Made by a program: the position numbers and the translations under genes. Below, piece by piece: positions 1 through 64,000 of a stretch of 64,000 nt of DNA; positions within the stretch are counted from its first letter, which is position 1, and each line of letters starts with the position of its first letter. The notes beneath the pieces are model-generated. The model was not told where the DNA came from. It ran no database searches and saw only the letters and a list, made by a program, of their open reading frames with translations. The stretch is from Streptomyces actuosus (GTDB lineage Bacteria; Actinomycetota; Actinomycetes; Streptomycetales; Streptomycetaceae). The DNA lies in assembly GCF_016921115.1 (NCBI RefSeq), contig NZ_JAFFZS010000001.1:594648-658647 (forward strand), in the 5' to 3' direction.

Positions 1-517
1 CGGCGCCGGTGATCAGCACGTCCTCGCCGACGAGCGGGAAGGAGAGCGCGGTGTGCACGGCGTTGCCGAACGGGTCGAAGATCGCCGCCACGTCGAGGTC
101 GACCGGCATCCGATGGACCCAGGCGTTGGAGGCGGGCAGGGCGACGTACTCGGCGAACGCGCCGTCGCGGCCGACGCCGAGTCCGACGGTGGCCCGGCAC
201 AGATGGCGGCGCCCGGCCAGGCAGTTGCGGCACTTGCCGCACACCAGGTGGCCCTCGCCGCTGACCAGGTCGCCGGCCTTGATGTCCGTGACGTCGCGGC
301 CGGTGTCGACGACCTCGCCGACGAACTCGTGCCCGACGACGAGGGGGGTGCGGATCGCCTGCTGGGCCCAGCCGTCCCAGGACCGGATGTGCAGGTCGGT
401 GCCGCAGATGCCGGTGCGCAGCACCTTGATGAGGACGTCGTCGGAGCCGACTTCGGGCTCCGGGACGTCCGCGAGCCACAGCCCGGGTTCCGCCTTCTGC
501 TTGACCAGCGCCTTCAA
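1..517 (-). CDS. tdh: L-threonine 3-dehydrogenase, N-terminal part (runs off the left edge)
   Basis: This is the first 172 or so residues of a zinc-dependent medium-chain dehydrogenase that oxidises L-threonine to 2-amino-3-ketobutyrate in the cytoplasm. The N-terminus [20 protein letters not shown], the catalytic zinc site ([10 protein letters not shown] and GHEFVGEV), and the structural zinc cluster with four closely spaced cysteines ([15 protein letters not shown]) are all visible and typical of Tdh. The start is TTG at 517, chosen because AGGAG lies 8 bases upstream and the protein begins exactly where the family begins. The cofactor-binding half is outside the window. The next gene in this direction (774-1349) is 256 bp away, so a separate promoter is likely. 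Threonine dehydrogenase is preferred over a generic alcohol dehydrogenase because of the N-terminal sequence. Confidence 0.9.
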
Positions 518-773
518 CGCTACGGCTCCTGTGGGTGCGTTCCCGGGTGCGGGCATGCCGAGAGAGCCCGTGCCCGGGAGGGAAGTGGAATCGTGGAGCA
601 ATCTGCCGCACGTCGGGCGCCGCGGTCCATCGAGGTTTTCTTAAGCGCCGCCTCAGCTTTCCTTCACACCCACTGACCTGCACCGACAGAGGCGTTCCGG
701 CCCGGTCGGGGCGGCGCGCCGACACGCTCGGTGGAGCCCCGGACGCGCCCGTTCCGTCGGCCGGCGGGGCCGT

Positions 774-1349
774 TCACGGGGGCAGGCCGTCGGCAGCACT
801 GCGCTCCAGTCGGGCGACGAGGTCCGCGGCCGACGCCTTGATCGCGGCCAGGCCGTCCCTGCCCCAGGGCCGGGGCGTGGTGTCCGCCACGCTCACCGTG
901 CCGAGGACGGTGCCGGTGCTGTCGATGAGCGGGGCACCGAGGTAGGAGCGGATGCCGAAGTCGTCGACGACCGGGTTGCCGGCGAAGCGGGGGTAGTCGC
1001 GGACGTCCTCCAGGGCGAGGGCGCGACGGCGGACGACGACGTGCGGGCAGTAACCGTGGTCCCGCGGCAGGGTGCGGCCGAGTGCGGGGCGGGGCGTACC
1101 GCCGGGGGGCGGCGGGGGCGGGGCTGGTGCGTGCAGGCCCGCGAAGAACTGCCCTCCGTCGTGCGGGAAGTTGACCACCGCGTACGGCGCCCGGCTGAGG
1201 TCGGCGAGGTGGTGCGCGAAGGCGTCCAGGGCCGGTTCGGATCGCCGGCCCAGGCCGAGTGCGTGCAGCCGGGCCAGCCGGGCGGGGACGTCCCGGTCCT
1301 CCGGGGTGAGCAGCAGCCGACCGGCCGGGCGCGGTGGGTCGTAGCTCAT
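774..1349 (-). CDS. GAF-domain protein downstream of the conservon
   Basis: A 191-residue soluble protein made almost entirely of one GAF domain. Recognisable segments are YAVVNFPHDGGQFFAGL near residue 50, GYCPHVVVRRRALALEDVRD near 110, and YLGAPLIDSTGTVLGTVSV near 150, the usual GAF core. It has no kinase, phosphatase or DNA-binding domain, so it is probably a stand-alone sensor. The ATG at 1349 is the first start giving a GAF protein; longer frames upstream are shadows of cvnD. It lies 61 bp behind cvnD on the same strand and could be the last gene of the conservon operon. GAF proteins of this kind are common near Streptomyces conservons and SpoIIE phosphatases. The ligand is unknown. A proline stretch of about seven residues lies in the middle. 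Confidence 0.75.
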   Translation of the reverse strand: MSYDPPRPAGRLLLTPEDRDVPARLARLHALGLGRRSEPALDAFAHHLADLSRAPYAVVNFPHDGGQFFAGLHAPAPPPPPPGGTPRPALGRTLPRDHGYCPHVVVRRRALALEDVRDYPRFAGNPVVDDFGIRSYLGAPLIDSTGTVLGTVSVADTTPRPWGRDGLAAIKASAADLVARLERSAADGLPP

Positions 1350-1410
1350 GCCCGGGCTCCGGGCTGGTGGACGTGGCGCATGTACGGGCTCCGTGGCTGG
1401 TGGGCGGGCA

Positions 1411-2037
1411 TCACATGTGGGCGCCGCGGCTGGGCGCGGTGGTGGCGGGCGCGTGGGCGATGAGGTGCCGGACGAGGGTGAGCAGGGTCTGCACCCCGGA
1501 CGCGGAGATCCGGGCGTCGCAGCGCACCACCGGGACCCCGGGGTCCAGGTCGATCGCGGCGCGCACCTCCGCGGGGTCGTAGCGGTGCGAGCCGTCGAAC
1601 TCGTTGATCGCGACGATGAATCCGAGGCCGCGTTCCTCGAAGAAGTCGACGGCGGCGAAGCATTCCTCCAGTCGCCGGGTGTCGGCGAGGACGACGGCAC
1701 CGAGCGCGCCTTCGCACAGCTCGTCCCACATGAACCAGAAGCGTTCCTGGCCGGGGGTGCCGAAGAGGTACAGCACGTGCTCCGGATCGAGGGTGATACG
1801 GCCGAAGTCCATGGCGACGGTCGTCTCGACCTTGTTCTCGATGCCGTCGAGTTTGTCGGTCGCGGCACCGGCCGTGGTCAGCAGCTCCTCCGTACTGAGC
1901 GGCGCGATCTCGCTCACGGCACCGACGAAGGTGGTCTTGCCGACCCCGAAGCCGCCCGCCACGAGGATCTTCAGCGCGGTCGGGAAGGGGTCGCCGTCGT
2001 CGGTGTAAGCCGTCTCAGAGCTGTCGTCGTAGTCCAT
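1411..2037 (-). CDS. cvnD: CvnD-type small GTP/ATP-binding protein
   Basis: A 208-residue Ras/MglA-like GTPase, the fourth member of the Streptomyces conservon. The P-loop GGFGVGKTTFVG lies at residues 29-40, the switch-II region GTPGQERFWFMWDEL near 93-107, and a guanine-specificity-like segment AINEFDG near 143. The family acts as a membrane-associated signalling switch with the CvnA sensor and the CvnB roadblock protein. The start at 2037 overlaps the end of cvnC by 23 bases, which indicates translational coupling. The neighbours in order (cvnA, cvnB, cvnC, cvnD) are canonical. Which of the numbered conservons this is cannot be told from the sequence alone. Confidence 0.9.
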   Translation of the reverse strand: MDYDDSSETAYTDDGDPFPTALKILVAGGFGVGKTTFVGAVSEIAPLSTEELLTTAGAATDKLDGIENKVETTVAMDFGRITLDPEHVLYLFGTPGQERFWFMWDELCEGALGAVVLADTRRLEECFAAVDFFEERGLGFIVAINEFDGSHRYDPAEVRAAIDLDPGVPVVRCDARISASGVQTLLTLVRHLIAHAPATTAPSRGAHM

Positions 2038-2392
2038 CGAGCACTGCCTCCAGAAGGGCCCGGTCAGTGGGGTGGTCGTGGAACGCGGGGGGCTTGGTGG
2101 TCAGGGCTCCGCAGTCGACGAGGTCCGACAGCAGCACCTTGGTCACCGCCGCCGGCAGCTTCAGATGGGCGGCCACCTCGGCCACCGGCATCGGCGCCCG
2201 GCACAGCTCCAGTGCCTGCGCGTGCTCGGGGCCGAGGTAGCCGAAAGGGGTGGCACCGGTGGCCATGAGCTGCGACATCAGGTCGAGCGGGACGGTGGGC
2301 CGGGTGCGGCCGTTGCTGACGGTGAAGGGCCGCACCAGACGCCCGGCCGCGTCGTCGAGCCAGGGTCCGTCGCCGGCCGCCGCCACGCTCAA
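2015..2392 (-). CDS. cvnC: CvnC, DUF742 winged-helix-like protein
   Basis: A 125-residue DUF742 protein, third gene of the conservon. The family hallmark RLVRPFTVSNGRT occurs near residues 18-30, followed by PLDLMSQL and a helical segment (PMPVAEVAAHLKLPAAVTKVLLSDLVDCGAL) resembling a winged helix-turn-helix. Its biochemical role is not established; it is always found between the roadblock protein and the GTPase and is thought to act as an adaptor. Its start overlaps the stop of cvnB (2389) by 4 bases and its end overlaps cvnD, so the B-C-D genes are tightly coupled. Confidence 0.9.
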   Translation of the reverse strand: MSVAAAGDGPWLDDAAGRLVRPFTVSNGRTRPTVPLDLMSQLMATGATPFGYLGPEHAQALELCRAPMPVAEVAAHLKLPAAVTKVLLSDLVDCGALTTKPPAFHDHPTDRALLEAVLDGLRRQL

Positions 2393-2823
2393 GGCCGCAT
2401 CACCGTCGGTTCCCCCGCCTGCTGCCGGGGTGCGGTGACGAGGTAGGGGCGGACGCTCTTCACCAGCATCGCCATCTCGTAGCCGAGGACCGCCGCGTCG
2501 GCCTCGCGGCCGGCGAGCACGGCGAGGCAGGTGCCGGAGCCGGCGGTGGTGACGAACAGCAGCGTCGAGTCGAGTTCGACGACGACCTGACGGACGTCGC
2601 CGCCGTCGCCGAAGCGGACTCCGGCGCTGCGGCCGAGGGAGTACAGGCCGGAGGCCAGGGCGGCCATGTGGTCGGCGCTGTCCGGGTCGAGTCCGTGGAC
2701 GGACTTCACGAGCCCGTCGTTGGACAGCAGCACGGCACTGGTGGTGTGCGGTACGCGCTGCACGAGGCCGCTCATCAGCCAGTCGAGGTCGGAGACACGG
2801 CCGGTCGGCGCGTCGCTCGCCAT
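2389..2823 (-). CDS. cvnB: CvnB, roadblock/LC7 domain protein
   Basis: A 144-residue roadblock/LC7 protein, expected to bind the CvnD GTPase. The sequence DLDWLMSGLVQRVPHTTSAV, the central LLSNDGLVKSVHGLD and the closing FVTTAGSGTCLAVLAG follow the family pattern. The ATG at 2823 is preceded by AAGGAG with 10 bases spacing and gives the family's usual length. A longer in-frame start at 2943 would begin inside the cvnA stop codon (ATGA) and add about 40 Pro/Thr-rich residues; this longer form cannot be excluded because the other conservon junctions use such overlaps. The 116 bases between this start and cvnA otherwise contain nothing. Confidence 0.9.
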   Translation of the reverse strand: MASDAPTGRVSDLDWLMSGLVQRVPHTTSAVLLSNDGLVKSVHGLDPDSADHMAALASGLYSLGRSAGVRFGDGGDVRQVVVELDSTLLFVTTAGSGTCLAVLAGREADAAVLGYEMAMLVKSVRPYLVTAPRQQAGEPTVMRP

Positions 2824-2939
2824 GGTGGATCGACTCCTTGGGATACGAAGGTCAGCGGGAGCGCTCGGGGCGGAGCTGAGCGTGGGGCGGGGACTGGTAC
2901 CGGGAGTGGGGCCGGTACCCGGGGTGGTGCGGGTGGTGG

Positions 2940-5006
2940 TCATCCGGCCGGTGCGCTCCCGTCGTGCCGGGTGGTCGGGGCGGTGTGCTCGGGGCCCGGC
3001 TCGGCCCGGCCGTCCCGGGCGCGCGGTGCCCCGGACGCCGGGCCCGTGGGGACGGCGCGCGCCTCGGATGCGGCCGGGGGCGGTTCGTCGGCGGGGCGCC
3101 GAGCCGTCGGGGTCGTGGACTCCGGGGGCGGTCCGGCATCCGGACGGGGGCCCGGGCCGGCCTCGGCGAGACCGATTCCGCGCTGGAAGGCGGCCATCAG
3201 GCCGGGGTCGTGACCGGCGGGCTGCTCGGACTCCGGGCGCGACGCGGGGCCTCCGCGCAGCTGGGGGACGAGGTGTTCCCGGGCGCGGCGGCGGGGCAGC
3301 CGGGGCGGGCCCGCGGTGCCGTGGGCGGGCCCGACACGCGGTAGGGCCGGTGAGCCGCCGTCGTCCTCGACGGCGGGCCGGTCCTCGGCATGGATGCCGG
3401 GCGGCGCGGCGGCGGGGTTGACCCGGTCCTCGTGTCTCCCGCGCACGGGAAGCGGCGCCGGGGGCCCGTCGGGGTCCCGGGCCGCGCGGGGCGCGGGCGG
3501 CGCGGCCGCGGGTGCGCGGGTGTCGAGGTCCACGGGCCGGGGCGGGCCGGCCGGGTCGGAGGTGTCGTACTCCGGGTGGTGCGGTGCGGCGGGGACGTCC
3601 GCGGGGTCGCGGTCCGCCCGGCGGTGCCCGGCATGGGGCACGGTCGTGGCCGCCACGGGGCCGGGATCCCCGGTCGGGGAGGTGCGCGGGGAGGGCTGCG
3701 GCGCGGCCGGCGCGGTGCGGGGCTCCGGGGCGGCGGGCGGCAGGGCCGCCGGCGTGCCCGCGGGAGCCGGTCCCGTCCCGCCCACGACGCCTTCCTGCCC
3801 CGGCTGCGCCGCGGCGGATCCGTCCGCTCCCCGCGCCGCGCCGAGCACGTCCTGCGGGACGACGAGGACGGCTTGGACACCGCCGTAGATGTTGCTCTGG
3901 AGGCGGACCCGGATTCCGTGGCGCCGGGCCAGCTGCGAGACGACGAACAGCCCGATACGGCCGTCGGCCAGCAGCCGGCCGACGTTGACCTGGTCGGGGT
4001 CGGCGAGCAGGGCGTTCATCCGGTGCTGCTCCTCGACCGGCATGCCGAGGCCGCGGTCCTCGACCTCGACGGCGAGCCCGGAGGTGACCAGGTTGGCGCG
4101 GAGCAGCACCTGGGTGTGCGGGGCCGAGAAGACCGTGGCGTTCTCGACGAGTTCGGCGAGGAGGTGGATGACGTCGGCGACGGCGTGCCCGCGCACCTCG
4201 CCGTCGACGGGCGGCACGAGTTTGACCCGGGAGTACTGCTCGACCTCGGCGATGGCCGAGCGCAGCACCTCCGTCATGGGGACGGGGTTGCTCCACTGAC
4301 GCCGGGAGACGGCGCCGCCGAGCACCGCGAGGTTCTCGGCGTGGCGGCGGATGCGGGTGGCGAGGTGGTCGACGTGGAAGAGCCCCTTGAGCAGGTCGGG
4401 GTCCTCCATCTCGTTCTCCAGCTCGTCGAGGATGGAGATCTCGCGGTGCACGAGGGACTGAAGTCGCCGGGCGAGGTTGACGAAGACCTCCAGCTTCTGC
4501 CGGCTGCCGGCCTGGCTGGAGAGCTGCGCGCGGGCCAGGTCGGCGGCGAGCAGCTCGAACTCGTCGGCGTCGGCGGGCGGCTGGCCGCGGGTCTTGCGCT
4601 GCGGCGGGGCGTCGCCGCGGCGGAGCGCCTCGACGAGGGAGCGCAGATCGGCCTCGCCGCGCGCACTGTTGCGGCGCAGTGCGCCGATGCGCTCGCTGAT
4701 TCCCCTGGCGGCCCGGCCGGCGGCCACGGCGGCGATGACGATCCCCGCTCCGGCGACCGACGCGGCGCCGGCCAGGACGGCCCACAGGGAGAGGCCGGGC
4801 CGGGTGCCGCTGGAGCGCACGGCGAAGAGGACGGCCGCGCAGGCGCTGAGGGCGACCGCGACGGGCGGGAGGACGGCCAGACGCAGGAGCTGTGGCCGTA
4901 TGTGGGTCTCGGGCACGGCGGGGAGGGTGCGGGCTACCGGCCGCCCGTGCCGCCCGCCGCCCTCACGGCGGTCGGCGCGCGCGGCCGGTGCGCGGAGGTG
5001 AGACAT
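2940..5006 (-). CDS. cvnA: CvnA, sensor histidine-kinase-like protein of the conservon
   Basis: A 688-residue membrane sensor. Two hydrophobic segments lie near residues 42-65 (LLRLAVLPPVAVALSACAAVLFAV) and 73-97, with almost no extracytoplasmic loop, followed by a helical dimerisation region (VNLARRLQSLVHREISILDELE) and an HATPase_c domain: N box LLAELVENATVFS, G1 box VEDRGLGM and a later DGRIGLFVVSQLA. From about residue 385 onward the remaining 300 residues are Pro/Ala/Gly/Arg-rich and look disordered, as in many CvnA proteins. It heads the operon cvnA-D. The upstream 586 bp carries no gene, so the operon promoter should be there. Confidence 0.9.
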   Translation of the reverse strand: MSHLRAPAARADRREGGGRHGRPVARTLPAVPETHIRPQLLRLAVLPPVAVALSACAAVLFAVRSSGTRPGLSLWAVLAGAASVAGAGIVIAAVAAGRAARGISERIGALRRNSARGEADLRSLVEALRRGDAPPQRKTRGQPPADADEFELLAADLARAQLSSQAGSRQKLEVFVNLARRLQSLVHREISILDELENEMEDPDLLKGLFHVDHLATRIRRHAENLAVLGGAVSRRQWSNPVPMTEVLRSAIAEVEQYSRVKLVPPVDGEVRGHAVADVIHLLAELVENATVFSAPHTQVLLRANLVTSGLAVEVEDRGLGMPVEEQHRMNALLADPDQVNVGRLLADGRIGLFVVSQLARRHGIRVRLQSNIYGGVQAVLVVPQDVLGAARGADGSAAAQPGQEGVVGGTGPAPAGTPAALPPAAPEPRTAPAAPQPSPRTSPTGDPGPVAATTVPHAGHRRADRDPADVPAAPHHPEYDTSDPAGPPRPVDLDTRAPAAAPPAPRAARDPDGPPAPLPVRGRHEDRVNPAAAPPGIHAEDRPAVEDDGGSPALPRVGPAHGTAGPPRLPRRRAREHLVPQLRGGPASRPESEQPAGHDPGLMAAFQRGIGLAEAGPGPRPDAGPPPESTTPTARRPADEPPPAASEARAVPTGPASGAPRARDGRAEPGPEHTAPTTRHDGSAPAG

Positions 5007-5592
5007 CGGTGTCCTCGTACTGGTCCGTCGGGCCTGTTTGCTCGCGCATGGTGCGCAACTCGGCCACTCACAGTAGTCGCCAACGCATCAGGTGCGATGG
5101 GCAGTTGACAAAGTCACCCGCAAAGCGTCCCACTCTGGTATGAGGGCTCGCACGAACGATCGACAACCCGCACTCGAGTCCGCCCCGATCCAGCCCCCTT
5201 TCGATCTATTCTGATCACATCCGGCCGTAAGCGATCGCAAATCGGACCACACCTCGGGCTGGGGGATGTCCTGTCCCTGCCGGTGCCTCTTCCGGGACGA
5301 CGCGACCCGACCGCAGGACGCCGTCGGCGGGCACCGCAGCATTCACCCGCGAAGGGGAGTGGTCGTGTCACGAGGCGGTCGAAATGCGTCGGCCGGTGGC
5401 CGCCTCCGGTCCCCGTCCGATCCCCGACCGCTCGGCCCCCGGCCCGGAACCGCTCCCGCGCGGCGCACAGCCGACGCCGGTCGCGCGTCGCCGCGCCGAC
5501 GGGCCGGGGCGTCCGCTACGCCGAATGCCCGTCCGCACGCCGGTCGGCCTGCCGCGGGCGGCACGGGCGGTATGCGGTCGTGGCGGCCTGTG
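5007..5592. other. Intergenic region upstream of cvnA
   Basis: No convincing gene is present in these 586 bp between cvnA and the DUF429 gene, both read leftward. The short frames have Arg/Pro-rich shadow composition. The stretch near 5100-5230 is noticeably less GC-rich than its surroundings (for example AAAGTCACCCGCAAAG and GATCTATTCTGATCACATCC), as expected for the cvnA promoter region, but I see no promoter clear enough to assign. Confidence 0.5.
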
Positions 5593-6384
5593 TCAGGGGA
5601 CGAGCGCCGCGAGGCTGCAGCCGGGGAGGTGGATCCAGCCCTCCCGCTCGGCCGCCGCCCGTTCGGCCGCGGTCCGCGGCCCCCGGGTCCCGCCGATCTG
5701 GACGGCGCGCGCGACGAGCGCGCACAGGAGCGCGTCGAGACGGTCGTGGCTGTCGACGCACTGCGCCCGCACCGGTTCCGGCAGCACCACTCCCAGACCC
5801 TGCTCCACCGACCGCACGATGTCCTCCCGGACCGGCCCGGCCTCCGTCCCGGCCCGCTTGTAGCTGGTGCGGGGGCGGATGCCCCAGCACCGCAGGGCGG
5901 CGGCCGGGTACACCTCCGCCACCTGACCCGAGCCGTCCCGGGGCACCGGCGCGTCCGGGGAGCCGAGCGCGGCCAGCAGCCGGACGGCGCGCAGCGCCAC
6001 GACGCCCAGCAGATCGGTGGAGACCGACAGGGGTGGCCGCATCCGGGTCGCCTTCCAGGTGAGGTCGTCGGTGAGCCGGAACCTCAGCGGGTCCAGCCCG
6101 GCCCGGCCGTCCTCCCGTTCCTCGTAACGCACCGGGGCAGGCAGCGGCTCGCCCCGGTGGTGGGCGCCGACGGTCGCCACGAAGCTCGACGGCCACCCGA
6201 GCGGGCAGTCGAGGCCCGTCCTGTCTGCGGCGCGGATGAGGGCCAGCAGGTCCTCGTCCCCCTCCGGTGCCAGGAACTCGGGGGTGAGCCCGCTCCCGCC
6301 GCCCCAGACGACACGGCACACCGCGGTGCGCCGCGCGCTCGCGGCCAGATCGACGCCGACCGTCACCGCCCTCGGACCCGTCAT
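5593..6384 (-). CDS. DUF429 family protein (predicted RNase H-like fold)
   Basis: A 263-residue DUF429 protein. Family features are the N-terminal VTVGVDLAASARRTAVCRV (an acidic residue on the first strand of an RNase H-like fold), the segment GLDCPLGWPSSFVA near residue 65, RLTDDLTWK near 105, VAEVYPAAALRCWGI near 155, and the C-terminal DSHDRLDALLCALVARA near 210-226. The conserved acidic residues suggest a metal-dependent nuclease-like fold, but no substrate is known for the family. The start at 6384 (MTGPRAVTVG) is preferred; an ATG six codons upstream is also in frame. It stands alone, with the heptamer repeat array upstream. Confidence 0.75.
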   Translation of the reverse strand: MTGPRAVTVGVDLAASARRTAVCRVVWGGGSGLTPEFLAPEGDEDLLALIRAADRTGLDCPLGWPSSFVATVGAHHRGEPLPAPVRYEEREDGRAGLDPLRFRLTDDLTWKATRMRPPLSVSTDLLGVVALRAVRLLAALGSPDAPVPRDGSGQVAEVYPAAALRCWGIRPRTSYKRAGTEAGPVREDIVRSVEQGLGVVLPEPVRAQCVDSHDRLDALLCALVARAVQIGGTRGPRTAAERAAAEREGWIHLPGCSLAALVP

Positions 6385-6501
6385 ACGCCCATCCTGGGGC
6401 ATCCTCCCGGCGGTCCGCGCCTGCCTGCGGCCTGACGGCCCATCAGGGTCGGTCGCCAGGGCGACCGACCGGGTCGTCGCCGAACCAGCCGCCGCCCCGT
6501 C

Positions 6502-6585
6502 GGCTCACGGCTCACGGCTCACGGCTCACGGGCAACGGGCAACGGGCAACGGGCAACGGGCAACGGGCAACGGGCAACGGGCAAC
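6502..6585. repeat. Heptamer minisatellite: 4 x GGCTCAC then 8 x GGGCAAC
   Basis: Twelve perfect 7-bp units stand head to tail: four GGCTCAC (6502-6529) followed by eight GGGCAAC (6530-6585). The two unit types differ at three positions. The array is directly followed by CGAC-rich sequence (GACGACCGACGACCGACGAC). It lies between the start of the DUF429 gene and the SpoIIE-type phosphatase at 6909, in sequence without a supported gene. Such arrays typically change copy number by slippage. Confidence 0.97.
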
Positions 6586-6908
6586 GGGACGACCGACGAC
6601 CGACGACCTGACGAAGTGTGGGTTCCGCGAACCGGCCCGACGGGCCCGCACCTCGGCGTACGCCTCCGGACCCGGCGGCGCCTTCGAGGAGGTGCTGCCG
6701 CGGCGCGTGCGCCAGCACGCGTCGGCCCGGCCGGGCCGACGCGGGAGAATGCCGGTCCGGCGCGTCACGTCGGCCGGAGGAGCCGCGGGACGACGACCGT
6801 CCGTGCCCGTCCGCACGAGGAAGGTTGTGGCGGGTCCGGCCGGGAGGCGGGCATGGTGGCGGCGCACCGGGCAGAATCGACTGAGGCAGAACGTGACGGA
6901 GGTGCCGT

Positions 6909-8663
6909 GTGCGGACGACAGCGGGTCGGTGGCGCTCCCGGCCCGGCCCATGGGTTCCCCGAGGGCGCCGGGCCCTGCGGGACGTCCTGTCCCCGGTGGC
7001 CGAGGTACTGGGAGCACGTCACCGGCTGGCCTGGCTGAACGCGGCGGGTCTACGCATCGGCACCACGCTGGATCTGCGCCGCACAGCCGAGGAGCTGGCC
7101 GACTTCACCGTGCCCGAACTCGCCGACGGCTGCGCGGTGGACCTGCTGGAGTCGGTCCTCCGCTTCCAGGAGGGCGACCGCCGCGACGGACACGAGGGCG
7201 CCCTGCTGCGGGCCATGGCGGTGTCCCAGGTCCACGGGCTGGAGCTGGCCCCCGATCCGGTGGGGCAGCCGTCCGTGCACACCCTTCAGCGCCTGGGCGC
7301 GCAGTGCCTGACCTCCCGCAGACCCGTCCTGGTCGGCCGGATGACCCGGGCCGACCACGACGCGGTCGCCCCCGGTCCCGAGGCGGCGGAGCTGATGCGC
7401 CGGGCGGGCGTGCACTCGTACATGGCGGTCCCGCTGATCGCCCGGGGGGAGCTCCTCGGGCTGGCCGACTTCATCCGGGCGGGCAGGCGTCCCGCGTTCA
7501 CCCGCGCCGACCTGGCCCTGGCCATGGAGCTGGCCTCGAAGGCGGCCGTGTACATCGACAACGCGCGCCTGTACGGCCGGGAGCGCCTCCAGGGCGTCAT
7601 GCTGCAGCGGACCCTGCTGCCCCGGGCCACCCCACGCACTCCCGGGCTGGAGGTGTCCTCGTGCTACACCCCCACCCCGGACCCGGCCGGAGTGGGCGGC
7701 GACTGGTTCGACGTGGTGGCGCTGCCTGGCGGTCGGAGCGCGGTGATGGTCGGGGACGTGATGGGTCGGGGGCTGGCCGCGGCGGCGACGATGGGCAGAC
7801 TGCGTACGGCGGCCCGGACGCTGATGGCACTGGACATCGCCCCGGAGCGGATGCTGGCCCGCCTCGACCTGGCCGTCCGCGATCTGGAGGAGGAGCAGGT
7901 GGCCACGTGCCTGTGCGCGGTGTACGACCCGTGCAGCAGCACGTTCCGCATCGCCAGCGCCGGCCACCCGCCGCCTCTGCTGACCCTGGACGACGGCACC
8001 GACTGCTACGTCGACCTGCCGGTCGGGGCACCGCTGGGTACCGGGGTGATCCCGTACGACCCGGTCGAGTGCACGGTGGCGCCGGGCGGGCGGCTGATGC
8101 TGTACACCGACGGGCTCATCAGATCCCGCACGACCGACGTCGACGCGCAGCTGGCCGGTCTGAGGCGAACCGCCCGTGAGGCGCTCCCCCAGGCAGCGGC
8201 GGTCTGCGACGCGGTCCGGTCCCGGCCTGGCGGGGACCCCGAGGACGACGCCATCGTCCTCATCGCCGGGACGGTACCGGTCACCCCCGGCGACGAGGCG
8301 CACACGTGCGCGCTGCCGCCCGACGGATCCGCCGCGTCCCGGGCCCGGCGCACCGTGCGCGAGGTGCTGCCGAAGTGGGGACTGCCGGACCTGGTCGACA
8401 GCACCGAACTCGTGGTGAGCGAACTGGTGGGCAACGCCCTGCGCTACGGACACGCCCCGGGCGAGCTGCGGCTGGTACGGCACGAGCGGCTGACGGTGGA
8501 GGTGTCCGACACGGGCCCGGATCTGCCGCAGATCCAGCATGCCGAGCTCAGCGACGAGGGGGGCCGCGGACTGCAGCTGATCAACATGATGTGCCGGCGC
8601 TGGGGGGCGTGCCGCACCCCGGCCGGAAAGGTCGTCTGGGCGGAGCAGGACCTGCCGTCCTGA
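6909..8663 (+). CDS. GAF-PP2C (SpoIIE)-HATPase regulatory phosphatase
   Basis: A 584-residue three-domain regulator. A GAF-type sensory region (about residues 35-195, with LGLADFIRAGR near 185) leads into a SpoIIE/PP2C phosphatase domain (about 215-430) with the motifs GVGGDWFDVVAL, VMVGDVMGRGL and LYTDGLIRSR that carry the metal-binding aspartates. A C-terminal HATPase domain (about 455-580) has ELVVSELVGNALRYG and a degenerate DEGGRGLQLI. This combination fits a partner-switching module acting on anti-anti-sigma factors. The GTG at 6909 is preferred because GGAGG lies 6 bases upstream. A related phosphatase follows on the same strand after 618 bp. Confidence 0.88.
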   Translation: MRTTAGRWRSRPGPWVPRGRRALRDVLSPVAEVLGARHRLAWLNAAGLRIGTTLDLRRTAEELADFTVPELADGCAVDLLESVLRFQEGDRRDGHEGALLRAMAVSQVHGLELAPDPVGQPSVHTLQRLGAQCLTSRRPVLVGRMTRADHDAVAPGPEAAELMRRAGVHSYMAVPLIARGELLGLADFIRAGRRPAFTRADLALAMELASKAAVYIDNARLYGRERLQGVMLQRTLLPRATPRTPGLEVSSCYTPTPDPAGVGGDWFDVVALPGGRSAVMVGDVMGRGLAAAATMGRLRTAARTLMALDIAPERMLARLDLAVRDLEEEQVATCLCAVYDPCSSTFRIASAGHPPPLLTLDDGTDCYVDLPVGAPLGTGVIPYDPVECTVAPGGRLMLYTDGLIRSRTTDVDAQLAGLRRTAREALPQAAAVCDAVRSRPGGDPEDDAIVLIAGTVPVTPGDEAHTCALPPDGSAASRARRTVREVLPKWGLPDLVDSTELVVSELVGNALRYGHAPGELRLVRHERLTVEVSDTGPDLPQIQHAELSDEGGRGLQLINMMCRRWGACRTPAGKVVWAEQDLPS

Positions 8664-9281
8664 CGGCGCGGACGGCAGGACCGCACGGACGGCAGGTGCG
8701 GCGCCGACAGCAGCTGCCGCGCGAATGCCGCGCGAATAGGTGCGGCGCGAACGGCCGGGTCGGCCGGGGCAGGGAGCCCGGGAGGGTGATGGAGCCCGGG
8801 GACTGCGGGCCGCGCGTCCCCGGCCGCCGCCGGGCCGGTTTCCGCCGCACCCCCACTCCCCTGGCACGTCCCGTGGCGGCACGTTCCCGCGCTACGTCCC
8901 GAGGGAGCGGTACGCCCCCGGGGCGGGACCGGCCGGACGGGCGCTCGCGCCCCGACGGGGCGACCATGGTGGTGTGACAACGCGACTGGGCCGGGCCGGC
9001 CGCGTCCGTGCGCGCCGGTTCCGCCGGCTCACCGGCCCGCGTACCCGCCGCGGTCCCGTCGACCGCGCGCCGGGCGAGCGGAACGGCCGGGCGCCCCTGC
9101 GCGGCGCGGCGGGCCGCGTCCGCACCGAGGTGCGCGGTGCCCCGGTGCAGTGGCCCCGCGCCGGCGGACGGCAAGGAGGAGGAAGGGACTCCGCGGACGC
9201 GTCCGCGGTCCCCGTGCACGCCGGCCACCACGCTCCGCCGGGCCGGGACCCCGCTGCCGTTCGTCGGCGAGGAGGCGTCCG
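8664..9281. other. Intergenic region between the two PP2C genes
   Basis: These 618 bp hold no gene I can support; the open frames are all Arg/Pro/Gly-rich. The only functional element I can point to is GGAGG at 9271-9275, the ribosome-binding site of the next gene. The first 80 bases contain imperfect repeats of GGACGGCAGG and CCGCGCGAAT. The spacing suggests the second phosphatase has its own promoter. Confidence 0.5.
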
Positions 9282-11351
9282 GTGAGTGAGCCGGTGGAGG
9301 AACTGGTCAGCGGTGCCGCCCGGGAGGCCGGAGGGTGGATGGGCGCGCTGCCGGTGGCGCAGGTGGTCACCAGTGCCGACGGCATCGTCGTGCGGTGGAG
9401 CCGCGCCGCGCAGGAACTGCTGGGCCACTCCCCCCAGGAGGTGGTGGGACGGCACATCGCCGAACTGCTCCACCCCGGCGCCGACCGGAGCCTGGGCCGG
9501 TCGTTGTGGGAGGCGGTGGCCGGCGGCCGGGGCGTGATGGGCACCGTCACCGCCTGGCACGCGGACGGGCATCCGATCGAGCTGGAGATCTGGGCCGGTC
9601 CCGTCACCGACCGCCACAACGACACGTCCGCGGTCATGGTGTTCGCGGCCGACGCGCACGCGGCCCGCCGGATCCGCGGCTCGTCGGCCGTCTGGGACGG
9701 GCTGTTCGCCCGCTCCCCGGTCGGCATCGCCGTCCTGGACACGCAGCTGCGGTTCCTGCGCGTCAACCCGGCCCTGGAGAAGATGAACGGCCTGCCGGAG
9801 TCCGCCCACATCGGCCGGCGGCTGTCCCAGTTGCTGCCGGAGGTCAACGCCCGCGACATGGAGGAGGCGATGCAGAGCGTCGTCGACAGCGGGCAGCCGG
9901 TGCTCGACCGGCGCCGGGTCGGCCGCACCCCGGCCGACCCCGACCACGACCGGGTGTGGTCGTGCTCCTACGTCCGCGTCGAGGACCCCGGGAACCGGCC
10001 GATCGGCGTGATCGCCTCCCTGCTCGACATCACCGACCAGCAGCGCGCCCACACCGAGGCCGAAGCCGGGCGACGGCGTCTGGCCCTGCTGAGCGAGGCG
10101 TCGATCCGGGTCGGCTCCACACTGGAACTGGAGCGCACCGCGCAGGAACTCGCCGACCTGGCCGTTCCCGCCCTGGGCGACGCAGCCACCGTCGACGTGC
10201 TGGACACCCTGGCCCGCGGGGACGAGCCCGGCCCGGGGCTCGCCGGCGGGATCAGCCTGCGCCGCCTCGGCAAGGCTCCGCTGTCCGGCTCCCCGGTCAC
10301 CGACATGCTCGCCCCGCTCGGCCGCACCCTGGTCTTCCCCGCCACGGCCCCCTACACCCTGGCCCTCTCCGAGCGGCGGCCGTTCCTGCTGGCCCGGATG
10401 GACGCCCAGAGCATCGCGCCCGCCGCCCGCCACAGCAGCCGGCCCACCCAACTGCTGGAGGTGGGCGCGCACTCGTTCATGATGGTCCCGCTCGTCGCCC
10501 GTGACCTCGCGCTGGGCGTGGCCACCTTCTACCGCACCCGCGCCGGTGCGCCGTTCGACGGCGACGACGTGGCCCTCGCCTCCCAGCTCGCCGCGCGCGC
10601 CGCCGTCAGCATCGACAACGCACGCCTCTACCACCGGGAGCACGACACCGCCGTCACGCTGCAGCGCAGCATGCTGCCGCAGCACATCACCCCGCCGACG
10701 GGCATCGAGGTGGCCCACCGCTATCTGCCCGCCAGCGACGCCAACGAGGTCGGCGGCGACTGGTACGACGTACTGTCCCTGCCCGGTGGCAGGGCGGCCC
10801 TGCTGATCGGGGACGTCATGGGCCACGGCATCACCGCCGCGGCGGTCATGGGCCGGCTCTCCGCAGGCATCCGCACGCTGGCCCGGCTCGACCTGGAGCC
10901 GCGGGAGATCCTCGCCCAGCTGGAAGCCGCACTGGACGATCTGGCCGAACCGATGCTGGCGACCCTGCTGTACGCCGTCGTCGACCCCGCGACCGGCCAC
11001 TGCCGGCTGACCCGCGCCGGTCATCCCCCGCCCGCCCTGATCACCCCGGACGGCGATGTGCGCCTGCTGGACCTGCCGCCCGGCGTCCCCCTCGGGGTCG
11101 GCGGCGCGCGCTACACCACGACCGACCACGTCCTCGCTCCGGGCAGCGTCCTCGTGCTGTACACCGACGGTCTGATCGAGTCCCGCGGCACCGACATCGA
11201 CGAGCGGCTCGCCGAGCTGACGTACACGCTCGCCGAGCCCTTCCCCTCGCTCGACGCCCTGTGCGACAGCCTCCTGGCGCGCCTCATGCCCGCTTCCGCC
11301 GACGACGACATCGCCCTCCTCGTCGCGCGCACGACGCAGGTCGGGAGGTGA
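9282..11351 (+). CDS. PAS-PAS-GAF-PP2C (SpoIIE) phosphatase
   Basis: A 689-residue cytoplasmic sensor phosphatase. Two PAS domains (about residues 15-125, with VVRWSRAAQELLGHSPQEVV, and 135-250, with RSPVGIAVLDTQLRFLRVNP) are followed by a GAF domain (about 265-440) and a PP2C domain (about 460-685) with EVGGDWYDVLSLPGG, LLIGDVMGHG and LYTDGLIESRG. The catalytic aspartates are present. Unlike its upstream neighbour it has no HATPase domain and ends shortly after SADDDIALLVAR. The GTG at 9282 follows GGAGG by 6 bases; a longer in-frame start at 9150 would add 44 Arg-rich residues and is unlikely. The PAS and GAF domains probably sense redox state or a small ligand. Confidence 0.9.
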   Translation: MSEPVEELVSGAAREAGGWMGALPVAQVVTSADGIVVRWSRAAQELLGHSPQEVVGRHIAELLHPGADRSLGRSLWEAVAGGRGVMGTVTAWHADGHPIELEIWAGPVTDRHNDTSAVMVFAADAHAARRIRGSSAVWDGLFARSPVGIAVLDTQLRFLRVNPALEKMNGLPESAHIGRRLSQLLPEVNARDMEEAMQSVVDSGQPVLDRRRVGRTPADPDHDRVWSCSYVRVEDPGNRPIGVIASLLDITDQQRAHTEAEAGRRRLALLSEASIRVGSTLELERTAQELADLAVPALGDAATVDVLDTLARGDEPGPGLAGGISLRRLGKAPLSGSPVTDMLAPLGRTLVFPATAPYTLALSERRPFLLARMDAQSIAPAARHSSRPTQLLEVGAHSFMMVPLVARDLALGVATFYRTRAGAPFDGDDVALASQLAARAAVSIDNARLYHREHDTAVTLQRSMLPQHITPPTGIEVAHRYLPASDANEVGGDWYDVLSLPGGRAALLIGDVMGHGITAAAVMGRLSAGIRTLARLDLEPREILAQLEAALDDLAEPMLATLLYAVVDPATGHCRLTRAGHPPPALITPDGDVRLLDLPPGVPLGVGGARYTTTDHVLAPGSVLVLYTDGLIESRGTDIDERLAELTYTLAEPFPSLDALCDSLLARLMPASADDDIALLVARTTQVGR

Positions 11352-11378
11352 TCCAGGGGCGGCCGCGGGCAGGGGCAC

Positions 11379-12803
11379 TCATCCCGGTGGGATGTTGCGG
11401 TTGACGCGGAAGACGTTGTCCGGGTCGTAGCGCGCCTTGATGCGGCGGAGCCGCTCGTACGTGCCCCGGTAGGCGTCGGCGGTCCGGGTGGTGTCGTCCT
11501 CGGCCAGCTGGAAGTTGACGTAGTTCCCGCCCGTCGAGAACGGCCGGATCCGCTCCCACCCCCGGCGGACGGCGGCGACGATCCCCTCACCGTCGGCCTG
11601 CGGCGGCCACACCCCGGAGAAGCCGCTGATGAACCTCGCCTCCCGGTTGCCGACGGCTCCCCCGTCGCCGTCGATGTCGTTCAGCGCACCCCCGAGATGG
11701 AAGACGACGGAGAAGGACAGGGGCGACGCGACGTCCAGCGCGGCGTCCCGGAAGACGGGGAGGTAGTCCTCCGGCAGGTCCGGCAGGAACTCGGCCTTCC
11801 AGTACTGGTCGAGGCCCTTGGGCTCCAGCGCGTCGATCATCGACTGCTGGGCCACGTACGGCTTCGTCCCGATCAGGTCGAAGAGCGGCTCCCCCAGACC
11901 CCGCAGCGGGGCGAGGTCGGATTCGACGTCGGTGCCGCTGTGGCACACCAGAAGCGCGGCGACGGGCCGCAGGTGCCACTCGGCGGGGACGAACGGCGCC
12001 GGCGGTGCGAGCCGGACGACCGCCACCGCCGTCAGCTCGCGCGGTGCTGTCGCCGTCAGTTCCCGGTACGTCGCGAGCACGTCGTCGGCGCGGTCGGCGG
12101 GCCAGGCGGCGATGCCGCCGGTGACGACGGGGCCCACCTCGTGCAGCCGGAAGGTGAAACGGGTGACGACACCGAAGTTGCCGCCCCCGCCGCGGACCGC
12201 CCAGAACAGGTCCGGACGGTGCTCCCGGTCGGCGGCCGTCGGCACGCCGTCGGCCGTGACGATCTCGACCTGCTCCAGGTTGTCGGCCGCCCATCCGAAC
12301 CGCCGCGTCAGATAGCCGAAGCCGCCGCCGAGGGTCAGGCCCGCCACGCCCGTCTCGGACACGAACCCGAGCACCGTCGCGAGGCCGTGTTCCTGGGTCG
12401 CCCGGTCGACGTCCTGCAGCAGGCATCCCGGGCCGACGTGCGCGAGGCGGCGGGAGACATCGACGGTGACCTCGCGCATGCCGGACATGTCGAGGGTCAG
12501 CCCGCCGTCGGCGAGTGCCGTCCCGGCGATGTTGTGGCCGCCGCCCTTGACGCTCAGCAGCAGGCCGTGGTCCGCGGCGAAGCGCACGGCCGCGGCCACG
12601 TCCCGGGCGGACGCGGGCCGGACGACGAGGGCGGGCTTCGCCGTGACCATGGCGTTCCAGACCCGGACGGACTCGTCCCAGCCGTCGTCCCCGGCCGTGA
12701 GCAGCGGCCCTTCGAGCCGGGTGCCGAGTTGCTCGATCTGTGCGGAGGTCAGGCCGACGTGCCCGCCGTCGAGCCCGGTGACCTCGAACAGTTTCGTCCT
12801 CAT
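11379..12803 (-). CDS. FAD-linked oxidoreductase of the berberine-bridge (BBE) type
   Basis: A 474-residue flavoprotein. The FAD_binding_4 domain is recognised by VRPASARDVAAAVRFA and SVKGGGHNIAG near residues 60-108, where the His is the usual 8-alpha attachment site, and by GVAGLTLGGGFGYLTRRFG near 150. The C-terminal BBE element is YDPDNVFRVNRNIPPG. The cysteine used for a second FAD link in bicovalent enzymes is not seen in the expected segment (GFVSETGVAGLTLGGG), so monocovalent FAD is inferred. Such enzymes oxidise sugars, alkaloids or polyketide-like compounds; the substrate is unknown. No signal peptide is visible. The start overlaps the stop of a 37-residue peptide gene (ATGA), implying coupled translation. 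Confidence 0.88.
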   Translation of the reverse strand: MRTKLFEVTGLDGGHVGLTSAQIEQLGTRLEGPLLTAGDDGWDESVRVWNAMVTAKPALVVRPASARDVAAAVRFAADHGLLLSVKGGGHNIAGTALADGGLTLDMSGMREVTVDVSRRLAHVGPGCLLQDVDRATQEHGLATVLGFVSETGVAGLTLGGGFGYLTRRFGWAADNLEQVEIVTADGVPTAADREHRPDLFWAVRGGGGNFGVVTRFTFRLHEVGPVVTGGIAAWPADRADDVLATYRELTATAPRELTAVAVVRLAPPAPFVPAEWHLRPVAALLVCHSGTDVESDLAPLRGLGEPLFDLIGTKPYVAQQSMIDALEPKGLDQYWKAEFLPDLPEDYLPVFRDAALDVASPLSFSVVFHLGGALNDIDGDGGAVGNREARFISGFSGVWPPQADGEGIVAAVRRGWERIRPFSTGGNYVNFQLAEDDTTRTADAYRGTYERLRRIKARYDPDNVFRVNRNIPPG

Positions 12804-12913
12804 GCCGGTTCCTCCTCCCGTGACGGCTCCATCGCCGCGCGCAGCGCGTCGAGGAAGGCGTCGGGCTGCTCGGCGGCGGGTCGTCCCGGCAGTCCGCGCT
12901 CTTGCGTGCTCAT
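12800..12913 (-). CDS. 37-residue peptide coupled to the flavin oxidoreductase
   Basis: A short frame encoding 37 residues, beginning MSTQERGLPGRPAAEQPDAF and ending in a run of acidic residues. Its ATG at 12913 has an excellent AAGGAGG ribosome site 5 bases upstream, and its TGA overlaps the ATG of the downstream oxidoreductase in the form ATGA. That arrangement supports real translation. The peptide has no cysteine, no signal peptide and no membrane segment; the middle (DAFLDALRAAM) should form a short amphipathic helix. It could be a leader that sets oxidoreductase translation, a small binding partner, or a precursor peptide; nothing in the sequence decides. I recognise no family. Confidence 0.6.
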   Translation of the reverse strand: MSTQERGLPGRPAAEQPDAFLDALRAAMEPSREEEPA

Positions 12914-13548
12914 CACGGCCTCCTTCCCGCGTCCTCGGTGCCCGGCGCGCCGGACGACCTGGAGGTCCCGTGGTCCGGCGGCGGCAGGGCAGGGACCGAG
13001 GGGGTCACTGGAAGGGTCCCCCTGCGGCGGCGCTGGGCGCATCGGTCGCCTCACCCATTCGCCGCCTCGCACCGTGTGGGTATTTCTGCGCAGTCGGCTC
13101 GGACGTGGATGTGGGAGAGGGCCCACCCGCCCCGGCCCGCGTGGCTCCGGCCCACCAGAGCGCACCTCGGCGGGCGGACTGCCTCGCGGCGCGGTCCGGT
13201 GCCCCGACAGCCGACGTCGGCCCCGGAGCGGCGCCCGGCACGCTCCCCCACCACTCCCAGGGCGTGGGTGGTGAGCCGGGGCAGGGCTTCACCACGGCTG
13301 TGGTGGTACTCGTGCAGAGGCTGTGGGGTCGGGGCCCGCATGTCGCCGTGGCGGTCGGCGCCCCGTCGTCATGGTTCTCACCGTCCTGGGCCACCAGTGG
13401 CCGGCCTCGCCCGTGGCACCGCAGCGCATGCATCGGCCGCATCGGCGGACTCCCTGTGACCGGCGATCGGCCACGACCGGCCCGGCACCGTCGGCGGAGC
13501 AGTGGCGGGGTCGCCCCAGCGGCGGGAGGCGGCCCCGGCCCGAGTCCG
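12914..13548. other. Intergenic region between the peptide/oxidoreductase unit and the lipase
   Basis: These 635 bp carry no supportable gene; the frames on both strands have shadow composition. The part just above 12913 should contain the promoter of the leftward peptide-oxidoreductase unit and the part near 13549 the lipase terminator. I found no strong hairpin or promoter. Confidence 0.45.
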
Positions 13549-14229
13549 TCAGGCGATGAAGTCGCGGACCTGGCTGTAGACGCCGGAGTCCTCGTTCATG
13601 TGGGTGTGCGAGATGCATCCGACCAGCACGTTGGTGGCGCCGGCCAGCTTCGCGCTGGAGTCCGGGTTGATGGCGGCGTCGCAGTTCGACCAGTAGGCGG
13701 CGTAGTCGACGTTGCCAGGCGTCTCGTCACCGGAGTTGAGCGCCGTCAGGAAGCTGCTTCCACTCGTCATCTCCTTGCAGGAGGTGTAGAGCCATGCGCA
13801 CAGCGCGGAGACGTCCGTGCCGTGGTTCACGCCGGCCGTCGAGACGAAGTCGTCCACGTAGGCGGTGCCGCCCAGGTTCTTGAGGTAGTAGCGCGCGCTG
13901 AGCGCGCCCATGGAGTGAGTGACCAGGTCGACCTTGGCGGCCCCGGTCTGGGCGAGTACCTGCTGCACCTTGGTGGCCAGCTGTGCCGCGGTGGTCTTGT
14001 TGGACTGACTCCACGAGTACGACCAGGTGTACAGCTCCGAGGAGGAGTAGCCGTCGGACTTGAACTTCGAGACCCAGGTGTCCCAGGTGCCGGCGGAACT
14101 GCTCAAGCCATGCACGAAGATCACGGGATTGCGCGTAGCGGCGTGGGCCGGCGTCGCGACGAGGGCCGGAATGACCGTTGCGAGGGCAGTGGTCACGATT
14201 GCGGTGCTGTTCCGCACAAGACGTCTCAC
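13549..14229 (-). CDS. Secreted triacylglycerol lipase/esterase
   Basis: A 226-residue exported alpha/beta hydrolase of the small bacterial lipase type (Bacillus LipA-like, class 2). The signal peptide is clear: RRLVRNS, a hydrophobic core ([17 protein letters not shown]) and AHA cleavage before ATRNPVIFV. The oxyanion segment [15 protein letters not shown] and the nucleophile elbow THSMG (Ser near residue 108) are present, and [12 protein letters not shown] near the C-terminus supplies the catalytic histidine; the acid is probably the Asp of NHGTD or a nearby residue. Four cysteines after residue 140 could form disulphides outside the cell. It is monocistronic, with a 330-bp upstream region before a divergent regulator gene. 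Confidence 0.9.
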
Positions 14230-14562
14230 AGTGCTCCTTACCGAGGTGGGGTGGATGGAGTCTCGGGCCGACCCCGCCCTCCCGGCATCGGTGAAGTCGC
14301 CGGTCTCCGTGTACGGGTCTGCTCAACGCCGGTTGCCGTCCCTCGAAGGACGGGCGGAGGCCACTCAGGCGCCGACCCGGCCCGCCGGCCCGCCCCGGCA
14401 AGCCACCGCCACCCGCCCGGCTCTCATGTGAAGTCCTGTCAGCCGCAGGACCGATACGCATGTGCCGCAGGTCTTTACGCGCGAGTAACTCACCAGTAAC
14501 CTCCGCTCGGTGCAGCCCGCGCGATCCCCCACCCCCCACCCCCCACCTCTGGCCACGCCGAC
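14230..14562. other. Divergent promoter region between lipase and LuxR-type regulator
   Basis: This 333-bp region separates two divergent genes, so it should hold both promoters. A relatively A/T-containing segment at 14440-14510 includes the near-repeats GAGTAACTC and CAGTAACCTC, which could be regulator binding sites. A run of four CCCCCACC-like units at 14525-14548 lies just ahead of the regulator start. No hairpin stands out. Confidence 0.4.
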
Positions 14563-16701
14563 ATGCCGACCGAATGTGAAACCATGCCTTTGGCCGGACA
14601 CCTTTCCGAAGGCGTCCGAAGCCGCGTTCTGCGAGCCGTGCACGGTGATGCACGGGCCGCAGCCGAGACACTGGGCCTTCTGACGGACCGACAGCGAAAC
14701 GGTGTCGACCCCCTGCCGAGCGAGCCCTCAGAGCTCGCACCCGCCAGGCTGCGGGAACTGCGGCGCCGGATATCCCGCCTGCCCGCCGATACGCGCAGGC
14801 TGGTGCTGCTCGCCGCGTGCGACCAGTATCCGGTGGCGACGAACGCCTTCTCGCGAGCGGTGGTGGCCGCCGGCATGGACAGTCGGGCGGTGGCTCCGGC
14901 GGAGGCCGCCGATCTCGCCCACCACTCGGCCACCGGTATCACCTTCCACGACCGCTGGGCCTGCATCGCGGTCTATGAGGGCGCTTCGGTAGTGGACCGG
15001 AGGGAGGCTCACTGCCTGCTGGCGCGCGTACTCCACCACGACAGCGAGGCGCCTGAGCGTGCCTGGCATCGCGGTGCTGCGGCTCTCGGGCCCAGCAAGC
15101 GACTCGCCGCCGAGCTCGAAGCAGCAGCGCATACTGCCCGCCGCCACCGCAGGCACACTTTGGCTTGTGCTCTGCTGGAGCGGGCCGCCGCACTGCATCC
15201 GGACCACGGCAGCAGCGCCACACTGCTCGGAGAAGCCGCCACGGACGCCTGGCACGCCGGGGATTCCGACCGGGCCCGCCGACTCGCCAGGGCAGGCGGC
15301 GACACCGCGATGCTCGGTGTCCTCGCGCTGCGCGGCGGCGATGCCGGCGAGGCCTTCGAGGATCTGCTGTCGGCCGCGGCCGGGTGTGCGGAGCGTGACC
15401 CCGAGCGTGCCGCCCACCTGTTGGCCCGTGCCACCGAGGCCCTGGTCTACTCAGGGGACCTGCGACGGTGCCGTGAGGCCGTCGAGGTGGCCCTCCGATG
15501 CCGCCTGACGCCACCTGGGACGCTGACCGGACTCGCCGCTGCCGCCGAAGGCGACTACGACGGGGCCCGTCGGGCGCTGCAGAGCGCTCCGAGGCGCGGG
15601 GCTCCCCAGCAGGACCCCATCCTTCTCATCCACGACGGCGTTGCCGCGATGTTGCTCGGGGATCCCGTCCGGGCTCGTTCGGCGACCATGCGGGCCGCCG
15701 CCGCGGCACGCATCCGCAACGACGGTGCTGCGCTGCCCCAGGCACTGGAGTTCCGGAGTTACGCCGAGTTCTGGTGCTCGCGTCCCCAGGCCACCGAGGC
15801 GGCGGTACGAGAAGCTTTGCGGCAGGCCCAAGAGAGCGGACAGGACAGCGGCGCCTGTCATCTCCGAGCCGCACTCGCCATGTGCGCCGCCATCCGGGGC
15901 GACCGGGAAACCTGCCAGTCGCAGGCGGAGGCGGCGACAGAGTACGCGCTGCCACGGGGACTCGGGCTCGCCTCGGCCCTCAGCTTCTGGGCGCAGGCAT
16001 TCCTCGACCTCGGTGCGGGCCTGCCGGCGGCGGCCGTCGCACGCCTGCGCGCGCTCATCAGCAACGGGCACCCTGTCATTCGGCATCTCGCCACCCCGCA
16101 CTACGTCGAAGCCGCCGTCCGCACCGGCGACACGGCCCTCGCCCACCACGCCCTCGACTTCTACGAGCGCTGGGTCGACGCCGTCGGGTCCGACACCCAC
16201 CGCGCCCTCGTCGCCCGTTGCCGAGCTCTGCTCGCCGCCGGGCCGGAGGCCGACGCGTACTTCCGCACCGCCCTGGACCTCCACACCACCGGCGTCCAGG
16301 ACTTCGAACGTGCTCGCACGGAGCTGTTCTTCGGCTCTGCCCTGCGCCGCTCCCGCCGACGTGCCGAGGCGCGTGACCGGCTCCTCAGCGCACTGCAGTC
16401 GCTGGAGCACTTCGGCGCTCCGCAGTGGGCCGCCCAGGCACGAGCCGAACTGCGGTCCCTCGGTGAGGCGGCTCTGCCCAGAACCGCTGTCGGCGAACAG
16501 GACGACCTCACGCAACGGCTCACGCCCCAGCAACTGGTGATAGCCCGCATGGCTGCCGAAGGCGCCACCAACCGTGAGATCGCAGCCCAGCTCCTTCTCA
16601 GCCCCCGCACCATCGACCACCACCTCCGTGGAGTCTTCACGCGTCTCGACATCCGGTCCCGCATCGAACTCGCCCGCGTCCTCCTGCCTCGGGACGCCTG
16701 A
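14563..16701 (+). CDS. LuxR-family regulator, LAL-like but lacking the ATPase domain
   Basis: A 712-residue protein ending in a LuxR-type HTH (about residues 645-705: LTPQQLVIARMAAEGATNREIA and SPRTIDHHLRGVFTRL). The rest is all-helical, Ala/Arg/Leu-rich and repeat-like (TPR type). It resembles large ATP-binding LAL regulators, which are usually 900-1000 residues, but the N-terminal P-loop ATPase is absent: the protein begins close to the region that normally follows that domain (LVLLAACDQYPVATNAF). It may be a natural short form or a 5'-truncated gene. The ATG at 14563 is chosen; a second in-frame ATG lies 7 codons later. It is divergent from the lipase, which may be its target. Confidence 0.8.
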   Translation: MPTECETMPLAGHLSEGVRSRVLRAVHGDARAAAETLGLLTDRQRNGVDPLPSEPSELAPARLRELRRRISRLPADTRRLVLLAACDQYPVATNAFSRAVVAAGMDSRAVAPAEAADLAHHSATGITFHDRWACIAVYEGASVVDRREAHCLLARVLHHDSEAPERAWHRGAAALGPSKRLAAELEAAAHTARRHRRHTLACALLERAAALHPDHGSSATLLGEAATDAWHAGDSDRARRLARAGGDTAMLGVLALRGGDAGEAFEDLLSAAAGCAERDPERAAHLLARATEALVYSGDLRRCREAVEVALRCRLTPPGTLTGLAAAAEGDYDGARRALQSAPRRGAPQQDPILLIHDGVAAMLLGDPVRARSATMRAAAAARIRNDGAALPQALEFRSYAEFWCSRPQATEAAVREALRQAQESGQDSGACHLRAALAMCAAIRGDRETCQSQAEAATEYALPRGLGLASALSFWAQAFLDLGAGLPAAAVARLRALISNGHPVIRHLATPHYVEAAVRTGDTALAHHALDFYERWVDAVGSDTHRALVARCRALLAAGPEADAYFRTALDLHTTGVQDFERARTELFFGSALRRSRRRAEARDRLLSALQSLEHFGAPQWAAQARAELRSLGEAALPRTAVGEQDDLTQRLTPQQLVIARMAAEGATNREIAAQLLLSPRTIDHHLRGVFTRLDIRSRIELARVLLPRDA

Positions 16702-16902
16702 CGGCGGGTGCGACCGCGGGGGGCGAGCCGCGGAGCGCGCAGCCCTCCGCTCGGGAGGCGCCGCCCTTCTCCGGCAACGACCGTCAGGGGGGCATCACCG
16801 CCTGCGGTCCGGCGCTCGGCGGTCTGCTCATCCCGGGCGGCGCCCGGGCGGCCTGCGCCAGGCCGCCCAGCCAGGCCAGGTCGCCGGGCGGCAAGCGGAC
16901 CT

Positions 16903-17244
16903 TCACCTCCGTGCTCCACCACCCCGACCGGCGCTCAGCCGCCCGTCGCCCCCCAGCCACACCAGCGCGGCCGTCACGAGTGCGGCCGTGCCCGTTTCCA
17001 GGGTGAGGGGGACGCTGGGCGGGTAGCGGGGAGAACGGCTGCCGGGCAGGCTGCGGAACTTCTCCGGGACGCCGGTTCCGGGGGCGGCGGCCCACTGGGC
17101 CGGACCGCCGGTACCGAGCATCCAGTGGGCGGCGCGGATGGCGGGACGATCGTGGAGGTGGGCTCCTGCGCCCGTGAGGAGGGGGAAGTCCACGTCGAAG
17201 GATGCGGTGACCACCGGGGCGCGGTGCCGGCGGTGGGTGCCCAC
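16903..17244 (-). other. Unrecognised leftward frame in the LuxR/phospholipase gap
   Basis: Between the LuxR gene (end 16701) and the phospholipase gene (end 17266) one leftward frame of up to 113 codons has protein-like composition, unlike the Arg/Pro shadows around it: TASFDVDFPLLTGAGAHLHD, then PEKFRSLPGSRSPRYPP, then a hydrophobic stretch LTLETGTAALVTAALVWLGG. It could be the end of a membrane-associated protein. I recognise no family and see no good ribosome site. It may be a gene fragment. Confidence 0.25.
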
Positions 17245-17265
17245 AGGCGCACGCCGCGACCGGGG

Positions 17266-18933
17266 TCACCGGGGTACGGCCGGGCGTGCAGGGGTGGACT
17301 CCTGGGCCGGCATGCTGTTGGCCTGGGGCAGCGGGTAGGGGATGCCGACGCCCAGGGTGCCCGCCAGGGCGTTGAGCACCGCCTGCTCTGCGACTTCGGT
17401 GTCGCCCAGCGAGACCGGCGGGAGGTGGGGGAAGGCGGTGGTGGGTGCCTGGGTCAGGTTGAGGGCACCGGTGAAGTCGTGGGTGACGCCGCGGCGCCAG
17501 GTCGAGAGGTTGGGTACCTCCACTCCGAAGCGTGTCTCGATGAAACGCAGTACCGAGGTGTGGTCCAGTGTGCCGGAGTAGCGGTATCCCCCCGCGCTGA
17601 AGGGGGAGATGACCAGTGCAGGGGTCCGGAAGCCGAGCCCTGTCGGCCCGTCGACGCCGCCTGCGGCGCTCGGCAGCGTGGCCAGCCACTCGCCGGGGGT
17701 GCCCTCGGGTGCCGTGGGAGGGGTGATGTGGTCGAAGAAGCCGCCGTTCTCGTCGTACACCACCAGTACCACGGTCTGGGCCCACACATCCGGGTTGGAG
17801 ACCAGGATGGACAGCACCTGCTGTACGAAGTACTCCCCGTAGTGCGGTGGTGCAGCGGGATGTTCGCACTCGGCCAGCGGCGGGATGATCCAGGACACCG
17901 AGGGAAGTCTGCCCGAGGCCACGTCGGCCTTGAACGTGGCCGGGTAGCTGGGCGTGAGCCCCCGCCCGACCAGTTCGATGCCGGTACGGGAGAACGGGTT
18001 GGTGTAGTTCTTGAAGTACGGGAGCGGGTTGATCGCGAGCACGCCCAGCGGGTCGTTGTAGACCTTCCAGCTCACCCCGGCTTCGAGCAGCCGCTCCGGC
18101 ATGGTCTCCCAGCTGAGCTTGCCGTACTCGGCCAGGCGGTTGCCGAAGGTCTGCACCACCGGGCCGCCGTGCTCGCCCTCCGGATCGATCGAAGCGGACA
18201 TCAGCATCAGCCGGTTGGGGTCGGTCGGACCGAGTACCGAGCAGAAGTACCCGTCGCAGATGGTGAACGCGTCGGCCAGGGCGTAGTAGAACGGCAGGTC
18301 CTGGCGGGTGAAGTAGCCCATCGTGACGGGCCCGTTGGCAGCGCCGTCCGCATCGAGGTGGGCGTCGACGAAGGAGTCCATGGCGCCGCCGTTCCAACTG
18401 CGGTGCTGCGTCGCCCAGCTGTGGGAGACGTCGTTGGTGCTCTGGCCGTTCTCCAAGGGAGGCCTGCTCTGCAGGCGGAAGGGCTGCAGATAGCCGGAGG
18501 GCGTGACACCCACGCCCGGCTGGAAGCCGAACTGGTCGAACACGGGGTAGTCGTGCCCGTTCCTGCTCTGCGTGCGCACATCGGGGTCGCTGAAGCCACG
18601 CACCTGGGACAGCGTGCCGAAGTAGTGGTCGAACGAACGGTTCTCCTGCATCAGCACCACGACGTGCTCGATGTCGCTGAGGCCGGCCGAACTGCTGGCT
18701 GCCGCAAGGGCGGTGTCCAGCAGCCGGGACTGGTCGGAGTTCGGCCGTCCTTCCGCGCCCTTGCCGATCAGTGCCGCCGCGCCCGCTGCCGAGGCACCGG
18801 TGATCAGTCCGCGCCGGGTGAGCCCAGGGCGTACGTCGGCGCCGGGTACCTGTTCGGGTGCGCGGTCCGGTCTGGCGGAGCCCGCTTCGGGCGTGACGGG
18901 TCTGTGCTGCAAGTCGTGCCGGATGTCGTTCAC
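17266..18933 (-). CDS. Secreted phospholipase C (phosphoesterase family, Tat-exported)
   Basis: A 555-residue non-haemolytic phospholipase C of the alkaline-phosphatase superfamily, expected to cleave phospholipid head groups outside the cell. A Tat-type signal (LTRRGLITGASAAGAAALIG) begins near residue 38. The family hallmark IEHVVVLMQENRSFDHYFGT lies near residues 88-107; later VVLVVYDENGGFFDHITPP provides metal-binding Asp/Glu/His residues, and GLGFRTPALVISPFSAGG is conserved. It stands alone on the minus strand. A PHO-box-like direct repeat and a 15-bp palindrome lie 100-125 bp upstream of the start, consistent with phosphate-starvation control (inferred). Confidence 0.9.
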   Translation of the reverse strand: MNDIRHDLQHRPVTPEAGSARPDRAPEQVPGADVRPGLTRRGLITGASAAGAAALIGKGAEGRPNSDQSRLLDTALAAASSSAGLSDIEHVVVLMQENRSFDHYFGTLSQVRGFSDPDVRTQSRNGHDYPVFDQFGFQPGVGVTPSGYLQPFRLQSRPPLENGQSTNDVSHSWATQHRSWNGGAMDSFVDAHLDADGAANGPVTMGYFTRQDLPFYYALADAFTICDGYFCSVLGPTDPNRLMLMSASIDPEGEHGGPVVQTFGNRLAEYGKLSWETMPERLLEAGVSWKVYNDPLGVLAINPLPYFKNYTNPFSRTGIELVGRGLTPSYPATFKADVASGRLPSVSWIIPPLAECEHPAAPPHYGEYFVQQVLSILVSNPDVWAQTVVLVVYDENGGFFDHITPPTAPEGTPGEWLATLPSAAGGVDGPTGLGFRTPALVISPFSAGGYRYSGTLDHTSVLRFIETRFGVEVPNLSTWRRGVTHDFTGALNLTQAPTTAFPHLPPVSLGDTEVAEQAVLNALAGTLGVGIPYPLPQANSMPAQESTPARPAVPR

Positions 18934-19030
18934 TCAATCCTCCGCAGTGGGGGTGCCGAACGAGCACAGGGTGTGGTGCGGATGATCTGTGGTCGTGAGC
19001 ATGTCAGGAATCGAGCGGATGGCACGTCAG

Positions 19031-19057
19031 GTTACTTATGAGTTCACGACTCGTGAA
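19031..19057. promoter_or_regulatory. Candidate operator upstream of phospholipase C
   Basis: Two elements overlap. TTCACGACTCGTGAA (19043-19057) is a perfect palindrome of 7-base arms around a central C. GTTACTT (19031) and GTTCACG (19042) are 11 bases apart, the spacing of Streptomyces PHO-box repeats (consensus unit GTTCACC); the second unit matches 6 of 7 positions, the first only weakly. The site is 98-124 bp upstream of a phospholipase C gene, a typical PhoP target. The assignment to PhoP is an inference. Confidence 0.4.
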
Positions 19058-19149
19058 GCCGTCGCGCACGGATCCTTCTCCGCCGCGCCACCCGGCGCCG
19101 GGCGCCACCTGTCCGACGCAGACGTCGGCATCCGGTGCGCTGCGCCGGA

Positions 19150-19545
19150 AATCGCGGTCTCGGGTCTCTTGCCGGTCTTCGGCGGCCGGCGGTGCGACCT
19201 CGGTGAGGTGGTCGGCGAGGGGGATCCGAGGATCACCTCGGCGGTCCTGATCCAGGTGAAGGGCCTGGAGTCCTCGTTCCACGAGTTGATCCAGCTCCTG
19301 ATGTCGCCCTCCGGCGCCTCCGCCGAGGTGTGGACGCCGCGGCGGACGAGCCTGCCCGTCAGCAGACCGAACAACCGCTCCGCCCGGTTGATCCGGGACG
19401 AGCCGGTGGGAGTGAGGTGGACGTGGAAGCGGGGGTGTCTGCCGCGCCAGGTCCTGACCCCGGGCTGTTGCGGGTGGGGCAGTCGTCACGCATCAGGTGC
19501 ACATCAAGGCCGCCGGGAACCGCCTTGTCCATCATGACCAGGGAC
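19150..19545 (-). pseudogene. IS630-family transposase, 3' remnant with frameshift
   Basis: Reading leftward, the first frame gives LDVHLMRDDCPTRNSPG (the DNY/DD segment preceding the last catalytic region of IS630 transposases). After a one-base shift the second frame gives HPRFHVHLTPTGSSRINRAE, then RLFGLLTGRLVRRGVHTSAE, then DIRSWINSWNEDSRPFTW and IRTAEVIL. These match the C-terminal third of IS630 DDE transposases (HFTPT-SSW-NQVER, RGVHKSV, W-NADPKPF-W-KTA). The catalytic glutamate region is altered and the 5' two thirds are absent. The remnant lies between the phospholipase and the next regulator and is dead. Confidence 0.8.
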
Positions 19546-19568
19546 GACGCCGTCTCCGGCGCAGCACA

Positions 19569-21212
19569 CTACAGCCCGTGCTCGTAGGCGTACGCCACGG
19601 CGGCGGCCCGGGAGGAGACGCCCAGCTTGGTGAACATGTTGCTCAGGTGACGGGCGACCGTCCTGTCGCTGATGACGAGCCGGTCCGCGATCTCCCGGTT
19701 CGACGCACCGGTCGCGACCAGGCGCAGCACCTCGACCTCACGGGGGGTCAGTCCGCCGGGACCCGGGTGGGCGGCGCCGCCCGCCCGCCGCAGGAGCCGC
19801 CGCGCCTCCTCCAGGGCCGGGGCGGCACCCAGGTGCTCGAAGACCCGTCCGGCGGCCTGCAGCTCCATCTCGGCCGTGTCGTGGTCGCCGATCCGGAGGC
19901 AGGCCCGCGCCAGTTGCAGGCGTACCCGCGCCGTCTCGTAGGGAGCGTCCATCTCGTGCCAGGCGGCCGAGGCGCTGCGCAGGGCGGCGCACGCGGCCTC
20001 CGATTCGCCGGCGGCGAGGAGCAGGGAGCCGTGCGCGTACGCCACCACCGCGCGCAGGTAGGGCGAGTCGAAGCCGGCGGCGATCCGGTCGAGCTCGTCC
20101 GCGGCGTCCCGCGCGGCGTCGACGGATCCGGCGGCGAGCTCGATCTCGACGCAAGCGGCCAGCAGCCGGGGCCGCTCCTCGGGCCCGCGGGTCTCGGCGA
20201 CGGCCCGGCGGATCGCGGCGGCCGCGTCGTCGACGCGGCCCTGTGCCAGCCGGAGCAGTGCCAGGCCCGGCTGCGCCGGGTGCCCGTGGCCGACGGCCTC
20301 GCGGTAGCACTGCTCGGCCCGGGAGTGGGCGCCGCGCAGTCGGTGCAGTTCGCCACGCTGGTACAGCGCCATACCCATCACCGGGTCGCCGGGCGGGTCG
20401 GACAGGTGCTCGCAGGCCCGCCGCGCCTCGTCCATGGCATCGGCCCACTCGCCCCGCAGCTGCATGATCTCCGACCGGTGCACCAGGCACTGGCCCCGGT
20501 ACGGCTTGAGGTCCTGCTGCGCGGCGCACCAGCGGCTCAGCGCGGCCGTCCACTCCTGCACGCGGCGGAGGTCGAACACCCCGCGGCAGGCCAGGATCAC
20601 GGCGCAGTAGACGATCCCCGCGGTGATCGGCGACACCTCGCCCGTCGTCACCGCCACCATCGCCTCGTCCAACAGCGCCACGCCCCGCGCCACCCCGCCC
20701 AGCGCGACCAGCGCCTGGCCCCGTCCCAGCGTCCCGAAGGCCCGCAGGTCGGCGTCGTCGAACCGCTCGGCGATGCCGGTGATCTCCACGAACGCGCGGT
20801 GTGCGGCCTCGGCGTCGCCGCCGTCCAGCGCCTGCAGCGCCGCAGGGATGCGCAGGTAGCCCTGCTCGGCGCAGTCCAGTGCGGTGTCCGTGAGGATGTG
20901 CTGCGCCCGTGCCAGCCATCCGCCGCCCCGGGCCTCCTCGCCGCGCAGGACGAGCATGATGCCGAGCCAGAACGCGGACCGTACGGCGGGCGAGGCCTCG
21001 CCTTGAGCCAGGTGCGCGTGGTGGGCTCGCTCCCAGGACCCGGCCGCCGCATCGAAGGCGCCGATCAGGTACGCCGCTCGCGCCATCCGGTCGAGATCGC
21101 CGGCGGGCAGCGGACGCTGCCGGTCCGCGGCCGACAGGTGCTCGTACGCGTCCCGCCAGGCCGACCGCTCGTACGCGGAGAGACCCTGTGCGCGCGGATC
21201 GACGGTGGCCAT
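19569..21212 (-). CDS. LuxR-family regulator with TPR-like helical N-terminus
   Basis: A 547-residue regulator. Residues 1 to about 470 are Ala-rich helical pairs of TPR/MalT character (for example LGRGQALVALGGVARGVALL), and residues 480-545 form a LuxR HTH (GLTPREVEVLRLVATGASNR, then ISDRTVARHLSNMFTKLGVS). No ATPase or receiver domain is present. The ATG at 21212 follows GGGAG by 5 bases; longer in-frame starts extend into Arg/Gly-rich sequence and are unlikely. The family pattern suggests DNA binding controlled by ligand or protein binding to the helical part. It is divergent from the metalloprotease gene and may control it. Confidence 0.85.
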   Translation of the reverse strand: MATVDPRAQGLSAYERSAWRDAYEHLSAADRQRPLPAGDLDRMARAAYLIGAFDAAAGSWERAHHAHLAQGEASPAVRSAFWLGIMLVLRGEEARGGGWLARAQHILTDTALDCAEQGYLRIPAALQALDGGDAEAAHRAFVEITGIAERFDDADLRAFGTLGRGQALVALGGVARGVALLDEAMVAVTTGEVSPITAGIVYCAVILACRGVFDLRRVQEWTAALSRWCAAQQDLKPYRGQCLVHRSEIMQLRGEWADAMDEARRACEHLSDPPGDPVMGMALYQRGELHRLRGAHSRAEQCYREAVGHGHPAQPGLALLRLAQGRVDDAAAAIRRAVAETRGPEERPRLLAACVEIELAAGSVDAARDAADELDRIAAGFDSPYLRAVVAYAHGSLLLAAGESEAACAALRSASAAWHEMDAPYETARVRLQLARACLRIGDHDTAEMELQAAGRVFEHLGAAPALEEARRLLRRAGGAAHPGPGGLTPREVEVLRLVATGASNREIADRLVISDRTVARHLSNMFTKLGVSSRAAAVAYAYEHGL

Positions 21213-21791
21213 GCATGCTCCCGGGCGACGACGACCGGTGGGCACCCCTTGTGGGAAGCATACGTGCCGACCCGCGGACCGGGTCCGGGCCCGCGGCGGC
21301 TTCCGCCACCGCCTTCCACCGCGGGGCGTGCGGCCGGGCCCGGCGGGCAGGGACGCACGCGACCCTCGGGGCAGCGCGGGGCCGGCTCCGGCCCGGGTCC
21401 GTCGCAGGGACTCCGGCGTCCCTGCACCGGGGCGCTCCCGGTGCACGCCACTCCGGTACCCCCGACCGGGTTGTCCACGCCCGCCCCGGTTCCGCCCGGG
21501 GACCGTCGTCGCGGCGGCTCCGACCGCCCTCGGACGCACTGTCGATTTCAGGTCTCGCCGCGGCCCGGGACGCGAGCCGGGCCGCGCACCCGCCGGGCCC
21601 CGCGGTGACCCGCCGGGCCCGGGCCCGGTGCCGCCTCGCGGTCCGCGGGAGCCGCGCGCGGTGTGGTCCGGAAGTCGCCTGCGGCGGCTCCTGCCCCGTT
21701 GATGCGTCACCGCACCGCGGGTTACATGTCCCTGCCCGGCCGCGCAGGGCGGCCGGACCGCATTCCACACACCCGTGGTGATGGGGGGAAC
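21213..21791. other. Divergent intergenic region upstream of the M4 protease
   Basis: These 579 bp between the divergent LuxR gene and the metalloprotease hold no supportable gene. The composition is extremely GC-rich with Arg/Pro/Gly shadow frames. The region near 21705-21760 should carry the protease promoter; the only element I assign is the GGGGGGAA ribosome site just before 21792. Confidence 0.45.
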
Positions 21792-24692
21792 ATGCGTTCG
21801 ACCGGCATGGGTTCGAAGGATTCGGCGGAGTTACGCACGGCGGGGGCGAGAGCCGGAGCGGGGGCGAGAGCCGGAGCGGGGGCAAGGTTTCGACGAAGCG
21901 GCATATCCAGTGCGGCGGCGCTCATCGGCGCCGCCGCACTGCTCGTCTCGGCGCCGGACGCCGTCGCGAGCGCGGCGGGCGACGAGCCCCTGCCGAGCCC
22001 CGGCGAGGTGATCCCCGGGCAGCGGACCGCGACACCGTCGCTGGTCGACGGGATCCGGGAGCGGGCACCGGCCGCCCGCGACGCGGCGGGCGCGGCGACG
22101 GCCCACCTGGCCGCGCGGACGGAGCGCTACCGGATACCGGCTCCCGCCCGGGACCTGGAGCCCGTGGCCACGGTCACCGGCGACGGCAGCGAGACGGTCC
22201 GGCTGCAGCAGCGGTACCACGGCGTGCCGGTCCTCGGCGGACAGTACGTGGTCCGCATGGAGACCGAGGGCGGCAGCAGGGTCGTCACCGGCACCTCGGG
22301 GAAGTACTTCACCGGGCTGGACACCGGCACGACGGCAACCGTCGGCGACGACCTCGCCGTCGAGCGCGCGGTCGACGCCGTACGCACCGAACTGGACGGA
22401 CGGCGCTTCGACGGGCCGGCGCACGGCGAGGCCGACGTCCCGCAGCTCACCGGGGTCTCCAGCGGCCTCGTCGTGCTGCCCACCGGCACCGGTGTGCTGA
22501 CCCGGCACATCACGGTGCGGGGCCAGGCCCCCGGGCACGCCGAGCCGGTGCTGCGCGAGGTGTACATCGACGCCCGGGCCGGGTACCCGGTGCTCCAGTA
22601 CAGCGGGCTCGCGACGTTCGACGCACCGGCCGCGGCCCCCGCCCGCGGAGCGGCCGGCGTCCGGGCCGCCGAGCCCGCCGGGGAGGCTTCGTCGGGGACC
22701 GAGGCCGCGGGGTCCGGGGTACGGCTCAACGGCCGCGCCACGCACCTGCGGGTGACCCGGGACGACGCCCTCGGCGCCTATGTGCTGCGCGACCGGTCGA
22801 GGACCCGCAACGGCTCCGACAATGTCCTGTCCACCTGGGACGCCCGCGGCACCTGGGTGTCCGACGTCGTCGGCAAGTGGCCCGACGGCATCAAGGAGTT
22901 CGCCTCGCCGACGGCCGAGTTCGGCGCCGAGGCGACCGATGCCGGCGCGGTGGACGCGCACTGGGCCGCCGGCCAGGTCTACGACTACTACCGGGACACC
23001 TTCGGGCGCGAGAGCCTCGACGGCCGCGGCATGGCCGTGAAGTCGCTGGTCGGGATCACCAACTACGGGCAGCCCTACGTCAACGCCTTCTGGGACGGCC
23101 AGAAGATCGCCTACGGCACCGGCGACGCCGAGTACCGCCCGCTGTCCGCGTCGCTGGACGTCGTCGGCCACGAACTGACGCACGGGGTGATCTCCCACTC
23201 CGCGAACCTCGTCTACGCGGGCCAGTCCGGCGCCATGAACGAGGCGATCGCGGACTACTTCGGCAACGCCATCGAGACGCACGCCTACCGCATCCCCATG
23301 GACGACCCCGACGCGGGGCTGATGGGCGAGACGCTGTGCCGCACGAAGGCGCCACGGGCCTGCTCCTTCCGCGACCTGAACGACGGGCGGACCACCGCCG
23401 CGTCCTTCCTCGGCGTCGGCTTCGGCACCGACAACGGCGGCGTCCACCTCAACTCCACCCTCTTCTCCGGCGCGTTGTGGGACATCCGCGAGGACCTCGG
23501 GCCCGCCCGCGCCGACGCCGTGGTGTACAAGGCACTCACCGAGTACCTGACCCCGCTCGACGGCTTCACCGAGGGCAGAGCCGCGGTGATCGCGGCGGCC
23601 AAGGACCTCGACGTGCGCGGCAAGGACCTCAAGAACGTCCGGCGCGCCTTCGACGCGCACGGCATCGTGCCCCATTGGGAGCGCGCCCTGGGCATCGACT
23701 CGGACCTGCTCCTCGGCCGGGTCGACACCACCGGTTCCGCGCTGGGCGCGAGCGGCACGTGGTGGGTGGCGTCCCAGTCGAACGAGGACGGCTCCGAGCC
23801 CTACTCGGTGTGGGCCGGACGCACGAACGGCAAGGGCCGGCTCAAGCTGATCAGCCCCAACGACGGCCGCTACCACGTCAATCCCGCCACCGACGGCACC
23901 ACCGTGGTCTGGCAGGCGTACGGCGAGAAGTCCGTGGAGATCCTGGCCCGGCCGCTGGCCGGTGGACCGATCAGGACCCTGTGGTCCGGCCGCAGCGCGG
24001 GCTCCCACCTGGCGGTCGAGGGCGACGTCGTGGTCTTCGACCACAGCGCCCGCGCCGGGCTGCGGAACGTGATGCACCTGAGGATGAGCGACCCGGACAG
24101 CCTGGTGCGGCTGGGCGGCGGCCGGTACCACAGGACGAGCTTCCCCTCGCTCCGCAACGGCAGGATCGCCTACCAGGAGACCCGGCGTGTCGCAGCCGTG
24201 TACGAGTACAGCACCCGCGTGCTGGACCTGACGACCGGTGAGGACACCGTGGTGCAGCAGGCGGCCCCCGGCACGAGCCTCGGCCCGACGGCCCTCAGCG
24301 GCGACCGTGTGCACTGGCTGCTCGACGAGGTCTGGGGCAACGGCACCACAGCCCTGCGCAGCGCGCGGATCGACGGCTCGGACGTCACGGACCTCAGCCC
24401 GGAGAACGGTCCCGGGGCGCTCGACGTCATGGATCTGACCGCGTCGAACGAGGCGGTGACGATGGTCGCCAGGGTCCCGGACACCGAGATCCGCAACAAG
24501 TCCCTCGCCAAGCTCTGGCAGTTCTCGCCCGCACGCCCGGGCGGCGAGACGCTCAAGCGGCGGGTGTCCTGCAACCGGGGTGAGCAGTTGTTCCCCGCCG
24601 CCGCGGCGGGCACCCGGGTGGTGTGGCTGGACTCCACCACCGGCATCAGCAGCGTGGTGACGCGCTCCCGGCCCGCCGGCACCTGCGCCTGA
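21792..24692 (+). CDS. Secreted M4 (thermolysin-type) zinc metalloprotease with C-terminal extension
   Basis: A 966-residue exported protease. The N-terminus carries a duplicated ARAGAG stretch and then a hydrophobic segment (SSAAALIGAAALLVSAPDAVASAAG) acting as signal peptide. An FTP/propeptide region (about residues 100-270, LQQRYHGVPVLGGQYVVRME) precedes the catalytic domain (about 320-640): HELTH near 460 gives the zinc histidines and NEAIADYFGN the third ligand and catalytic context; NNGGVHLNS lies near 550. From about residue 640 to the end, some 325 residues form repeated beta-strand units (SQSNEDGSEPYSVWAGRTNG, DGTTVVWQAYG) like a TolB-type propeller, longer than usual for M4 enzymes. 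GGGGGGAA precedes the ATG at 21792. Confidence 0.88.
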   Translation: MRSTGMGSKDSAELRTAGARAGAGARAGAGARFRRSGISSAAALIGAAALLVSAPDAVASAAGDEPLPSPGEVIPGQRTATPSLVDGIRERAPAARDAAGAATAHLAARTERYRIPAPARDLEPVATVTGDGSETVRLQQRYHGVPVLGGQYVVRMETEGGSRVVTGTSGKYFTGLDTGTTATVGDDLAVERAVDAVRTELDGRRFDGPAHGEADVPQLTGVSSGLVVLPTGTGVLTRHITVRGQAPGHAEPVLREVYIDARAGYPVLQYSGLATFDAPAAAPARGAAGVRAAEPAGEASSGTEAAGSGVRLNGRATHLRVTRDDALGAYVLRDRSRTRNGSDNVLSTWDARGTWVSDVVGKWPDGIKEFASPTAEFGAEATDAGAVDAHWAAGQVYDYYRDTFGRESLDGRGMAVKSLVGITNYGQPYVNAFWDGQKIAYGTGDAEYRPLSASLDVVGHELTHGVISHSANLVYAGQSGAMNEAIADYFGNAIETHAYRIPMDDPDAGLMGETLCRTKAPRACSFRDLNDGRTTAASFLGVGFGTDNGGVHLNSTLFSGALWDIREDLGPARADAVVYKALTEYLTPLDGFTEGRAAVIAAAKDLDVRGKDLKNVRRAFDAHGIVPHWERALGIDSDLLLGRVDTTGSALGASGTWWVASQSNEDGSEPYSVWAGRTNGKGRLKLISPNDGRYHVNPATDGTTVVWQAYGEKSVEILARPLAGGPIRTLWSGRSAGSHLAVEGDVVVFDHSARAGLRNVMHLRMSDPDSLVRLGGGRYHRTSFPSLRNGRIAYQETRRVAAVYEYSTRVLDLTTGEDTVVQQAAPGTSLGPTALSGDRVHWLLDEVWGNGTTALRSARIDGSDVTDLSPENGPGALDVMDLTASNEAVTMVARVPDTEIRNKSLAKLWQFSPARPGGETLKRRVSCNRGEQLFPAAAAGTRVVWLDSTTGISSVVTRSRPAGTCA

Positions 24693-24713
24693 CCCCGCGG
24701 CACCCGGCACGAC

Positions 24714-24748
24714 GGCCCCGGCCGGAGCGGTCCGTCCGCCCCGGCCGG
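24714..24748. terminator. Hairpin after the M4 protease
   Basis: CCCCGGCCGG (24714-24723) pairs with CCGGCCGGGG (24739-24748) around a 15-base loop, 22 bp after the protease stop. There is no U-tract, as is usual in Streptomyces. Confidence 0.55.
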
Positions 24749-24897
24749 GGTCCGGCACGGTCCGCCCCGCACCGGTGTCACCGGCCCGGGGAAGCGCCGC
24801 CGCGATCGCCCCGGGGGGGGCGGACCGGCCGGGCACCGGCAGGCCCCCGCCCCCTCCCTGGCGGCGCGGGCGGACCCTCGTGCCGCCGGGGCGGCGG

Positions 24898-25305
24898 TCA
24901 GCGCCCGGTGAACTCCGGCGGGCGCTTCTCCAGGAAGGCCCGCATCCCCTCCTTCTGGTCCTCCGTCGCGAACAGGGCGTGGAACGAGCGCCGCTCGAAC
25001 CGCAGCCCGTGGCTCAGCCCCACTTCCAGGGCCTGGTCCACGGCCTCCCGGGCCGCACGCACCGCGGCCCGGCCGTACCCGGCCACGGTCGCCGCGGCCT
25101 CGGCCACCTCCCGGTCGAGCCCGTCCGAGGGCACCACCCGGGAGACCAGACCGGCGCGTTCGGCCTCCTCGGCGCCCATCCGGCGGCCCGTCAGGATCAG
25201 GTCCAGCGCCTTGGCCCGCCCGACCAGCCGGGTCAGACGCTGGGTGCCGCCGATGCCGGGTATCACCCCCAGCAGGATCTCCGGCTGGCCGAACACCGCC
25301 CGGCG
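24898..25305 (-). pseudogene. Enoyl-CoA hydratase/isomerase, 5'-truncated
   Basis: This frame encodes the C-terminal half of a crotonase-fold protein: [53 protein letters not shown] and [17 protein letters not shown] are typical of short-chain enoyl-CoA hydratase, ending at the usual C-terminus. The first half (about 110 residues, including the first oxyanion-hole glycine region) is missing. Upstream of codon AVFGQ the sequence becomes an adenylation-domain gene in a different frame, so a deletion has joined two genes. No ribosome site or start belongs to this fragment. It is inferred to be non-functional. Confidence 0.85.
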
Positions 25306-26359
25306 GTGCAGGCGGGCGGGGGCCGTGGCCCCCGGTGCAGCGCCGGGACCAGGCATCGGCCAGAGCACGCGGACACGGCTCCCCCGCGACGGCCACCACC
25401 CGTACCCGGGCGCAGGACTCGGGATCGATCGTGGCGAGCACGCTGGGCGTCGCGACGATCACGTCCACGTCGCGCACCGCGCGGGCCGCGTCGGGTCCGC
25501 GCACGACCAGGGTCGCCCCGTGCGAGAGCGCTCCGAGGATCTCCCACGCGGCCATGTCGAAGGCGATGTTGAGGATCTGGCCGACCCGCCAGCCGGGCCG
25601 TATCCCGAGGTCCCCCGGTGCGGTGAGCAGCAGGTTGCAGACGTTGCGGTGGGTGACGGCGACCCCGTTGGGACGCCCGGTCGTGCCGGACGTGAACAGG
25701 ACGTAGCAGACGTCGTCGGGCTGGACCAGGCGCAGCGGCCGGAAGCCGGCGGCGTCCGCGGGCAACGCCTCCTCCATCACCCGGTCGACGGCCGTCAGGC
25801 GCGTACCCGGTGGCAGGGCGAGGGTCTTCTCGTAGGCCGATGTCGTCAGCACGACGGTGATGTCGGCGGCACGCACGACGTGCTCCAACTGCGAGGCGGG
25901 CGCCAGCGCCGCGTCCTGGGGCACATAGGCGGCACCCGTCTTGAGGACGGCGACCAGGCCGACCAGCATGGGCAGCGAGCGGCGCAGGAACAGCCCGACG
26001 CGGTCGCCGGGGCGCACTCCCTGCGCGGTGAGCAGGGCGGCGAGGCGGTTCGCCCGCGCGTCCAGCTCACCGTAGGTGATGGACCGTCCCTCGTGCTCGG
26101 CGGCCACCGCGTCCGGCAGGGCCTCGGCGTACTCCTCGACGGGGTGGTGGATGCAGGGGTGCGACGGTGCGGCATCCGGCCCCTGCCCGAACTCCCGCAG
26201 CAACCACCGCTGCTCCTGCGGGAGATGGGCCAGGGGAGCCGGGTTCCAGGGGTGCTCCGGCGACTGTGGGCCGCGAGGACGACGGCTTCGGGCAAGGGCG
26301 TCGCCCGTACGGGGTGCCCACGGCGGTGCCGGGGCCGCCAGGGACAGCTGGTCGGTCAT
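25306..26359 (-). pseudogene. Adenylation (AMP-binding) domain protein, 3'-truncated by deletion
   Basis: The gene starts well: ATG at 26359 after GGGAG, then about 60 residues of N-terminal linker and an NRPS-type adenylation domain with SITYGELDARANRLA (A1), LKTGAAYVPQD (A2) and LFTSGTTGRPNGVAVTHRN (A3; the usual Lys after GRP is Asn), then NIAFDMAAWEIL (A4 region) and [13 protein letters not shown]. It then breaks off where the A5 motif should follow, and the frame runs into enoyl-CoA hydratase sequence out of register up to a stop near 24170. About half of the adenylation domain, any carrier domain and the C-terminal subdomain are lost. It once activated an amino or aryl acid; specificity cannot be read. 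Confidence 0.85.
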
Positions 26360-26902
26360 CTCAGTGCTCCCGGGTCGGAAGAGGTAGGGACGCGGCGGGC
26401 GAACGGACCCGTCGGCGCCGCCATCGAGAACACCAAGCGTTGGGCCCGTTGAACACGTGAACGGGCGTCGCGTCAGACTTCGGTAAGAGTCGCGGGCGCG
26501 CCGGCTCCGGGGGGCCGAGCGGGCCGGGGCCCCGCAGGGGTCGGCGGGCGGCACGGACGGGCCGGCCGGGCGACTCGTGTCGGGGGCTCACGCAGGGTTC
26601 GACTCACGCCGGGTGAGCCCCTGCTGAACGGCTTTGCAGGCGGCGTTCGGCCGTGAGGCCGGTCTCCCCGGCGCGGCTTCCGGTCCTCGGCAGGGCAGGA
26701 ACGGCGCGGTACGGCCCGTTGCACGACGCTCCGCCGGGAGCGGGACACGAACGAACTGATCGGGTCCGGCAGGCTTGCGACGCGCCCCACGTCGGCCGCA
26801 CCGGGTGGGAACGGACGCGGACGGATCCTGGCGGAGGACGCGCTCCACAGGGGGAGCAGAATGGGACCGTGGGAATCGACACGGGCGACTTGGGGGAATC
26901 CA
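26360..26902. other. Intergenic region with a hyphenated inverted repeat
   Basis: No gene is supported in these 543 bp between the truncated adenylation gene and the small monooxygenase-like gene. CCCGTT (26445-26450) and AACGGG (26460-26465) are inverted arms around GAACACGTG, which contains CACGTG; the site is about 90 bp upstream of the adenylation gene start and could be an old operator. Confidence 0.4.
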
Positions 26903-27202
26903 GTGACCGGCAGTGAGTCGAGTGTCCACATCGTCATCATGCGCCTGCGTCCCGGCACGAGCCGAGAGGGGTTTCTCGACGCCACCCGCCGGATGGCGGA
27001 CTGGCTGCAGTCGCAGCCCGGATTCCTGGGTTACGAACTCTACGAGGCCGAGGACCACTGGGCCGATCGTCTCGAGTGGGCCAGTACCACCCACGCCGAG
27101 AAAGGCAGGCAGGCGTTCCTGACGACGGAGATCTACACCGAGTTGATCCGGTATGTGGCTGACGACCACCAGGGACTCATCGGCCGCCGCGTGCAGTGGT
27201 GA
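26903..27202 (+). CDS. Antibiotic biosynthesis monooxygenase (ABM)-like small protein
   Basis: A 99-residue protein of the dimeric alpha/beta-barrel type: VHIVIMRLRPGTSREGFLDA, ADWLQSQPGFLGYELYEAED and WADRLEWASTTHAEKG follow the ABM pattern of strand, helix, strand and the characteristic W- and H-containing middle. The GTG at 26903 follows GGGGGAA by about 6 bases. Members oxidise aromatic polyketide rings without cofactor or act as small-ligand binders. It stands alone between broken genes and could be the leftover of a biosynthetic locus. Its substrate is unknown. Confidence 0.75.
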   Translation: MTGSESSVHIVIMRLRPGTSREGFLDATRRMADWLQSQPGFLGYELYEAEDHWADRLEWASTTHAEKGRQAFLTTEIYTELIRYVADDHQGLIGRRVQW

Positions 27203-27397
27203 GGGCGCTGCGCCCCCGCCTCCCCACCGAGTGGGCCGCGATGCGGTGGCCGAGGGTGCACTCCGCGGCGGCGGTCCGGGCGGAACGCCCCCAAGGGACG
27301 GGGCCGGGGGTCGGCGCGGCGGCACCCCCGCACACGGTCCCGGTCCCACCCGCTCCCCGCAGGCCGTCACCGCCGGTCCCGCCTCGGCGTGCTGAGG

Positions 27398-27490
27398 TCA
27401 GAGCGGTTCCAGGTTCTCCCGGTAGCGGCGGATCACGTCCGGGTCGGCCAGGAACGGTATGCCGAAGGCGAGGAGGCCGGTTTCCCCGGT
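27398..27490 (-). pseudogene. C-terminal tail of an old-yellow-enzyme-type flavin oxidoreductase
   Basis: About 30 codons ending at TGA 27398 read LLAFGIPFLADPDVIRRYRE and NLEPL. This is the conserved C-terminal segment of NADH:flavin oxidoreductase/12-oxophytodienoate-reductase proteins (typically AFGRPFLANPDLVER). The frame meets a stop a few codons upstream, so the body of the gene is gone. The remaining 200 bp back to 27202 shows nothing. Confidence 0.6.
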
Positions 27491-27616
27491 GCGCCCTCAC
27501 CTCCTGTGCCGCAGCCCCCTGGCCTCGGATGCCCGTCACAGCAGCTCAAGCCCACTCGGCTGCCGCCATGCCTGCACGGCGGCATGGGGACGCGTCACCC
27601 GTCGGCCGGAGCGCGG

Positions 27617-28810
27617 TCAGTGCTCGCCCACGAAGTCGAGATCGTCCTCACGGGTCCCGACGGAGATCTCCGCCGGCTGCGGCCGGCGCCAGGAGGGCAT
27701 CGTGGGAGGAGCCACGGGTCGCCACCAGCGATCCGTCGGCAGCTTCCCGGCCGGCTCGAACGGCTCGCCGGGCTGCGGCAGCGCGACGGCCTGCCCCGCC
27801 TCATCGGCGACGTCCTTCATCCACTCCCCCGGCTCGGCCCAGGCGTGCGGCGCGAGGTTGAAGGTGCCCCAGTGGATCGGCAGGAGCACACCGCCCGGTT
27901 CGCCGCCCTGGAGGTCGAGATGGGCGCGCAGGCCCTCCTCGGGCGTCATGTGGATGTCCGGCCAGAACTCGCTGTACGCGCCCACCTGGATCATCGTCGC
28001 GTCGAAGGGGCCGTGGGCGGCACCGATGTCCTTGAAGCCCTCGAAGTAGCCGGTGTCGCCGCTGTGGAAGATCCGGTGCTCCTCACCGGCCACGGCCCAC
28101 GACGCCCAGAGGGTGTGCTGGGTGTTGCGCAGGCCCCGGCCGCAGAAGTGACGGGCGGGTGTGGCGGTCAGGGTGAGGCCGTCGACCCGGGTCGCCTCGT
28201 GCCAGTCCAGCTCGCGCAGGCGGGTGGAGGACACGCCCCAGTGTTCGAGGTGGGCGCCGACCCCGAGCGGCACGGCGAACACGGTGTCCGTGCCGGCCAG
28301 CGACTTGATCGTGGGCAGGTCGAGGTGGTCGTAGTGGTCGTGCGAGATGACCACGACGTCGACCGGGCCGAGCGCGGCCAGCGGCAGCGGCGCCGGGTGC
28401 AGTCGCTTCGGACCGATGAACGGGAACGGGGAGCAGCGCTCGCCCCACACCGGGTCGAACAGCACGCGGCGCCCGTCGATCTCGGCCAGCACGCTGGAGT
28501 GGCCCGTCCAGGTCACCCGCAGCCCCGTGGCGGCCGGGCGGGCCAGGTCGGCGAGGGTCGTCGCGTGGACGGGCACGGTGCCCTGCGGAGCGCGGCCCAC
28601 GCGGGCGTCCTTGTCGAAGTAGACCCGGGCGAAGTCCAGCGCCGACCCGGACGGGCGGGTGCGTGCGACACCGCCCGGGTTCTGGAAGACACCGTCCTTG
28701 AAGTGCGGTGACCGGCGGATGCGGGCCATGCGCTCACCACCGGGGTCCGCGCCGAAGGCAGCGGGCCGAAGCGCGCGGGCCCCAGAGCCGGAGAGACGGA
28801 AACCGGTCAC
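27617..28810 (-). CDS. Metallo-beta-lactamase-fold hydrolase (NAPE-PLD/UlaG-like)
   Basis: A 397-residue cytoplasmic MBL-fold protein. The zinc motif VVVISHDHYDHLDLPTIKSL (HxHxDH, near residue 155) and the later ATPARHFCGRG (third His), FHSGDTGYFEGF (bridging Asp) and LLPIHWGTFNL (last His) are all intact. The length and the long N-terminal region with FKDGVFQNPGGVA fit the N-acyl-phosphatidylethanolamine phospholipase D-like group. GTG at 28810 is chosen because GGAGG ends four bases before it. The substrate in bacteria is uncertain. No partner gene is adjacent; the gene is flanked by an old-yellow-enzyme fragment on one side and an empty 560-bp region on the other. Confidence 0.88.
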   Translation of the reverse strand: MTGFRLSGSGARALRPAAFGADPGGERMARIRRSPHFKDGVFQNPGGVARTRPSGSALDFARVYFDKDARVGRAPQGTVPVHATTLADLARPAATGLRVTWTGHSSVLAEIDGRRVLFDPVWGERCSPFPFIGPKRLHPAPLPLAALGPVDVVVISHDHYDHLDLPTIKSLAGTDTVFAVPLGVGAHLEHWGVSSTRLRELDWHEATRVDGLTLTATPARHFCGRGLRNTQHTLWASWAVAGEEHRIFHSGDTGYFEGFKDIGAAHGPFDATMIQVGAYSEFWPDIHMTPEEGLRAHLDLQGGEPGGVLLPIHWGTFNLAPHAWAEPGEWMKDVADEAGQAVALPQPGEPFEPAGKLPTDRWWRPVAPPTMPSWRRPQPAEISVGTREDDLDFVGEH

Positions 28811-29369
28811 GGCACCTCCAGAGGAAGTAGGGGTCTTCCATTATGGTCGGCGCCTCCGACAAAGCAGGAACGGGAGGTGCCTCGCGGGAGGCGTGGGACC
28901 GCTGCGGGAGGAGAGGGTTCTCTGTGGGATGCGCGGGAGCGGCACCGGAGGCGAGGGGCGGCGCGGGTGGCGGGCCGGCGGCATCGGAACCGGGGATCCG
29001 ATGCCGGAGCCTCGGGCCCCCTGCCGGAGGCGGGAGAGCCGTGGGTCCCTCACCGGCGACGGGCTCCGTCGGACAGGTGCTGGAGCGCGCCGCAGCCGAC
29101 GGCAGCAGCCCGCGGGCCGCCGCGCACGCGATCGCCGCCGACCGTCTACCGATGATCGCGGAGCGGTTCGGCCGGTACCGCTGAGCCGCCGCTCCCGGGC
29201 CCGTGAGCGGGTCCGCGGCGGCGCGACCTTGCTTTTGCGCACCGCGTGGCCGATAACTCTGTCATCGGCCCGCACCCGGATGCGGGCCCGATCCGCGGGG
29301 AACCGCGGGTGCCGAGCACCACCCGGGAGGACCGTGGGCGGTGGTCCCCGGACGACGGCAGGGGAAGTG
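28811..29369. other. Intergenic region with a possible dehydrogenase tail
   Basis: No full gene is present in these 559 bp. A rightward frame ending with TGA at 29182-29184 closes with VGQVLERAAADGSSPRAAAH and AIAADRLPMIAERFGRYR, which resembles the C-terminus of Glu/Leu/Phe/Val dehydrogenases, but upstream the frame has only Gly/Arg-rich sequence. It may be a gene tail left by deletion. GGGGAAG just before 29370 is the ribosome site of the next gene. Confidence 0.3.
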
Positions 29370-30614
29370 ATGTCACAGCGCAGTGACCTCAGGCGGCGCA
29401 GGACGACGCTGGAGAGCGAGTGGACCCGGTGGGTCCCGCGGCTGAAGGAGGCCCCGCTCGCGCCCGGCGGTACGGCGCTGCGGCCCGAGGTGACCGAGTC
29501 CTGGCTGCGTTCCCTGAGCAGCGTGGACCCGGAACGCGGCAGCGCGCCGGACGCCGACGGCGACCCGGTGGCGCGCCGCTGGGCCGCCTCCCCGCTGCGG
29601 CGGCCGGTCGACGAGCTCGCCGGGGAGCTGAACAGCATCGCCGCCGACGCCGGGTTCGTCACCGGTGTCACCGACGAGTCGGGCACCCTGCTGTGGACGT
29701 GCGGCGGGCGCCGCATGCGGCAGCGGGCCGAGCAGGTCAACTTCGCGCCCGGGGGCCGCTGGGACGAGGTCGCCATGGGCACCAACGCGCTCTCCCTCGC
29801 GCTGCGCACGGGCCGCCCCAGTACCGTCTTCTCCGCCGAGCACCTGGTGTCGGTCCTGCACGGCTGGGTGTGCTACTGCGCGCCGGTGCACGCACCGGAC
29901 GGCCGTGTCCTCGGGGTACTGGACCTGTCCACCACCTGGGACCGCTCGCATCCACTGGCCATGTCGACCGTGCGTTCGCTGGTCACCGCGATCGAGAGCA
30001 GGCTCGCCGCCGAAGCCCGCGTGCCGGGCACGGCACCGGCCGACCCGGCCTTCCCGGTGCGGCTGAGCTGCCTCGGTGCGGCGCGGGCCGAACGCGGCGG
30101 CACACCGCTGCCGGTGCGCCCGCGCCAGCTGGAGATCCTTGCCCTGCTCGCCCTGGAGCCGGACGGATTCAGCCCGGAGCAGTTGCGCGCGGCCCTCTAC
30201 GGCGACCGGCCGGTGACCGCGTCCACGTTCAAGGCGGAGGTCTCCCATCTGCGCCGCGCCCTCGGGGGCGGCATCACGCCTCGCCGCTACGCCCTGACCA
30301 CCCCCGTGGCCTGCGACGCGGTGGAGGTGCTGCAGGCCCTGGAACGCGGCGACACCTCCACGGCGCTGCACCACTACCGCGGCCTGCTGCTGCCCCGCTC
30401 CGAGGCGCCCGGCGTCGTGGAGTGGCGGGCCCGGATCGAGGTCGCGGTCCGGGAGGCCGTGCTGGCGTCCCGATCCCCGGAGCACGCCCTGCGCTACGGG
30501 GACCGCGCCCCGTACGACGTCGCCGTGCACGAGCACGCGCTGCGGCTGCTCGCCCCGGACGACACGCGCCGCTCGATCGCCGTCGGCCGGCTCAGCATCG
30601 CGCTGGACGACTGA
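29370..30614 (+). CDS. GAF-domain transcriptional regulator with winged-helix C-terminus
   Basis: A 414-residue regulator. The N-terminal half (about residues 30-215) is a GAF-type sensor like that of AcoR-class activators: [32 protein letters not shown] and [20 protein letters not shown]. The C-terminal half (about 240-400) has [40 protein letters not shown] and [15 protein letters not shown], a SARP/OmpR-like winged helix. There is no sigma-54 AAA domain. It lies 115 bp upstream of an aldehyde dehydrogenase on the same strand, the usual arrangement for a regulator activating alcohol/aldehyde catabolism. ATG 29370 is chosen after GGGGAAG. Confidence 0.85.
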
Positions 30615-30729
30615 AGGGCGGCGCACGGGGCCGCGCCAACCTCGCGCCAACCTCGCGGCGTCACAGTGGGCCACGACGCGGCGGCACCGGCCGCCGCAGT
30701 GCAGTCACCGTCCTCCGAGGAGAGCCGCC

Positions 30730-32247
<1,518 letters not shown>

Positions 32248-32322
32248 TACTGCAGCAGGATTTCGCTGTCTGACCTGGTCTTTCGCCGGGTGGCGGGAGT
32301 GTAGCGGGACTTCGGTCGTGCG

Positions 32323-32347
32323 GGGGCGGTCTCACGGAGACCGCCCC
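32323..32347. terminator. Terminator after aldehyde dehydrogenase
   Basis: A perfect 11-bp stem, GGGGCGGTCTC / GAGACCGCCCC, around the loop ACG, about 75 bp after the aldehyde dehydrogenase stop. It could also be part of the end of the adjacent IS701 remnant. Confidence 0.7.
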
Positions 32348-32400
32348 TCGATCGTGCGGCAACGCCGCAGGTAGTGACAGCGGCGGGGCAGCCTCCGAGG

Positions 32401-32670
32401 GTGATCACCGAGTCTGCCGCCGCGCAGTGGGACCTCGAACTGGACGATCTCTTCCTGACCATCGGGCACCGCTTCGGCCGAGTCGAGCTCCGCCGCCGCA
32501 GGCGGGACTACGTACGCGGGCTGCTCGCCCCGGTGGCCCGCAAGAACAGCCGGCAGCTGGCCGAGCAGGCCGGCCACCGCACGCCCGACGGCCTGCAGCA
32601 CCTCCTCGCCGGATCGAAGTGGGAGCCCGGCCGATGGTGCCGACGAGGTCGTTTTCGGTGCTGGGGGTGA
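32401..32670 (+). pseudogene. IS701-like transposase, N-terminal fragment
   Basis: The frame from GTG 32401 gives ITESAAAQWDLELDDLFLTI, GHRFGRVELRRRRRDYVRGL, LAPVARKNSRQLAEQAGHRT and PDGLQHLLAG. This matches the N-terminal domain of Streptomyces IS701-family transposases (RFGRVEPRRRA, LRGLLSPVERKNGWQLAE, TPDGVQHLL). The frame leaves the family after about 80 codons and stops at 32670; the DDE catalytic domain is absent. A C-terminal fragment of a similar transposase in the same orientation lies 6.3 kb to the right. The 150 bases after it, up to the RNase J start, contain nothing else. Confidence 0.85.
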
Positions 32671-32820
32671 CGAGGGTACCGCTTTCACCCCTGCCTGTTC
32701 CGGACGCCGGCGTGATCCGATCGTGCCGAGTCACCCGCTGCGGGTATCCCGCTCCGTCGGGAAAGGGAGATCGCACAGGCAATGGATCACCCCGTCCCGC
32801 TCTCCGGGTACCGTCAGGGT

Positions 32821-34506
32821 ATGAGTCATCCGCACCCCGAACTGAAAGCCGCCCCACCTCTTCCCGAAGGAGGGCTGCGGGTCATCGCCCTGGGCGGCCT
32901 GGGTGAGATCGGCCGCAACATGACCGTCTTCGAGCACGCGGGCAAGCTGCTCATCGTCGACTGCGGCGTGCTGTTCCCCGAGGAGACCCAGCCCGGCGTG
33001 GACGTGATCCTGCCGGACTTCACCTCGATCCGGGACCGCCTGGACGACATCGTGGCCGTGGTCCTCACCCATGGCCACGAGGACCACATCGGCGGCGTGC
33101 CGTACCTGCTGCGCGAGCGGTCCGACATTCCCGTCGTCGGCTCCAAGCTGACGCTGGCGTTCCTGGAGGCCAAGCTCAAGGAACACGGCATCCGGCCGCG
33201 CACAGTGCGGGTACGAGAGGGCGACCGGCGTGGCTTCGGGCCCTTCGACTGCGAGTTCGTGGCGGTCAACCACTCCATCCCCGACAGCCTCGCCGTCGCT
33301 GTCCGCACCCGCGCCGGGATGGTGCTGCACACCGGCGACTTCAAGATGGACCAGTTCCCTCTCGACGACCGCATCACCGATCTGCGCGCCTTCGCCCGCC
33401 TCGGCGAGGAGGGCGTGGACCTGTTCCTCACCGACTCCACCAACGCCGAAGTACCTGGCTTCACCACCTCCGAGCGTGAGCTGAATCCGGCGATCGAGCA
33501 GGTGATGCGCACCGCGCCGCGCCGCGTCATCGTCTCCAGCTTCGCCAGCCACGTGCACCGCATCCAGCAGGTTTTGGACGCCGCCCACCAGCACGGCCGC
33601 AAGGTCGCCTTCGTCGGCCGGTCGATGGTCCGCAACATGGGCATCGCCCGTGACCTGGGCTATCTGAAGGTCCCCTCCGGTCTGGTCGTGAGCACGAAGG
33701 AGCTGGAGAAGCTCCCGGACCACAAGATCACTCTGGTGTGCACCGGCTCCCAGGGCGAACCGATGGCCGCGCTGTCACGGATGGCCAACCGCGACCACAT
33801 GATCCGCATCGGTAAGGGCGACACCGTCCTGCTCGCCAGCTCCCTCATCCCCGGCAACGAGAACGCCATCTACCGGGTGATCAACGGACTCACCCGGTGG
33901 GGCGCCCACGTGGTCCACAAGGGCAACGCCAAGGTGCACGTCTCCGGGCACGCCAGCGCCGGCGAACTCGTCTACTGCTACAACATCGTCAAACCCCGCA
34001 ACGTCATGCCTGTGCACGGCGAATGGCGCCACCTGCGGGCCAACGCCGACCTCGCCATCCGCACCGGTGTCGACCCCGACCGGGTCGTCATCGCCGAGGA
34101 CGGCGTCGTCGTCGACCTTGTCGACGGGCGCGCGTCCATCACCGGCAAGGTCCCCGCCGGCAACGTCTACGTGGACGGCATGGAAGTCGGCGGCGCCACC
34201 GAAGCGTCCCTCAAGGACCGCCTCACCCTCGCCGCCGAAGGCGTGGTCACGGTGGTGGCGATCGTCGACGCAGACACCGGCGCCCTCGCCGAGGCCCCCG
34301 ACTTCCTGGCCCGGGGCTTCGTCCACGACGACACCACCTTCGAGCCGGTCATCCCCGTCATCGAGAAGACCCTGGCCACCGCGGCCGAGGAAGGTGTCGG
34401 GGACGCGCGCCAACTCGAACAACTCCTCGCCCGCGCCGTCGCGAACTGGGCGTTCCGCACCCACCGCCGCAAGCCCCTCATCATCCCTGTCATCATCGAC
34501 GCCTGA
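32821..34506 (+). CDS. rnj: Ribonuclease J
   Basis: A 561-residue RNase J-type metallo-beta-lactamase/beta-CASP nuclease with 5'-exo- and endonuclease activity on RNA. The N-terminus LPEGGLRVIALGGLGEIGRN, the zinc motif LTHGHEDHIGG (near residue 82), VNHSIPDSLAVAV, LHTGDFKMDQ, the beta-CASP segment DSTNAEVPGF, and VCTGSQGEPMAALSRMANRD and KVHVSGHASAGEL are all intact. The C-terminal domain is present to IIPVIIDA. Streptomyces normally carry rnj in a conserved lysine-biosynthesis neighbourhood; here it sits alone among IS fragments, so it may be a second copy (inferred). ATG 32821 is the family start, but the upstream sequence shows no strong ribosome site. A terminator follows. Confidence 0.93.
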   Translation: MSHPHPELKAAPPLPEGGLRVIALGGLGEIGRNMTVFEHAGKLLIVDCGVLFPEETQPGVDVILPDFTSIRDRLDDIVAVVLTHGHEDHIGGVPYLLRERSDIPVVGSKLTLAFLEAKLKEHGIRPRTVRVREGDRRGFGPFDCEFVAVNHSIPDSLAVAVRTRAGMVLHTGDFKMDQFPLDDRITDLRAFARLGEEGVDLFLTDSTNAEVPGFTTSERELNPAIEQVMRTAPRRVIVSSFASHVHRIQQVLDAAHQHGRKVAFVGRSMVRNMGIARDLGYLKVPSGLVVSTKELEKLPDHKITLVCTGSQGEPMAALSRMANRDHMIRIGKGDTVLLASSLIPGNENAIYRVINGLTRWGAHVVHKGNAKVHVSGHASAGELVYCYNIVKPRNVMPVHGEWRHLRANADLAIRTGVDPDRVVIAEDGVVVDLVDGRASITGKVPAGNVYVDGMEVGGATEASLKDRLTLAAEGVVTVVAIVDADTGALAEAPDFLARGFVHDDTTFEPVIPVIEKTLATAAEEGVGDARQLEQLLARAVANWAFRTHRRKPLIIPVIIDA

Positions 34507-34586
34507 ACCACAGCCCGGCGGCACGGTCCCGGTCCCGGTTCCGGCCGCGGCCTCGCCGGCATCGACGCCGGGCACGGGAGTAGGCA

Positions 34587-34610
34587 GCCACCCCGGCAGA
34601 CCGGGGTGGC
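34587..34610. terminator. Terminator after RNase J
   Basis: GCCACCCCGG / CCGGGGTGGC form a perfect 10-bp stem with loop CAGA, 80 bp downstream of the rnj stop. The rest of the 354-bp gap to the next gene shows nothing. Confidence 0.75.
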
Positions 34611-34860
34611 AACGCACTCCACATGATGAGTCATCGGAAGGGTGTCGGCCTGCGCGAGCCGTGGAAAAGAGCAGCTCAGCACCACTTTCTCGGCTCGCCG
34701 CGCAGCGTGCGGGCGCACAGCGCCTCAAACGAGCGTCACGGCCGAGCGGCCCGCGCCTACTGTTCAGGAAAGGATCGGCTGTGACAGCCGGCTCGCGGCG
34801 GGGATCCGCCCCCAACCACCATGCAGGCGAAGCCGGTGCCCCGCCAACCGGCACACCGCG

Positions 34861-35349
34861 TCATTCCGAAGGAATGCGAAACTCGAATTCGGGACGGTCC
34901 CACGGCACGGCGGGCGGGTTCGCGAACGCGGTCCCGGTCCGCACCGCACCAACGCGGTGGTAGAAGTCCTCGGCGGGAAGATGCGACACGACCTTGAGAC
35001 GGTCGAGCCCGGCGGCACGGGCCTCGGACTGCATGTGCGCCACGAGCAGCCGTCCAATACCCCGTCCTTGCACTTCGTCGGCGACGAACAGCAGGTCGAG
35101 CTCCGGTGGAGCGAGGACGAGCGAGTAGAACCCGAGGACCCGGCCTCCCTCCTCGTCGGCGCCGACGGCCACGAAGGCGCGGTGTTCCTCGATGTAATCA
35201 GGACCGACCCGGTAGCCCGCGACTGCGGCTGCGTACTTACCCTCGTAGGCACCTGAGCCACGCACGAGCCGCGTGAGCCGTTTGGCATCCCGCGCGACGG
35301 CCCTCCGTATCGTGATCGGCTGACTGATCGGAAACGGGCGTGAACTCAT
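34861..35349 (-). CDS. GNAT-family N-acetyltransferase
   Basis: A 162-residue acetyltransferase. TIRRAVARDAKRLTRLVRG begins the domain, LDLLFVADEVQGRGIGRLLV (near residues 88-107) is the acetyl-CoA pyrophosphate loop with QGRGIG, and VSHLPAEDFYHRVGAVRTGT is the usual C-terminal strand with the catalytic-type tyrosine. The C-terminus ends EFEFRIPSE. ATG 35349 gives the normal length, although no clear ribosome site precedes it. Acceptor unknown. It reads leftward toward rnj and away from the methyltransferase remnant. Confidence 0.88.
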   Translation of the reverse strand: MSSRPFPISQPITIRRAVARDAKRLTRLVRGSGAYEGKYAAAVAGYRVGPDYIEEHRAFVAVGADEEGGRVLGFYSLVLAPPELDLLFVADEVQGRGIGRLLVAHMQSEARAAGLDRLKVVSHLPAEDFYHRVGAVRTGTAFANPPAVPWDRPEFEFRIPSE

Positions 35350-35364
35350 CGGGAGAGTATTTCG

Positions 35365-35590
35365 CACCGGGGAATGCCTTCGTACGGCGGGTCGGCTGCT
35401 CGGGCAGGCGTTCCTGCACCGCTCCCGGGAACCGCTCGCCCAGGCCCCGATCGGCCACGTCACTGCCGCCGAATCGGCCGCCCGCAAGCAGCCACTGGAC
35501 GCCCGAACCGATGCGGAGGAGCTGGAGACCGGTGTGGTCGACGGCTGGTCTCCCTGGGCCTGCCGTGGCGAAGCCGAGCCGGTGCAGTAA
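35365..35590 (+). other. Unrecognised rightward gene fragment ahead of the methyltransferase remnant
   Basis: One rightward frame ending at TAA 35590 has clean coding character: TAGRLLGQAFLHRSREPLAQ, then APIGHVTAAESAARKQPLDA, then TDAEELETGVVDGWSPWACR. I recognise no family. No start with a ribosome site is visible at its left end, where the divergent GNAT gene begins, so it is probably the 3' end of a gene that once preceded the methyltransferase gene (18 bp further on) in an operon. Confidence 0.35.
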
Positions 35591-35607
35591 AACTCCGAGC
35601 CGTCCTC

Positions 35608-35890
35608 ATGAGGCGGATCCTCCCCGACCTGTTCGCCGGCCCCCGCGGCTGGGGCCACGCCCTCACCGTCCCCGGGGCCCGGGACATCGGCCTGGAGTGA
35701 GACAGCTGGGCCTGCAAAACCCGGGTTCGAGTCGTTCGGTTGACGATCCGGACCGATGCCGCCCGCTATACCGTATGGATCTTCTCCGGTCGGATTCCCG
35801 GGCTGACCGCCTCCCCGCAGTGCCAGGCGTGGTCGATGGCGGGCAAGCGTCTTGGCCTGGTCGACCAGCCGCTCGTCCGCCAGGCAGCCG
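35608..35890 (+). pseudogene. DNA (cytosine-5) methyltransferase, N-terminal remnant with in-frame stop
   Basis: From ATG 35608 the frame reads MRRILPDLFAGPRGWGHALT and PGARDIGLE, the motif I region (DLFAGPGGW) of C5 methyltransferases found on Streptomyces mobile elements. It then meets TGA at 35698-35700 where these enzymes have Trp (GLEWD-WACKTR), and continues in the same frame as DSWACKTRVR, LTIRTDAARYT and GLTASPQCQAWSMAGKRLGL followed by DQPLV. SPQCQ corresponds to the catalytic motif IV SPPCQ, with the second proline replaced. After about 35890 the sequence switches to a kinase remnant on the other strand, so the rest of the gene is missing. Confidence 0.8.
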
Positions 35891-36867
35891 CGCTCGTCAC
35901 GGCCGCGGCCACGATCAGCAGGGTGATCACGCGGGGCGTGCGCGAGGGTTCGGCCGGGGTGCACCGGAGAGGTTCGTCGACGCGGCCGAGATCGGCGGGA
36001 GGCTCGACCGGGACAGGCGGTGCGACGCACGGCCGGTCAGGGGTGCCAAGAGCGAGTGTGTTGTTCGGATTCGGGTCCGGCCCGAGCGAGGCCAGGAGCT
36101 CCTCGGGCGTGGGACGGCCGTCCGGATCCTTGGAGAGGCAGGCGGCGACCAGCGACCGCAACTCCCCCGGCAGCGCAAAGAGATCCGCGGGCTCGTGCAG
36201 CGACCGGTACATGAGCCCCATGGGCGTGCCGGTGCCGAACGCGCTGCCGCCGCGACGAGTACGGCCCCGAGTGCGAACACATCGGCGGCACCGCCGACTT
36301 CGTCGCCTTGCGCCTGCTCGGGCGCGAGGTGTCCGGGAGTGCCGAAGGCCGCCCCGGTGGCCGTCAGCCAGGTGGACTCCACGGCCCGCGCGATGCCGAG
36401 ATCGAGGACGCGTGGGCCGTCGTCGGCCATGATGATGTCGCCCGGCTTCAGATCCCGGTGTGCGAGCCCGCAGGCGCGGGCGGTTTGGAGCGCCTCGGCC
36501 AGCGTTGCCCCGAGAGACCTCAACTGCTCTTTTTTCATGGGGCTTTGGCGCTTGATCAGCTCGGCGAGCGTGGGCCCGGGGATGTACGCGGTGGCCAGCC
36601 GGGCGCCTCCGCGTCGAGATCGGCGTCTACGACCGGAGCCGTGTGGAAACCGCCGACTCTGCGGGCGGCCTCGACCTCTGCGCGGAACCGCTCACGGAAG
36701 TGCGGGGCGGCCGCCAGTTCGGAGCGGGCCACCTTGACCGCGACGGCCCGACCGCCCCGTGACCGGGCGAGGTCGACCATTCCCATGCCGCCCGCGCCCA
36801 GTTCTCGCTCGGCGGTGTGGACACCGATCCGCCGTGGCAGGTCCGCTCCGTTCTCCATCGCGTGCAC
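35885..36867 (-). pseudogene. Ser/Thr protein kinase, frameshifted twice
   Basis: Three leftward frames make up one Hanks-type kinase. Frame one (from ATG about 36855-36867): ERELGAGGMGMVDLARSRGG (glycine loop) and AVAVKVARSEL (Lys). Frame two: LATAYIPGPTLAELIKRQSP, AHRDLKPGDIIMADDGPRVL, DLGIARAVESTWLTATG and FGTPGHLAPEQAQGDEVGG. Frame three: MGLMYRSLHEPADLFALPGE, ACLSKDPDGRPTPEELLASL and a membrane segment VITLLIVAAAVTSAAAW. In addition the conserved Asn of HRDLKPxN is Asp and DFG is DLG. Two frameshifts and the altered metal-binding residues argue that it is inactive. Its end abuts the antisense methyltransferase remnant. Confidence 0.85.
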
Positions 36868-36991
36868 GCCTCCCTCTGCGCACGGTCACCCGTACGTGAC
36901 GCCGTCCGATGCACCCCGGCCGATCTCCGGTCCCGCGTATCCGTCCAGCAGCGTGGACGAAGACACCGCCCGGCAGTCCGGGAAGCCGGTC

Positions 36992-38416
36992 TCAGCCGCC
37001 GCGCCGCACCCGGGCCGCCTTGCGGGCCTCCGCGAGCTTGCGGGCCTCGCTGCTCTTGCGGGACGACGACCTGCCACCGGAACCGCTCTTCGCGTCCTTG
37101 GTGCTGCCCAGGCCGCCGAACGGAACGTGGTGGTTCTTGGGGCGCGGTACGGCCGGCCCGTCGTCGAGAGGCATTCCGGAGGGGGCCTTGGCGCCGGTGA
37201 TCCGGCTCAGCTCCGCCTCGCCGGACCGCACTTTGGTGACCTTGGGGGCGACGTCGGCGTCCGCCATGACCTGGCTCGTCTCGCGGCGCTGCCCCGACAG
37301 GACGAGTGTCACGACGGTGCCGGAGCGGCCGGCCCGGGCCGTCCGGCCCGCGCGGTGCAGATAGTCCTTCGGGTCGGTGGCCGGGTCGACGTTGACCACG
37401 AGATCGAGGTCGTCGACGTGCAGGCCGCGTGCGGCGACGTTCGTCGCTACCAGCGCGGTGATCTGCCCGTTCTTGAACTGGGCCAGGGTCCGGGTGCGCT
37501 GCGGCTGGGACTTCCCGCTGTGCAGGGCGGCGGCGGCCACGCCGCTGGCCCGCAGATGCCGCGTGAGCTGGTCGACGCCGTGCTTGGTGTCCAGGAACAG
37601 CAGGACGCGGCCGTCCCGAGCGGCGATCTCCGTGGTCACGGCGTACCGGTCCGGGCCGTGCACGACGAAGACGTGGTGCTCGATCGCGGAGACGGCACTG
37701 GACGAAGGATCCACCGAGTGGACGGCAGGGTCGCGCAGGTAGCGCTGCACCAGCCGGTCGACGTCGCCGTCGAGGGTGGCGGAGAACAGCATCCGCTGCC
37801 CGTCGGGACGTACCTGGTCCAGGATCCCGGTGACCTGCGGCAGGAACCCCATGTCACACATCTGGTCGGCTTCGTCCAGGACCGCGATGCGCACCCGTCC
37901 CAGTCGGCAGCCCTTGCGCTCGATGAGGTCGTGCAGCCGACCGGGCGTGGCGACGACGATCTCGGCGCCATCCCGCAGCACGGCGGCCTGCCGTCCGATG
38001 GACACGCCGCCCACCACGGTCGCGAGCCGCAACCGCAGCGCCTCGACGTACGGGGTGAGCGCCTCACCGACCTGCTGCGCCAGCTCCCTGGTGGGCACCA
38101 GAACGAGCGCCAGCGGCTCTTTCGGCTGCGCGCGCTGCCCGGCCGTCCGGGCGAGCATCCCCAGGCCGAAGGCGAGCGTCTTGCCGGATCCTGTGCGGCC
38201 CCGGCCCAGGACGTCCCGTCCCGCGAGCGTGTTCGGCAGCGCCGCCGCCTGGATAGGAAAGGGCACAGTCACACCCTGCTCATCGAGCGCCCGCAGAACC
38301 TCGGCCGGCAACCCCAGCTGGGCGAAGGACGCCGCCGTGGGCACTGCCGAAGTGGCGCCCGACGCCTCGGACACATCGTCCTGCCGCCGGGCATCGACCC
38401 GTGTTGATTCGCTCAC
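36992..38416 (-). CDS. DEAD-box ATP-dependent RNA helicase
   Basis: A 474-residue RNA helicase. The Q motif SFAQLGLPAEVLRAL, motif I GRGRTGSGKTLAFGL, motif Ia PTRELAQQV, motif II VLDEADQM, motif III FSATL, motif V VATNVAARGLHVDDLD and motif VI YLHRAGRTARAG are intact. About 80 C-terminal residues are basic and Ser/Arg/Lys-rich (GGRSSSRKSSEARKLAEARK), as in cold-shock helicases. GTG 38416 is chosen because GGAGGAAGG ends 6 bases upstream; a longer frame to 38512 lacks such a site. The 328 bp above it, up to the aldehyde dehydrogenase remnant, hold no other gene. It may help RNase J in RNA turnover, but they are not in one operon. Confidence 0.92.
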   Translation of the reverse strand: MSESTRVDARRQDDVSEASGATSAVPTAASFAQLGLPAEVLRALDEQGVTVPFPIQAAALPNTLAGRDVLGRGRTGSGKTLAFGLGMLARTAGQRAQPKEPLALVLVPTRELAQQVGEALTPYVEALRLRLATVVGGVSIGRQAAVLRDGAEIVVATPGRLHDLIERKGCRLGRVRIAVLDEADQMCDMGFLPQVTGILDQVRPDGQRMLFSATLDGDVDRLVQRYLRDPAVHSVDPSSSAVSAIEHHVFVVHGPDRYAVTTEIAARDGRVLLFLDTKHGVDQLTRHLRASGVAAAALHSGKSQPQRTRTLAQFKNGQITALVATNVAARGLHVDDLDLVVNVDPATDPKDYLHRAGRTARAGRSGTVVTLVLSGQRRETSQVMADADVAPKVTKVRSGEAELSRITGAKAPSGMPLDDGPAVPRPKNHHVPFGGLGSTKDAKSGSGGRSSSRKSSEARKLAEARKAARVRRGG

Positions 38417-38744
38417 AGAGAACCTTCCTCCGAAGGGACCGTACCGAGGAAGGCGCGGCAGGGACGCGGCCGCCGACCAGAGACACCCAACGGAGCACCG
38501 ACACAGCGACACAGCAAAAGCGCAACGCTAGCACGGGGCACTCCGTCCGGGCCTCCCGTGCCGCGCCGCTCAGCCGAGGAACGACAGCCGGACCTGCCTG
38601 TGCGGAGCCATGTGGTGCCACAGGGACACTCCCAGCGCGGCCCCCGCCACCAAGATCCGGACCAGGAGCGGACCAAATTCGCTTCTTCTCCGGCGATTTC
38701 ACGCATTCCTCAGGTCGGCGGCGGATTGGGCCGTGTACCGCCGG

Positions 38745-38810
38745 CAGACCAAGAACCACCTGGTGTCGTACCCGCCGAAGAAGCTGGGCTTCTTCTGGAC
38801 ACGGAAAAGG
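38745..38810 (+). pseudogene. Aldehyde dehydrogenase C-terminal remnant
   Basis: About 20 codons read VYRRQTKNHLVSYPPKKLGF and F. This aligns with the very C-terminus of ALDHs such as the one at 32247 ([18 protein letters not shown]). The normal stop after LGFF is replaced by TGG. DNA identity with the intact gene's end is only moderate, so it derives from a different ALDH gene rather than a recent copy. Confidence 0.6.
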
Positions 38811-38939
38811 GCACCTGACCAGGGAAGATACCCGGCAGGCCCCCTTCTCGGCCTATATCTGGGCAGCAAGTCGAAACACGCCCTTGTTCCCGATGCCTCC
38901 CACCCGCGTCCCAGCTTTGAACAGCGGTTCCGGGGCATT

Positions 38940-39110
38940 TCCGGGCCAGCGTCCCGCTCGCTTGACCGTTCCTGAGATCCGCCACCTGCTCACCGCCGTC
39001 TTCAACCCACCCGCCCTGACTGCGGCCAGACTGCTGCACTGGTCCACCTGGCGCAGACGCCACCAGGCAACCGCCCGACGCAGCCACTACCAGCGGCGGT
39101 CCGCCGACGA
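38940..39110 (+). pseudogene. Transposase C-terminal fragment (IS701-like)
   Basis: The frame reads PARLTVPEIRHLLTAVFNPP, LTAARLLHWSTWRRRHQATA and RRSHYQRR, the C-terminal signature of Streptomyces IS701-type and related DDE transposases (LTV-EIRRLL, HVL-WS-WRRRHQA-AR-SHY-RR). It is in the same orientation as the N-terminal fragment at 32401. The catalytic core between the two halves is not present in the window. Confidence 0.75.
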
Positions 39111-39129
39111 ACCTGCCGGATGGTTCGCG

Positions 39130-39360
39130 AAACCGGACTGGAGTACTGAGCGGCGTGGCGGGAGGTGCCCGGGGTGGCGCGGATCTCGGGGAGGGCGTCG
39201 TACAGCTTCTGGACGGGGTCAGAGGGTGACGTAGCCGTCGCGGTGGCCGGAGATGGTGTCGGGTGTGGCCTTCTCGCCGGTCTGGCACACGCCGGTGTCG
39301 CCAGCCGCCGTGAGGGTCACCTTCGCCTGCGGGTCGACGCCGTCCAGGCTAGTGCCGCGG
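39130..39360 (-). pseudogene. N-acetylmuramoyl-L-alanine amidase (PGRP) C-terminal remnant
   Basis: Leftward, the frame gives SLDGVDPQAKVTLTAAGDTG, KATPDTISGHRDGYVTL and then TGA. In the neighbouring frame it continues QKLYDALPEIRAT. Together they match the end of peptidoglycan-recognition amidases (VPTISGHRD---T-CPG--LY--LP-IR), where GHRD holds the zinc-binding histidine and the stop falls on the conserved Cys. The N-terminal two thirds are absent. Confidence 0.6.
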
Positions 39361-39376
39361 CCTGGTGCGGCACTAG
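39349..39376. terminator. Hairpin after the MmpS-like gene
   Basis: CTAGTGCCGC / GCGGCACTAG form a perfect 10-bp stem with an 8-base loop, 9 bp beyond the stop of the leftward gene at 39385. It fits a terminator and also marks the joint with the amidase remnant. Confidence 0.65.
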
Positions 39377-39384
39377 GCAGCCCG

Positions 39385-39936
39385 TCAGTTCTCGGGCGCG
39401 TCCGGGCGCGGCAGCCGGCCGGCGCAGGTGGCGCGGCCGAACCGGCCGGCCGTGGAGGCACTTTGGACGTACTGTCCACGGATGGTGAGGGCGCAGCGGG
39501 CCTGCCCGCCCCGTGAGTCGAGGACGATGCTGACGACCGGGTCCTGGCCGAGGGGGACCTCCACGGCCTGGCGCCACGGCAGCGTGGCCGCCTTCACGAC
39601 GCTGGCCTTTCCGGTCTCGCTGCGGCCCTGGTAGGTGATGTCGGCGGTGCCCTCACCGGTCACCTCGTAGGTCACCGGCGCGGTGGGAACCGTGGGTTCC
39701 GCCTTGGTGTCGCCATCGCGGCCGTCGAGCACGCCGTAGAGGACCAGCCCGAGGCAGGCGGCCAGCGCGGCTCCCGCCACGACGAGCCCAGCGCGCGAGG
39801 AACGCCGGTCGGCCAGATCGGCCGCCGACCCGTTCGTCGAATCAAGGGATTCCTCTGGAGTTCCTTCAAGTTCTTCCTTGGTGGTTCCCTCGGAACCCGG
39901 CTGATCGGTTGTCGGTTCTGGGGCCGTGGTGCCCAT
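39385..39936 (-). CDS. MmpS-like single-pass membrane protein
   Basis: A 183-residue protein with an acidic Thr/Glu-rich N-terminal tail (about residues 1-45), one membrane segment (AGLVVAGAALAACLGLVLYGVL, about 50-70) and an extracytoplasmic beta-rich domain with VTYEVTGEGTADITYQGRSE, LPWRQAVEVPLGQDPVVSIV and GGQARCALTIRG. This is the pattern of MmpS-type transport accessory proteins of actinobacteria. The two cysteines in the outer domain could form a disulphide. ATG 39936 is taken as start, with alternatives at 39945 and 39957. It is divergent from the RHS toxin gene; a shared regulatory region of 283 bp lies between, so a functional link is possible but unproven. Confidence 0.7.
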   Translation of the reverse strand: MGTTAPEPTTDQPGSEGTTKEELEGTPEESLDSTNGSAADLADRRSSRAGLVVAGAALAACLGLVLYGVLDGRDGDTKAEPTVPTAPVTYEVTGEGTADITYQGRSETGKASVVKAATLPWRQAVEVPLGQDPVVSIVLDSRGGQARCALTIRGQYVQSASTAGRFGRATCAGRLPRPDAPEN

Positions 39937-40219
39937 TTCTTTCATCCTCTCGCACATGCCATCACTACTGCGTGAGCCGGGCGTTTATACCTGCCCGTAA
40001 GGACGGCTGTCCAGCGACCAGAAATAGCGGACATTTTCCAGATCGGTTCGCCCCCCGTGCCCACACGGCATGTCAAGTGTCGGCAATGTCCGACCACTTG
40101 ACTTCTCGTCATCGAGCTGGCTAGAAAATCGGCGTCGCTGCGCATGACCTTCCATCACCGCTGATGGAGCGGGTTATCGGCGGCATGTTCAGCACTCGAT
40201 GCACGAGGAAAGGTTTGAC

Positions 40220-43200
40220 GTGAGACCCAGATGGGGCACGCTTGTTGCGTGCCTGGTGGTATCCGCGGTGACAACTACCGCGCTGCCACAGGTCGCCTAT
40301 GCCGCACCCGCCGAAGACCGCGACGAAAAGGGTTTCGTCGACACCGTCAAAAGCTGGTTCGCGGATGATGGCAAGGAAAATGAGAAGCCGCCTTCGCATG
40401 ACGAATTGGGAATAGCCGACCGGCAGAAACTGCCGAAGGGCACCAAGGATCCCAAGGCCAGACGGGTCCGGGAGCTGACCGGGCGGCGGACGGCGAACGC
40501 GCGGTTCTGGCAGTTGTCGGACGGCCGGGTGCAGGCGGAGTTGTCGGCGGTGCCGACCTCCTACCGGGACGGTGCGTCCACGGCGTGGAAGGCGATCGAC
40601 ACCACGGTCCGCCCCGCGAAGGCGAAAGGTTTCGTCTTCGCCAACACGACGAATGAGGGGCGGGCGTGGTTCGGCGCGCATACGGGCCGGCTGGTGCGGT
40701 TCCAGGCCCCCGACGGCCGGGCCGTCACTCTCGGCCTGGACGGCGCGGGCAAGAGGCTGACCCCGCACGCCAAGGGCTCGACCGTCTCCTACGACGACGC
40801 CGCACACGGCGCGAAGCTGGCCTACGAGGTCGGTCCGGGGCGGGTGAAGGAGAACATCACCCTCGCGAAGCCGCCGTCCGGGCCGTTGAAGTTCACGTTC
40901 ACGCTGGATGCGGACGGGCTGACGCCGAAGGCGCGGCCGGATGGTTCGATCGCGCTGTTCGGGGAGCTGCCCCACACGCCGGTGATGGTGATCCCGGCGC
41001 CGTACATGACGGACGCGGCCAAGGCCGACACGTCGGTCTTCGGTGAGACCTACAGCCGCAAGGTCAGTCAGAGGCTGGTCCGGGACGGCGACCGCTGGAA
41101 GATCACGGTCACGCCTGATGCGGGCTGGCTGGCATCGAAGGACCGCCGGTACCCGGTGGTGATCGATCCCACCCTCACGATCGCGCCGTCTCCGTCGGGG
41201 GCGCAGGACGCGATGGTGCTGGCCGAGGCGCCGACGACGAACTACGGCAACTCGTGGAAGCTGTCGGTGGGTCGAACCTCTTCCGGTGCGGCGCGTTCGC
41301 TGATCGAGTTCCCGCTGGACGAGATCCCGTCGGGCACGCAGATCGATGCGGCCCGGCTGGAGATGTACTACGACAACACCCACACCACCGGTGGCACGAA
41401 CGTGCCGATCGAGGTGCACCAGGCGACGGGTGCGTGGGACGAGTCCACCGCGACGTGGGACAGCACCAGCTCCCTGGTGGGTGCACTGTCGGGGACGACG
41501 GTGCAGGTCGACGACGGGGACGCCGGCACCACGGCCGCGTCCGGGTCGTGGCCGGCGTCGGGTTCGTCGCTCACGCAGTACGCCATCGGCGGCGACTACC
41601 ACTACAACAAGGACGACATCGCCGGGGACACCTACACCTTCCAGCCCAGACTGCCGGAGGCGGACTCCTACCGCGTCGACGTGCACTACGTGCCCGCCTT
41701 CGACCGGGCGACGAACGCGCCGTTCACGGTGACCGGCAGCGGCGGCTCCACCACCTACACGGTGGACGAGTCAGCTGGCAGCAATGGTGTGTGGACGTCG
41801 CTGAACGGCGGCGGCAGGATCGCCTTCGCCAAGGGCACCGCCGGGAAGGTCGTCCTCGGCGACGGGCCCGCCTCCTCCTCGACCGCGGTGATCGCGGATG
41901 CGGTGCGCTGGGCGAACCCTGCGACCATCACCAAGGGCACCGGCGACTACAGCCAGTGGCACAGGTTCCCGGTCACCGACACCGTCCAGCAGTGGCTGGA
42001 CGGCACGGCGGCCAACAACGGCTTCGTCCTCAAGACGGCGGATGAGGCGGGAGGTCCGCTGGGCGGCCCCCGCTATGAGGCGGGCGACGGCTCCTACGGC
42101 GGGGAGACCTCCACCATCCCCCGGCTGACGGTGACCTACGGCAAGGTCGGCACCGAGTTGGACTCGCCGCAGGTGATCCACTCCACCGGTCCGGAGCTGT
42201 CGTGGAAGCCGTACGTCAACGACACCGGGGACAGCAGCAACAACATCGCCCAGTACGAGCTCTACCGCTCGACGCAGCAGGCGTTCACCCCGTCCGCGGC
42301 CACGCTGGTCGCCCCGATCGACAAGGGTGCGACGTCGTTCACGGACACCACCGCCACACCGACACCGGATTCCTCCTCGTCGGAGATCGGCCGCTCGTAC
42401 TACTACCAGATAGCGGTACGGACGGTGAACGGTGAGCTGCTGGGCTCCCCGACCCGACTGGTGGGCGTGCCCAAGGCCGGGCGGACGATGCGGCTGATCC
42501 AGGGCGCCTCCCAGATGAAGGACACCACCCTGTCCTCGGGTCAGCCGTCCACGAACGAGGACACGCTGTCGACGTGGGGCAAGCCGCAGTCCTGGCTGGA
42601 GGTCGGCGACAACTCCGCCACCTACGGCAAGGCCCGCGCCGCCCTGGACTTCGACACCTCCGCGATCCCGTCCTCGGCGACCGTGTTGGAGTCGCGGCTG
42701 TTCATGTGGGGCGCGGAGACCAACTACAGCTCCAACGGCGCCGTCTACGAACTCCACGGCCTGACGAAGAACTTCGACGAAACGTCGGCCACCTGGAACG
42801 ACGCGTCATCCGGCACGGCATGGAGCTCTCCGGGCGGTGACTACTCGGCCACGGTCTCGGACACCGTCGGCTCGGTCTCCGACGTGGGCCGGCACTGGTG
42901 GGACGCCACCTCGCTGACGCAGGGCTGGATCACCACCCCGTCCTCGAACCATGGCGCGCTGGTCAAGCTGAAGGACGAGTCCTCCACGGGCCCGCAGGAG
43001 CGCACCCTGTTCCTGTCCTCCGAGGCATCCGACTGGCAGCTCGGCCCGCTGCTGCGGGTCATCTACGTCGACTCCACGACCGCGGACACGTACTACGCGC
43101 CGCAGACGCCGTCGCGGATGACGCCCAACTCCACCTACAGCGTGGACTTCACCGTCACCAACACCACCAACGCCGCGTGGGCGGCCGGTGAGCGGGAGCT

Positions 43201-46200
43201 GTCCTACACCTGGAAGCTGCCCGACGGCACCGACGTCACCACCGGCGGCAACCAGGCATCCACCGCCGTCCCCGCGCTCGCCCCGGGCCAGTCGGCGACC
43301 ATCCAGGCCACCGTCGACACACCCATCAACTCAGACTCCGGGAACAAGCGCACCGACTACGTCCTCGGCTGGGACGTCCGGAGGGTCTCCGACAGCTCCT
43401 GGCTGTCCGCGACCCACACCTCCATCCAGCCGCTGCAGCAGAACGTGGCGGTGGAGGACCCCACCTCCAACACCCTCGGCCTGGAAAAGTTCTACTCCTA
43501 CACCGGAAAGAACACCGGCGCCGGCTCCACGGTCATGAACAACCTGGCCTCCGGCAACAGCGTCTGGTCCTACAACGCCTTCACCAACCCCGGCCGCGGT
43601 CTGACCACCTTCGCCCGTTTCGCCTACAACTCCCTCGACACCAGCGACACCGTCTCCGGCGCAGGCTGGTCGATGCAACTGGCCGCCCCCATCCGGCTCG
43701 GCGCACCACTGGACTTCCACCCCAACCCCAACCCCACCGAAGTCCGCCTCCCCGACGGCGACGGCACCGCCCACGTCTTCACCTGGGATGCGACGAACAG
43801 CGTGTGGAAGGCCCCTGCGGGTGTCCACTACCAGCTCACCATGAAGGCGGGCCTGGACTGCACGCCGGACAAGGACAACACCCCGGACGCCTGGACGCTC
43901 CTGCGTCCGGACGGCACCCGGTTCCTGTTCGGCTGCGACGGCTACCTCACCTCGGCCGTCGACAAGAACGGCAACACGCAGACGTACACGTACGCCGAGC
44001 GCAAGTCGAAGAACAAGCCGACGAAGTTCCTGCAGTACATCACCGACCCGGCCGGCCGGCAGTCCCTCACCGTGGACTACTACGAGAAGGGCGACGCCTC
44101 CTACGACTACATCGACGACACCGGCGCCAAGACCACCGGCAGCCACCTGACCAACTCCAAGATCTACGACCACATCAAGTCGATCACGGACATCTCCGGC
44201 CGGAAGATCTCCTTCTCCTACACGACCAAGGGCCTGCTCGGGCAGTTCACCGACGGCGACGGCTCCAACCAGCCGAAGGTCTTCAAGTTCACCTACGACG
44301 CCACCCAGGGCAACAAGAACGTCAAGCTCGTCACCGCCACCGACCCGCGCGGCCACGGCACGCAGCTGTCCTACTACGCCCCGCAGACCGGCGACGACCC
44401 CGCCTACCACTGGTGGACCAAGAGCATCACCGACCGCCTGAACGGCGACACCGGCTTCGCCTACACGGCGGACACCGTGAACACGAAGTTCACCGACACC
44501 ACCGTCACCGACGCCGAGAACCACGCCACCCAGTACGTCACCGACGACTTCGGCCGTCCGGTGCAGACCACCAACGCCAAATCCCAGACCACGAAGATGA
44601 GCTGGGACGCGGACAACAACGTCACCTACCTCGAAGAGGCCAACGGCGCCAAGACCGCCTACTGCTTCGACCCCAAGACCGGCTACCCGCTCTGGCAGCG
44701 CGACGCCGAGAACAACAAGGCGGGCGTGCCGGACCAGACGTCCACCTGCGTGAGCGACTCCTCGCAGTGGCCGGCGAACGCCGCCGCCTACGAGTACCAG
44801 ACCCGCGCCGACGGCTACTCCGCCGACCTGTTCCGCAAGACGTCGCCCGAGGGCCGCGCCTGGCAGTTCGGCTACGACACCTTCGGCAACCTCACCACGG
44901 TCACCGACCCCAAGGGTGTTGCCACCACCACGGTGCCGGACGACTACACCACGAAATACGACTACGACGCCTACGGTGAGCTGACCCAGGCGACCGACGC
45001 CAACGGCAACCCGACCACCAACAACGACTTCGGTCCGACGGGTTACCCGAACACGATCACGGACGCGCTGAACAACTCGACGACCTTCGTCTATGACGAG
45101 CGCGGCCAGGTCACCCAGGTGACCGACGCCGACCAGAAGACGACCACGCAGACGTACGACACGTACGGGCGTCCGCTGGTCAAGACGGTGCCTAAGGACC
45201 AGGCAGCGGGCGTTCTCATCACCACGCCTGCCCCGGAGTACGACGCCAACGACAACATCACCACCTGGACGGCGCCCAACGGCGCGGTGTCGACGGCCGT
45301 GTACGACGCTGGGGACCAGATGGTCTCGTCGACGGACCCGAAGGACACGCCGACCGGTCCGGAACGCAGGACCGACTACACCTACGACAAGACCGGTCAT
45401 CTGCGGACGACCGTTCAGCCCAAGGGCACCGCGACGACCACGGACCCGAACGACTACGCCACGACCCACAATTACGACGAGATCTACGAGATCACCTCCG
45501 TGGTCAACGCGGTCGGCGACAAGATCTCGTACGAGTACGACAACGTCGGCAACCTCGTCACGGTCATCGATCCGAAGAAGAACGCGACCGCCGACACCAC
45601 CGACTACACCAGCAAGACCGCCTACGACCTCGATCACCGGACCGTCTCGATCACCGACGCGCTGGGCAAGACCAGCTCGCGTACGTATGACAAGGACTCG
45701 CTCGTCGTCGCCAGCAAGGACGCCGAGAACAACGAGAGCCTGATCACCTACGACGAGCGGGGCAAGCAGACCGAGGTCGAGGTCCCGCACCAGGGCACCA
45801 GCCCCGACATCACCTACCGGACGACCAGGTACGAGTACGACCAGGTCGGCAACACCACGAAGGTGATCACCCCGCGGGGTGTGGAGACGGCGAACGCAGA
45901 CGACTTCACCTCCCGGACCGAGTACGACGCGCTGAACCGCCCGGTGAAGCAGTTCCAGCCGTACGACCCGGCGGACGCCCGCTACAACGATCCGAACGTC
46001 TACACCGAGACGGCGTACGACAAGGTGGGCCGGGTCGCCAAGACCTCCCTGCCGCCGTCCGAGGGCCAGACGGTCCGCAATGACGCCACGTACACCTACT
46101 TCGACAACGGCTGGACCAAGTCGACGACGGACCCGTGGGACATCGTCACCACGTACGACTACAACGGGCTGGGTCGACAGACCGCCCGGACCCTCACCTC

Positions 46201-48880
46201 GGCGGGAGGCTCGTCGAACCGCACGATGAGCTGGTCGTTCTACCCGGACGGCAAGCTGAAGTCGAAGACGGACGACGGTGTGCCGGTCGGCAGCGCGGTC
46301 CCGCTCGTCGACAACTCCGACACCCAGAACACCAGCTCCACCGGCACTTGGACCCATGCCGGCCTCCCCGGCCAGCAGGGTTACGACCACCAGGTCCACG
46401 CCGCCGGCACCGGGACGGACGCGTTCACGTGGACGCTGAACATCCCCAAGGACGGCACCTACACCGCCTACGTGAGGTACCCCCAGGTCACCGGCGCCGC
46501 GACGACCGCCAAGTACACGGTCACCAAGTCCGACGGCACCACCACGGACGTGATCCGGGACCAGAACGCGGCCCCGGGCACCTGGGTCAGCCTCGGCTCG
46601 TTCACCTTCACCCAGGGCAACGCGGCCAAGCTGCAACTGTTCCAGAACAGCGCGGGCGCGGTCGTCGCCGACGGCGTCAAGCTCGTGCGCGACAACTCGG
46701 GCGACACGGACGACGAGAAGCACAGCTTCGCCTACGCCTACGACGTCAACGGCAACCTGACGTCGATCGACGACGCCTCTCCCGGTGCACCGATCGATGC
46801 CTACACCATCGCCTACACGGGCCTGGACCAGATCCGGAAGGTGACCGAGTCGCTGGCCGGCCAGGAGAAGAAGGCCACCACCTACACGTACGACGCCAAC
46901 AGCCAGCCGGAGACGGTCACCCATCCCGACCAGTTCTCCAAATACACCTACGACACGCGTGAGATGACCAAGACGGTTTCGGTCGGCAAGTCGCCGACGG
47001 ACACGTCTGCCAAGGTCACGTCGTACACGTACACCGACCGCGGTCAGGTCCTGCACGAGACCAAGGACAACGGCAACACGGTCGACAGCGCCTACTTCCT
47101 CGACGGTACGGTCAAGTCCACCGTGGAGAAGAAGGCCGACGGCACCCTGGTCGCCTCGCACACCTACGACTACGACGCCAACGGCAACCCGACACAGGAC
47201 GCCGCGAAGAAGATGGACGCCGACAACCACTCGGCGTACCTCGACTCCACCACCGACTACACCTACGACCCGGTCGACCGACTCGCCAAGTCGGTCAAGA
47301 CCGGCAACGGCGCGTCGACCGACACCTACGTCCACGACGACAACGCCAACGTCATCAGCCAGACGGTCAAGGGCACGTCCACGACCTTCTCTTACGACCG
47401 CAACCGGCTGCAGAGCGCGTCCGTCGCCGGTACGGCGTTCCAGTACAACTACGACCCCTTCGGCCGCCAGGAATCGGTCACCAGCGACGGCCAGGTCGTC
47501 GGGCGCAGTGTGTACGACGGCTTCGACCACGTCGTCGAGTCCCAGAAGATGGACTCGACGGGTGCGATGAAGTCCACGACGTACACCTTCGACCCGCTCG
47601 ACCGCACCCTGTCCAAGACCGCCGGCGGCAAGACCACGGACTTCGAATACCTGGGGCTGTCCAGCGAGGTCCTGGACGAGAAGGTCGCCGGCCAGCTGTC
47701 GAAGTCCTACCAGTACAGCCCCTGGGGCGAGCGCCTGTCCCAGGTCGAGCACAACACCGACAGCACGACCGAGGACACCTACTACAGCTACAACGGCCAC
47801 ACCGACGTCGACGCGCTGACCGACAAGAACGGTGACACCAAGGCCACGTACGGCTACACCGCCTACGGAAGCGACGACACCTCCGAGTTCACCGGCATCG
47901 ACAAACCCGACGCCCAGAACCCCACCAAGGAGGACTACAACCCCTACCGCTACAACGGCAAGCGCTGGGACGCCCAGTCCGGCACCTACGACATGGGCTT
48001 CCGCGACTACGACCCGGGCCTCAACCGCTTCACCACCCGGGACATGTACACGGGCGCACTGGCCGACATGGGCCTCGGTGCCGACCCGTTCACCGGAAAC
48101 CGCTACGCCTTCGGCGGCGGCAACCCGGTGAGCAACGTCGAGTTGGACGGCCACTTCTTCCTCGTCGACGATCTGGTCGAAGTCACCGCCGTGGTCGTCG
48201 TGGTCGCCGCGGTCGCGACCTACGCCTACGCGACCGACCAGAACGTGCAGACCGCCGTCAACGACACCTTCGACTCGATCACATCGGGTCTCCAGGACCT
48301 CTTCAGCGACGACGACCCGGAGCCGGAGCCGGAGCCGGCTGCCCGGCCGCGCCCCGGTCCCCTTCCCGGGGACGGCTCGGGCACGGACAACAAGAAGCGG
48401 TGTGAGTCGGAGCCCAAGTCGTCCCGATTCCAGTACCAGCCGTTGGACGGGGCGAGCCGCGCCCAGGGGGCGACCGCGCTGATCTGCCCGAGTGACTACA
48501 AGCCCGTAGGCACGAAGAGGGACGACGGTGGCAAGGTGGACGTGTACGGATTCCCGGACCCCGCGCAGAACAAGACCAAGACGGGCGGGACCATCTTCGA
48601 CCGAACGCATATCGTCGGCGACAAGGTGGGCGGCGACTGGGTGAACGAGAACCTGTTCACCGGGTTCTCGCGCATGAACAAGAGCGGCATGCGGCGTTGC
48701 GAGATCAAGATGGAGCAGCAGCTCGCCGCTGGGAAGTGGGTCATGTACACAGGCAAGGTCAACTACAGCCACACCACCGGATATGCGGACAGCATCACCA
48801 TGTCCGCCTACACCGAGGACGGAGTATTGTTCAACAACATAGTGGTCCAGCAGAGCCCGAATTGGCAGACGACATGCTGA
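40220..48880 (+). CDS. Secreted RHS/YD-repeat polymorphic toxin with C-terminal nuclease-like domain
   Basis: A 2886-residue protein. GTG 40220 follows GAGGAAAGG by 6 bases (ATG 40199 is also in frame) and opens a signal peptide ending VAYAAPA. Two DNRLRE-type adhesive domains lie near residues 330-430 and 760-950 (TNYGNSWKLSVGR; TATWNDASSG), with golvesin-like domains near 430-570 and 2030-2160 (FTWTLNIPKDGTYTAYVRYP). YD repeats fill most of 1100-2645 and close with the RHS core RYNGKRWDAQSGTYDMGFRD and NRFTTRDMYTG. A hydrophobic segment (VVVVVAAVATYAYA, about 2660) follows. The last 160 residues hold IFDRTHIVGDKVGGDWVNEN and GFSRMNKSGMRRCE, like DNA/RNA non-specific endonucleases (DRGH-type site with H, then N). 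The immunity gene overlaps its stop. Confidence 0.9.
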   Translation: MRPRWGTLVACLVVSAVTTTALPQVAYAAPAEDRDEKGFVDTVKSWFADDGKENEKPPSHDELGIADRQKLPKGTKDPKARRVRELTGRRTANARFWQLSDGRVQAELSAVPTSYRDGASTAWKAIDTTVRPAKAKGFVFANTTNEGRAWFGAHTGRLVRFQAPDGRAVTLGLDGAGKRLTPHAKGSTVSYDDAAHGAKLAYEVGPGRVKENITLAKPPSGPLKFTFTLDADGLTPKARPDGSIALFGELPHTPVMVIPAPYMTDAAKADTSVFGETYSRKVSQRLVRDGDRWKITVTPDAGWLASKDRRYPVVIDPTLTIAPSPSGAQDAMVLAEAPTTNYGNSWKLSVGRTSSGAARSLIEFPLDEIPSGTQIDAARLEMYYDNTHTTGGTNVPIEVHQATGAWDESTATWDSTSSLVGALSGTTVQVDDGDAGTTAASGSWPASGSSLTQYAIGGDYHYNKDDIAGDTYTFQPRLPEADSYRVDVHYVPAFDRATNAPFTVTGSGGSTTYTVDESAGSNGVWTSLNGGGRIAFAKGTAGKVVLGDGPASSSTAVIADAVRWANPATITKGTGDYSQWHRFPVTDTVQQWLDGTAANNGFVLKTADEAGGPLGGPRYEAGDGSYGGETSTIPRLTVTYGKVGTELDSPQVIHSTGPELSWKPYVNDTGDSSNNIAQYELYRSTQQAFTPSAATLVAPIDKGATSFTDTTATPTPDSSSSEIGRSYYYQIAVRTVNGELLGSPTRLVGVPKAGRTMRLIQGASQMKDTTLSSGQPSTNEDTLSTWGKPQSWLEVGDNSATYGKARAALDFDTSAIPSSATVLESRLFMWGAETNYSSNGAVYELHGLTKNFDETSATWNDASSGTAWSSPGGDYSATVSDTVGSVSDVGRHWWDATSLTQGWITTPSSNHGALVKLKDESSTGPQERTLFLSSEASDWQLGPLLRVIYVDSTTADTYYAPQTPSRMTPNSTYSVDFTVTNTTNAAWAAGERELSYTWKLPDGTDVTTGGNQASTAVPALAPGQSATIQATVDTPINSDSGNKRTDYVLGWDVRRVSDSSWLSATHTSIQPLQQNVAVEDPTSNTLGLEKFYSYTGKNTGAGSTVMNNLASGNSVWSYNAFTNPGRGLTTFARFAYNSLDTSDTVSGAGWSMQLAAPIRLGAPLDFHPNPNPTEVRLPDGDGTAHVFTWDATNSVWKAPAGVHYQLTMKAGLDCTPDKDNTPDAWTLLRPDGTRFLFGCDGYLTSAVDKNGNTQTYTYAERKSKNKPTKFLQYITDPAGRQSLTVDYYEKGDASYDYIDDTGAKTTGSHLTNSKIYDHIKSITDISGRKISFSYTTKGLLGQFTDGDGSNQPKVFKFTYDATQGNKNVKLVTATDPRGHGTQLSYYAPQTGDDPAYHWWTKSITDRLNGDTGFAYTADTVNTKFTDTTVTDAENHATQYVTDDFGRPVQTTNAKSQTTKMSWDADNNVTYLEEANGAKTAYCFDPKTGYPLWQRDAENNKAGVPDQTSTCVSDSSQWPANAAAYEYQTRADGYSADLFRKTSPEGRAWQFGYDTFGNLTTVTDPKGVATTTVPDDYTTKYDYDAYGELTQATDANGNPTTNNDFGPTGYPNTITDALNNSTTFVYDERGQVTQVTDADQKTTTQTYDTYGRPLVKTVPKDQAAGVLITTPAPEYDANDNITTWTAPNGAVSTAVYDAGDQMVSSTDPKDTPTGPERRTDYTYDKTGHLRTTVQPKGTATTTDPNDYATTHNYDEIYEITSVVNAVGDKISYEYDNVGNLVTVIDPKKNATADTTDYTSKTAYDLDHRTVSITDALGKTSSRTYDKDSLVVASKDAENNESLITYDERGKQTEVEVPHQGTSPDITYRTTRYEYDQVGNTTKVITPRGVETANADDFTSRTEYDALNRPVKQFQPYDPADARYNDPNVYTETAYDKVGRVAKTSLPPSEGQTVRNDATYTYFDNGWTKSTTDPWDIVTTYDYNGLGRQTARTLTSAGGSSNRTMSWSFYPDGKLKSKTDDGVPVGSAVPLVDNSDTQNTSSTGTWTHAGLPGQQGYDHQVHAAGTGTDAFTWTLNIPKDGTYTAYVRYPQVTGAATTAKYTVTKSDGTTTDVIRDQNAAPGTWVSLGSFTFTQGNAAKLQLFQNSAGAVVADGVKLVRDNSGDTDDEKHSFAYAYDVNGNLTSIDDASPGAPIDAYTIAYTGLDQIRKVTESLAGQEKKATTYTYDANSQPETVTHPDQFSKYTYDTREMTKTVSVGKSPTDTSAKVTSYTYTDRGQVLHETKDNGNTVDSAYFLDGTVKSTVEKKADGTLVASHTYDYDANGNPTQDAAKKMDADNHSAYLDSTTDYTYDPVDRLAKSVKTGNGASTDTYVHDDNANVISQTVKGTSTTFSYDRNRLQSASVAGTAFQYNYDPFGRQESVTSDGQVVGRSVYDGFDHVVESQKMDSTGAMKSTTYTFDPLDRTLSKTAGGKTTDFEYLGLSSEVLDEKVAGQLSKSYQYSPWGERLSQVEHNTDSTTEDTYYSYNGHTDVDALTDKNGDTKATYGYTAYGSDDTSEFTGIDKPDAQNPTKEDYNPYRYNGKRWDAQSGTYDMGFRDYDPGLNRFTTRDMYTGALADMGLGADPFTGNRYAFGGGNPVSNVELDGHFFLVDDLVEVTAVVVVVAAVATYAYATDQNVQTAVNDTFDSITSGLQDLFSDDDPEPEPEPAARPRPGPLPGDGSGTDNKKRCESEPKSSRFQYQPLDGASRAQGATALICPSDYKPVGTKRDDGGKVDVYGFPDPAQNKTKTGGTIFDRTHIVGDKVGGDWVNENLFTGFSRMNKSGMRRCEIKMEQQLAAGKWVMYTGKVNYSHTTGYADSITMSAYTEDGVLFNNIVVQQSPNWQTTC

Positions 48881-49416
48881 GCGTCGAAGAGCTGGAGGCC
48901 GTGCTTCCGTCGATGACACGGTGGCGTGTGCCTGGTGGGCGCAGCGTGGATTGGGCCACCCTTGAGGCGGCCCTAGGAACGGCGCTGCCCTCCGACTTCC
49001 GTTCTCTGGCGGAGGCGTACCCCGTGCTGGTCGTCGATGACTTCCTCATGGTGTCCCTTCCAACGCCCGGCGCTGAGGCGCTGTGGGCGTCCGGGCGCCG
49101 TGAGGACGAGATCCTTCAGGATCTGTACGAGATGGGCGACACCCAGGGCTACGTCCCCTTTCCCGAGCCGGGCGGCCTGATCAGCTGGGCGTCGTCCTAT
49201 TCGGGGGACTCCTTCTACTGGAAGACAAGCCCCACGGACCCAGACGCATGGCCAGTGGTCGTCCGCACGGACAACGCCGAGTGGTTCGAGTTCCCGGTCG
49301 GCGCCGTCAAGTTCTTGGTCGGCGTGTACGGGCGCACCGTCGATGTGCCGGGTATGCCCAGGAACTTCCCCGGCGACTTCCCGCAGGTGCTCGGCCTGAG
49401 CGACGGCATCGACTGA
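48874..49416 (+). CDS. SUKH (SMI1/KNR4)-type immunity protein
   Basis: A 180-residue acidic cytoplasmic protein whose ATG lies inside the last codons of the toxin gene (7-base overlap), the classic position for an immunity gene. SMI1/KNR4-like features are VDWATLEAALGTALPSDFRS, LAEAYPVLVVDDFLMVSLP, and later YVPFPEPGGLISWASSYSGD and SFYWKTSPTDPDAWPVVV, ending with a segment near FEFPVGAVKFLVGVYG. SUKH proteins bind and neutralise the cognate nuclease domain. The start is fixed by the overlap and by the family start; no separate ribosome site is needed. A strong terminator follows at 49449. Confidence 0.85.
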   Translation: MLSVEELEAVLPSMTRWRVPGGRSVDWATLEAALGTALPSDFRSLAEAYPVLVVDDFLMVSLPTPGAEALWASGRREDEILQDLYEMGDTQGYVPFPEPGGLISWASSYSGDSFYWKTSPTDPDAWPVVVRTDNAEWFEFPVGAVKFLVGVYGRTVDVPGMPRNFPGDFPQVLGLSDGID

Positions 49417-49448
49417 TCGGCAACTGATCCGCGGGCACATGTGAACAG

Positions 49449-49479
49449 CGATCGCCCCCAGGGTTCCTGGGGGCGATCG
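49449..49479. terminator. Strong terminator of the toxin-immunity unit
   Basis: CGATCGCCCCCAGG / CCTGGGGGCGATCG form a perfect 14-bp stem with the loop GTT, 33 bp after the immunity stop. Confidence 0.9.
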
Positions 49480-49597
49480 TCATGGTGCGCCCAGCATGGG
49501 CGATCGATCGGGGGTGGAAGTTGCCTGGGGGAACGCTCCGCAGTCCTGGCCCAGACAGCAGCCGCAACGTTCGGCCTCTACTGGTGTGATCGCCTGA

Positions 49598-49770
49598 TCA
49601 ACTGTCGCCGGTTCTCCGGGGAGTCCAGCCAGCTCGTGACTGACTGTGGCCGCGAGCGGCGTATCGGCTCCAGGTCCCACCGGCCTCGTTGCGGAGCCGG
49701 GTGGTGGTCTTGTGGTGGCCGAGAGCGTCCGCGGCGACGGGCGCGGGATTCGGGACGGGGCGGGAGAACA
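49598..49770 (-). pseudogene. Integrase-like protein tail, copy 1
   Basis: The frame reads APVAADALGHHKTTTRLRNE, AGGTWSRYAARGHSQSRAGW and TPRRTGDS before TGA at 49598. This is a recurrent C-terminal sequence of Streptomyces site-specific recombinase-like proteins (ALGYH-KTTTRL---AGGTWSRYA-GDH). Nothing upstream belongs to the gene; the methyltransferase start overlaps that side. A second copy lies 865 bp to the right in the same orientation. The link to tyrosine recombinases is from memory of the family and not proven by a catalytic motif. Confidence 0.55.
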
Positions 49771-49801
49771 GCTGCGAACGGCGGGTGTTAGCTTCCTTCC
49801 C

Positions 49802-50431
49802 GTGGTGGAGCACCAGGACGAGACCAGGGCGGCCTACGACGGGGTCGTCGAGCTGTATGCGTCGATGTTCGCTGATCGGCTGGAGACGCAGCCGTTCTCA
49901 CGGAACATGATCGGCATCTTTGCCGAGCTGGTGCGCGGCACGGGGAACCTGCGGGCAGCCGATGTCGGCTGCGGGCCCGGACATCTGACGGCCATGCTGC
50001 ATGACCTGGGGCTGGACGCCTTCGGGCTCGACCTCTCCCCAGCCATGGTCGACCACGCCCGGCAAGCCCGTCCGGCGCTGCAGTTCGACGAGGCGCGGAT
50101 GGAGGCCCTGCCAGTCGAGGACGGCGCGCTCGGCGGCGTGCTGGCCCACTACTCGATGATCCACACCCCTCCTGGGGAACTGCCCTCGCTGCTCGCCGAG
50201 CAGGCGCGTGTCCTGGCACCAGGGGGCCTGCTCCTGGCGTCGTTCTTCGCGACCGACGGGCCCGAGCCGGTCCGCTTCGACCACAAGGTGACGCCCGCCT
50301 ACAGCTGGCCTGCGGACCGGTTCGCCGAGCTGCTGGACCGGGCCGGGTTCGTCACGTTCGCCCGGCTGCTCCACGACCCGGCCTCTGAGCGGGGCTTCCT
50401 CGACGCCCACTTGCTGGCCCGCCTCGGCTAG
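49802..50431 (+). CDS. Class I SAM-dependent methyltransferase
   Basis: A 209-residue methyltransferase. AADVGCGPGHLTAMLHDLGL (near residues 57-76) is motif I, GLDLSPAMVDHAR is motif II with the ribose-binding Asp, and VLAPGGLLLASFFATDG the post-III strand. The N-terminus DETRAAYDGVVELYASMFAD is the usual lead-in helix. GTG 49802 (or 49805) is the likely start, but no ribosome site is apparent, so the true start is uncertain. The acceptor is unknown. The gene sits between two copies of an integrase-like tail, which suggests it moved or was copied with them. Confidence 0.85.
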   Translation: MVEHQDETRAAYDGVVELYASMFADRLETQPFSRNMIGIFAELVRGTGNLRAADVGCGPGHLTAMLHDLGLDAFGLDLSPAMVDHARQARPALQFDEARMEALPVEDGALGGVLAHYSMIHTPPGELPSLLAEQARVLAPGGLLLASFFATDGPEPVRFDHKVTPAYSWPADRFAELLDRAGFVTFARLLHDPASERGFLDAHLLARLG

Positions 50432-50462
50432 AGCATGGCCTTCTTCTGGTGTGCTCGCGTAT

Positions 50463-50755
50463 TCAACTGTCGCCAGGTCCCCGTGGAGCCCAGCCTGCTG
50501 GTGATCGTATGTGATCTCCAGCGGCGTATCGGCTCCACGTTCCGCCGGTCTCGTTGAGCAGGCGAGTGTGGTGGTCTTGTCGTGGTAGCCGAGGGCGTCG
50601 GCGACGACGGGAGCGGGCCTCTCAAGGAGTTGTTGTCGGATGGCGGCGCCGCGGGGGGCGGCCACTGGGACGCCGATCTCGTTGAGGAGTGCGGACAGGT
50701 GGTGGAGGTGGAAGGGCTGGCCCGCCCGGCGGCCTGGGAAGAGCCAGGGCCGCGC
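50463..50755 (-). pseudogene. Integrase-like protein tail, copy 2, with frameshift
   Basis: The longer copy starts with WLFPGRRAGQPFHLHHLSAL, LNEIGVPVAAPRGAAIRQQL and PAPVVADALGYHDKTT, then shifts one base and continues TRLLNETGGTWSRYAAGDHI and SPAGWAPRGPGDS before TGA at 50463. WLFPGRRAGQP is typical of the segment before the catalytic C-terminus in actinobacterial integrase-like proteins. The homology with copy 1 continues past the stop codon. Upstream of 50755 and up to the lipoprotein gene end (50994) nothing further is recognisable. Confidence 0.6.
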
Positions 50756-50993
50756 GTCGTGCCGACACCGACGAGAGCGCCGGGCCCGCAGCGGCTGGGG
50801 GCCACGACGACGCGGCAGATGTGCGTGTCAGGCTCCGCCTCCGTCTGTCCTCACACGGTGTTCGAGCGGCCGGAACCGGCCTCCGGCGGCCTCGGTTTCA
50901 GACGGAGGAAGTTGAAGGCGGCGTGCAGCATGAGTACCAAGGCCACTGCTCAACTTGTCACGCAGGGCTCAGACACAGCTTCTCACTCAGCAC

Positions 50994-51524
50994 TCAGTCC
51001 TCGCCGTTGTACGTCGACACCATGTAGACCTCCTGCCCGTCATCGCCGCGCGGAACGACCAGGACGGTGAACCTGGCGCCCGTGGGCGTGCGGAACCTGG
51101 TGTGGAGGTCGTACGTCTTCTCGGGATCGAGCTTCAGGCCGAACTTCTCCATGGCGTTGTCGGGGAAGGGCGGCCTTGTCCGGGACAGTTCCTTTCCGTC
51201 GATCGAGAACTCGGGGAACGGCCACGGGTTCGCCCGGGTGCGGTCCACCCCGTGGGCGTCCAGGTAGCCGTTCACACAGTCCGTAGGAGCCTCGAAGCGC
51301 AGCAGCAGATGCTTGTCGATCTCCTTCGGCCGGCCGCTGAACCCCAGCTCCTCCACCTTGCAGCCGGGCAGCGTGAGCTCGTAGCTCTCAAGGAGCTTGT
51401 CCAGGCTCTCGCCGGCGTTGGTGCCGGCCAGGGCGCGGGGGTCCGTGTTCTGGGCCGCGCACGCGGTCAGGGCGAGTGACAGCGCCGCGCAGACGGCCGT
51501 GACCGTCGCAGGGACGGTGCGCAT
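50994..51524 (-). CDS. Hypothetical lipoprotein
   Basis: A 176-residue protein with a lipoprotein signal: a short charged N-terminus, hydrophobic core (TVTAVCAALSLALTAC) and a lipobox LTAC, so the mature protein should be anchored outside the membrane. The rest (DKLLESYELTLPGCKVEELG, DLHTRFRTPTGARFTVLVVP) is a mixed alpha/beta domain with two further cysteines that I do not recognise. The ATG at 51524 is preceded by GGAGGAGG, a good site at short spacing. It is the only apparently intact gene among fragments. Similar small lipoproteins occur near polymorphic toxin loci, but no functional link can be shown. Confidence 0.7.
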   Translation of the reverse strand: MRTVPATVTAVCAALSLALTACAAQNTDPRALAGTNAGESLDKLLESYELTLPGCKVEELGFSGRPKEIDKHLLLRFEAPTDCVNGYLDAHGVDRTRANPWPFPEFSIDGKELSRTRPPFPDNAMEKFGLKLDPEKTYDLHTRFRTPTGARFTVLVVPRGDDGQEVYMVSTYNGED

Positions 51525-51546
51525 GAACCCTCCTCCAGACACTCGG

Positions 51547-51760
51547 CTACGGGGTGACGACGGTGTTGACGCCAATGGTCCGGCTCCCTTGTACCGTGAA
51601 GTTCTTGGCCAGACGATAGCGGGGGGGCGTTGGCGAGCGGGTCGAAGGGGAACTCGACCGGGCCGAGGTTCGCGCTCTCACCCAGGTCGAAGTTGTACGC
51701 CTTGTTCACATCGAGCCGGGCGTCCCCGCTGTGCCGGATCTTCCCGCCGTCGAGCACGGT
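51547..51760 (-). pseudogene. Gene remnant with a frameshift in a seven-G tract
   Basis: Leftward, the frame reads VLDGGKIRHSGDARLDVNKA, YNFDLGESANLGPVEFPFDP and LANAPP. At a run of seven G (plus strand, about 51630) it loses register, and the next frame finishes RYRLAKNFTVQGSRTIGVNT and VVTP before TAG at 51547. Both halves have coding character and fit end to end. I recognise no family. At its 5' side it stops abruptly at about 51760, where a transposase fragment of opposite orientation begins. Confidence 0.55.
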
Positions 51761-51985
51761 GGTACGTCGGCCGGCCCCGCCGCGGGATCCTCACACCAGG
51801 GGCCGGCCGCCCCGGCACGGAGGCGAGTTCGTCCTCGGTCAGCCCGACACCTGGGGTATCCCGGACACCGAAACCGTCACCGAAACCCGCCTCTACGGCA
51901 CCGCCCTCGCCCGGTCCTGGGACCGGCTCCACCCCGAGCTCACCCACCGCTCTTCCTGGGCCGCAGCCGACGGCACCCTCCCGAT
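51760..51985 (+). pseudogene. Transposase fragment (Streptomyces NF041680-like)
   Basis: The frame reads GRPPRHGGEFVLGQPDTWGI, PDTETVTETRLYGTALARSW and DRLHPELTHRSSWAAADGTL, the middle of a transposase group common in Streptomyces (GRPPRHGGEF-FGQPDTWG-PD, ARSWDRLHP-LTHRSSWA-HDGTLPI-EGT). Both ends are missing: the left end abuts the G-tract remnant, and the right end changes frame into a membrane-protein tail. Confidence 0.75.
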
Positions 51986-52270
51986 TGCTTCATCGGCCCG
52001 ACCGCCACCGGCATACGCTTCACGGCTGAGTGGATCGTCATCAAGGGAGTCGTCGTCGCCGCACCTGCCGCGCTACTCGGCGCCGCGATCGGCGAGTGGT
52101 CCAGACGGCGCCGCACCGTGACGGCCGAATCCGAACCGACCGCAGCACCCGGGCGTCCCGCCCTGATGACGACGGTGACGGCCGCGGGGACACTTCTCCT
52201 GGCCGTCGCTGCTGTCACCGTGCTCGGGATGGACCACGCCCGCAAGACGTGGATCGGATGGGGTCCATGA
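51986..52270 (+). other. Possible membrane-protein fragment
   Basis: A rightward frame ending at TGA 52268-52270 has two hydrophobic stretches (IVIKGVVVAAPAALLGAAIG and TVTAAGTLLLAVAAVTVLGM) separated by EWSRRRRTVTAESEP. It begins directly at the end of the transposase fragment (CFIGPTATGIRFTAEW) without its own start. It may be the 3' end of an unrelated gene fused by rearrangement. The following 170 bp to the multicopper oxidase end contain nothing I can assign. Confidence 0.35.
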
Positions 52271-52443
52271 TGCGCAACGGGCGTCTGCGCGCACGGCGGC
52301 CCGGCGCCGGGCACGAGCGACGGGTTGCCCGAGCTCCTACGAGTCTTCCGCCCATGGGTCTCGGCGTCGATCACCACGGTGGTCCGGCGGTGCTGCCGGC
52401 GCGGAGGGCGGTGGGTCGCCGGGGCAGCCCGTCCGACGGTTCG

Positions 52444-54057
52444 TCAGGCCTGGTACGCCACCAGCGCCATCATCCCCGCCTCGGCGTGGTAGGCGTTGTG
52501 GCAGTGCATCATCCACTGGCCGGGATTGTCGGCGTCGAAGTGGACGGACACCGTCTGCCTCGGGAGCACGATGGTGGTGTCCTTGCGCGGGCCGTCGGTG
52601 CCGAGCTGACAGGTGTGGCCGTGGAGGTGCATCGGGTGCCACATCCCGGTCCTGTTGACGAAGTCCAGGCGGACCCGCTCACCCTGCTCGACCAGGATGG
52701 GGTTCGCGGCCGGGTTGTTCATGTCGAACCGCCTGCCGTTGATGCCCCAGTTGTACGTGCCCATGCCGCCGGTCAGCTCGATGCGGTGCATGCGGTCGGC
52801 CTTCTTGGAGTCGAACCGGACCTCGTCCGCCGCCTTCAGGCGGGACGCGGTCACGATGTCGCCGCCCAGTTCCCCCGGGCGGACCGTCGGCCTCGGCGCG
52901 CGGCCGGAACCGGTACGGACCAGTGCCATGCCGCTCGCGTCCTTGCCCTCGGCGAGGGCAACCAGCGGGAAGACGCCGCCGGCGAGGGTGACCAGGACGT
53001 CGTACCGCTCCCCCATGCCGATCAGCAGGGCGTCGACCTGCTGGTGCTCGACCGGGAATCCGTCGGTGTGGGTGACGGTCAGCCTGTGGCCGCCGAGTGC
53101 CACGCGGTACGCCGTGTCGCCGCCCGCGTTGATGATGCGCAACCGGATGCGCTTGCCCGGCTTGGACGTGTAGACGTCCGGGTCGGCCGGGACTCGGCCG
53201 TTGACCAGGTGGTACGGGTACCTGACGTCTCCAGCGTCGCCGCCGAGCAGGCTGCTCTCGGAATCCATGAGCAGGAACGCCGTCGACGTGCCGCCGGCGG
53301 ACGCGGACGGCGAAGCGCTCGCCCCGCCCGTGCTCCCGCCGCTCATGTCCATCCCGCTCATGTCCCCCGTGCCGTCGCCGGAGCGGGGATCGGAGTCACC
53401 CATGTCCATGTCGCCCATGCCGCGCCCGAGGCCGGCGAGGACGCCGTCGGGGGTCGTGCCGGCGACTCCGTCGATCCAGTCGTCGAGGACCACGACCCAC
53501 TCGTCGTCGTACGACAGCGGCTCCTTCGGGTCCTCGACGATCAGCGGGGCGTGCAGGCCGCGGTCGAGTTGGACACCGACGTGCGGGTGGCAGTAGTAGG
53601 TGCCGGGGGCGTCGACGGTGAAGCGGTAGGTGAACGTGCTCCCGGCCCGCACAGCGGTCTGGGTGACCGGGGGGACGCCGTCCATGTCGTCGCGCAGCGC
53701 GATGCCGTGCCAGTGGAGGGAGGTCGGGGTCCGGTCCGGTAGTTGGTTGGAGAGTTCGGCGGCGAGCGTGTCACCCACGGACAACCGCAGTTCCCTGCCC
53801 GGGGTGCGGCCGCTGAAGGCCCAGCTGTCGGCCATGACCCCGCCGCCGAGGTCGAGCATGGCACGCGCGGCGGTCAGGGTCGTCCGCTGCGTCCTGCCGG
53901 TGCTCCTGCGCTTCCTGTCGGCGGCGGCGACCACCGGGCTGTGAGGAGCGACCAGGGAAGGGGTACCGCTGGAGCCGTCGGCGCACGCGGCGAGCGCGCC
54001 CGCGCCCGCGGCGCCGAGCCCGGCAAGCAGGACGGAGCGACGGTTGATGCTGTTCAA
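52444..54057 (-). CDS. Multicopper oxidase (cuprous oxidase/copper resistance)
   Basis: A 537-residue exported multicopper oxidase. The N-terminus NRRSVLLAGLGAAGAGALAA carries a twin-arginine and a lipobox-like LAAC. Copper ligands are complete: LHWHGIA (near residue 130), YYCHPHVGVQ, HPMHLHGH, and MHCHNAYHAEAGM at the C-terminus with the type 1 Cys, His and Met. A Met/Asp-rich insert (GMGDMDMGDSD, then GDMSGMDMSGGS, about 215-255) resembles CueO-type Cu(I)-binding segments. TTG 54057 is preferred, with AAGAGGA 8 bases upstream, over a longer frame to 54111. It lies next to copper genes and should oxidise Cu(I) outside the membrane. Confidence 0.92.
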   Translation of the reverse strand: MNSINRRSVLLAGLGAAGAGALAACADGSSGTPSLVAPHSPVVAAADRKRRSTGRTQRTTLTAARAMLDLGGGVMADSWAFSGRTPGRELRLSVGDTLAAELSNQLPDRTPTSLHWHGIALRDDMDGVPPVTQTAVRAGSTFTYRFTVDAPGTYYCHPHVGVQLDRGLHAPLIVEDPKEPLSYDDEWVVVLDDWIDGVAGTTPDGVLAGLGRGMGDMDMGDSDPRSGDGTGDMSGMDMSGGSTGGASASPSASAGGTSTAFLLMDSESSLLGGDAGDVRYPYHLVNGRVPADPDVYTSKPGKRIRLRIINAGGDTAYRVALGGHRLTVTHTDGFPVEHQQVDALLIGMGERYDVLVTLAGGVFPLVALAEGKDASGMALVRTGSGRAPRPTVRPGELGGDIVTASRLKAADEVRFDSKKADRMHRIELTGGMGTYNWGINGRRFDMNNPAANPILVEQGERVRLDFVNRTGMWHPMHLHGHTCQLGTDGPRKDTTIVLPRQTVSVHFDADNPGQWMMHCHNAYHAEAGMMALVAYQA

Positions 54058-54160
54058 GACGGGAGTCCTCTTCTTCGGAATGACGTCGGTCGGATCGCAT
54101 GCGGGCGACACCGCCCACCAGGGCGTGGGAAGGCGCGGCGGTGGCTCGCGGAGTCCGGGC

Positions 54161-54613
54161 CTAGATCAACAACCGGGAGAGGACGGAGAGATCGGGGGGC
54201 GCGCGGTGTGACGTCCTGGGCAGGCCGTGGAGGGCGGGTCCGCCAGGGACGGCGTCCGACCGGGCGGCGGGAGTGGAAGCGGCGGGCGGAGGCACGGACT
54301 GCGCCGTGCTCACGTCCGCTGTCGAGCAGTGCTGCATGGCGGTGCCCGCGCAGTCGCCGCCGGGTGCATCCATGACCGTCCCCGCGGGACGAGGTGCGGT
54401 GTCGTGCCCGGTCGAAGCAGCGGTCGGTATCGCGGTCGCGGAGGTGTGGTCGCTGCCGGCCATCGAGCCGACGGCGCGGGCGGAGACAACCGGTGACGTC
54501 GCGTCGTGGTGGACGAGTACGGCCAGTGCCATGAGCAGGGCGACGACCGAGGTACGCACCCAGCGCACGGAACCGCTGCGGTATCCGGCTCGCCGGGGTG
54601 CTGCTGTCGTCAT
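54161..54613 (-). CDS. DUF6153-like small exported protein of the copper island
   Basis: A 150-residue protein with a basic N-terminus, one membrane or signal segment (RTSVVALLMALAVLVHHDAT) and a Cys/His-containing outer part with GGDCAGTAMQHCSTAD and HGLPRTSHRAPPDLSVLSRL at the end. This composition is that of DUF6153 proteins often found near actinobacterial copper genes. A CsoR-type operator lies 45 bp upstream of the ATG at 54613, supporting copper induction. It is 103 bp upstream of the multicopper oxidase on the same strand and probably in one transcript. Function unknown; a metal-binding role is inferred from Cys/His content and context. Confidence 0.7.
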   Translation of the reverse strand: MTTAAPRRAGYRSGSVRWVRTSVVALLMALAVLVHHDATSPVVSARAVGSMAGSDHTSATAIPTAASTGHDTAPRPAGTVMDAPGGDCAGTAMQHCSTADVSTAQSVPPPAASTPAARSDAVPGGPALHGLPRTSHRAPPDLSVLSRLLI

Positions 54614-54657
54614 CGCTCTGCGTGCTCCGCTTCCTCTGGCAGGTGCTGCTCCCGCAC

Positions 54658-54676
54658 TATACCCGCCAGGGGTATC
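54658..54676. promoter_or_regulatory. CsoR-type copper operator upstream of DUF6153-like gene
   Basis: ATACCC (54659-54664) and GGGTAT (54670-54675) are inverted arms around GCCAG, matching the CsoR consensus (TATACCC...GGGTATA) of actinobacteria. It stands 45 bp upstream of the DUF6153-like gene and can control it with the multicopper oxidase. Confidence 0.75.
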
Positions 54677-54863
54677 CCACCTCGGCCCCGGGAGTCTTCG
54701 ACACCCTGGAACTCGTGTCGCCCGGCTGCGTCCTGCCTTCTGCTGCGAAGGCCATGCAGGGAGAACCATCTGCCGGGCCGGGTCGGCGACACGCGCCGTG
54801 GGCAGCATGCGGCGCCCGGCCGGAAGGCCGGGCGCCGTTGAGTCGACCGCGCCGCCTGCGCGT

Positions 54864-57149
54864 CTACTCGAAGGACCGCAGCCGCAGGCTGTTGGTCACG
54901 ACGAACACCGACGAGAAGGCCATCGCGGCTCCCGCGATCATCGGGTTGAGCATGCCGAGGGCGGCAAGGGGCAGGGCGGCCACGTTGTAACCGAAGGCCC
55001 AGAAGAGGTTGCCCTTGATGGTGGCGAGGGTCCTGCGGGACAGGCGGATCGCGTCGACGGCCACGCGCAGGTCGCCGCGTACGAGTGTCAGGTCACCCGC
55101 CTCGATCGCCACGTCGGTGCCGGTGCCCATGGCCAGGCCCAGGTCGGCGGTGGCCAGGGCGGCCGCGTCGTTGACGCCGTCGCCGACCATCGCGACCGTA
55201 CGGCCCTCTTTCTGCAGCCGCCTGACGACGTCCACCTTGTCCTGGGGGAGGACTTCGGCGATCACCTCGTCTATACCGACCGAGCGGGCGACGGACTCGG
55301 CGACGAGGCTGTTGTCGCCGGTCAGCAGCACGGGCCTCAGGCCCAGCCGGCGCAGCTCGGCCACCGCCTCGGGGCTGCTGCCCTTGACCGCGTCGGCGAC
55401 GGTGAGCACACCGCGCGCCTCGCCGTCCCAGGCGACGGCGACCGCCGTGCGGCCGTCGCGCTCCGCCGCGGCCTTGACCTCGGCGAGTTCCGGGGGCAGC
55501 TCGATGGCCCACTCCGCAAGAAGCTTCTCGCGCCCGGCGAGGACCGCGTGTCCGTCGACGAGGCCCTGGACACCCAGGCCGGGTACGTTCTCGAAGTTCT
55601 CCGGAACCGGCAGGCTTTCGGCCCGCTCGATCGCGCCCGCGGCCACGGCCTGTGCGATCGGGTGCTCGGAGGCGTGCTCCAGCGCGCCGGCCAGCCGCAG
55701 CAGTTCACCGTCGTCCACCCCCTGAGCGGCGTGGACCTCCTGGAGGGTCATGCGGCCAGTGGTGACCGTTCCGGTCTTGTCCAGGACGATCGTGTCGACG
55801 CGACGCGTGGACTCCAGCACCTCAGGGCCCTTGATGAGGATGCCGAGTTGGGCGCCGCGGCCGGTGCCGACCATCAGCGCGGTCGGGGTGGCGAGGCCGA
55901 GCGCGCACGGGCACGCGATGATGAGGACCGCGACGGCGGCGGTGAACGCGGCGGTCACGTCCTCGGTGACGAACAGCCAGGTGACCAGGGTGCCCAGGGC
56001 GATGAGGACGACCACGGGCACGAAGACCGCCGAGATCCGGTCGGCCAGGCGCTGTACCTCGGCCTTGCCGTTCTGCGCGTCCTCGACCAGTTTCGCCATC
56101 CGGGCGAACTGGGTGTCGGCGCCGACCCGGGTGGCTTCGACGACGAGCCGGCCGCCCGCGTTGACAGTCGCACCGGTGACGGCGTCGCCGACCGCGACAT
56201 CCACCGGCATCGCCTCGCCGGTCAGCATGGAGGCGTCAACCGCGGACACCCCCTCGACGACGGTCCCGTCGGTGGCGATCTTCTCTCCGGGGCGTACGAC
56301 GAAGCGGTCGCCGACCGCCAACTGGGCCACCGGGACACGGACTTCCTTGCCGTCGCGCAGCAGCGAGACATCCTTCACACCCAGCTCCAGCAGGGCCCGC
56401 AGTGCAGCGCCCGCCTTGCGCTTGGACTTCGCCTCCAGGTAGCGCCCGGCGAGGATGAAGGTGGTCACGCCGGCCGCGGCCTCCAGGTAGATGGAGGAGG
56501 AGCCGTCGGTGCGGGAGACGGTGAACTCGAAGGCGTGCCGCATGCCCGGCATCCCCGCGTGTCCGAAGAAGAGTGCCCACAGCGACCAGCCGAACGCGGC
56601 GAGCGTGCCGACGGACACCAGCGTGTCCATGGTCGCGGCGCCGTGCCGGGCATTGGTGTAGGCAGCCTTGTGGAAGGGTGACGCGCCCCAGACGACCACG
56701 GGCGCGGCCAGTGTCAGCGACAGCCACTGCCAGTTGTCGAACTGAAGGGGCGGAGCCATCGCCATCAGCACGACCGGTACCGAGAGCACCAGCGACACCA
56801 GCAACCGCTGCCGCAGAGCGAGCAGTTCACCGTCCGGCTCCGCACCGGCCGCGGTCTCGGTCTCGGTCTCGTTCCTGTTCTGCGCCGTCGGCGGGGGCGG
56901 CGTCGCCGTGTACCCGGTCTTCGTGACGGTGGCGATGAGGTCGTCGATCTCGACGCCTTCCGCGTACGAGACCTTCGCCTTCTCCGTGGCGAAGTTGACG
57001 GTCGCCGTGACACCGTCCATGCGGTTGAGCTTCTTCTCGATGCGGGCGGCGCACGAGGCGCAGGTCATGCCGCCGACGGAGAGTTCCACCTCGGAAGCGG
57101 GCGCCGGCGCGCTGCCGGGAGCCGCCGTCTCGGGAGCCGTGCTGGTCAT
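54864..57149 (-). CDS. copA: Copper-translocating P1B-type ATPase CopA
   Basis: A 761-residue Cu(I) export pump. One N-terminal heavy-metal domain has [15 protein letters not shown] (near residues 27-41). Eight membrane segments are expected; CPC lies in [14 protein letters not shown], the phosphorylation site is DKTGTVTTG, the HP motif is SEHPIAQA and the hinge is [11 protein letters not shown] loop after the second membrane region contains [11 protein letters not shown], Met/His-rich. ATG 57149 follows AGGAG by 8 bases; a longer frame to 57206 is rejected. It lies 112 bp downstream of copZ on the same strand and is inferred to be copper-induced through the CsoR operator ahead of copZ. Confidence 0.95.
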
Positions 57150-57261
57150 GTGCTTGTCTCCTGGGGGAAGGCCGGGACGTAAGGCGCGGTGTCGACGGAG
57201 CGGCACATCCCGGCGCGAGGGAGGAATGCGCGCGTCGTGGGCCGCCGGGGCCAGGACGCCG

Positions 57262-57558
57262 TCAGGCGCGGCCGACGAGCTCGTAGCCGGCCTCGTCGAC
57301 GGCGGCGCGGACGGCCTCCTCGTCGAGCGGGACGGTGGAGGTCACGGTCACCTCGCCGGTCTCGGCGGCGGCCTGGACCGCGGTGACGCCGTCCAGGACG
57401 GAGATCTCCCGGGAAACCGCGCCCTCGCAGTGGCCGCAGGTCATCCCGGAGACCTTGTAGACGGTGGTGACGGCGACACTCCGGACGTCGACGGTCGTCG
57501 CGTCGGAGCCGCAGGAACCGGTGCCGCAGCAGAGGCTGGTGTTCGTCTCGGTGTTCAT
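57262..57558 (-). CDS. copZ: Copper chaperone CopZ with Cys-rich N-terminal extension
   Basis: A 98-residue protein whose C-terminal two thirds form a heavy-metal-associated domain ([20 protein letters not shown], residues about 33-52) that carries Cu(I) to CopA. It has about 28 extra N-terminal residues with [13 protein letters not shown], giving three additional cysteines, more than the 68-70 residue standard CopZ. The extension may bind another Cu(I) or zinc, as in some actinobacterial forms. A CsoR operator lies 86-103 bp upstream. Confidence 0.92.
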
Positions 57559-57643
57559 GGTGGCTTCCTCGGTTCGGATCAGACTGGATCAGCGGGTTTC
57601 CGTGGGCGGACGTTGCCGTCCCTCTCCGCAATGAGGTCAACCA

Positions 57644-57661
57644 TATACCCCTGGGGGGTAT
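57644..57661. promoter_or_regulatory. CsoR-type copper operator upstream of copZ-copA
   Basis: ATACCCC (57645-57651) and GGGGTAT (57655-57661) flank TGG, a near-perfect CsoR box (ATATACCCCTGGGGGGTATT). It lies 86 bp upstream of copZ. The rest of the 484-bp gap (57559-58042) has no gene; the only other structure is the inverted repeat at 57816-57888. Confidence 0.88.
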
Positions 57662-57815
57662 TCCCGACAGGGGGGCGCCGTTCACAGCGGCACCCCCCTG
57701 CCGCCTTCGCGTCACTGCGGGGCCACGTGGCGGGCGCAACCGGCCTGCGGCGACGGCCACACGCCGAGGCGGCGGTGGGCGACGTGCCGGTGAAGACCCG
57801 GGACGGTGTCGCCGC

Positions 57816-57888
57816 CATGACCGGAGCGCCCCGCAGCCACGGCCTGTTCCGGCTGCCTGCAAGACGGCACAGGCCCGCTCCGGTCATG
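57816..57888. repeat. 13-bp perfect inverted repeat in a gene-free stretch
   Basis: CATGACCGGAGCG (57816-57828) and CGCTCCGGTCATG (57876-57888) are perfect inverted copies 47 bp apart, in the gene-free region between copZ and the cytochrome b unit. They could be ends of a tiny mobile element, a hairpin or a regulator site. No open frame spans it. Confidence 0.7.
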
Positions 57889-58042
57889 CGGGGGCAAGCC
57901 CTTCCCTCCCCGCGGCCCGACGCACGGGATACGCGTCGTCGAGCGGCTGCTGCGCACCCGATCTCGGTGCGGCGCCCGGCGCGGACCCCTTCCGGCGCAC
58001 ACCGGGGCGGGGTCCGCCCGACCACCCGAGGGCCGCGCGCCG

Positions 58043-58363
58043 TCACCTCGCTTTCGGTGGTCGGGTGCCCGACACACGCGCCGTGGTCGTCCGTGGCCGG
58101 GGCGGTCGCAGACGCAGACGCCGTGGCAGGCGCGGCGGCCCGGCGAGCACGGCCAGGATCCGGGCTGCCTGGACAACGGACGCGGCCAGCACCAGCCCGC
58201 TGATGAGGACCAGGATTCCGGTACCGGGGCCGGGCGCGGAGCGCAGCCCCTGGTAGAGCGCGCCCATCGCGAGGACGGCCGAGACGGTCAGGATCCAGAA
58301 CCACCGCTGCGCACGGCGGACGTCGACACCGGAGCCTCGAGGTGTGCGATCGTCGGTGTTCAT
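58043..58363 (-). CDS. Small two-helix membrane protein, third gene of the cytochrome b unit
   Basis: A 106-residue protein with two membrane helices (QRWFWILTVSAVLAMGALYQ and GTGILVLISGLVLAASVVQA) and a strongly basic, Pro/Arg-rich C-terminal tail. The ATG at 58363 overlaps the stop of the cytochrome b gene (ATGA), so it is made together with it. I recognise no family; it is probably a structural partner of the cytochrome. It ends the three-gene unit. Confidence 0.7.
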   Translation of the reverse strand: MNTDDRTPRGSGVDVRRAQRWFWILTVSAVLAMGALYQGLRSAPGPGTGILVLISGLVLAASVVQAARILAVLAGPPRLPRRLRLRPPRPRTTTARVSGTRPPKAR

Positions 58364-59442
58364 CCGTGGCCCTTGGGGTTGTTGACCCACACCTCGACGG
58401 TGACTGCCACGAGCGCCAGCAACAGGACGGCGGCACAGGTCATGGCGATCTTCCGCTCGCGCCACAGTCGGCGCGGACTCCGGTCGAGGAAGGGCACCAG
58501 GAAGATCAGCCCGAAGACGCCCGCGATGACGTAGGCGATCGAGGCGACCCCGAACCACTCCTCCAGGGGGAAGAACCACCAGAACATCCACAGCGGACGG
58601 GTGATCTCGATGCCGTCGACCGGCGTCGGCCCGAGCACGGGCGGCACGAGCACCGCCAGCAGGGACAGCGCGCCGAGGAGCACGAGGCCGAAGGCGCCCA
58701 CCCGCTTCAGGTGCGCGGTGAACGGCTCTGCCACCTCCTTTTGCGGCTTCGGGATCGCGGGGTGAGGGGAGATCCTGTGCCGCTTGACGAGCAGCCCGTG
58801 CCACACGAACAGCAACAGGACGAGCCCGGGGACGATGACGGCGTGCGCGATGTACAGGCGCAGCACGATCGGCACCCGGTCGCTGAGTTCGGGCGTGAAC
58901 CAGACTCCGGCACCGCCCAGGAGCTTGGCGACCTCCAGGTTGTGCGCCAGTGCCTCGTAGCCCTCCTGGTCCCACTTGATGACGGTGCCGGTGAACACGG
59001 CGAGGAAGGTGAACAGGAACATGGCACTGCCGATGATCCAGTTGCCCTCGCGAGGCTTCTTGAACGACGCGTGGAAGAACACCCGCATCAGGTGGAGCAG
59101 GGCGAGGACGAACATCGCCTGGGCGGCCCAGAAGTGCAGGCCGCGGGCGAAGCCACCCAGCCAGACGTTCGTGACGAGGTCGCGCACCGACTGGTTCGCG
59201 TCTTCCGCGGTCGGCGAGTAGAACTGCGCCATGTAGATGCCGGTGACCAGCAGCGTCACGAAGGAGACGACGGTCAGGCCGCCGAGACTCCAGGTCAGGT
59301 TGTTGGCGTGTTCGGGAACCGGATAGGCCAGCGCCTTGATGCCCATGCGGTCGTCGATCGCGTCGACGGCCCGCCGGAGCCCGCCGGGGCGGCGCGGCCG
59401 GTCGGCCGCCGCTGCAGCGCCTCCGGGCCGGTCGGTGGTCAT
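58360..59442 (-). CDS. Cytochrome b/b6-type membrane protein
   Basis: A 360-residue cytochrome b of the b6 type with a fused C-terminal membrane part. The haem-binding histidine pairs sit in LHFWAAQAMFVLALLHLMRV and YIAHAVIVPGLVLLLFVWHG. The N-terminus resembles QcrB (ALAYPVPEHANNLTWSLGGL); a quinone-site-like PPVLGPTPVDGIE and WMFWWFFPLEEWFG follow. No Rieske or cytochrome c gene is adjacent, so it is not a standard bc complex. The ATG at 59442 overlaps the upstream gene's stop (ATGA) after GGGAGG, and the same overlap links it to the next gene. It may take quinol electrons for a copper-linked or unknown redox reaction. Confidence 0.88.
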   Translation of the reverse strand: MTTDRPGGAAAAADRPRRPGGLRRAVDAIDDRMGIKALAYPVPEHANNLTWSLGGLTVVSFVTLLVTGIYMAQFYSPTAEDANQSVRDLVTNVWLGGFARGLHFWAAQAMFVLALLHLMRVFFHASFKKPREGNWIIGSAMFLFTFLAVFTGTVIKWDQEGYEALAHNLEVAKLLGGAGVWFTPELSDRVPIVLRLYIAHAVIVPGLVLLLFVWHGLLVKRHRISPHPAIPKPQKEVAEPFTAHLKRVGAFGLVLLGALSLLAVLVPPVLGPTPVDGIEITRPLWMFWWFFPLEEWFGVASIAYVIAGVFGLIFLVPFLDRSPRRLWRERKIAMTCAAVLLLALVAVTVEVWVNNPKGHG

Positions 59443-59978
59443 GACGCCTCCCGGCGCCTGCGCTCCGGATGCTCCAACTCGCGGATGGTGTGCGGCGGGC
59501 GCAGCCGGCGCGACAGCCACAGCCCGCCACAGATGGCCACGACGCCCAGGCCGGCCAGGACGGCGTCGCCACCGTCGGAGATGCCCCGGGCGGGCCGGAA
59601 CTCTCCTAGGACGACGCTGGTGCCTGTCTCGTCACCGGTCGCGGGGCGGCCGTTCTCGGGTGCGGAGGGCAGTCTGCCGTCGAGCGAGTCCAGCAGCAGC
59701 CCCTCGACCTGGCGGCCGACGGCCGAGCTGTAGCCCGGCTGCTCGAGCAGACCCTGCGCCCTGCGGACCTCGGACAGGTCGACGCCTTCCTTGTGCGGCG
59801 CCGTCAGGGCATCGTCGATCCGCTCCGCGACGTGGTCCTGGTCGGCGTCGTTGGCGATCAGCGCGATGGCCTGCTCGACGAGCACGGCCGATTCGTCGCT
59901 CTCTCCCTCGTGGGCCCAGGCGCTGCCGGCGGTCGCGACGGGGAGCAGCAGGGCGGCCGTGGCGACCGCCCCCGACAC
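59439..59978 (-). CDS. Secreted or membrane-anchored protein, first gene of the cytochrome b unit
   Basis: A 179-residue protein with a signal peptide (VATAALLLPVATAGSAWAHE, cut after AWA), an outer helical domain rich in Glu/Asp (VEQAIALIANDADQDHVAER, LSEVRRAQGLLEQPGYSSAV) and one C-terminal membrane helix (DAVLAGLGVVAICGGLWLSR). The mature N-terminus begins HEGESDE, a possible metal site. The start is GTG 59978, because the frame meets TAG a few codons upstream. Stop and next start overlap (ATGA). No family recognised; an electron-transfer or assembly partner of the cytochrome b is inferred from coupling. Confidence 0.7.
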   Translation of the reverse strand: MSGAVATAALLLPVATAGSAWAHEGESDESAVLVEQAIALIANDADQDHVAERIDDALTAPHKEGVDLSEVRRAQGLLEQPGYSSAVGRQVEGLLLDSLDGRLPSAPENGRPATGDETGTSVVLGEFRPARGISDGGDAVLAGLGVVAICGGLWLSRRLRPPHTIRELEHPERRRREAS

Positions 59979-60114
59979 GAGCAGCCTGATCTTCGCCGCA
60001 AGATCGGATTTCTATGCATGACGGTCAGCCTCGCTCATGGCGCTCCTCCGTGCTCGTCGGGAACTGATGATCCGTGGGGCGTGCGGGCGTTCGGGTGCCT
60101 GGGGGGCGTTTCGG

Positions 60115-60405
60115 TCAATGTTTGGCCGGGCCGGCACCGGCGGTGTGCAGCACCCGGAGACGGCGCTGGTACTCCTCCTCGTCGATCTCACCCCGTGCGA
60201 ACCGCTCGGCCAGCAGTTGCTCGGCGGAGGGCGGCGCCGGCGGCGTCCGGAGAGCGGAGTCGTGCGAGCCGCCGGGCGCGGGTCGGCCGAGCGTACGCAG
60301 GAGCAGGACGAAGGCAGTGACGATCAGACCCCAGAAGACGATCATGCCGAGGGACATGCCGAGCCACCCCCAGCCGTTCATGTCATGGTCGTACCAGAAC
60401 ATCAT
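60115..60405 (-). CDS. SHOCT-domain membrane protein
   Basis: A 96-residue protein with one membrane helix near the N-terminus (WLGMSLGMIVFWGLIVTAFV) and a C-terminal SHOCT domain (AEQLLAERFARGEIDEEEYQ). ATG 60405 follows GGAG by 8 bases; a second ATG is adjacent. SHOCT proteins are small oligomerising membrane-associated proteins, common near copper and heavy-metal operons of actinobacteria. It is on the same strand as the cytochrome b unit, 136 bp upstream of it, and may be co-transcribed. Confidence 0.85.
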   Translation of the reverse strand: MMFWYDHDMNGWGWLGMSLGMIVFWGLIVTAFVLLLRTLGRPAPGGSHDSALRTPPAPPSAEQLLAERFARGEIDEEEYQRRLRVLHTAGAGPAKH

Positions 60406-60537
60406 GGTGATCACTCCGAGAGATCGAAGAGTCGAACACGGACTGCCGCCGCACCGGGACGGGCGATTTACAGCCACCGTCCTCCCACCAAGGCAGCGCG
60501 TGCAGGGGCCGGGTGGCCCTGCGCCCGGGACAGTGGG

Positions 60538-60554
60538 CCCCTACGGGGTAGGGG
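60538..60554. promoter_or_regulatory. Palindrome upstream of the SHOCT gene
   Basis: CCCCTAC GGG GTAGGGG is a perfect palindrome of 7-base arms, 133 bp upstream of the SHOCT gene. It contains the CsoR-like GGGGTA element but with the G/C runs outside, so it is not a canonical copper operator. It may bind another metal regulator. Confidence 0.35.
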
Positions 60555-60624
60555 TAGGGCGACAACAGATCCCATACCGCCCGGCGGGCCCCATACCGCT
60601 CCGCCCGGCGTGAGGAGGTCCGCC

Positions 60625-61044
60625 GTGAACCTGGCCGGCCTGGGCTTCTACTTCGCCGCCACGCCTGGCCGCCCCGATCGGTCCGCCTACGAACACCCGT
60701 CGACGGCGCTGCGCATGATCACCGGTGGCGCCGCCCCCGTCGCCCTGGGCGGGGCGCCCTGGTCGGGCAGTAGGTGGCCTGATCGAGGCCCAATGGCGTC
60801 GGGGCGACGGGACGGCCGTGCCAGCGAGGAGGGCCGGCTCGCGCTGCAGAGGAGTCTCGCAGCGCGGGATCTCCGCCACACCGCCGCCCTGGAGGACAGC
60901 GTCGAGACGCAGAGTGGGGACCCCGTTCAAGGGGGTTGCGACCGCCCGCGGCTGGTCGACGACCGCGTCTCGTACCGCGGACGGTGGACGTCGACGTGCG
61001 GGCGGCCGCTGTCCCGTCCACGGCCACGTCCACGTTCTGCGTGA
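60625..61044 (+). CDS. Hypothetical protein, uncertain
   Basis: A 139-codon rightward frame from GTG 60625, supported mainly by an excellent GAGGAGG site 6 bases upstream. The first 45 residues (NLAGLGFYFAATPGRPDRSA, ALRMITGGAAPVALGG) look protein-like; the remainder is Arg/Ser/Gly-rich and may be out of frame or non-coding. It points toward the convergent cupredoxin ATPase. I recognise no family; it could be a truncated gene. Confidence 0.3.
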   Translation: MNLAGLGFYFAATPGRPDRSAYEHPSTALRMITGGAAPVALGGAPWSGSRWPDRGPMASGRRDGRASEEGRLALQRSLAARDLRHTAALEDSVETQSGDPVQGGCDRPRLVDDRVSYRGRWTSTCGRPLSRPRPRPRSA

Positions 61045-61072
61045 TCGCTCACCGGTGAGAGGTTCCGTCGGC

Positions 61073-63718
<2,646 letters not shown>

Positions 63719-63780
63719 CTCGACCAACTCCGTATCCGATGCACGCCGGCGCGCGCCGGCGCTCGCCGAACTCGATGCTT

Positions 63781-64000
63781 CCACCATCCCCGCCTGGGGC
63801 GTGGACCGGGTACGGGCCTCTCGTCCCCGGCGGCGAGGCCGGGTGGCCCCTGCGGTGCAAGGAGGGCTGGAGGCCACCATCCCCGCCTGGGGCGTGGACC
63901 GGGTACGGGCCTCTCGTCCCCGGCGGCGAGGCCGGGTGGCCCCTGCGGTGCAAGGAGGGCTGGAGGCCACCATCCCCGCCTGGGGCGTGGACCGGGTACG
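63781..64000. repeat. 93-bp tandem repeat at the right edge
   Basis: A 93-bp unit starting CCACCATCCCCGCCTGGGGC is repeated head to tail at 63781, 63874 and 63967, identical as far as can be seen, with the last copy cut by the window end. Each unit contains GGCCTC...GAGGCC inverted arms. Because 93 is divisible by three, the minus strand stays open as a 31-residue repeat (beginning [20 protein letters not shown]) in frame with the ATPase, but composition and the position upstream of its start argue that it is not translated as part of it. Confidence 0.95.

Follow-up and report, generated by a model that had tools for sequence, protein, structure and literature searches.

The window, i.e., the whole stretch of 64,000 nucleotides of Streptomyces actuosus DNA that was analysed, contains an RHS polymorphic toxin gene and, overlapping its end, the gene of a small partner protein. 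The toxin gene covers positions 40220–48880 (+) and encodes 2,886 amino acids when read from the GTG at 40220; from the ATG at 40199 the product would have 2,893. The open reading frame 40199–48880 (+) runs uninterrupted from end to end to its stop at 48880, which bears out the claim of a first-pass annotation that the toxin is complete. The GTG, which had also been chosen there, is favoured over the ATG because a run that by eye resembles a ribosome site, GAGGAAAGG (40205–40213, +), ends 6 nt upstream of it. The protein then seems to begin with a Sec-type signal sequence (40220–40303, +), MRPRWGTLVACLVVSAVTTTALPQVAYA/AP, again read by eye and in line with the earlier claim. Comparable N-termini are seen in P0004, P0026 and P0028. 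The C-terminal domain, here called the tip, is common to 38 proteins, the query included, and 18 of these start, as annotated, with MVLSD and no export signal; this counts against a Sec signal as a general trait of the tip proteins. A promoter scan yielded no candidate, and terminator-like sites occurred at chance frequency. An antisense frame of 1,862 amino acids (43331–48919, −) lies over the RHS gene; its translation is repetitive and rich in R, V and G, and by eye it looks like an artefact of the high G+C content.

Pfam and NCBIfam profiles divide the toxin into three stretches of DNRLRE, two of Golvesin_C, the YD/RHS repeats, an RHS-associated core and PF13930, all on the forward strand. 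The domains listed beforehand (DNRLRE, golvesin-like, YD repeats, RHS core and nuclease-like tip) were thus recovered by profile searches; the hydrophobic segment was seen as well, and the signal peptide was recognised by eye. The first two DNRLRE stretches appear to be halves of one domain: piece 1 at 41204–41527 matches positions 1–110 of NF033679, piece 2 at 41909–42136 positions 96–164, and a first golvesin-like domain, whose position and edges (41561–41923) were set by eye within the Pfam count of two, is apparently inserted between them. A complete DNRLRE copy (NF033679, model 1–163) follows at 42518–43060. The YD/RHS repeats, 11 stretches by Pfam, extend over 44834–45727 as far as the matches listed go. 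The second Golvesin_C domain (Pfam, residues 2036–2164; 46304–46690) lies within the RHS region. The RHS repeat-associated core (TIGR03696 of NCBIfam, residues 2572–2652) occupies 47912–48154, and a V/A-rich hydrophobic segment comes next (48161–48238, edges approximate). As 26 of the 38 tip proteins possess this segment and 12 (P0028–P0039, LamG-type scaffolds included) lack it, it is not tied to the tip. In other RHS proteins the cleavage motif is DPxGL. Here the core ends with NPVSNVE[LVIM]DGH in those tip proteins where the pattern matched, and self-cleavage is therefore uncertain. A match to a TGF-beta propeptide was discarded (24.0 against a cut-off of 25.8).

The tip, as modelled, comprises 173 amino acids (48359–48877, +) with four Cys, which in the numbering of the tip are Cys-15, Cys-43, Cys-114 and Cys-173. 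Its affiliation is clear from PF13930 (Endonuclea_NS_2, DNA/RNA non-specific endonuclease), which matches residues 2746–2869 (48434–48805) with 40.6 bits, the cut-off being 27, and is found in 32 of the 33 members of A2 at E 0.01. The profile search thus ended in a nuclease family and not in a non-nuclease one. Prediction of the tip alone (pLDDT 89.9) returned the beta-beta-alpha-metal nuclease fold of Sda1, NucA, EndA, EsaD and the Serratia nuclease. Sequence alignment places an active-site-like motif, D-R-T-H, at 48599–48610 (+); the conserved stretch from Asn-107 to Glu-115 of the tip (48677–48703, +) would by analogy be the metal-site helix. The His of the motif is kept in all 78 distinct tips aligned, and Thr or Ser replaces the motif Gly in 37 of the 38 tip proteins. 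From this replacement the first-pass annotation had supposed a divergent family. That view has to be abandoned, as the PF13930 cut-off is passed, the fold is known and Ser has been reported at the same position of Sda1 (DRSH; PMC4220975). The Thr/Ser-motif tips do make up a coherent clade. The tip belongs to the PF13930 nuclease family, and its activity is predicted to be that of a DNase.

The combination of RHS repeats, a NucA-like nuclease and a SUKH immunity protein has been known since 2012: Tables 2 and 3 of Zhang et al. (PMC3482391) give Tox-NucA with the residues GH, N, N and E, RHS repeats, Actinobacteria and Imm-SUKH. The tip shares with these entries the residues His, Asn, Asn and Glu, the assignment of the individual Asn being presumptive, as well as the RHS repeats, the actinobacterial spread and a SUKH-type gene predicted to confer immunity. 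It differs from them by Thr/Ser for the listed Gly of GH (Thr in the present tip), by its four Cys and by a terminal Cys that overlaps the start of the partner. In its action the tip would correspond to Tox-NucA, although it is not counted among the strict GH members; the locus adds one more case to a known combination, with a Thr/Ser variant of the motif. The best match by both sequence profile and fold is Sda1, or streptodornase D (5fgw, 5fgu), with the DRSH motif mentioned (PMC4220975). By its title, Sda1 is a separate extracellular DNase, whereas here the nuclease is the tip of an RHS protein with an immunity-type partner. Another relative in fold, EsaD (8gun), is a DNase toxin of Staphylococcus aureus that PMC9484751 describes with type VII secretion and EsaG as immunity protein. 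Among the matches listed, mostly outside subscription journals, no title dealt with a Streptomyces RHS toxin or with the Thr/Ser clade; absence from print is not claimed.

The partner (48874–49416, +) has 180 amino acids and, by eye, no evident signal sequence. Its model adopts the SUKH/Knr4 fold, in agreement with the SUKH type assigned to it earlier. The Pfam profile SUKH_6 (PF14568) stays below its cut-off on the partner itself (15.6 against 27 bits) and matches 31 of the 36 members of A3 at E 0.1, with 1.4e-6 as the best value. Identity to the SMI1/KNR4-type proteins 3d5p, YobK (2prv) and yeast Knr4 is 11–14%; YobK is a SUKH immunity protein. EsaG is not known to be a SUKH protein. The partner is predicted to be the immunity protein against the tip.

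The two genes share 7 nt, ATGCTGA (48874–48880, +), just as had been noted at the outset. The ATG of the partner at 48874 lies inside the terminal Thr-Cys-stop of the toxin, which reads ACA-TGC-TGA and has its stop at 48878–48880. A Cys codon and TGA close the toxin gene in each of the 15 distinct tip loci of Thr/Ser type, and the codon at the overlap position is ATG in 12, GTG in two and CTG in one, if the partner starts are taken from the frame. In the 12 loci of Gly/Ala type, 66–194 nt separate the end of the toxin from the SUKH-like match that follows. Of course, this register of ATG or GTG relative to TGA allows the toxin to end in Cys or Trp only, and conservation of the terminal Cys alone is thus no proof of a disulfide. 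Among the 78 distinct tips, with 12 N-terminally cut ones set aside and Cys counted roughly in windows of 3–6 alignment columns, the third and fourth Cys are both present in 48 of 49 full-length Thr/Ser tips versus 2 of 17 other full-length tips; 45 of the 49 have all four. A partner start inside the last two codons of the toxin, the latter ending in a conserved Cys, is possibly an unreported detail of the clade. A bold reading, to which we give little credence, is that the Thr/Ser tips are a clade of RHS nuclease toxins of their own, in which a second pair of Cys, Cys-114 next to the conserved Glu-115 and Cys-173 at the very end, links the C-terminus with the metal-site helix. Oxidation would keep the enzyme inactive as long as it is outside cells, and the reducing conditions in the target's cytoplasm would turn it on; the terminal Cys codon, by helping to supply the immunity start, would make toxin and immunity inseparable without breaking one of them. 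In any event, the Thr/Ser motif and a start codon within a conserved terminal Cys pose a compact question on active-site tolerance and overlap constraint.

Tip and partner also occur together elsewhere. Of 295 Streptomyces genomes, 27 contain a match to the tip, which in 12 is strong (E 5.2e-24 or better). A partner homologue lies directly downstream in 12/12 of the strong cases, and a SUKH-like open reading frame (domain E <0.05, filters off) in 12 of the 15 weak ones, which makes 24 of 27 overall. The loci without it are L080, L088 and L090; in L088 the tip match itself is doubtful. In the named genome collection the partner is present at 5/5 tip loci, two of which (G097 and G085) are also within the 295. 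The partner search, in turn, matched 191 of the 295 genomes, mostly with distant SUKH-like genes. Homologues with at least 78% identity were found in seven genomes, and this tip adjoins in three of them. The pairwise identities of tips and partners correlate with r 0.95 over 27 pairs; r is 0.93 in the 15 Thr/Ser loci and 0.92 in the 12 Gly/Ala loci, and none of 5000 permutations was as high in either.

Orphan immunity-type genes occur as well: partner orthologues of 79–83% identity without this tip nearby are found in L058 (5650–6186), L060 (5742–6266), L061 (5965–6504) and L059 (5610–6149). Around those of L058, L060 and L061, neither tip nor RHS core was found within the 16 kb read; the one of L059 comes after another PF13930-like tip and the SUKH-like gene belonging to it. 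Streptomyces sp. VRA16 has a second close SUKH copy (L009, 10039–10569), which lies some 3 kb downstream from the other.

Since linked inheritance alone can produce a correlation like that between tip and partner identities, a comparison on one and the same scaffold is the stronger argument. The 241 residues before the tip were used as core query (E 1e-20) and were found at 78 places in 50 of the 295 genomes; the best 30 of the 78, one per genome, were compared. Their cores are 75.7–100% identical to that of the window over the first 173 residues. All-against-all BLASTP (E 1e-5) sorted the tips into seven groups, one of 22 and six covering the other eight loci, among them L125, which is masked by N after the core. 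PF13930 (E 0.01) matched 22/22 tips of the large group versus 0/7 of the readable others, two of which matched another family, DNase_NucA_NucB. A SUKH-like gene follows 21 of the 22 PF13930 tips and none of the eight others (0/7 without the masked L125). Fisher's p is 1.5e-6, or 5.1e-6 without L125, and is a guide only, the loci not being independent by descent. The SUKH-like match starts within 200 nt downstream, save in L113 (419 nt); the lone PF13930-tip locus without such a gene is L103. Sequence relatedness of the cores does not dictate the tip: L114 and L117 have a core 86.7% identical to that of the window and an unrelated tip, while the core of L118 is only 75.7% identical and its tip 73%. 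In short, the partner follows the tip, not the scaffold, and the check proposed earlier, i.e., co-occurrence of tip and partner in other genomes, thus came out as co-variation. L114 and L115, as a detail, carry the same RHS core ending in DNase_NucA_NucB (PF14040, 85.7 bits in L114) and no SUKH-like gene downstream.

The tip is not confined to the DNRLRE/golvesin scaffold. It is also found on scaffolds with LamG-type domains and in 30 short proteins or fragments, a number that comes from a search limited to short proteins and may include some cut by contig ends. In S. regalis, L062 (= L012) shows at 6872–11507, behind a larger RHS frame, a stand-alone tip with its SUKH gene between RHS core fragments; this stretch is an orphan cassette array. 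A conserved scaffold with variable tips, a co-varying immunity-type neighbour and stand-alone cassettes together class the protein as an RHS polymorphic toxin. The same scaffold with other tips serves as an internal control that the immunity-type gene goes with the toxin tip, so that the pair lends itself to a simple test of toxin and immunity in Streptomyces.

What, then, may the locus do? Most likely, this intact pair of genes, one for a giant RHS protein whose tip is of a nuclease family, the other for an overlapping partner with a predicted SUKH-type fold, represents a secreted antibacterial DNase toxin and its own immunity protein. Sequence shows which domains are present, to which family the tip belongs, the overlap, the association of tip and partner and that tips are swapped on one scaffold; the nuclease fold of the tip and the SUKH-type fold of the partner come from confident models. 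The toxin would be exported by Sec and either stay on or near the surface or be released. Its DNRLRE and golvesin domains may touch a neighbouring cell; the tip, at first enclosed by the RHS shell, would be set free and cleave DNA in the cytoplasm of that cell. By binding the tip, the partner would shield the producer and its kin. A precedent is WapA of Bacillus subtilis, which according to PMC5566331 has a secretion signal at its N-terminus, acts in contact-dependent inhibition and has wapI as cognate immunity gene. Our toxin may resemble WapA in its putative secretion signal, read by eye, and in its predicted immunity gene; the tip of WapA is a tRNase, whereas ours is PF13930. The B. subtilis genome matches both the RHS-repeat and the DNRLRE profiles, though not necessarily in one gene. 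Bacterial teneurin-like RHS proteins are described in PMC13018210 with a barrel around the toxin and immunity encoded in the operon.

The closest solved structures include some entitled extracellular nuclease or streptodornase (2xgr, 2xh3, 5fgw). These titles, the Sec-type N-terminus seen by eye and the four Cys of 45/49 full-length Thr/Ser tips would also suit a secreted nuclease that acts outside cells on matrix or nutrient DNA, with a partner that guards only against misrouted toxin inside the producer. We consider this unlikely, since a cytosolic-looking partner that tracks the tip instead of the scaffold, and tips swapped on one RHS scaffold, are the pattern of polymorphic toxins. Loss of catalysis, which would leave a relic or an adhesin, is suggested by the Thr in place of the motif Gly; it is most improbable in view of the invariant motif His (78/78), the DRSH reported for Sda1 and the intact frames of toxin and partner.

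The route of delivery has its own competitors. A search of the 8.4-Mb assembly for VipB/TssC found nothing, although the control, E. coli, gave a match, which makes type VI delivery unlikely; nor did the Pfam scan of the toxin reveal a PAAR domain. Together with the Sec-type N-terminus recognised by eye, these results agree with the initial statement that delivery is not by a type VI system. The genome does carry a phage-tail-like or injection-type particle gene, a contractile-sheath gene (PF04984) at G000:C188:67738–68199, and the toxin could be imagined as cargo of such a contractile injection system. That is very improbable: the sheath gene resides on another contig, VipB/TssC was not found, as stated, and the toxin has the Sec-type signal seen by eye. 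A Sec-exported antibacterial toxin thus remains our preferred reading.

Eight further large RHS-repeat frames of 780–2739 amino acids (L044–L051) are scattered over the contigs C112, C56, C100, C285, C263, C296, C254 and C78 of the same genome (G000). Their backbones are at most weakly related to that of the window, and their C-terminal ends vary. Identity of the other RHS frames read in the genome to the toxin is 22–28%, or 40% where 91 residues aligned; for two of the eight large frames there was no match at all. PF13930 found only one tip in the genome, that of the window. A tip swap among paralogues of the same genome was rejected in view of these low identities and of the single PF13930 match. 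A stretch at G000:C134:62085–62435 (−), with 117 residues 91% identical to the RHS core and one in-frame TGA, is a broken fragment of a second RHS copy.
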